From: a virus | IMG/VR virus record: IMGVR_UViG_3300012923_000392 | Span: 1-25,651 of that record | Strand: one strand, 5' to 3' | DNA: 25,651 nucleotides | Part shown: positions 1 through 25,651 of the stretch, piece after piece | How the letters are laid out: the number at the start of each line of letters is the position of its first letter | Position numbering within the stretch: the stretch's first letter is position 1 | Made by a program: the position numbers and the translations under genes | Notes under the pieces: model-generated | The model's database searches: none | Seen by the model: the letters and a program-made list of their open reading frames with translations, nothing else | What the model was told of the DNA's origin: nothing

Positions 1-255
1 TCAGAGCTTGTGAAGATAATAGAAAAGCACTCCAACCATGATGGCGCCCGCGAGAACCGCGATCCGGTCAAACCATTTGCTCTGCGTGAACTCGGGGAGG
101 ATCGCCGCCGGGAGAAACATCGCCAAGAGAAAAACCGTGAGCAGCACGCCGAAGATCTTCGGAATCGCGAGCAGGACCGCGGCGAAAATCGCGCCGATGA
201 CTAGATGGAGCAGGTGGTATTTCGCTAGAGACTGCTCTGCCGTATTGATGTTCAT
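1..255 (-). CDS. Holin candidate with three membrane helices
   Basis: An 84-residue membrane protein from ATG 255 (ATGA overlap with the endolysin stop), ending in TGA at the window edge. Three hydrophobic segments are visible: about residues 14-34 (HLLHLVIGAIFAAVLLAIPK), 36-56 (GVLLTVFLLAMFLPAAILPEF) and 63-81 (RIAVLAGAIMVGVLFYYLH). Size, three helices and position beside an endolysin without a signal peptide fit a class I holin, which opens the inner membrane at a set time. Unlike lambda, the holin follows the endolysin. The end is Lys-Leu, with fewer basic residues than usual for holins, so the role is probable and not proven. No spanin genes are seen inside the window. Confidence 0.65.
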   Translation of the reverse strand: MNINTAEQSLAKYHLLHLVIGAIFAAVLLAIPKIFGVLLTVFLLAMFLPAAILPEFTQSKWFDRIAVLAGAIMVGVLFYYLHKL

Positions 256-839
256 GTGACCTCCAGTGAAGTTCCCGCCGCTGGCGGGGGATTTTTGAGA
301 GCGGAAACGAGCTTTGTGACGGCATCCATGAAGCGCGGCATCCCGGTCAGACCGCCATTCACTCTGCGCCGTACCATCTCCCAATTCTGCTGATCCGCGT
401 AGAACGGAACATGGCGCTCCTCGAAAAAGAGAGCCAGAATATCCGCCGACGTCGCCGGGTCGAGCGCGAGGTCGGGATTCGACACCAGGTCCTTCTCGAT
501 CTCCGAACCGAAGTGCTCGTAATTGACGCGCCCGGTTATCTGGACGAATCCGCGGCCGCGAAATTTCACACCGTCGCCGGGATTCAGGTTCCCGAGGTCC
601 TTCCTGTTGTCGTACAGATTCGAAAGGTAGGTCGGACCGCCCCGCTCCTTCACCGGAGAAAAGTTGCCGGACTCCACGCCGATGGTCGCGATGGCAGCGA
701 CGCCCACCATTGGCGACGTATAAGCGCCTCGCTGGTCGAGAGCCGCCTCCACGAGCGGCCAGTTCACGCGGACGTTCTCTAGCGGACCGAATGGCCCGAG
801 GATCGCGGAGATGATCTCTGGCGAAAGAGGGAAGTTCAT
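252..839 (-). CDS. Endolysin, glycoside hydrolase family 19 type
   Basis: A 195-residue cell-wall hydrolase that would break the glycan strands of peptidoglycan at the end of infection. The GH19 core is clear: AAIATIGVESGNFSPVKE with candidate catalytic Glu56, KFRGRGFVQITGRVNYEHFG at about 92-111, then NPDLALDPATSADI and RRRVNGGLTGM. It is a single-domain enzyme with no signal peptide, so it needs a holin to cross the membrane. The start ATG 839 overlaps the stop of the XhlA-like gene, and its TGA overlaps the ATG of the next gene, so three lysis genes are translationally coupled. An N-terminal segment of about 35 residues may be a short binding or folding arm. Confidence 0.88.
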   Translation of the reverse strand: MNFPLSPEIISAILGPFGPLENVRVNWPLVEAALDQRGAYTSPMVGVAAIATIGVESGNFSPVKERGGPTYLSNLYDNRKDLGNLNPGDGVKFRGRGFVQITGRVNYEHFGSEIEKDLVSNPDLALDPATSADILALFFEERHVPFYADQQNWEMVRRRVNGGLTGMPRFMDAVTKLVSALKNPPPAAGTSLEVT

Positions 840-1138
840 GGTTTCCACCCCTGCAGAATGGCCTTCACAAGTTCGATAAGAAGTGCGCCGCCGGCGGAGA
901 GGGCGAGCATCATCACCCAATTTTTAAGCCGGAGCGACGTCCTCGATGTCTCCAGCGCGCGAATCTTTTCGTGGGCGGAATTGATGTCCCGCGTTGCCTT
1001 TTCGAGAAGAGCCGCGCGGTCCGCAGCGGCCGATTCGGCGAGGCGCAGATGCCCAGCCTTTAGTTCATCGATAGAACGGAGAACCCAGAGACGGTCCTCG
1101 CTCCACGGTCCCCTGAATCGTTCAGATTCGTCGCTCAC
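836..1138 (-). CDS. XhlA-like lysis membrane protein
   Basis: A 100-residue protein starting at GTG 1138, overlapping the previous stop. Residues 12-70 form a coiled-coil-like helix (SEDRLWVLRSIDELKAGHLR, then AADRAALLEKATRDINSAHE), and residues 73-95 form one membrane helix (NWVMMLALSAGGALLIELVK) followed by a short basic end. That layout, a cytoplasmic coiled coil and one C-terminal anchor, is that of XhlA-type holin-associated proteins. A longer frame upstream is a shadow of the preceding gene. Its stop overlaps the endolysin ATG, so it is produced together with the lysis enzyme. The call rests on architecture and context, not on a family match. Confidence 0.6.
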   Translation of the reverse strand: MSDESERFRGPWSEDRLWVLRSIDELKAGHLRLAESAAADRAALLEKATRDINSAHEKIRALETSRTSLRLKNWVMMLALSAGGALLIELVKAILQGWKP

Positions 1139-1428
1139 TTCTTCAGTGCCTCCGCGATTTGTTTGTCCACGAGTAGGAGCTCGACCGTGAGTTCCCTCAT
1201 GCGGGAAGTGAGCCGTTCGGCCTGCGTTTTCCGAGCCTCTTCGATCTTCGCGAGAATTAATTCGCGGTGGATGTAAGGACGAAAGACTTCGCGGAAGTCC
1301 GCATAGTCCGGTTCCCTGGGACCAAATCCTGTTTTTTGGTAACGGTCGGACATCTTGATCGCCAGCGATCTCGCAACAGCGGCCAGTCGCCCCTCCGGTG
1401 TTTGATCCTCGTGAACCCGTCCGTTCAT
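1135..1428 (-). CDS. Small helical protein of unknown function before the lysis genes
   Basis: A 97-residue, highly charged protein with ATG start at 1428 and GGGGAAAG upstream. The N-terminal half contains RLAAVARSLAIKMSDRYQ and DYADFREVFRPYIHRELIL. The C-terminal half (AKIEEARKTQAERLTSRMRELTVELLLVDKQIAEALKK) is a clear heptad-patterned helix, so it likely forms a coiled coil. There is no signal or membrane segment. Its TGA overlaps the GTG of the next gene (GTGA), linking it to the lysis cassette. I do not recognise it; a regulator or antiholin-like partner cannot be excluded. Confidence 0.65.
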   Translation of the reverse strand: MNGRVHEDQTPEGRLAAVARSLAIKMSDRYQKTGFGPREPDYADFREVFRPYIHRELILAKIEEARKTQAERLTSRMRELTVELLLVDKQIAEALKK

Positions 1429-1460
1429 TTCTTTCCCCTGTGATCGTCACCAACCGCCCT

Positions 1461-2003
1461 CTACGCCGTCACCGCCAGATCATTCGAATACACTCTCCAT
1501 GCTGCGTTCGAGAAATACACCGGCACTCCCGTGCCGGCACCAGCGCCTTCACCGCCCTTTCTTCCGTTCGACGCGTAGGCAATCATGCCGGCGGCGCCGG
1601 TTGGAAGATTCGCCACGGTGTAGACCGGGAGCGCTCCGCTGACTGCCGGGACCCATGCCGTCCCGTTCCATTCAAGGAACTGGGAATCAGCGACGCTGAA
1701 GACGTGGAAGCCAGCATTGGGCGGATAGAAGTTCCACTCGCCCAACGGAGTCCCCGGATCGTCGGTGGTCCAGACGGCGATGTTATTGTCCGAGCCGGAC
1801 CATGCGCCCGTTGCGGCGACGCCGACGATGTAGCGCGCCCCGTTGGTAGGGGAGCCAGGAGGAGCGGTCAGCGTCCGCGAAAGGACTGCCGACTGCACGA
1901 GGGCATCGATCATCCGCAGGAACTTGCGGAAGTCGAGGTCGAAGGAATCGCCTGTCGCCGCGTTGATCATCACGTGAAGGTTGGGACCGTTGCTTACGCT
2001 CAT
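1461..2003 (-). CDS. DUF2793-type tail/host-contact protein
   Basis: A 180-residue protein from ATG 2003, which overlaps the tail-tip stop (ATGA) with GGAGGG upstream. A longer in-frame extension lies inside the tail-tip gene and is discarded. The middle, LRMIDALVQSAVLSRTLTAPP then GARYIVGVAATGAW and EWNFYPPNAGFHVF, fits the DUF2793 pattern seen in small phage tail proteins. The C-terminus (MIAYASNGRKGGEGAGAGTG, VYFSNAAWRVYSN) is a module common to fibre ends and accessory fibre proteins. It probably decorates the tip or a side fibre. No chaperone or fibre gene follows it, so it may be the terminal adhesin of the set. Confidence 0.7.
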   Translation of the reverse strand: MSVSNGPNLHVMINAATGDSFDLDFRKFLRMIDALVQSAVLSRTLTAPPGSPTNGARYIVGVAATGAWSGSDNNIAVWTTDDPGTPLGEWNFYPPNAGFHVFSVADSQFLEWNGTAWVPAVSGALPVYTVANLPTGAAGMIAYASNGRKGGEGAGAGTGVPVYFSNAAWRVYSNDLAVTA

Positions 2004-4828
2004 GAATTTAGCCCTCCGAAATATTGCCCAAAAAGAATTCCGAACCCCGTGAACGTCACATCGACCTGCTGCCATTGAAGTGATTCGAGGAGCACAGGGG
2101 GAGGACCGGGCAGGTTCTGCGCTCCGAATATTTTCACCGTAGCGATTCCCGGCAGACCGGAGTCAACGATGCGTTGCGCCGCGGTATAGGTGAAACTGGC
2201 TCCCGGAGGAACCGTGGTGCTTTGGTTGCCAGGGGGAGCGAACCCACCCACAAATCTGTAGATGGTGAAGAGAAACGCTTCGGAGAACGGGATCGAGTCG
2301 TCTCCCGCAGTCTGCAGCGTCAGCGGCGTCAGTCCAGCTTCGGTGTCCCTGTTCCTGGCGGAGAACGTCAGAACGAGATTCCCCGTGATCGTTTTGTAAC
2401 GGCTCCCGTATGGCAGGCCCTGCATTCGCAGATTCCCCGGCGGGTAGGGCCTGCCAACGCGAGAATTCGTCGTGACGCTCTCTGCCGTCGCCGAGCCTAT
2501 CGGCAGCGTGCCGGAGGAGTTCGTCGGGAGGAGCTTTGCATTTATCGTACGGTCCGAGGGAAAGCTGCCCGAATTCAGTAATCCGCTGCCGATGGAAAAA
2601 AACCAAACCTTTGCTCCGGCCGTGTGGAGGGCAGGGACCGTATCCATCAGCCCACGGAGAACGGGAGAGATGGTGTAGGTGCCGTCGGCATTCAACGTCG
2701 GCGTCTGCCAAGCCATGATCTCGCCGTCGATCATGCAGAGGTTCACACCCTGCAGAAAGTCTGCGGCTGTGCATGCTGCGAGCAGAATCAGGTCGATGCC
2801 ACCGCTGGCGGAGAGCGTAAAGCCAGTCGGATCGTTCGCAAGCGTCGCCACCGGGTAGTCCGCGGAAAGAATTCCGACCGGGCAGAAATTTCCGAAAAGG
2901 TTCGTGTCGAAGTATCCGGTCCCATCGTCGCGCCAAATTGCGTAACCCGTTGCGCCGGTCAAGGGGTTCTTGGCGGCCATGCTCATCACGTTTCTCCCTG
3001 AGAGACCAGAGAGCGCCAGGAGATGGTTGGGGACCTCCACCAATTGTTCGTATGTATTCGCGAGCGGCGTGCCTATCGGATTCACCCATCCCGAGGAAGG
3101 CGGAGAAACGAACGCCACGCTGTTGATCCCGAAGATGTCCTCGACCGCGTCGATGCTGATTTTCCCGTCGGTGAGTTCGCCGTAGCCGATGCGCGTGATG
3201 CGGAAAACCTCGTTGATGATCCCGAGCGGAACCCATGTGAAGCGGAAGACTCCTCCTGGCCGGAACTGCCACGCCGAACGGTTTGCTTTGAGCTTGAGCT
3301 TCGACAGCGGGTAAGTGAGCGTCTTCAGAACGCGCATCGCCACGAGCGCGGACGACGTCGCGTTGCTGAGTCCCTTAAAGTCGATGGTCTGCGGACGGAC
3401 CTCATTCGTGACGGCGATGTTCGCGGGATCGTAGGCGCGGATCGAACGGTCGGCGAAATTGGCTGCGCGTGAGGAGTAGCGAATGTTCACGAGGTTGGTG
3501 GTCTCGCGCCATGAGCCGCGCGAGAAGTCCGGCGTCTCGAGGACGGAATCGACCGTTAGAGTTGGCAGCGTCGTTGGGTCGTAGCCGCCGCGTGCGAGCG
3601 TGATCGACCAGAGACCGGTCTGCGGGTCGGTGTAGAGCACGCCATCGACGTGGCGTAATACTTCCCCGATGAGCTGGTCGGCGCTCGCCTGGGTATCGAA
3701 CTGCATCGAAATCCCGAGGCCCTCTGAGGATAGGGTCACCGCGGCGGCCGAGAAGCTGACGGGGTCGATGCGAGCGGTTGGGATTCCCAAACCGTAGTCC
3801 ACATTCGACAGAATGTCGTAAATCGCGAGCGCGCCGTTCGCGTCGCCTGAAATGTTCGCGACGCCGGCGCCCTGCGAGAGCGGATCCGGGCAGCGGCGCA
3901 CCACGAATGCCATCGGCTTCAGGTAATTGGACGTTCCCCAATAGAGCTGCTCCATCACGGCGTAGCACAGATTCCGGTAGGACGGAGCGACGTGCGAGTG
4001 CAGCGTCTTGATCGTGAAGACGTCTCCCGGCCCATATTGCGTCGAGCCGGTGTGAATCGTCAGATTGATTCGAGGATTCGAGAACGCCTGGTCGGACCAG
4101 AGATCGTGCGAACCTTCTGCGTTCGCCACGGCGTTGCTGAGACCGCCTGACACGGAGCCAACGATGCTCCATTTTGCTTTTCCGAAGGTCGAGTGCAGGT
4201 TGTTCGTATCGATGGCGACGAACGTGATCGTGAAGATTTCCTCGAGCGAGGAAGAGCCGGCCGCGAGTGAAGTGATTCCCCCGTTTCCGACGCCGAAGAA
4301 CGTGGAACCTATGCCGCTTTGGTCGGTGGCGATCCGTCCCTGCTTCGCGCCCAGGTACGCGTTCGGCTGCGATGTGGGGAGTCCGCGATAGAAGTCGATG
4401 ATGCCAGTGATCCCGCCCCCACCCCCGGGGCCTGTCCCTCCGAAAAGTTTCGGGGCGTTGCAGGTCACCTGAATGTAATCCTCGGTCCCGCTGCCATTCA
4501 GGATCGTGGCCGTCGTTCGCGGCTGAATGCTCTTGTCGTCGGTCTGGATATCCACGAGGTCTACGGGACCGTGGCAGAGCATCGACTGCACGCCGAGGAA
4601 ATATTGGTATCCCGTGGTTTGAGTCCTGCCCAGAGACAGGATCCCGCCGCCGACTTTGATGGCCTTCGATTTCAGGTCTCCCCACCAGGTCGTGTTGCTT
4701 CCCTTGATGATGCAGGTGCCGATGACAACGGTGATCGCGCGGCCTTCCTCCGCCGTCGGGACGGAGAAGTCCCCGAGCGCGGATGGCTGCGGCCCGCGCG
4801 GATGCGGGGCGAGCAGGGCGCCCACCAC
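2000..4828 (-). CDS. Tail tip / receptor-binding hub protein (gpJ-like role)
   Basis: A protein of at least 942 residues, the largest of the tail tip. GTG 4828 is the first standard start codon in frame, but it has no ribosome-binding site. The frame stays open upstream to a TGA at 4879-4877 and encodes a hydrophobic stretch (FFWLLLLLF, then VATTVVGALLAP) that is typical of the N-terminus of these proteins, so the true start is probably upstream. After GDFSVPTAEEGRAITVVIGT the chain continues with the central phage-tail domain: YDILSNVDYGLGIPTARIDP, LIGEVLRHVDGVLYTDPQTG and SITLARGGYD near residues 335-415. The last third is fibronectin-like and beta-rich. It probably closes the tail tip and contacts the receptor. 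Its TGA overlaps the next ATG. Confidence 0.85.
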   Translation of the reverse strand: MVGALLAPHPRGPQPSALGDFSVPTAEEGRAITVVIGTCIIKGSNTTWWGDLKSKAIKVGGGILSLGRTQTTGYQYFLGVQSMLCHGPVDLVDIQTDDKSIQPRTTATILNGSGTEDYIQVTCNAPKLFGGTGPGGGGGITGIIDFYRGLPTSQPNAYLGAKQGRIATDQSGIGSTFFGVGNGGITSLAAGSSSLEEIFTITFVAIDTNNLHSTFGKAKWSIVGSVSGGLSNAVANAEGSHDLWSDQAFSNPRINLTIHTGSTQYGPGDVFTIKTLHSHVAPSYRNLCYAVMEQLYWGTSNYLKPMAFVVRRCPDPLSQGAGVANISGDANGALAIYDILSNVDYGLGIPTARIDPVSFSAAAVTLSSEGLGISMQFDTQASADQLIGEVLRHVDGVLYTDPQTGLWSITLARGGYDPTTLPTLTVDSVLETPDFSRGSWRETTNLVNIRYSSRAANFADRSIRAYDPANIAVTNEVRPQTIDFKGLSNATSSALVAMRVLKTLTYPLSKLKLKANRSAWQFRPGGVFRFTWVPLGIINEVFRITRIGYGELTDGKISIDAVEDIFGINSVAFVSPPSSGWVNPIGTPLANTYEQLVEVPNHLLALSGLSGRNVMSMAAKNPLTGATGYAIWRDDGTGYFDTNLFGNFCPVGILSADYPVATLANDPTGFTLSASGGIDLILLAACTAADFLQGVNLCMIDGEIMAWQTPTLNADGTYTISPVLRGLMDTVPALHTAGAKVWFFSIGSGLLNSGSFPSDRTINAKLLPTNSSGTLPIGSATAESVTTNSRVGRPYPPGNLRMQGLPYGSRYKTITGNLVLTFSARNRDTEAGLTPLTLQTAGDDSIPFSEAFLFTIYRFVGGFAPPGNQSTTVPPGASFTYTAAQRIVDSGLPGIATVKIFGAQNLPGPPPVLLESLQWQQVDVTFTGFGILFGQYFGGLNS

Positions 4829-4893
4829 GGTCGTTGCGACGAAGAGAAGTAACAGTAGCCAGAAGAAGACAGCACCTCACTTTCTAAACGCTT

Positions 4894-5691
4894 CTATCCA
4901 ATCGAAGCGCTTCCATCGAATGGGTTTACCGTGGGAATCAGATCGAACCCGAGAAAACTGCTCGTGCGCCCGTAGTGCTGGCACGAGCCAAAATCCAGAT
5001 TGCATCCGGCCGTCGCGTCGACCGCAATGGAAGCGGCGAGTCCGGGGATGGGCGAGATGAGCGTTACCGTCGACCCGGAGTGCCCGACAATCATCCGGTA
5101 ATCGTTCCCGTGTTTCAGATAGCCGGCCTGCAGCGAATCCGGGATGGAGGCGAATGCGGGGATCGTTAGGATGGTCCCGGTTGAATCGACCGCGCTGATC
5201 GTGCCGTGGTAGGTGTGCTGCGTGAGGTCCGCTCCACATCCGAGGTCGCCGAAAATGTGAGAGCACGGAGCCTGGTAGAGCTGCTGCGGGATCTTCCGCT
5301 GGAGGAGATACTGCGCGGAATTGCAGGTGATCTCGCACTGGTCCGTGTAGCGCGCGGAAGCGATTTCACCCGTGAACAGGACCGCGGTCTCCGAATCTCC
5401 GTAGTGCGAGCCAAACACGGTCACGGCGATTGGCGCGCTCGGCAGGTAAGGGATGAGGAGTTCCGAGAGCGGATGGTCGATGGGCAGATAGATTTTCATT
5501 TGCCCGGAGACGACCTCGTTCGAGAGCTCGGTCTCGGTCCGCGTGACCGTCGTAGGCACGTACTGCTGACCCAAATAGGTGATCGGGTTCTCGGAGTTGG
5601 TGACCGCAAACGAGAGGCCCGTCGCCTGGAAGAGGAAGAGTTCGTAGGGCTCCGATGCCGCGCCGGATTTTTCAATCGCGTCATAACTCAC
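4894..5691 (-). CDS. Tail hub protein, BR0599 family, with possible iron-sulfur site
   Basis: A 265-residue protein of the BR0599/DUF2163 type, the hub family that joins tube and tip in gene transfer agents and lambda-like tails. The N-terminal two thirds are beta-rich (YELFLFQATGLSFAVTNSE, ITYLGQQYVPTTVTRTETELS). The C-terminal domain holds the family cysteines: C-x8-C in APCSHIFGDLGC (about residues 148-157) and C-x6-C in GCNLDFGSC (about 234-241), and ends with FLGFDLIP. Lambda gpL binds a [4Fe-4S] cluster through four C-terminal cysteines with the same two spacings, as I recall them, so metal binding is plausible. The start is GTG 5691 with GAGGGAA upstream, overlapping the preceding stop. 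Confidence 0.8.
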   Translation of the reverse strand: MSYDAIEKSGAASEPYELFLFQATGLSFAVTNSENPITYLGQQYVPTTVTRTETELSNEVVSGQMKIYLPIDHPLSELLIPYLPSAPIAVTVFGSHYGDSETAVLFTGEIASARYTDQCEITCNSAQYLLQRKIPQQLYQAPCSHIFGDLGCGADLTQHTYHGTISAVDSTGTILTIPAFASIPDSLQAGYLKHGNDYRMIVGHSGSTVTLISPIPGLAASIAVDATAGCNLDFGSCQHYGRTSSFLGFDLIPTVNPFDGSASIG

Positions 5692-7406
5692 GGAATTTCC
5701 CTCGGCACTTCCTGAAGCGAGACCATCGATTCGGCGTGCTCCGTGCTATCCCACTTGATCGAAACGGAGTCAGAGGCGAGCCGCGTGAACGTGAGAAAAG
5801 AGACCATCGTGCTCGTCTTCGGGAAGGTTTTCCCCGTGGGGTTATCCAGCGTGAGCGTCTCCGTGCCATCGCCGTTGTCGACCGCCGCGGTTATTTTCCG
5901 GTAGACGTTCCCGGAGCCATCTTGCGGGATGAAGGCGATGTAGCGGCGCGAGGGCGTGGGGAAAAAGAAGCGCGTGTAAAACTCCGAGTTGACCCTGATC
6001 GCGGCGTCAGTCGAGATCACATCCTGAAATAGCACGAGGTCCTGATCCCACGTCGGAATCCAGAATGCGCTGAACTGTCCGAGGCGACGCAGCATGAAGG
6101 CTCGAAACGCGGTGATGTTCGAATGCCCGTCCACCCACCAGGGGAACTCCTGGCCGACGATGGCGGTCCCGCCTTTGTCGATGACCTCGATCGGTCCAAT
6201 TTTCGGGTCGATGCTCACGAGCGAGCGTTTGTAGTTGCGCCTCAGCGGAGCCTCGGCCCAGTTCGGCATGACCTCGAGAACATCGAATCCCTTGTACTGC
6301 GTGGGCGAAGTCGTGGGCGCCGGCGACGGTTGTCCGACCTCGGGGATAAACGAAAGGTCGACCTGATCGATTTCGCTGCTGTGCCGTGAGACGTCAACAG
6401 AATTCGGGAGCCTGCAGAGAAAGAGCGGAATCACCCTCGTCCCCGGTCCACCCTTCCATGCGAACTGCGTCGGAGAAGTCGTGGTGACGGACGTCGGTCC
6501 CACGCTCTGGATCGAAAGCGCTTCGAAGGTGAACTCGTTGACCCAGATCGCGAGCAATCCGCCAGCGGCGAATTGGCGGTCCGCCGTGGCCACAGGGATC
6601 ACGAACGTGCCGGCGGAGATGTCAGAGGCCAGCGGCTGCGAATCCGGCCACCAGGGGACGCCGTAAGGCTGATTCTGCCATCCCCACACCAACGACTCCA
6701 TCCCCGCGGCGTCTCGCGCGTTGAGGGTCAGAGCGCGGTACCGCATGGCTCGGCGGGGAATCTGACGCAAGGCTCGGCGCTGCTCGGCGTCGCTGTAGGC
6801 CTTGAGCACGTCCGTGAGAAACTCGAAGGTTTCCTCCATGCCTTCGCCCCAATCAGGAGCCACGGAAAAGAGCGTGATCCGGGATCCGGTGACTTGCATG
6901 TCCGTGCCGCCGATTCCCGAATCGAAGCTGAACACAACGTCCTGGGCGATTTGCGCCGGTCCCACGCTCGGAACCGTCGCCTGGTAAATAAACGAATCGA
7001 GCGCGGGAAAGATGAGCGGCAGGCCGTAGGGATTTGGAAGAATGAGGCCTCCGGTCCCGTTTATCGCGATGGCGACCAGAGTCTGATCCGAGTCGCGGAA
7101 AGCGTTCCAGACCTCGACCGCGAACTGTGTGGCGGTGAGAACGAACCCGAGCTTCTTCACGCGCGGGATGACGATGACCTTCTCGAAGAGTTGACCGCCG
7201 AACGTTTCGACCCGCTGGCCAGCGAGATTCTGCTTCGCGATGGAGATGGCCGGCTGCGGGACGCCGCGATTTGCGGCCTTCGGATTCGACGTTAAGCTGA
7301 GGGACAGTCCAACCTGATACGTCATCGCCACGATGTCCGTCGAGCGATTCGACGGGTCGATCCTGACGGGGAACGCATTCAATTGGCCAGCGAAGTTCGT
7401 CGGCAT
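5688..7406 (-). CDS. Tail tip protein, candidate distal tail component
   Basis: A 572-residue protein starting at ATG 7406 with AGGAGAG upstream. It lies directly before the BR0599-type hub, where gene transfer agents and related phages carry the distal tail protein. Segments that look conserved among such proteins are FEFLTDVLKAYSDAEQRRALR with RMRYRALTLNARDA-like continuation near residues 200-240, QPYGVPWWPDSQPL, LSFIPEVGQ, LEVMPNWAEAPLRRNYKRS and FSAFWIPTWDQDL. The repeated 'edge' pattern suggests two similar half-domains, about residues 1-330 and 340-572. The stop overlaps the hub start as GTGA. The exact role (distal tail ring or connector to the hub) is inferred from order. Confidence 0.65.
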   Translation of the reverse strand: MPTNFAGQLNAFPVRIDPSNRSTDIVAMTYQVGLSLSLTSNPKAANRGVPQPAISIAKQNLAGQRVETFGGQLFEKVIVIPRVKKLGFVLTATQFAVEVWNAFRDSDQTLVAIAINGTGGLILPNPYGLPLIFPALDSFIYQATVPSVGPAQIAQDVVFSFDSGIGGTDMQVTGSRITLFSVAPDWGEGMEETFEFLTDVLKAYSDAEQRRALRQIPRRAMRYRALTLNARDAAGMESLVWGWQNQPYGVPWWPDSQPLASDISAGTFVIPVATADRQFAAGGLLAIWVNEFTFEALSIQSVGPTSVTTTSPTQFAWKGGPGTRVIPLFLCRLPNSVDVSRHSSEIDQVDLSFIPEVGQPSPAPTTSPTQYKGFDVLEVMPNWAEAPLRRNYKRSLVSIDPKIGPIEVIDKGGTAIVGQEFPWWVDGHSNITAFRAFMLRRLGQFSAFWIPTWDQDLVLFQDVISTDAAIRVNSEFYTRFFFPTPSRRYIAFIPQDGSGNVYRKITAAVDNGDGTETLTLDNPTGKTFPKTSTMVSFLTFTRLASDSVSIKWDSTEHAESMVSLQEVPREIP

Positions 7407-7413
7407 CTCTCTC

Positions 7414-8409
7414 CTACTGCTTCACAACCGCGAAGTTCGGAAACATCTTGTACGTCGTCGAACCGATGACGTATTCGTCAGCGTTCGAAAAGCCGTTCCC
7501 GACGCCATTCGAGAAGAAAATATTCGGGACGGTGCCGAGCATGGAAAACCCGGTGGTGGTGCTGTCACGATTCGCCCACAAAATGATCGGGAGAAGATTA
7601 GCCCTGCCGTCCTGCTGGCTCGTTTGCTCGTATTGAAAGGTGGTGGTGGCAGCACCTTTTGCGAAGACGGGGAAGTTGGTACTCATGGTCTGGCCTGTCC
7701 CGCGAACCGAAGTATCGCCAAACTTTCCGGTGTAACCCTGATCCGGGGTGGCCAGTGGGATGATGCCGAGCCATTTTCCTGTGAAGGTGTCAACGTCTGC
7801 CCTCACGAATCCTGTTCCCCCGCCATTCTGATCGCCTCTAACAAACGGGCAATCGGAAGTAGAGGTATAACCGGGAACGTTGGCTCCGGCATTCTGGCCA
7901 ACGTAATAGCCGGCCGATGGGCCGAAGAAGTAGGGACCGCCCGTATAGCTTCCGGCTTTCTGAAGGGAGGAACCCCATCCGAGGAAAACGTAGAGGCCGG
8001 GGGTCTTCTCGCAAACCACGATGATGTTGTCGGCCGTGGCGTCCGCGAAAAAAAAGTAATTCGAGAAAGGACCGGCGGCGAGCTTCATTCCCACGCCGAT
8101 GGGAAACGACGACGAACTCCCGAATGGAGCGCCGGTGATCTGGTTCTTGAACGGCTGGCCGGAAACGAACCCGGTGCCCATGCCCATGTGAATGCCATAG
8201 TGCGCGGTAGCCGGGATTGCATTCCAGATTGCCGATTCGTTCTCGGCCGCGCGGAAGTGGACATAATTCCCGCTCTTGTGGAGCGTCGCGGTCCAACCCG
8301 ATCCCTCTACCGCTGACCTATCCTGCGTCCATCCGAGGCTCACGAGCCACGTCACGAGGGTTTGCAGGAGATTTGTCGAACTGGTCGGCGTGCCCGTCTG
8401 ATAAGACAT
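7414..8409 (-). CDS. Second virion structural protein of the tandem pair, unknown role
   Basis: A 331-residue protein from ATG 8409 with GGGGGAGAG upstream, 9 bases after the previous stop. It begins SYQTGTPTSSTNLLQTLVTWL, matching the spacing of small, Gly and Asn-Leu-Leu residues at the start of the upstream protein. It then shows a beta-rich body with SGWTATLHKSGNYVHFRAAE, IHMGMGTGF, VVCEKTPGLYVFLGWGSS, and a C-terminal YVIGSTTYKMFPNFAVVK comparable to the other protein's last strand. No catalytic motif is visible. Position between tape measure and distal-tail gene points to the tail tip. Confidence 0.68.
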   Translation of the reverse strand: MSYQTGTPTSSTNLLQTLVTWLVSLGWTQDRSAVEGSGWTATLHKSGNYVHFRAAENESAIWNAIPATAHYGIHMGMGTGFVSGQPFKNQITGAPFGSSSSFPIGVGMKLAAGPFSNYFFFADATADNIIVVCEKTPGLYVFLGWGSSLQKAGSYTGGPYFFGPSAGYYVGQNAGANVPGYTSTSDCPFVRGDQNGGGTGFVRADVDTFTGKWLGIIPLATPDQGYTGKFGDTSVRGTGQTMSTNFPVFAKGAATTTFQYEQTSQQDGRANLLPIILWANRDSTTTGFSMLGTVPNIFFSNGVGNGFSNADEYVIGSTTYKMFPNFAVVKQ

Positions 8410-8418
8410 CTCTCCCCC

Positions 8419-9594
8419 TTAGCTCAAGCGCACTGCGAAAAAATCCGCCTTCGTGTTTCGGAAGACGTTCTGCACCACGAGGTACTTCACGCCGTTGACG
8501 GTGATCGTGTTCTCCGATCCTTGCGAAAATCCGGTAGTAGCATGCACTCCCTCAAGTTCGCCGTAGATGTTCGGCGTGCTATCGGCGAGCACGACGGGAA
8601 GCAACGGATATCCGCCGTCGAGATTCGGTCGCCAATCGTAAGTGACGCCCTGATCGACATACGCATAAGGCCAGACCTGGCCGAACAACGCCTCGCTCGA
8701 GCTGACGTCAAAACCGCGCCAGTTCCCCGAGGATTGCCGCATGCGCAGCGAGCTTTGGTAGTCAAAACTCATCGCAGTGAGGAAGGGGATCGCGAAGTTC
8801 CGCATCTCTTGTCCTGCGTAGCTCCAGCGCCAATTCGTGCTATTCGAAGCGGGCTCGTTCTGAAAGGCGAGGCATCCTCCCACCACGAGAGGATAGGAGA
8901 ACGATCCCGGAGCCATGTAGGTCGACATGAACCCGAGGTATGCGCAGACGTAGACCGTCGAGACCTTTGCAACCACGATCACGCGGCGTCCGTTGGCAAT
9001 GAACCAATACGGGATCGTCGAATTCCAGAGTGTCAAAACAGGCGAGGAGTTCGCCTGCGCGCTGCCACCGACGTAACCTGCCTGCGCGTTGAAGGCCAGC
9101 CCGGAGTTGAAGGCGGTGAATCCTCCGAGCCGCCAGTTGTAATAGTCCGTCGGGACGTCCGAAAAGGTTTTCGCGCCGACGATGATCTGATCGAGGCCGC
9201 CGTTTCCGGGAGCCTGCCAGATCATCTCGGACCCGGCTACACGCCGGAGCGAGGCCCAGGGCGGAGTGACGGCGAAGGTGAAAGCGTCCGTGGCGACGAA
9301 GGCGATTGTGCCGGCCGTGATGGTCAGATTTGCCTTCGTGGAAGTGAATAGCGTGCCCACCACGCCACTTCCAAGGGAACCGGACATCGACCCCGCCACG
9401 TTGAACGCTGTTGCGCTCGTGAAGGTCACGGTGATGGTTTCCGCGACACCGGCGGAACCGCCATGCGCGTCAATAGTGCCGTTCCCTGCGCCGACAAAAG
9501 ACGGCGTCAGCGCCATGCCGGTCCCGGTGAGAAACGTGTCGAGGAGGTTCAGCAGATTGGCGAAGTCGGTAGCGCTTCCAATTTGGACGCTCAT
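8419..9594 (-). CDS. Virion structural protein after the tape measure, unknown role
   Basis: A 391-residue, glycine-, serine- and aromatic-rich beta protein whose ATG shares one base with the tape measure stop (TGATG). Its N-terminus MSVQIGSATDFANLLNLLDTF resembles the N-terminus of the next gene product, so the two are probably distant relatives. The body contains many Trp/Tyr residues (YNWRLGGFTAF, YWFIANGRRVIVVAKVSTVYVCAY, NWRWSYAG) and it ends in ITVNGVKYLVVQNVFR. Similar proteins occur in tandem in tail modules of other phages and are usually annotated as hypothetical tail or virion proteins. A place at the tail tip, perhaps carbohydrate binding because of the aromatic content, is inference. 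Confidence 0.7.
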   Translation of the reverse strand: MSVQIGSATDFANLLNLLDTFLTGTGMALTPSFVGAGNGTIDAHGGSAGVAETITVTFTSATAFNVAGSMSGSLGSGVVGTLFTSTKANLTITAGTIAFVATDAFTFAVTPPWASLRRVAGSEMIWQAPGNGGLDQIIVGAKTFSDVPTDYYNWRLGGFTAFNSGLAFNAQAGYVGGSAQANSSPVLTLWNSTIPYWFIANGRRVIVVAKVSTVYVCAYLGFMSTYMAPGSFSYPLVVGGCLAFQNEPASNSTNWRWSYAGQEMRNFAIPFLTAMSFDYQSSLRMRQSSGNWRGFDVSSSEALFGQVWPYAYVDQGVTYDWRPNLDGGYPLLPVVLADSTPNIYGELEGVHATTGFSQGSENTITVNGVKYLVVQNVFRNTKADFFAVRLS

Positions 9595-12233
9595 CAGTCG
9601 CTCCTCGAAAGCGCCTTCTGCGCCGCCTTCGGATTGTTCGAGAGGTGCTGCAGGATGATGTTCCCCGCGGTCTTCGAACTGAGGTGCTTCAGAATCAGCC
9701 CCTCGTCGAGACCGATCCCAAGATTGATGTGCGAGTCCGAGCCGCCTCCCCCGCCCACCAGACCTCCCTCGGAGAACTTCGGAAGGGAGAGCCGATCCAG
9801 AGAGGGGATTTTCAGACCGCGGTTGATCGCTTCGAGGTTGTGAACGCCGAATGCTGAGACCGCGTCCGCTTTGACCACGTATTCGCCGGCGGATAGCCGA
9901 GCGGGTATCGCGTCGGCCCTGGGACCGCCGGGACCACGAATCAAACCACCTTCCGCGTGCCCTGCACCCAGCAGACCGCTGAGTAAACCGAATAATCCAC
10001 CACCACCACCGCCGCCCCCTCCATCGCTGTTGTCGCTGTTATCGCCTCCAAGCGCCTTCAGCAGGATTTTTTTTAGGATGATTTGCTCAAGCGATTGCAC
10101 GATGCTGGCTGCGAGCTGACGGAACTGGTCTGCGGCTGATGCTGTGCTCCTCCCGAGACCCATAAAGAAATTATTGAAATCGTTGGTGAGCGAACCGCGA
10201 ATCTGCTGCTGCAATTGGTTCGTTTGAACGCCGAGGTTCTGCACTCCCTGCGTCGCGGTTTGCGCCGCGCTGACGTTATCTTGATTGCCCGTCTTTTGGG
10301 CCGCGGCAAGTTCAGCAGCGGCATCGGCCCGGAGCAACGGCAGACGGTCGCGAATGAGATCGTTGATTTCCTTTTCCTTCTCGGCCGAAGATAGCTGCCC
10401 TGCCCTGTTCCTGATTTCGATGGCCTGCTTCTCCACCTCGAACGCTTTCCGGTCCTGCTGCAGCTTCTGTTCCGCGTCTTTGAACTCGGCCTGCGCCGTT
10501 TTCAGTTCGGCGTAATGCGCGATCTCTTGTTCGCTCGCGACCTGATCGCGGCGTAGCTTTTCGGACTCCTGCGCGATTTCGGCCTTTGTCTCCGCTTCCT
10601 GGTTACCCTGGAGAGCTGCGACCTCCTTCTGGAACGCGAGCACCTTCTGCTGGTGCTCTTCGGTCTTCCTGAATTCCTCGTCCTCAAGCGTTTTGAGCTT
10701 CAGGACCTGCGCCTCTCGCGCCTCGGCGATTTTCGCGTCGATTGCCTGAATCTTGGCCCTGTTCTGGATTTGCTCGGCCGCATTCCTTACTGGCTCCTGT
10801 TGCTGCTTCGCGCGCTGCGACTGGAGGATCTGAATTTCCTCTTCGTGCTCTGCGATGGTTTCGGCGCGCCGGCGTGCGAAATATTCTGTCAACGAAAGCT
10901 TTCCCTGGTCGTAGAGCTGTCGATCGCCGGCCAGGCGAACCTTCTCGTATTCCCGGTATAACGCGAGCTCCTGATCGAGCTGCTGTTTCAGAAAGGCGAG
11001 GTTTGCTTTCGTGACTGAATCGTCGGGAACCGAGGAACCGGCAGTCTGATTATCGGGACGTAGCCGAGAAGCGCGCTCTCTTGCCCGACGCTTCTCTTCC
11101 GCATCGGAGGGGAAGAGGTCCTCGAGCGACTTGCGGATGTTGATGGCCGCCGTATCCCAAATCGCCCGTTCTTTGGTGGCGAGTTCGGTTTGCGCCTTTT
11201 CGATGTCGCGCGAGCCGGCGTCGTACGTCGCCTTTGCTTCCGCAAAATGGCCCTTCACCGCGAGACTCAGCGCCTCGTATACGCTCACCCCTTTGGTTTT
11301 GATTTCCCCAAATTTCTCGCTGAACAATATTTCCGCGTCCGCAATTTCGGCCCCGATGACGGTGCCCATCCAGACGAAGCCGGCCGCAATGCCGCGGACG
11401 ACGTTGCCTGCTATTTTTCCGATCTCCTGCAGGCCAGAGACGGACCCGTTCTTGCCGCCGATATCGAATGAGTCTAGAAGAGCCTCGCCGACATCGGAGA
11501 TGGCGGGGAGCACTCCCGCTTCGAACTGGGTAGCGATCCCTTTTCCGGCATCCTCGAGTTCCTGCATCGACGCCTTCGCCGCGCGAAACGCATCGGTGGT
11601 TTGCTGGTCCAGGAGCAGACCGAGCTTCGAAACTGACGCGGTGATTTTGTCGAAGCCCTCGCCGGCTATCGCATTCGCGACCGGGATGAACTCCGCTCCG
11701 CCCTTCGAAAAAATCAATTGGGCTGCGGTAGCCTTCTGGAATCCTGCGGTCATTCCACCGAGGCGCGATGTCACCAGCGCGATTTTCTCGTCGGGCTTCA
11801 GTCCGGCGAAATCCTTTTGGGTGATCCCGAGTAACTGGAAACCCTTCGCCGCCTTCGTGCTGCCCTGCTCGAATTCGGTGATGGACTTGGCCGCTTTGGT
11901 GAGGGCCTTATCGACGGCGCCGGTCTCCACTCCCACTTCCTCGGCAACATGATGGAAAACGCTGAGGCTCTGAGTGGTCAGCCCTGTCTTGTCCGCCATT
12001 TTCCCGATGTTGATCGCGGAGTCGAATGCCTGCTTTCCGAACTCGGTGAGCTTGAGCAGCGCTCCCGCTGCGGCGATTCCTTCGAATGCCTTCTTCAGCG
12101 AGAGACCAGACTGCGCCGTCTCGTCCTGCTGCTTTTTCAGATTTTTAAGCTGGCTCGTAAGTTCCTTGATCGCCGCGGAGACACCCGTGTCCTCTGCAGT
12201 CAGCTTTACTTTGATCTCGGGAGCGTCAGCCAT
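9594..12233 (-). CDS. Tail tape measure protein
   Basis: An 879-residue, mostly helical protein that sets tail length and is released ahead of the DNA. It starts at ATG 12233 with GAGGAG inside the end of the T gene. The N-terminal third has the common tape-measure block (MADKTGLTTQSLSVFHHVAEE, GITQKDFAGLKPDEKIALV, LIFSKGGAEFIPVANAIAGEG). Residues from about 400 to 650 are a long Gln/Glu/Ala-rich coiled coil. A run of glycines follows near 745-755, encoded by repeated ccaccaccaccgcc. The C-terminal HAEGGLIRGPGGPRADAIPARLSAGEYVV motif region is typical of tape measures. At roughly 1.5 angstrom per residue the tail would be near 130 nm. No lytic transglycosylase or peptidase domain is apparent. 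Confidence 0.93.
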   Translation of the reverse strand: MADAPEIKVKLTAEDTGVSAAIKELTSQLKNLKKQQDETAQSGLSLKKAFEGIAAAGALLKLTEFGKQAFDSAINIGKMADKTGLTTQSLSVFHHVAEEVGVETGAVDKALTKAAKSITEFEQGSTKAAKGFQLLGITQKDFAGLKPDEKIALVTSRLGGMTAGFQKATAAQLIFSKGGAEFIPVANAIAGEGFDKITASVSKLGLLLDQQTTDAFRAAKASMQELEDAGKGIATQFEAGVLPAISDVGEALLDSFDIGGKNGSVSGLQEIGKIAGNVVRGIAAGFVWMGTVIGAEIADAEILFSEKFGEIKTKGVSVYEALSLAVKGHFAEAKATYDAGSRDIEKAQTELATKERAIWDTAAINIRKSLEDLFPSDAEEKRRARERASRLRPDNQTAGSSVPDDSVTKANLAFLKQQLDQELALYREYEKVRLAGDRQLYDQGKLSLTEYFARRRAETIAEHEEEIQILQSQRAKQQQEPVRNAAEQIQNRAKIQAIDAKIAEAREAQVLKLKTLEDEEFRKTEEHQQKVLAFQKEVAALQGNQEAETKAEIAQESEKLRRDQVASEQEIAHYAELKTAQAEFKDAEQKLQQDRKAFEVEKQAIEIRNRAGQLSSAEKEKEINDLIRDRLPLLRADAAAELAAAQKTGNQDNVSAAQTATQGVQNLGVQTNQLQQQIRGSLTNDFNNFFMGLGRSTASAADQFRQLAASIVQSLEQIILKKILLKALGGDNSDNSDGGGGGGGGGLFGLLSGLLGAGHAEGGLIRGPGGPRADAIPARLSAGEYVVKADAVSAFGVHNLEAINRGLKIPSLDRLSLPKFSEGGLVGGGGGSDSHINLGIGLDEGLILKHLSSKTAGNIILQHLSNNPKAAQKALSRSD

Positions 12234-12236
12234 CGT

Positions 12237-12910
12237 TTAACTCCTCAGAACCCTCGGGATCGCCGGGGGCTCCTTCTTGCTTTTCTGGTGCGGAGCGAGA
12301 GCGCTCCACACCAGAAGTTCGATCTCGTAGTTCCTTCGCGCCGCCACTTTCATGCACTCGATGTATGCGAGAAACGTCTCCCGCAGCGGCCAATCCATCA
12401 CTCCGCGAATCCTCTCAAGGTCGTAGCCGGCGACCTCGCGAATCAGTGGTGCGAAGTTCCCGAGGTCGACGGAGCCGCGTTCTTTGTAGGGGGGACCTTT
12501 GCGCTCCGGCTCGAAGATTTCCGGGAAGTCTCCGACGATGGTTCCCCTAACGAAAAAAAACCGATTACGAACCTGACGATGGAAGTCCGCATGTAGGTTT
12601 TTTCCCCGACGTCGGTTATCCCGGCGAACCGTGCTGCGTTCGCATCCGCCTCCGCGCGATTCCACGTCTTGCCGACTTCGGTCAGACATCCAGCGAGAAT
12701 GTGGTGAGTGCGGCCGGAGAGAAGAATCTGCGTGAGCAGGTCCTCGGCTCTCTGCTCATTCGTTCGCTTTTTGCCGTCGAGATCGTTGAGGACCTCGATG
12801 GCGCCGGCGAGCCTGAGATGCGCGTGGATGTAGTCGTCCTGGTTTGCGGTGAGAGATTGCGAGATGCCTGCGAAGTGCCGACCGTCGAGCTTGGTGCTTT
12901 CGTCGTTCAT
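12237..12910 (-). CDS. Tail assembly chaperone GT, made by -1 frameshift
   Basis: The first 119 codons are those of the gpG-like gene. A -1 shift at the T-run then continues in the frame that ends in TAA at 12239-12237, giving about 224 residues. The T part reads DFPEIFEPERKGPP, LGNFAPLIREVAGYDLERI, MDWPLRETFLAYIECMKV and ends in a Pro-rich tail. It has a clear protein-like pattern and no start codon of its own with a ribosome-binding site near the join. The reading frame for T is +2 relative to G by coordinate, which is exactly a -1 shift. In lambda the T domain recruits the tube protein while G holds the tape measure. Its stop lies 3 bases before the tape measure ATG. Confidence 0.8.
12443..12910 (-). 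CDS. Tail assembly chaperone, gpG-like (zero frame)
   Basis: A 155-residue protein from ATG 12910 with GGAGGAATCA upstream. It sits between the tail tube and the tape measure, where lambda encodes gpG. Residues 25 to 115 are helical (DDYIHAHLRLAGAIEVLNDLDG, EQRAEDLLTQILLSG, AEADANAARFAG). After residue 119 the frame gives a Ser/Arg/Pro-rich tail with no helical pattern, which is typical of sequence also read in another frame. In the lambda system G alone is the abundant product and coats the tape measure protein during tail assembly. A minority of ribosomes shift frame at 12554-12560 and make the longer GT protein. Confidence 0.8.
   Translation of the reverse strand: MNDESTKLDGRHFAGISQSLTANQDDYIHAHLRLAGAIEVLNDLDGKKRTNEQRAEDLLTQILLSGRTHHILAGCLTEVGKTWNRAEADANAARFAGITDVGEKTYMRTSIVRFVIGFFSLGEPSSETSRKSSSRSAKVPPTKNAAPSTSGTSHH
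12554..12560 (-). other. Slippery site for programmed -1 ribosomal frameshift
   Basis: In the gene direction the codons are GGT TTT TTT TCG, so the last T of GGT plus two TTT codons form the canonical heptamer T TTT TTT, part of an unbroken run of eight T (12560-12553). Both P-site and A-site tRNA-Phe can re-pair perfectly after slipping back one base. Reading then resumes at TTC GTT AGG in the T frame. Lambda uses a different heptamer (GGGAAAG) at the same point in its G-T pair. Confidence 0.8.
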
Positions 12911-12956
12911 TGATTCCTCCGGGACGGGATCGCCGCCCGCTTACTTCTAAAATTCA

Positions 12957-12985
12957 GGAGGGTCCTCCCAGTCCACGGACCCTCC
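12957..12985 (-). terminator. Possible attenuating terminator after the tail tube gene
   Basis: GGAGGGTCC (12957-12965) and GGACCCTCC (12977-12985) form a perfect 9-base-pair GC-rich stem with an 11-base loop. In the gene direction it is followed by TGAATTTTAG, a short and interrupted T-run. It lies in the 129-base gap between the tail tube stop and the chaperone gene start. The weak T-run suggests partial termination, giving much tube mRNA but less mRNA for the chaperones and tape measure, which are needed in small numbers. Confidence 0.55.
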
Positions 12986-13039
12986 CTTGTTCTACCGAGG
13001 CTCCCACGCCGGAACTTCGCGCCAGCGTGCCTCTCGGCC

Positions 13040-13840
13040 TCAGTAGAAGGTGTATTGGAAGAACGGAGACAACGGATGGTTCGCCGTATCGTCGAGGATC
13101 TGTCCGTCGAGCGTCCAGTTTCCGTAATCGTCGGCGATGAGTCCGACCTGGCCATTGGGGTTCAGGTTCACGCGCCAGATATCGACGCCGATTTTTTGAC
13201 CGTCGACCGGATCCGGCACGAACACAAGGTGACCCTGCTGATGCGGAACCGTGGCGCCGGCGACCTGGTCGAAGCTGCCCACAAGCGTGTGGTAGGTGAT
13301 CGTCACCGCGAAGCCGTTGGTGATGGAGGAACCCAGGGGGATGTAAATCAGCCCTGTGATCGGATCGGTCAGGACGTAGTCGGTCCCCGCTACGAGCGCG
13401 ACGGAATTCTGCGTGAGCACCGGAGCCGTGCCCGTTGGATCGAAGTTCGGGTTGATAGTGCGAAAGAACCGCCCCTTCGCGTTCGCCGCTTGCGCGACGG
13501 TAATGAGCACTTCAGCCGTGAACGTTGCGACGGCCGTCGTGAGCGTCGTCTTCCCCGCTGCCATTGAAGCGATAGCCATGTGGTTCGACGAAAAATCCGT
13601 TCCGGTTAGCGCGACCTTTGGCTGGCGCTTCGCGACTGCCGTCGCGATGAGCGTCACGTTTTTGTTCAGCGACTGATAGAGCTCCTTGATGTCGTCTTTC
13701 AAGTCGAGCTCGAATTTGGTGCAGTTCCCGAGATGCTGCAGGCCCGTGGGGAGTCCGGTGACCGGATCGAAAATATCGAACAGGATCGAACCCTTGCCGA
13801 GCATGGGGACATGCGGGACGGGATACTTGATTCCTGGCAT
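13040..13840 (-). CDS. Major tail tube protein
   Basis: A 266-residue protein starting at ATG 13840, 9 bases after the terminator-protein stop with GGAGG between. It follows the usual tube pattern: an N-terminal arm, a beta-rich core (GSILFDIFDPVTGLPTG, then CTKFELDLKDDIKELYQS), a helix-loop with VTLIATAVAKRQPKVALTG, and a C-terminal part that ends in GQVGLIADDYGNWTLDGQIL. Size and position before the G/GT chaperones match lambda gpV (246). Residues of about 100-190 hold an insert with NPNFDPTGTAPV and a VLTDPITGLIYIP segment, possibly a surface-exposed Ig-like or turn-rich domain. Hundreds of copies are needed per tail, which fits the strong ribosome-binding site. Confidence 0.8.
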   Translation of the reverse strand: MPGIKYPVPHVPMLGKGSILFDIFDPVTGLPTGLQHLGNCTKFELDLKDDIKELYQSLNKNVTLIATAVAKRQPKVALTGTDFSSNHMAIASMAAGKTTLTTAVATFTAEVLITVAQAANAKGRFFRTINPNFDPTGTAPVLTQNSVALVAGTDYVLTDPITGLIYIPLGSSITNGFAVTITYHTLVGSFDQVAGATVPHQQGHLVFVPDPVDGQKIGVDIWRVNLNPNGQVGLIADDYGNWTLDGQILDDTANHPLSPFFQYTFY

Positions 13841-13849
13841 TGTGTCCTC

Positions 13850-14311
13850 CTAAGACTTTGAAGTCGGATCGAGCCTGCTCGTCCGGTACCTGACGGTGAA
13901 GCTGATTTTTGCCGATGCGACCGGAACATCTCCCTCGCGGGAATTCCACACCGTCCTGCCTTCTTCCACTCCGCTGGCCAGACCGCCGAAGCGTTCATTC
14001 GCCAGCACAGTCTGTGTTGCCCATACGAGCACCGGGTCCAGCGCCTCGTCCGGTGAGACGCTATTTGTTCCCTGCGCCCTGCACTCGAGCGCCAGCGTGA
14101 GATGCCTCTCCGTGAGAGGAGAGGCATAGACCTGCTGGCCGAGAGTTTTGGGAACGTCATCATCCGCGTAGACCATAATCGCGGGGAGCGAATCGACCTC
14201 GAGCGACCGCGTTCTCTCCCGATGAACGGTCAGCCCGGAAGGACTGCCGGCCCCTCCGGCGCCGAGAGCCGCCACGAGAGCGACAACGATCTGCTCGCGA
14301 ATCGAAGACAA
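13850..14311 (-). CDS. Tail terminator protein, gpU-like
   Basis: A 153-residue protein that probably forms the ring ending tail tube growth and joining tail to head. Supporting features are its place directly before the tail tube gene, its size (lambda gpU is 131), and its order of segments: N-terminal helix REQIVVALVAALGA, strand VHRERTRSLEVDSLPAIMVY, then ERHLTLALECRAQG, a helix DPVLVWATQTVLANERFGG, and a final strand ASAKISFTVRYRT. The start is TTG at 14311, with GGAAGG upstream; no ATG or GTG is better placed. Its TAG is immediately followed by the ribosome-binding site and ATG of the tube gene. Confidence 0.7.
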   Translation of the reverse strand: MSSIREQIVVALVAALGAGGAGSPSGLTVHRERTRSLEVDSLPAIMVYADDDVPKTLGQQVYASPLTERHLTLALECRAQGTNSVSPDEALDPVLVWATQTVLANERFGGLASGVEEGRTVWNSREGDVPVASAKISFTVRYRTSRLDPTSKS

Positions 14312-14327
14312 CGAAGCCTTCCTTTCC

Positions 14328-14591
14328 CTATTGCGACCAACTTCCTGTCGGTAGCTGCGCCGGCTGAACCGGCGCAGGAGGAGAATTGATCCCCGCCTGT
14401 GCGAGCATCAGCGGCGAAACCAAATTCTTAACGGCCGCCAGTCCTCCCGCCGTATTGGCCGCCGTGACGGCGCTGAGCCAGGTCTGGACGGTCACCGGTA
14501 TGCCATCCACCGTTCCCACAATCGTCACCTGCGGATCGGGAGCGGATCCGGGAATGTACGTCGCGCTCGAGACAACGTATGCGTGTGCCAC
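14328..14591 (-). CDS. Small unknown protein between fibre-like gene and tail terminator
   Basis: An 87-residue protein with GTG start at 14591, preceded by GGAGGAAT. The N-terminal half is beta-like (AYVVSSATYIP, VTIVGTVDGIPVTVQTWLS), the middle is an Ala/Gly-rich helix (AANTAGGLAAVKNLVSPLML), and the C-terminus is Pro/Gln-rich. It starts 3 bases after the stop of the fibre-like gene, and its TAG lies 16 bases before the next start. That linkage suggests it could accompany the fibre-like protein, perhaps as a structural or assembly partner. No family is recognised. Confidence 0.55.
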   Translation of the reverse strand: MAHAYVVSSATYIPGSAPDPQVTIVGTVDGIPVTVQTWLSAVTAANTAGGLAAVKNLVSPLMLAQAGINSPPAPVQPAQLPTGSWSQ

Positions 14592-14594
14592 GCC

Positions 14595-16394
14595 CTATTC
14601 CTCCGTCCCGAAAACGAATCCGCTGATGGAACCCGTCGCGCTGACGTCCGCGTTGAGCGCGTTGTTCGCGGCGGTGGAAAGAATCCCGTTCCCCATGCCC
14701 GCAGGACAGTGCTGGCCTATTCCAGCGGCCATGAGGCAGGTGCGAAGGATTTCGGTCGTCGCATCTTTCAGGATCACCGCTCCTGCGACGGTGAGACTCA
14801 ACATGAAACCCATCACGCGGAATTTCTTCCCTGCGGTTGGCGTCCAGATAGCCACTGGAGTCCCTGCGGTCACTGCCACTGCAGCGATGGACTTGAAGAC
14901 GACGGGAGTTCGCGGTCTATCCCACGTCGCCCCGTTGAATAACAGGGCGAGCACTTGCTGCTGAGTTGGTCCGAAAGATGACCCACCGGAGACTAACCAG
15001 GGCAGAGTTAGAAGGTTGCTCATGCCATCCGCGCCATTTTGTTGCTGCAAATTTGGCTGGACGATGAGAGCTGAGGTCGCTACCAAAGCAGAGCCGGCCG
15101 AGGTTAGGAACGGGAACTGCGAAATAGAACTGCAAACCACTTCTAAGCTGCCCTGGAGGGTAGCTCCGTTCACCATCCGAACTCGCCAGTATCGTTTCTG
15201 GATGACGGCTTGGACGAATGCCGTTTGATTTGCAAAAACCTGAGATGATGCCGCGATGGATTGAAAAGTGGCGCTGGTAGTGTCGTCTGACTGATCAATT
15301 AAGAGGCCTGGGTTCGCGCCATTCTGATCCTGCCTGCATCCGGCCTGAACATACGTGTCCCCTGTTTGATTCGTGTCGAACCACGCTGACGTAAAAGTGG
15401 CGTTCGCGGCAAGGGGAGTTGTCGTCAGAATTTGACCAAAGCGTCTCGGAATCGCGCGAACGATAGGGTTCGCACCGGTGCCGTCTCCGAAAGCCGTCTG
15501 CGCTGGTTGTACCGCCGTACCTCCCCAATTCTTTGTGTTCTCCTGCGAGACTCCAGCGGAGATCGCGCTGGCGAGGGTATCCAGGTCCGTCTTCGCCGCG
15601 GCGAGATTTCCTCCCGTTTCAACGGCAAGCGCTGACGTGTTCAGATTCGTCCCGGCGTTCGCCGTCACAGTTCCGCTCACAGGCTGCGTGGCGGGGAAGT
15701 TTGAGACGCTGACGGTCAGCGTGGCCTTCAGCGCATCGTAAATCGAACGGAGCCATCCGCGAATCCCCGTGCCAGGAATCGCCGGCGGAGCCGCGCCGTC
15801 CGTACCGAGGCTCGCCTCCGTCGCTGCGCCGGCCGGAAGCGGGAGAGCTGCCGCGCTGACCGGCTGCGTGTCGCTCGGCTTCGTGCGCGTCGAGAGCGCC
15901 ACGTCGAGGTTGTCGGTCTTCGCCCTGATCGCTGCAAGCGTTGCCTCCGTCGAGGCACCTGCAGGAAGTGGCAAAGCCGCTGCGCTCACCGGTTGCGTGG
16001 CAGGGAAGTTCGAAACGCTGACGCCGGCATTTCCTGCGCCATCACCTTTCAGGCGCTGGACATTCGTGCCATCGAAGACGCCAACCTGAACGGGAGGACG
16101 CGTCGGTGGAGTTCCGGGCGCATCAGGCCCGCTGACAATCGGATCGCCTGGGACATACTTTCCCGAAGGGCCATCGAAAATCAGGATTTCCCCATTGACC
16201 GGGGCTTGCGCTAGGACCGGCGTCCCTCTGATCGAAGTTGCGTCGCCGCTGCCCGACCCGGCGATCTCCTGTATTCCCGTGCCGGTGCCCACGAACAGTT
16301 CGTGAGTGTCCGTCGTCAGAAATGCTTCACCCTCCGGCGCACTTGCCGGAAGATTGGCCTTCAGCCCTCTGCGAAGCAGGATGACGTAGGACAT
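14595..16394 (-). CDS. Fibre-like virion protein with internal repeats
   Basis: A 599-residue protein in three parts. Residues 1-45 (SYVILLRRGLKANLP, then TTDTHELFVGTGTGIQE) match the short N-terminal module found on many phage fibres and receptor-binding proteins. Residues 50-290 are low-complexity Ala/Pro/Thr-rich with near-identical repeats: SVSNFPATQPVS at 126 and again at 229, and TQPVSAAALPLPAGA at 133 and 177. From about 300 a beta-rich C-terminal part follows. Its last domain (TPVAIWTPTAGKKFRVMGF, ILKDATTEIL) looks like a compact trimerisation or binding domain. Fibre genes normally lie after the tail tip; this one sits between the head joiner and the tail terminator. It could therefore be a head fibre, a neck fibre or a misplaced tail fibre. 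Start is ATG 16394. Confidence 0.65.
   Translation of the reverse strand: MSYVILLRRGLKANLPASAPEGEAFLTTDTHELFVGTGTGIQEIAGSGSGDATSIRGTPVLAQAPVNGEILIFDGPSGKYVPGDPIVSGPDAPGTPPTRPPVQVGVFDGTNVQRLKGDGAGNAGVSVSNFPATQPVSAAALPLPAGASTEATLAAIRAKTDNLDVALSTRTKPSDTQPVSAAALPLPAGAATEASLGTDGAAPPAIPGTGIRGWLRSIYDALKATLTVSVSNFPATQPVSGTVTANAGTNLNTSALAVETGGNLAAAKTDLDTLASAISAGVSQENTKNWGGTAVQPAQTAFGDGTGANPIVRAIPRRFGQILTTTPLAANATFTSAWFDTNQTGDTYVQAGCRQDQNGANPGLLIDQSDDTTSATFQSIAASSQVFANQTAFVQAVIQKRYWRVRMVNGATLQGSLEVVCSSISQFPFLTSAGSALVATSALIVQPNLQQQNGADGMSNLLTLPWLVSGGSSFGPTQQQVLALLFNGATWDRPRTPVVFKSIAAVAVTAGTPVAIWTPTAGKKFRVMGFMLSLTVAGAVILKDATTEILRTCLMAAGIGQHCPAGMGNGILSTAANNALNADVSATGSISGFVFGTEE
15648..16019 (-). repeat. 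Repeat tract inside the fibre-like gene
   Basis: Codons 126-249 of the fibre-like gene encode repeated blocks: VSNFPATQPVS twice, and QPVSAAALPLPAGA(S/A)TEA(T/S)L twice. The repeats are visible in the DNA too, for example two copies of a sequence reading gcgctgaccgg/gctcaccgg next to gctgcgtg. Such tracts form extended stalks in phage fibres and can change length by recombination between copies. Confidence 0.6.
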
Positions 16395-16766
16395 TTAGAA
16401 AGTTCCACCATCGACGATATTGTTTGCTGCCTGACCGCTCTGAGGAACGACAGGCCCGGAACCCAAAAGCAATTTCGTGAGGCCTCCGTCTCCTTCGCGA
16501 AGCCGCTCGCGCACCGTGAAATTCGTGGTTCCGACGATCACCGGGTCGCCAATCTTCGCCGCGGGGAATGCCGACGTCTGAACGGTGAGAGTCGTCGCGA
16601 GCATCACCACTCCGGCACGTTCTGAATCCTGTACGACGATCTGATCCGCCTCGTCGAGTAAACCAATGCCGGCCACTCCTCCAACCGTCACGGCGATGCC
16701 CATATCCGCCAGCAGAGCGGGGATATCGGCATCGCGGAACGCAGGAGAAGTGGACGGGACCGGCAC
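16395..16766 (-). CDS. Head-tail joining protein, gpFII-like
   Basis: A 123-residue protein, close in size to lambda gpFII (117), which caps the filled head and gives the tail its docking site. It begins with a short Ser/Pro arm, then FRDADIPALLADMGIAVTV, a central LLDEADQIVVQD, and a beta-rich half with VQTSAFPAAKIGDPV and FTVRERLREGDG. That order matches the gpFII/Gifsy-type head-tail joining family. The start is GTG at 16766, immediately after the stop of the preceding gene (TAAGTG). Its TAA is likewise directly followed by the next ATG (TAAATG). No metal-binding or catalytic residues are expected. Confidence 0.7.
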   Translation of the reverse strand: MPVPSTSPAFRDADIPALLADMGIAVTVGGVAGIGLLDEADQIVVQDSERAGVVMLATTLTVQTSAFPAAKIGDPVIVGTTNFTVRERLREGDGGLTKLLLGSGPVVPQSGQAANNIVDGGTF

Positions 16767-17021
16767 TTATTCTTTGCCCTTAGGCTTCGGACCGAAGATG
16801 CGCCGCGGCGGTGGATCTCCGTGGCCCGGATGCTCCATGCGGTTGACGGTCGTGGGACCGGTCTCCGGCTCGTCGCCTTCCTCGAGGTGATGCTCGGCGG
16901 AGCCTTCCCCGATAAGACGATGCGCGAGAGAGCTGCCGACTTCGTGGACCGAGCCTTCTTCCGCGTGCTGGCCGGCCAGGATGATGGAGCGCGTGAGCCT
17001 GATCTTCTTCGTTTCTGACAT
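16767..17021 (-). CDS. Small head-region protein, unknown function
   Basis: An 84-residue protein with ATG start at 17021 and AAGGAAAAGG upstream. The first half (KKIRLTRSIILAGQHAEEGS, then VGSSLAHRLIGEGSAE) resembles short phage proteins often found right after the capsid gene, in which a small beta domain ends in 'A.RLI..G.A'. The second half is Pro/Gly/His-rich and likely disordered. Lambda carries gpFI in this place, but I see no sequence link. Its TAA is followed directly by the GTG of the gpFII-like gene. A role in head completion is suggested by position only. Confidence 0.6.
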   Translation of the reverse strand: MSETKKIRLTRSIILAGQHAEEGSVHEVGSSLAHRLIGEGSAEHHLEEGDEPETGPTTVNRMEHPGHGDPPPRRIFGPKPKGKE

Positions 17022-17039
17022 GAGCGCCTTTTCCTTTCT

Positions 17040-17080
17040 GTGGCATTGAGTGAGCGGAAACGATTCCGCTCACTCGCCAC
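17040..17080 (-). repeat. Strong hairpin directly after the capsid gene
   Basis: A perfect 12-base-pair stem, GAGTGAGCGGAA (17048-17059) with TTCCGCTCACTC (17064-17075), closes a 4-base loop. An outer GTGGC/GCCAC stem (17040-17044 with 17076-17080) extends it across a 3-base bulge. It lies in the 88-base gap between the capsid stop and the next gene. Reading in the gene direction the hairpin is followed by A/G-rich sequence and not by a T-run, so it is not a classic intrinsic terminator. It could protect the 3' end of capsid mRNA or reduce read-through. Downstream genes still need transcription from this side, so it must be partial if it terminates. Confidence 0.65.
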
Positions 17081-17109
17081 AACTGCCTCGACAAAATCGA
17101 GGGAAGAAA

Positions 17110-19215
17110 TTACGGGGTGACGGCGGTGGCGACGACGAACGCCACGGGATACTTGATCGTGACGTCGGTGAGCATGAACGTGGTGAGTTCGATCATGCCC
17201 TGCTTCTTCAGGCGGTAGGGATCGACAACGAGCTCGAAGCCGCTGCCCCACATGCCGATGACCATCGTCTCGAAGACGCCGCGAATCAGCGTGTGGAGGT
17301 TCGTCCCCGTGCCCTTCGTGCCAGTCTTCGCCACCAGGTTCGAGGAACGTGCTTCATAGCCGTCCACTGTGTTGTCATCCGCCCAGATCGGAATCGCCAA
17401 CGTGTTGCCGAGTTTCGCCGTACGCTTCATGCGGGACTTCAGTCCGGGAGTGGTGAGCCACGCACCATCGCCGAGTTGATCGGCGTTCGCGTCCTCGAGC
17501 TTTTGGGTCATCAGCACGACGTCATCCCATGTGAGCGCGCCGCCGTTGCCGACGTCCGCGATCACGACATAGGACTGCACGCCAGCCGTGGCGCCGATGC
17601 CGACGGGCTGGTTCGCGCCGCCGCCGAGGATGGCGACGGAGTCGATGGCCAGCGCCAGGTCGCGACCGAGGTCTTCACGCACGAGCGTGTCGACGTCGAT
17701 CACCGCCTGCGCCAGCAATTGACGGGAATAGCTCGACGAAGACTGGTAAGTCTTCGGGGAGCTGGCGATGGAGCCGAGCGTCAGCGCGGAATCCGCAACG
17801 TCGACGCCGGGATTTTCACCTACCCACGCGCCGGTCGCTTTCCCGGTCTGCTTCGGATAGGCGACATTGTCGCGGAGACCCGCGATGGTGCGAGCTCCGA
17901 GTTCCTTGACGCGCGTGCGGTTGTAAAGGAACTGGATGAATTCACCAGGCTCGGTGAACTTCAATTCCTGACCGATCGTCGCGTGCGAGGAATCGAGACC
18001 CGCGCGCTTTTTGAGTTGGTCGCCATACTTCGTCTGCAGTTCGGGAGTCCATGCATGGCGCAGGCTCCACGGCACAAACAAGCCGCCATGCCGAGCGCCC
18101 TTCCAGTCCTTCTCGATGGTTTCGGAAAGTTCCATCTCGAAGGAGTTTTCACGCTTCGTCGCGGCGCCGCTGGATGCGGCCTCGATGTTCCTGACGGCGG
18201 TCATGATCCCGCGCGCCAGGTTGTATTCCTTCTGCTCTTTCTCGGTGAGGTCCAGGCGTACCTCTTTTTCGGGGGGAGGCTGCGTGAGCGGCTTCCCTCC
18301 GCGCTTGGCGACCTCGTCGAGAACGAAGCGCGAAAATGCGTCGAGGGACTCTCCGTCGCCGACAGCTTTCGCTACCCGTTCTTGGTCGATCTGATGGACC
18401 TTGCCGAGCCGAATGATTTCAGCGGCGGCGGTCCGTGATTCTGCTACTGTGGGTTCTGCCACGGTGACCTCCTTGAGATTCGGCTCGGAAGCCGGATTTG
18501 CACTACGAACTAAAACTGGGTACTGCCTGTCCCCTACCTTGCGGTCGTTGCCCACGGTCGGGTCGGCAGGGACGCCAACCGAACTCGCCTCCATCGGCGT
18601 CCATTTGGACGCACGGTACGTCTCGCCTTCCTCTTTCGAGGATTTATCCAGCGTGTACTCGTTGACCATGTAGCCGACAGAGATGAACCGCCGGATCCCG
18701 TCCTGAATGTCCGTCTTGATTTGCTGCGCCGGAGCACTCCGGGAGAACCGGACCTGACCGCGAAGTTTTTTGTCGTCGCCTACTTTGACCTTCTCGACGA
18801 TCCCGATCACCGACTTGGCATCGTGCGAATCGAGAAAAGAGAGTCCGCGCTTGGCGCGGGAGAGATCGATGGCTTCGGGCGAATGGTCCAGGATTTCCTT
18901 CCCGAACCAGCGCGCCACGGGATATTCCGAAGAAATGGAGATATCAAAGCGGTCTTCGTCCCGCTTGCCAGCCGCGGAGTTTTCCTCCGGCTCATCGTCG
19001 TCAACGTCATCTGGGTCAGGCTCCTCGCCAGCATCCTTCTTCGCCTTGCGCCGCAAGAGGCGAGCTTCGCGCTCCGCCGGCGTCAATCTCTTGACCGGGA
19101 CCATTTCGAGGATCTCGAAGTCCCGACTCAGCATCGGTAGTTCTTTAAGAGAATCGCGCACTGCCGTGACCTTCCCTTTGTCGTCGATGTCGACAAGAAC
19201 GTTTCGCGTCGTCAT
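17110..19215 (-). CDS. Fused prohead protease and HK97-fold major capsid protein
   Basis: One 701-residue reading frame joins two functions. Residues 1 to about 225 are an S78-type prohead protease: FLDSHD with candidate catalytic His131, RRFISVGY with candidate Ser179, and the family signature WTPMEASSVGVPADP with Glu209. An acidic, poorly ordered insert lies at about 62-88. Residues 240-350 are helical and Glu/Lys-rich, the expected scaffold (delta) segment. The remainder is the HK97-type coat protein, with VGENPGVDVADS, a long backbone helix region and GSGFELVVDPY near the end. The start ATG 19215 has GGGAGGGG upstream and overlaps the portal stop. A longer frame upstream exists but reads through portal sequence and is discarded. 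The protease presumably frees the coat by self-cleavage in the prohead. Confidence 0.9.
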   Translation of the reverse strand: MTTRNVLVDIDDKGKVTAVRDSLKELPMLSRDFEILEMVPVKRLTPAEREARLLRRKAKKDAGEEPDPDDVDDDEPEENSAAGKRDEDRFDISISSEYPVARWFGKEILDHSPEAIDLSRAKRGLSFLDSHDAKSVIGIVEKVKVGDDKKLRGQVRFSRSAPAQQIKTDIQDGIRRFISVGYMVNEYTLDKSSKEEGETYRASKWTPMEASSVGVPADPTVGNDRKVGDRQYPVLVRSANPASEPNLKEVTVAEPTVAESRTAAAEIIRLGKVHQIDQERVAKAVGDGESLDAFSRFVLDEVAKRGGKPLTQPPPEKEVRLDLTEKEQKEYNLARGIMTAVRNIEAASSGAATKRENSFEMELSETIEKDWKGARHGGLFVPWSLRHAWTPELQTKYGDQLKKRAGLDSSHATIGQELKFTEPGEFIQFLYNRTRVKELGARTIAGLRDNVAYPKQTGKATGAWVGENPGVDVADSALTLGSIASSPKTYQSSSSYSRQLLAQAVIDVDTLVREDLGRDLALAIDSVAILGGGANQPVGIGATAGVQSYVVIADVGNGGALTWDDVVLMTQKLEDANADQLGDGAWLTTPGLKSRMKRTAKLGNTLAIPIWADDNTVDGYEARSSNLVAKTGTKGTGTNLHTLIRGVFETMVIGMWGSGFELVVDPYRLKKQGMIELTTFMLTDVTIKYPVAFVVATAVTP

Positions 19216-20753
19216 TTGCCCCTCCCGAGTGAAATGAGGCGGCCGCCGGCCGCTGATTTCTTCTCTTCGCTGGCACCGCCCTGGTCCTCGTCCTCTTCGG
19301 TGACCTGGTCCTTTGGACCTTTGTCGACCGTCGGCGCCTTCGCCGCGATGACGAGATCGAGGCCGTACTCCTCGGCGAGTTCTTTCTCTTCCTTCAGGGC
19401 CTCGAAGATTTCCTCGACGTCGCCACCCTGCTCCGCGATAGCCGCATCGCGCGACGTGAGACCCGCTCCGATCCCGAGAATCGTGGCCTGCACGTCCTTC
19501 AGGGGATCGACCCACATCCATCCGCGCGGCTCCCACTTGCCTGCACAGAAGCGCGCCGGATCGCGGGAGTCGAGAACCAGGGCGCCGGAGAGGAGCGCCA
19601 TCGACATCCAGTTCTCGAAAATTGGTTGGTGCATTTGCTCCTTGAAAAGAGACTGGAGCATCTTCCATTGATCGCGCTCGATGAGCAGGCCAGAGCGCAT
19701 CGACGAATAGTTCACACCCTCGAGGTCCGAGGCGAGCGCGTTGTAGGAAACGCCCATCGACGATGCAACGAAACGGAGCATCGCCTTCACAAACATTGGG
19801 AAAGCGGAAGAGGGATGGTCTGGACTCCATGCCGTGAATTTCATACCGGGCGGAATCGACTCGATCACTCCCGGCTCGGCCTCAATTCGATATTTCGCAT
19901 CCGGATTCGGCTCCACGAACGAGGAAGCATCGGTGTGCTCGAAGAACCCCATCTTCGCGGCGCCGGCGCGCGCGGCGACAAGTTCCGCCTCCACATATCC
20001 GCCGAGCATGCGGAGCTCGACCATGCATGGGTGAAACCAGGTGATCCCGCGGGTTTGACTGATGCGCTCGGGATCGTAGAGGTGGAGGATCTGGTCCGCG
20101 GGGATTCGCTCGCGGAGCAGGGAGCCGCCTAGATCGGAAGGGTGCTTCAGGTTGACGTGGTACGCGACTGGGCGACCCCACTCGTCGACCTCGATGCCCA
20201 TGCGGATCTCGTTCTCGGTCTTAGAAGCGAAGCGCGAGAAGAGATGGTCGACCTGGTCGGCGTCGATGAGCTGCAGGGCGAAGCGGTGCTTATTGTTGAA
20301 CCCGCGAATCATCCGAACGAAGACTTCGCCGTCGGTCGCGATGTTCTTCAGCACCAAATTCTGGACACCGCGGAAAGAGAGCTTCCCGTCGGCGGTGCAA
20401 TTTCCTACCTTGCCCCAGTCGGTCCACGCGTCCTCGATCTTCGTGTTGAAGGCGGAGTTCAAAGTCTTGTCATTGTTCCGAACGAGCGCTTTGTAGCCGA
20501 TGCCCTTCTCGCCGAGGACGTTCGACGTGAGGATTTTCAGATAGGACTTTGCAACGGGATTGTTGCGGGACAGTTCACGCGCGCGCGCGCGGAGCAGCCG
20601 CATATTCCCTTTGATTTCCTGATCGGCAGACAGGATCGAAGCGACCCAGTCCATCGTCAGGCGACCGCCCATCGCGCCGTTGTATACCGTCAGTGCGCGC
20701 TTGGCGATTCCGAACGCGTAGCGGAGCCGCCGGAAAAAGGACGGAGCGCTCAT
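19212..20753 (-). CDS. Portal protein, lambda GpB family
   Basis: The dodecameric portal forms the channel at the capsid vertex for DNA entry and exit and docks both the terminase and the tail. With the start at ATG 20753 (ATGA overlap with the preceding gene) it has 513 residues, close to lambda gpB (533). Family features include SRNNPVAKSYLKILTSNVLG near 62-81, KNIATDGEVFVR, LQLIDADQVDH, WGRPVAYHV, IPADQILHLYDPERISQTRG and the basin ASDLEGVNYSSMRSGL. The C-terminus is a charged Glu/Lys-rich tail of about 60 residues. An ATG nine codons upstream (20780) is in frame but has no visible ribosome-binding site. Followed directly by the protease-capsid gene through another ATGA overlap. Confidence 0.93.
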   Translation of the reverse strand: MSAPSFFRRLRYAFGIAKRALTVYNGAMGGRLTMDWVASILSADQEIKGNMRLLRARARELSRNNPVAKSYLKILTSNVLGEKGIGYKALVRNNDKTLNSAFNTKIEDAWTDWGKVGNCTADGKLSFRGVQNLVLKNIATDGEVFVRMIRGFNNKHRFALQLIDADQVDHLFSRFASKTENEIRMGIEVDEWGRPVAYHVNLKHPSDLGGSLLRERIPADQILHLYDPERISQTRGITWFHPCMVELRMLGGYVEAELVAARAGAAKMGFFEHTDASSFVEPNPDAKYRIEAEPGVIESIPPGMKFTAWSPDHPSSAFPMFVKAMLRFVASSMGVSYNALASDLEGVNYSSMRSGLLIERDQWKMLQSLFKEQMHQPIFENWMSMALLSGALVLDSRDPARFCAGKWEPRGWMWVDPLKDVQATILGIGAGLTSRDAAIAEQGGDVEEIFEALKEEKELAEEYGLDLVIAAKAPTVDKGPKDQVTEEDEDQGGASEEKKSAAGGRLISLGRGK

Positions 20754-21361
20754 CGATCGAGGCCCGTGACGTCCTGCCATGTCGGAGGGTAGTCAGGCGA
20801 TTCGTTCTCGAGTGCGAATGCGACGCGGTATGGGACCCCGAGCTGGCCTGGATTGTTCTGACGCCAGATCGACGCCTTCAATTCGCCGCGGATCGTGCGG
20901 AGCTCGGCGATGGGAATTTTCGAGACGGAGCGTCCCGCGATTTGGTACGCCTGAATGTCGGAAGTGAGCCGGCCAGAAATTGCGGCCTCGACGACGGCGA
21001 GCGTGCGCTCCTCCCATGTGTTGAACACGCCGACCGCAGCGCTCGCCACGTTCGGCTCGATATTGATCACGAGCTCATCGCCCGTGATGTCGTACACCTC
21101 TCCTGTTCCAGTGTTCGTGAGTCGCTCGGCGTAGCGGAAGGGACCGGGGTTTAAGATGGCGGTGTCAGCGGGGAGGAACTGGATCTGGAAAATATTGTTG
21201 AGGACCGTGGCGGCTTTGTTGAACTTCTGGGTGAGACCATTCAAGTAGATCGCGTAAGTCCATCCATCCGACGGCAGAAAATCATCCAGTGAACGCGTGA
21301 ACTTTACTGTCGTCCCCGCAGGGAAGTGGTCGGGAACCACATCGGGGATGATGGGTGGCAT
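20750..21361 (-). CDS. Head-tail joining protein with gpW-like C-terminus
   Basis: A 203-residue protein between the terminase block and the portal gene, the place where lambda carries gpW. The C-terminal part (from about residue 118) reads ERTLAVVEAAISGRL, then QAYQIAGRS, IPIAELRTIRGELKASIW. This resembles the gpW-like small joining proteins, whose helix-hairpin-helix fold fills the portal end after packaging. The first ~110 residues are an additional beta-rich domain (GWTYAIYLNGLTQ, then repeated NP/TNTG turns), so it is about three times the size of lambda gpW (68). The start is ATG at 21361, and its TGA overlaps the portal ATG. The gpW assignment rests on pattern and position; an alternative is a combined adaptor/neck protein. 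Confidence 0.6.
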   Translation of the reverse strand: MPPIIPDVVPDHFPAGTTVKFTRSLDDFLPSDGWTYAIYLNGLTQKFNKAATVLNNIFQIQFLPADTAILNPGPFRYAERLTNTGTGEVYDITGDELVINIEPNVASAAVGVFNTWEERTLAVVEAAISGRLTSDIQAYQIAGRSVSKIPIAELRTIRGELKASIWRQNNPGQLGVPYRVAFALENESPDYPPTWQDVTGLDR

Positions 21362-21434
21362 TGACTATGAAAATACGGGGTTTGCCGGATTGCATCTTCT
21401 AGAGAGTTACTCAGTAGGCGGATTTGCTAACGGG

Positions 21435-21472
21435 GAACGGCTCCCGGAGTCGGGGGGACGCGGGAGCCGTTC
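21435..21472 (-). repeat. Strong inverted repeat after the accessory island
   Basis: GAACGGCTCCCG (21435-21446) and CGGGAGCCGTTC (21461-21472) form a perfect 12-base-pair stem with a 14-base loop. It lies in the 142-base gap between the end of the 133-residue membrane protein gene and the start of the gpW-like gene. No T-run follows on either strand, so it is not a typical intrinsic terminator. It could stabilise an RNA end, pause transcription, or insulate the accessory unit from the head operon. The rest of the gap shows nothing I can name. Confidence 0.55.
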
Positions 21473-21503
21473 GGATGGAAGGATGGCTGGAGACGAGGAA
21501 ATT

Positions 21504-21905
21504 CTAGCGCGAAGTTTGCATCGAACGCAAGGTACCGTTCTGAACATAGAGGTAGTCCCTGCCGTACACCCATTGCTCGTGATCGGCACGCACGGTCGAG
21601 GTGGTGTTGATCCTGTCAGGCTTTCCCCACGAGAGCTGCACCTGCTCCGCCGTCATCCCAATCGACACTTTTTTCTGATCCATCGTCTGACAGGTCTCCA
21701 TATCCCAATCCGCATGCGTCGTGCAGGCCGCGCGGACCGCGGGGCGCTTGAGGAGCTGCAGATCGTGAGGTCGCGTTTCCGCGGCGGCCTGGGCCTGCTG
21801 TCCTTGCGTGGCCATCTCAGCCTGCGAGCTTTTATACATCGCCGAGATCGCAAGGATCACGAGTAGAAGAAAGAAGCCACCGACGATGAGTTTGAGTGCT
21901 TTCAT
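21504..21905 (-). CDS. Membrane-anchored protein with a small C-terminal domain, accessory gene
   Basis: A 133-residue protein with one N-terminal hydrophobic helix (about residues 5-23), a Gln/Ala-rich linker, two cysteines (C61, C72) and a C-terminal domain. That domain reads VSIGMTAEQVQLSWGKP from 80 and then QWVYG and YLYVQNGTL. The GMT..qV...G.P...W.Y pattern recalls the SmpA/OmlA (BamE-like) fold found in small envelope proteins, but the match is by eye only. With the anchor, the domain would probably face the periplasm, where C61 and C72 could form a disulphide. The ribosome-binding site AGGAGG is strong. It has its own copy of the repeated control element and is followed by a strong hairpin, so it looks like a self-contained accessory unit. 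Virion genes on either side do not need it. Confidence 0.65.
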   Translation of the reverse strand: MKALKLIVGGFFLLLVILAISAMYKSSQAEMATQGQQAQAAAETRPHDLQLLKRPAVRAACTTHADWDMETCQTMDQKKVSIGMTAEQVQLSWGKPDRINTTSTVRADHEQWVYGRDYLYVQNGTLRSMQTSR

Positions 21906-21919
21906 GACAATCCTCCTAG

Positions 21920-21975
21920 TTCGATTTTAGAGTGGCCACTCCGAAAAGCGAGATAACCGTCGTATTACTATTCCG
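21920..21975 (-). promoter_or_regulatory. Repeated element copy 1, upstream of the 133-residue membrane protein gene
   Basis: This is the second copy of the 56-base element at 23002-23057. It carries the perfect 12-base palindrome GAGTGGCCACTC (21930-21941), followed in the gene direction by TAAAAT and then the strong ribosome-binding site AGGAGG and ATG at 21905. The upstream end of the element overlaps the stop codon of the acyltransferase gene (TAG, 21970-21968). The same spacing from element to start codon at both genes argues that the repeat belongs to the control region and not to the coding sequence. Confidence 0.5.
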
Positions 21976-22990
21976 AAGGAGCAACAGCGGCCTCCTTGAT
22001 CGTGAGCCGGACTTCGGTGATGCGCTTCCCGATGGCGATCATGGGGGCCTCGATAGTGTGGTACAAGACCACCGGGATAGAAACGAGAAGGGCTATGAAC
22101 AACGTCACTTGAGCCGGGAAAGGAAGTCGAGCTCCGACTTCGAAGGCAAAATAAATGCATACGAAGTGGGCAAGGTATATTCCGTAGGAATACTTCGCGA
22201 CGTAGTGACTAGCCAGGACCAAGGGTTTGAAGGTGATTTCAGAGAACCAGGAGATCGACAACCCCAGCAATGCACAGAACGCGTAGACCAGATACTCGCT
22301 CGCCAGACTGTAAATCAAAACTATGACGATGACGAAGACAGGCCAGCAGAACGCCGGCAGCTTCGGTTCTTTCGTCTTCAGCAGATGGTACGCGGCGACA
22401 CCCGGCAAGAAGCACGGAGCAAAATAAATGAAGTTGGCTAGGGCGATGTTCTGCTCAAACACATGTGAATGATTCAACGCAATCGACGTCAGAAGCACGA
22501 CGAAATAAATCGCCAAAGCTCGGTTCACTGACCGGGACACGGAAAACAAAAATGGGAGAAACAGATACATTAATAATTCGTAAGTCAAACTCCACGTCGG
22601 TCCCAGGATTGGGGACCGCATCGAGAAGGCTTCTACCAGGAATAGATTGGAGAACACGTCCAGGGAATCGTACGGAAATGCGGTGAACCGGTGATAACTT
22701 ACGAGGCCCTGTGGAAGACGGAAGATCACAACGGTTCCGATTGCGATGGCTGCCAGCGGATAAATCCGAAAGACGCGTCTAACCATAAAGGACCGCGCTC
22801 CCGGAGACCGCTCCAGAGATTGCATGAGCACCAAGGAAGTGTGGACGAAGAAAATGTAGACGCCCAGCTTCCCAAAGCTGCCGACAAATACGTGCCCCCA
22901 TGAATTGGTGATACCGAAGAACGCAAGCGCATGACCTCCGGCAACTAAAAGCACAGCGACGGCTCTGAGAAAGTCCAGATTCTTGTTCAT
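21968..22990 (-). CDS. Membrane-bound acyltransferase, family 3 (OafA-like)
   Basis: This is a multi-pass membrane enzyme of the acyltransferase-3 family, whose members transfer acyl (often acetyl) groups to surface carbohydrates such as O-antigen. The start is placed at ATG 22990 because TGGAGACC sits at ribosome-binding distance; ATG 23002 (4 residues longer) is the alternative. From 22990 it has 340 residues. Family marks are the N-terminal LDFLRAVAVLLVAGGH with candidate catalytic His20, KLGVYIFFVHTSL near 41-53, RRVFRIYP near 71-78, and PTWSLTYE ending at Glu138. About ten hydrophobic helices follow one another, as the family requires. It is AT-richer than the structural genes (84/180 G+C against 115/180 in the portal gene), suggesting separate acquisition. 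As a phage cargo gene it may change host surface antigens and block superinfection; this is inference. Confidence 0.85.
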   Translation of the reverse strand: MNKNLDFLRAVAVLLVAGGHALAFFGITNSWGHVFVGSFGKLGVYIFFVHTSLVLMQSLERSPGARSFMVRRVFRIYPLAAIAIGTVVIFRLPQGLVSYHRFTAFPYDSLDVFSNLFLVEAFSMRSPILGPTWSLTYELLMYLFLPFLFSVSRSVNRALAIYFVVLLTSIALNHSHVFEQNIALANFIYFAPCFLPGVAAYHLLKTKEPKLPAFCWPVFVIVIVLIYSLASEYLVYAFCALLGLSISWFSEITFKPLVLASHYVAKYSYGIYLAHFVCIYFAFEVGARLPFPAQVTLFIALLVSIPVVLYHTIEAPMIAIGKRITEVRLTIKEAAVAPSE

Positions 22991-23001
22991 CGGGGTCTCC
23001 A

Positions 23002-23057
23002 TTCGATTTTAGAGTGGGCACTCCGAAAAGCGAGATTACTTCCGTACTACTGTTCCG
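23002..23057 (-). promoter_or_regulatory. Repeated element copy 2, upstream of the acyltransferase gene
   Basis: This 56-base segment matches 21920-21975 at 49 of 56 positions, all in direct orientation. The best conserved part, 23002-23039, differs at only 2 of 38 positions. It contains the dyad GAGTGGGCACTC (23012-23023) and, reading in the gene direction, TAAAAT directly after the dyad, a plausible -10 box. No convincing -35 hexamer is present at 16-18 bases. A transcript starting about 7 bases after TAAAAT would have a very short leader just reaching the GGAG that serves the ATG at 22990. A promoter with an operator in the spacer is the favoured reading. Confidence 0.5.
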
Positions 23058-23070
23058 TATTGATAACGGC

Positions 23071-23232
23071 TCATCGGCGTGCCGACTTCCGGCGCCGACG
23101 CTGTTCGCGGAGCTTCTCCATATCTCGTTTGAATTCGGGGGTCCGAGCCGCCCTGATGGCCTCGCGCAGAAAGTAGACGGAGCCGCAGAACCCTAGAACG
23201 AATACGATGCAGGACCAGGTCTCGCGGCTCAT
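23071..23232 (-). CDS. Small single-pass membrane protein, unknown function
   Basis: A 53-residue protein starting at ATG 23232 within the stop of the preceding gene (ATGA overlap). Residues 6-24 form one hydrophobic segment (SCIVFVLGFCGSVYFL), and the rest is a strongly basic tail (RDMEKLREQRRRRKSARR) that would sit in the cytoplasm by the positive-inside rule. There are two cysteines in or next to the membrane segment. No family is recognised. Small single-pass phage membrane proteins can act in superinfection exclusion or host-envelope modification, but nothing here proves that. It ends 13 bases before the repeated element in front of the acyltransferase gene. Confidence 0.6.
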   Translation of the reverse strand: MSRETWSCIVFVLGFCGSVYFLREAIRAARTPEFKRDMEKLREQRRRRKSARR

Positions 23233-23420
23233 GAGATCACCAGGCCGAATTCTTTGCGCTTCGCCGTGAGTTTCGCCAGAACACAGGAAACGGTCAGGCC
23301 GTGCTCCGGGAGAGAGCAGGAACTCCCAGTGACCGGATCGCGGAAGAGAATGTGGCCTTCCCACCTACCTAGCCACTGTCCGTCCGTCAGTTCGATGATT
23401 CTTTCTGCGTTGGAATTCAT
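23229..23420 (-). CDS. Small unknown protein, first gene of the accessory island
   Basis: A 63-residue soluble-looking protein with an ATG start at 23420 and GGGGAGCC just upstream. It contains GQWLGRWEGHILFRDPVTG near residues 14-32 and two cysteines in the middle. Its alternating hydrophobic pattern suggests a small beta-rich domain. I do not recognise the family. Its TGA shares bases with the ATG of the next small gene (ATGA), so the pair is almost certainly co-translated. It lies directly downstream of the dyad cluster at 23462-23506, which may control it. Phage genes placed between terminase and portal and not needed for the particle are often accessory (moron) genes. Confidence 0.6.
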   Translation of the reverse strand: MNSNAERIIELTDGQWLGRWEGHILFRDPVTGSSCSLPEHGLTVSCVLAKLTAKRKEFGLVIS

Positions 23421-23461
23421 CGGCTCCCCGCTCCCAGATCAGCTATTGCGCGGCCTTCGCT

Positions 23462-23506
23462 AATCGTAGTGAATACTACGAAATCGTAGTGGTCACTACT
23501 ATAGTA
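23462..23506 (-). promoter_or_regulatory. Cluster of dyad-symmetric sites after the terminase gene
   Basis: The 97-base gap between the terminase and the next gene holds three inverted repeats in a row: CGTAGT-gaat-ACTACG at 23465-23480, GTAGTG-gt-CACTAC at 23486-23499, and the perfect palindrome TACTATAGTA at 23497-23506. AATCGTAGTG occurs twice, at 23462 and 23482, exactly 20 bases (two helical turns) apart, which fits cooperative protein binding to one DNA face. The second dyad contains AGTGGTCACT, the same core as the dyads at 21931 and 23013. A TATAGT that could serve as a -10 box lies within the last palindrome, but no good -35 box is seen. An operator/promoter for the small genes downstream is the best reading. 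An RNA hairpin role is possible. Confidence 0.45.
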
Positions 23507-23517
23507 CTTTCGTCCTA

Positions 23518-25449
23518 TCATCGCCAGCCTTGAACCCAGGAAGACCCGCCTCCGGGGCGCTCTGAACCCCCGGATGACCCACCCGTGCCGCCCTGCGGCC
23601 CACCGGAAGGCTGTGTTGGCGGGAGCCGAAGCGCAGCCGCCAGTTCGCCGAGCTTTCGAATCAACGCCTGCCCGAGGACATAGAGCGCCGCTAGGGCGTA
23701 TACCTCGAGATCGAGGGCTTCGTTTCGAGCGCGAGTCTTGATGTATTCGCGGATTGTGCCCTTGCCGCGGCGGTAACGCCTGACCGCCTTCTCAGACGTG
23801 AGCTGCGCGAGATATTCGTCTTCCGCGAAATCGCCGATGTGCATGTAGCCGGGGCCTGGAGCCGGAATTTTCATCCGTGCGAAGATTCTGTCCTTCGCCG
23901 TGTCCGTGCCGATCATCCAGAGCTTCACGCGGTACTGATTGTTCACGCTGAATTTTCCGAGTATCTCCTTCCCTGATTCACTGGACCCTTTCAACGCAAA
24001 AATCTTCCGATGCTGACGCGCGCGAACGAAGCGATAGACCGAGTCCGTGTGGAGACCGCCAGAATCGATCATCGTGCAGGAGATTTTCACCTTCTGGCCT
24101 GACGGGTGCTCCCATGTCGACAGCAGAAATGCATCGAGTTCGTTCCAGACTTCCTCCTGGCCCGGATCGCCAAAGACCTGCTGGTAGGCGATGAGCCAGG
24201 ATTCTTCTTTGTCGCCCCATCCCTTCACCACGCATTCAAGCCGGTCGCTCTGGACGTCCACCGCCGCGGTGAGTATCCCCACGCCATCGGGAACTTCCGC
24301 CTCGTATTGTTCCTGCCGGCTTTTCAGCGCGGAGACCTCGATCGCATCGCCCTGCTCCTCCCACGTTTCGCCGAGCTGTAGATTGATGAAGGCCTTTAGC
24401 TTCTCCGGGTTGTTTTCCTTGTTCGCCTCATGCCATTCCTGCGCGAGCTCGGGCCAGTTCTCGCGCCACGGAGAATACAGGGCGTTGATGTGAAAACCGA
24501 CGACGGGACGGTCGGGAAATTCCGCGACCCAGACGCCGGCGTTTAGCATCTGTTGCTTGAAGCGTTCCGGGATCTGTTTCCTGCATCCGGCACACACATA
24601 CGCCACGCTTGCAGGATCAACCTGGCCGTCCGAATTTGTGGAATAGAAAAGGCGGTATCTCCCATCGCCATTCGGTGGAACCGGATCCCGCCATCGTAGA
24701 GGCTGAGAGAAAGAGCAGAATGGGCAGGGCACATGGAAGCGCCGCATGTCGGACCGCTGGTAGTCCCTCTCGATCGGCGAAATGCCTTTCGGCTTCGCCG
24801 GCGTCGAGCCTTTATAGACTTTGTGGTCCGCGTAGGTCCCGGTCCGCTTCGTGCCGATAGCGATCGGATCGCCCTCGCCCTCGACATCGATCGGATACCC
24901 GTCGACTTCATCGAAGAGCACAATGGGGACCGGATCGCTGCGGAGGCCGGCGCCGGAATTGGCTCCCGTGAGCTTCAGGAATCCGCCGGGAAATTCTTTG
25001 AGCGCGAGAGTGTTGCCAGCGTGGCGAGAAGTAGGTGGTTTTATCTTCACCCTCAGGGCCCGGCACGATTCGATCATCGGCGTGATTCTTTTCTTGCCGT
25101 AATCCCGCGCGTTGTCGATGGTTGGCTGCACCAGCATGATCGGCTTCGGATCGGCGTCGATGAAATAGCCGACGATGTTATTCAGGATCGCGTCGCTGTA
25201 GCCAACCTGAGTGCTTTTCATCACGACGACTTCGTGGACGTTTGGGTCCAGCATCACGTCCATCATTTCGATCTGGAAGCGCTCCGGCTTGAACGGGCCT
25301 GGGCGCGCGGTCGTCCCTTTCGGGAGCACGCGATTCCTGATGGCCCACTCGCTCACTGACAAATCTGGTGGTGGTTCAAATAACCCGTAGACTCGGTCGA
25401 GCATTGCGAGAAAGTTCACCCGCGCCGATGGATGCGTTTCAATCTGCAC
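23518..25449 (-). CDS. terL: Terminase large subunit, GpA family
   Basis: This is the packaging motor ATPase and nuclease, which cuts concatemeric DNA and pumps it through the portal into the prohead. The 643-residue protein has the GpA layout. A Walker A-like segment MKSTQVGYSD is at about residues 77-86, and a Walker B IVLFDE is at 176-181. A four-cysteine zinc-ribbon pair (CPFC near 242, CAGC near 286) follows. The C-terminal nuclease domain has acidic candidates D398 (in AAVDVQSDR), D462 (in MIDSGG) and D580 (in EALDLEVY). The length matches the family (lambda gpA is 641). The C-terminus is a Gly/Ser/Pro-rich tail from about 610, which may be flexible. The start is GTG at 25449, inside the end of the upstream gene. 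The family call is sure; the catalytic assignments are by motif. Confidence 0.95.
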   Translation of the reverse strand: MQIETHPSARVNFLAMLDRVYGLFEPPPDLSVSEWAIRNRVLPKGTTARPGPFKPERFQIEMMDVMLDPNVHEVVVMKSTQVGYSDAILNNIVGYFIDADPKPIMLVQPTIDNARDYGKKRITPMIESCRALRVKIKPPTSRHAGNTLALKEFPGGFLKLTGANSGAGLRSDPVPIVLFDEVDGYPIDVEGEGDPIAIGTKRTGTYADHKVYKGSTPAKPKGISPIERDYQRSDMRRFHVPCPFCSFSQPLRWRDPVPPNGDGRYRLFYSTNSDGQVDPASVAYVCAGCRKQIPERFKQQMLNAGVWVAEFPDRPVVGFHINALYSPWRENWPELAQEWHEANKENNPEKLKAFINLQLGETWEEQGDAIEVSALKSRQEQYEAEVPDGVGILTAAVDVQSDRLECVVKGWGDKEESWLIAYQQVFGDPGQEEVWNELDAFLLSTWEHPSGQKVKISCTMIDSGGLHTDSVYRFVRARQHRKIFALKGSSESGKEILGKFSVNNQYRVKLWMIGTDTAKDRIFARMKIPAPGPGYMHIGDFAEDEYLAQLTSEKAVRRYRRGKGTIREYIKTRARNEALDLEVYALAALYVLGQALIRKLGELAAALRLPPTQPSGGPQGGTGGSSGGSERPGGGSSWVQGWR

Positions 25450-25651
25450 TCTGAGCCTCGCGAGTCGCGCGCCAAACGAAATTGAAAGAGGCTGGACCGA
25501 CTTGCACGAGCGAGAATTCTTCCTTCGGCAGCCTGCGCTCGAGATCGTCTGCTACTTTCTCCAGAAGATCGTCGATGTCGGCCTCGGTGTATGCCTTCCC
25601 CGGAGCCGCGCGAAACTTCCTTATGGTCTTGCCATCGTTGCCGACGTTGAA
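25439..25651 (-). CDS. 3' end of an unidentified phage gene upstream of the terminase
   Basis: The last 70 codons of a gene run in from beyond the right edge and end in TGA at 25441-25439. The visible part is charged and mostly helical (a segment rich in Asp, Glu, Leu and Arg), followed by a short strand-like end containing FNFVWRA. It overlaps the GTG start of the large terminase gene by 11 bases, so the two are probably translationally coupled. In lambda-type phages this position usually holds the small terminase subunit, but I see no helix-turn-helix or other diagnostic motif in the visible part. The function is left open. Continuous coding and the overlap make it a real gene end. Confidence 0.6.
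   Translation of the reverse strand, partial: FNVGNDGKTIRKFRAAPGKAYTEADIDDLLEKVADDLERRLPKEEFSLVQVGPASFNFVWRATREAQSAD

Follow-up and report, generated by a model that had tools for sequence, protein, structure and literature searches.

The cargo slot and its repeated element

The window, a whole IMG/VR record of 25,651 bases, is a phage fragment without the regulatory region. Using its terminase as a query, we found 31 relatives, and in those whose contigs extend far enough the gene order TerL, slot, head–tail joining and portal is syntenic. The stretch between terminase and the head–tail-joining/portal genes is variable among the relatives that reach that far, and we refer to it as the slot. 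In the window, its left border is the gene for the terminase large subunit (23518–25449; PF05876/PF20454) and its right border that for the head–tail joining protein (20750–21361; phrog_5774); the genes involved all lie on the minus strand. The window also encodes an endolysin with a chitinase class I (GH19) domain (252–920, minus strand). A TerL 85% identical to that of the window is carried by a 159-kb contig of a Terriglobia (Acidobacteriota) MAG, which suggests that the host is probably a member of the Acidobacteriota. Judging from the integrase genes in 13 of the 15 viral relatives tested, the family is temperate. Among isolated phages, the terminase relatives were all less than 60% identical and no close one was found, and a nucleotide search with the element-bearing stretch against them gave no match.

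The first gene after the terminase encodes a 63-aa protein (23229–23420, minus strand) with homologues in the same slot of relatives. It is followed by the gene for a small basic protein (MSRETW...EQRRRRKSARR; 23071–23232, minus strand) of a family conserved in relatives, the last gene before the first copy of the repeat described below. Next comes an O-acyltransferase gene (OAT; 21968–23002, minus strand), whose product is an Acyl_transf_3/phage O-acetyltransferase (PF01757, E = 1.1e-23; phrog_3333 O-acetyltransferase, E = 9e-39). The first ATG of OAT, at 23002, lies at the edge of the repeat, and the ATG at 22990 (MNKN...), with GGAG upstream, is the likelier start. The last slot gene, p133 (21504–21905, minus strand), encodes 133 residues with an N-terminal hydrophobic stretch; it has no Pfam match, and homologues are present at L003, L011, L013, L017 and L132. 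Slot contents vary among loci, and OAT is not found in the slot of any relative.

The slot is closed by a GC-rich, terminator-like hairpin, GAACGGCTCCCG...CGGGAGCCGTTC (21435–21472, minus strand), which lacks a clear T run in the window; a hairpin before the head–tail-joining gene is kept in most relatives. After it, a box, CTGAGTAASTCTCTAG, is conserved ~50–75 bp upstream of the head–tail-joining gene (21399–21414 in the window, ~18 loci) and could mark the start of structural-operon transcription.

Within the slot, two 56-bp stretches form the best direct repeat in the window, copy 1 upstream of OAT (23002–23057, minus strand) and copy 2 upstream of p133 (21920–21975, minus strand). They are identical at 49 of 56 positions and at 36 of 38 in the core, with a chance expectation of ~3e-13 for such repeat pairs, so the repeat reported in an earlier sequence-only reading is confirmed. 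On the coding strand the element has the sequence CGGAAnAGTAnTACG...GAGTGnnCACTCTAAAATCGAA, or 5'-CGGAAnAGTAnTACG..CTCGCTTTTCGGAGTGnnCACTCTAAAATCGAA-3', and is followed by the ribosome-binding site of OAT or p133. From upstream to downstream, copy 1 contains a palindromic GTAC box, AGTACGGAAGTAAT (23035–23048), a weak –35-like hexamer, TCGCTT (23028–23033), a dyad, GAGTGCCCACTC, in the spacer (23012–23023), and a –10 hexamer, TAAAAT (23006–23011), assigned by comparing box-to-hexamer spacings. Copy 2 has a degenerate box, AATACGACGGTTAT (21953–21966), the same weak TCGCTT (21946–21951), the dyad GAGTGGCCACTC (21930–21941) and TAAAAT (21924–21929), all on the minus strand as in copy 1. Each dyad, GAGTGGCCACTC or GAGTGGGCACTC (GAGTGCCCACTC on the coding strand), directly adjoins TAAAAT, and the copies, in agreement with the sequence-only reading, precede the ribosome-binding sites of two unrelated genes, one identified by Pfam and PHROG matches and the other without a Pfam match.

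Two other identities for the repeat were considered and dropped. A T7-like promoter, TAATACGAC in copy 2, is not common to the other copies, and an insertion sequence or transposon finds no transposase or recombinase between the repeats, where only OAT lies.

A promoter-like layout conserved before cargo genes

To locate the element in relatives, we combined a weight matrix with a fuzzy search. The full 56 bp are present without indels at L004, L006, L007, L028, L032, L123 and L132, and a shortened form at L017. In the whole records tested, the full element is single-copy, directly upstream of a slot gene and confined to the slot. Scanning 2.9 million viral contigs returned seven stretches, all from this phage family and all from this slot. 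The exact 29-bp core, too strict a query, had no match in viral contigs; matches from a half-element scan were rejected as chance, coming mostly from AT-rich contigs without terminase-family matches. Five unrelated families stand behind the element: p133, OAT, KNI(L/M)VQTDKFTGKTT (169–174 aa), IPEGTQI (232–234 aa) and GLHLGE. On direct reading, the slot-gene products behind it mostly begin with a hydrophobic, signal-like stretch. In related phages the full element is found only in the slot and before cargo. The proposal of a shared control switch is partly supported, in that a promoter-like element is kept while unrelated cargo is swapped behind it; the full element is present once per relative and is not scattered.

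Over its 45 intergenic bp, the element of the window is 69–84% identical to those of relatives, as against 38–49% at fourfold sites of the terminase gene. This argues that the non-coding element is under selection, unless it was exchanged recently among relatives.

The upstream half of the element is the GTAC box, a 14-bp imperfect palindrome with the consensus RGTACYWWRGTNCY, at ~–50 to –37. Many relatives also have the box ahead of the gene that follows the terminase, as does the window, where it forms part of a promoter-like unit (23467–23518, minus strand) related to, but different from, the 56-bp element. This unit contains a GTAC box (23503–23516), a –10 hexamer, TAGTAT (23473–23478), and two AGTRNNYACT dyads (23487–23498 and 23467–23478). 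In ~440 kb of locus sequence, all 18 of the sites that differ from RGTACYWWAGKNMYAT at no more than one position fall in the slot region, with one site for the reversed control. In 23 whole records, the sole GTAC box elsewhere (in the record of L023) lies within a displaced cargo module; this module, L152 (1500–6500 of that record), is separate from the terminase slot and has two GTAC units next to a ribbon-helix-helix gene. The box and hexamer patterns were derived from the regions where they are commonest; a fairer test is given by their absence elsewhere and by the two L152 sites. A resolvase-like reading frame lies near the L152 module.

A –10-like hexamer, with A at position 2 and T at position 6, is fixed at 23–24 bp from the box in six leader families. 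In family-weighted rotation tests none of 4000 trials equalled this spacing, nor did any of 600 that took the maximum over offsets (p<0.001); the leader families are few (six), and patterns and tests share training regions. A –35-like hexamer (TTGnnn/TGGACA/TCGC) starts 1 bp after the box, the offset with the top score in all six families. The resulting layout is box, 1 nt, TTGnnn-like hexamer, spacer of 17 bp (16 in the window subtype) and TAnnnT. In some leader families the start codon lies ~70–100 nt beyond the –10-like hexamer, indicating that the box, not the ribosome-binding site, fixes where the hexamer lies. A simple sigma70 scan found no promoter at the element and no consensus site, the –35 being poor, which is expected if an activator is needed. 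In our reading, the layout is that of a sigma70-type promoter whose –35 is poor and which has a palindromic site covering ~–50 to –37. The idea that several cargo operons of one phage are served by common control sequence thus applies to the upstream GTAC box and the weak sigma70-type promoter, not to the dyad alone.

The motif AGTRNNYACT is ~17 times denser in the slot than outside it, with 10 sites in 59 kb of slot sequence and 4 in the other 381 kb. The dyad GAGTGnnCACTC of the window subtype occupies the spacer next to the –10; other leaders have the dyad at different places between the box and the start codon. The dyad could be an mRNA hairpin in the 5' leader that controls cargo translation, a reading that its place just upstream of the ribosome-binding site invites, as do one pair that varies between T–A, T–G and C–G among relatives and the good folding of some other leaders (L004 3960–4019, z –2.4; six relatives with covariation). 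Against this, RNA folding of the seven type I elements is no better than that of shuffles (z –1.3 to +2.0), the GGCC-centred dyad allows only a short stem, and TAAAAT is kept while its possible 5' partners vary. We therefore consider the hairpin highly improbable and a DNA site, a putative operator, the more likely role of the dyad.

A conserved structured leader, GGGACC-hairpin-GGCCCCTAACC...AAAGTGAGG, was noted in the first cargo unit of six relatives (L014:9965–10066, L035:11983–12087, L009:2713–2814, L007:9733–9834, L008:8068–8172 and L152:2213–2314); at four of its base pairs, both partners vary. Rfam gave no match for the L035 sequence, and Rfam searches in general returned nothing relevant; this is possibly an unrecognised leader RNA.

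Origin of the second copy

In most relatives, a conserved gene of ~70 aa (MKSFTVTAFFPEVKPAHCAW...GKRITEVRLTIKEA...) precedes the slot gene, and its last codons and stop are the first bases of the element. The first bases of copy 2, which correspond to this coding sequence of relatives (...E-Q-stop), coincide in the window with the close of the OAT frame. OAT ends in 20 residues, GKRITEVRLTIKEAAVAPSE, that match the tail of the ~70-aa gene product; this 3' part of OAT (21968–22030, minus strand) is homologous to the C-terminal end of the ~70-aa gene and marks a recombination junction. At L006, another slot gene is joined to the tail of the ~70-aa gene in an independent fusion.

The one-cargo state is represented by L132, where the small basic protein gene is followed by the element and p133. 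The element of this locus shares 54 of 56 positions with the OAT copy, and the flanking junction is the same (...AATACGGAACAG). The match and the common junction place copy 1 at the L132 site and make OAT, the 70-aa tail and copy 2 the extra parts. From these comparisons, the direct repeat is read as the record of two stacked cargo genes, and OAT as a 3' chimera. The probable order of events is that OAT came to lie ahead of p133 through recombination, both at the element and at the 3' end of the former slot gene; on direct reading, the crossover point would be the element, perhaps with GRAAGCGCATC-like microhomology. As noted in the earlier reading, the encoded proteins are unrelated; the second copy appears to have arrived by recombination that stacked two cargo genes.

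These junctions raise the question of whether the element is mainly a recombination joint, a short boundary sequence kept because it promotes the exchange of cargo by homologous recombination and not for expression. The joints of cargo swaps do fall immediately behind ATCGAA, OAT is bordered by the two copies just as expected of a stacked insertion, and junctions are also found in the 3' tail of the 70-aa gene. We nevertheless regard it as unlikely that this is the main role: the spacing of GTAC box and –10 recurs before first cargo genes where the sequence outside the boxes is unrelated, and the uneven conservation, with boxes fixed and spacer free, is promoter-like. Both roles can coexist. 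That the repeat is simply inherited homology from a local duplication, without present function, is hardly credible. One copy does include coding sequence of the old 70-aa slot gene, and OAT carries its tail; conservation well above neutral sites contradicts this reading unless recent exchange of the element explains the low divergence, and the same boxes recur in unrelated leaders.

A putative promoter cassette for phage cargo

Taken together, the repeat is probably a portable promoter cassette for the cargo ('moron') slot of temperate soil phages, with a second copy gained by stacking. What the comparison itself shows is conservation, fixed spacing, confinement to cargo leaders and the swapping of unrelated genes behind the element; expression of the cargo in a lysogen and control by a repressor are putative.

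Morons are cargo genes that have their own promoter and are dispensable for phage growth. They are described as horizontal acquisitions whose transcription does not depend on the remaining phage genes (PMC6469090). The slot resembles them in its envelope-type cargo between structural genes, its own promoter-like sequence, its terminator-like hairpin and its temperate phages. As in a moron, OAT is missing from close relatives at the same site; comparison gives a –35/–10 signal at fixed spacing, a putative promoter, and the GC-rich hairpin, which lacks a clear T run in the window, is a candidate terminator. What sets the slot apart is a promoter cassette that has a defined palindromic box and is retained as one cargo gene replaces another.

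The ESAS of Cluster K mycobacteriophages are intergenic elements of ~46–50 bp with an inverted repeat and SigA-like hexamers by the start codon, found before several unrelated genes (PMC3203893, PMC11373665). Some of the downstream genes are expressed in lysogens and some are not (PMC11373665, PMC3203893), and many copies occur in the non-structural half of the genome together with the 13-bp SAS (PMC3203893, PMC11373665). The likeness is functional only: in both, a conserved intergenic element that precedes several genes contains sigma70-like hexamers. Here one or two copies are limited to a cargo slot among late genes, with another sequence and box order, and the window elements have no SAS, GGGATAGGAGCCC, with 17-bp imperfect inverted repeats and a short variable spacer upstream, only a 12-bp dyad and a 14-bp box. 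By sequence, repeat length, copy number and SAS association, the element does not belong to the ESAS. Compared with known moron promoters and ESAS, we regard the motif as new in sequence and box architecture.

The arrangement also recalls the Mu middle promoter Pm, whose activator is Mor and which has a sigma70 –10, a poor –35 and an imperfect dyad, centred at –43.5, that replaces the –35 (PMC4390567). The GTAC box would be centred at –42.5 to –43.5 (~–42/–43 in copy 1), likewise with a poor –35 and a –10; the sequence is different. No Mor/C-family activator (PF08765) scored above the Pfam cut-off in 15 relatives. Stoperators, which are asymmetric, are similar as short phage-specific sites repeated within one phage group, whereas the palindromic sites described here are fixed within promoters and lie only before cargo. 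In Cluster A mycobacteriophages, stoperators are 13-bp sites that act in transcription regulation (PMC3203893).

In the mechanism that we propose, transcription would start 6–7 bp after TAAAAT, giving OAT and p133 unusually short leaders of only ~9–12 nt. In a role like that of Mor at the Mu middle promoter, a dimeric protein on the GTAC box would help RNA polymerase to make up for the poor –35. A protein bound to the dyad would make the –10 less accessible and so block or tune the promoter. The terminator-like hairpin would separate cargo from structural-operon transcription.

Candidate regulators are small ribbon-helix-helix genes (PF01402), which lie divergently beside GTAC boxes at L011, L013, L016, L020, L028 and L032, the L016 gene (9921–10088, minus strand) scoring above the Pfam cut-off. 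None is present in the window, and GTAC boxes also occur without them. These genes are on the minus strand just downstream of the terminase and divergent from the first cargo operon, each with its own TTGACA-like promoter on direct reading. At L010 (9915–10298, minus strand) a helix-turn-helix regulator, perhaps the antitoxin of a toxin–antitoxin pair, takes the place of the ribbon-helix-helix gene. The Terriglobia MAG shows no enrichment of the GTAC box (4 sites, against 17 with the reversed control), a result that speaks against a host regulon. It is conceivable, if doubtful, that a phage-encoded dimeric regulator, with the ribbon-helix-helix protein as candidate, acts on the GTAC box to switch all cargo operons together, apart from lysis and repressor control. 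If so, any gene landing behind the cassette would come under common control at once.

For uncultured phages, probably of Acidobacteriota, the element would amount to an explicit promoter code that serves passenger genes. By keeping the cassette and swapping the gene, a phage could take on new cargo without new regulation, and the box and its spacing may be used to find cargo genes in related viromes from sequence alone.
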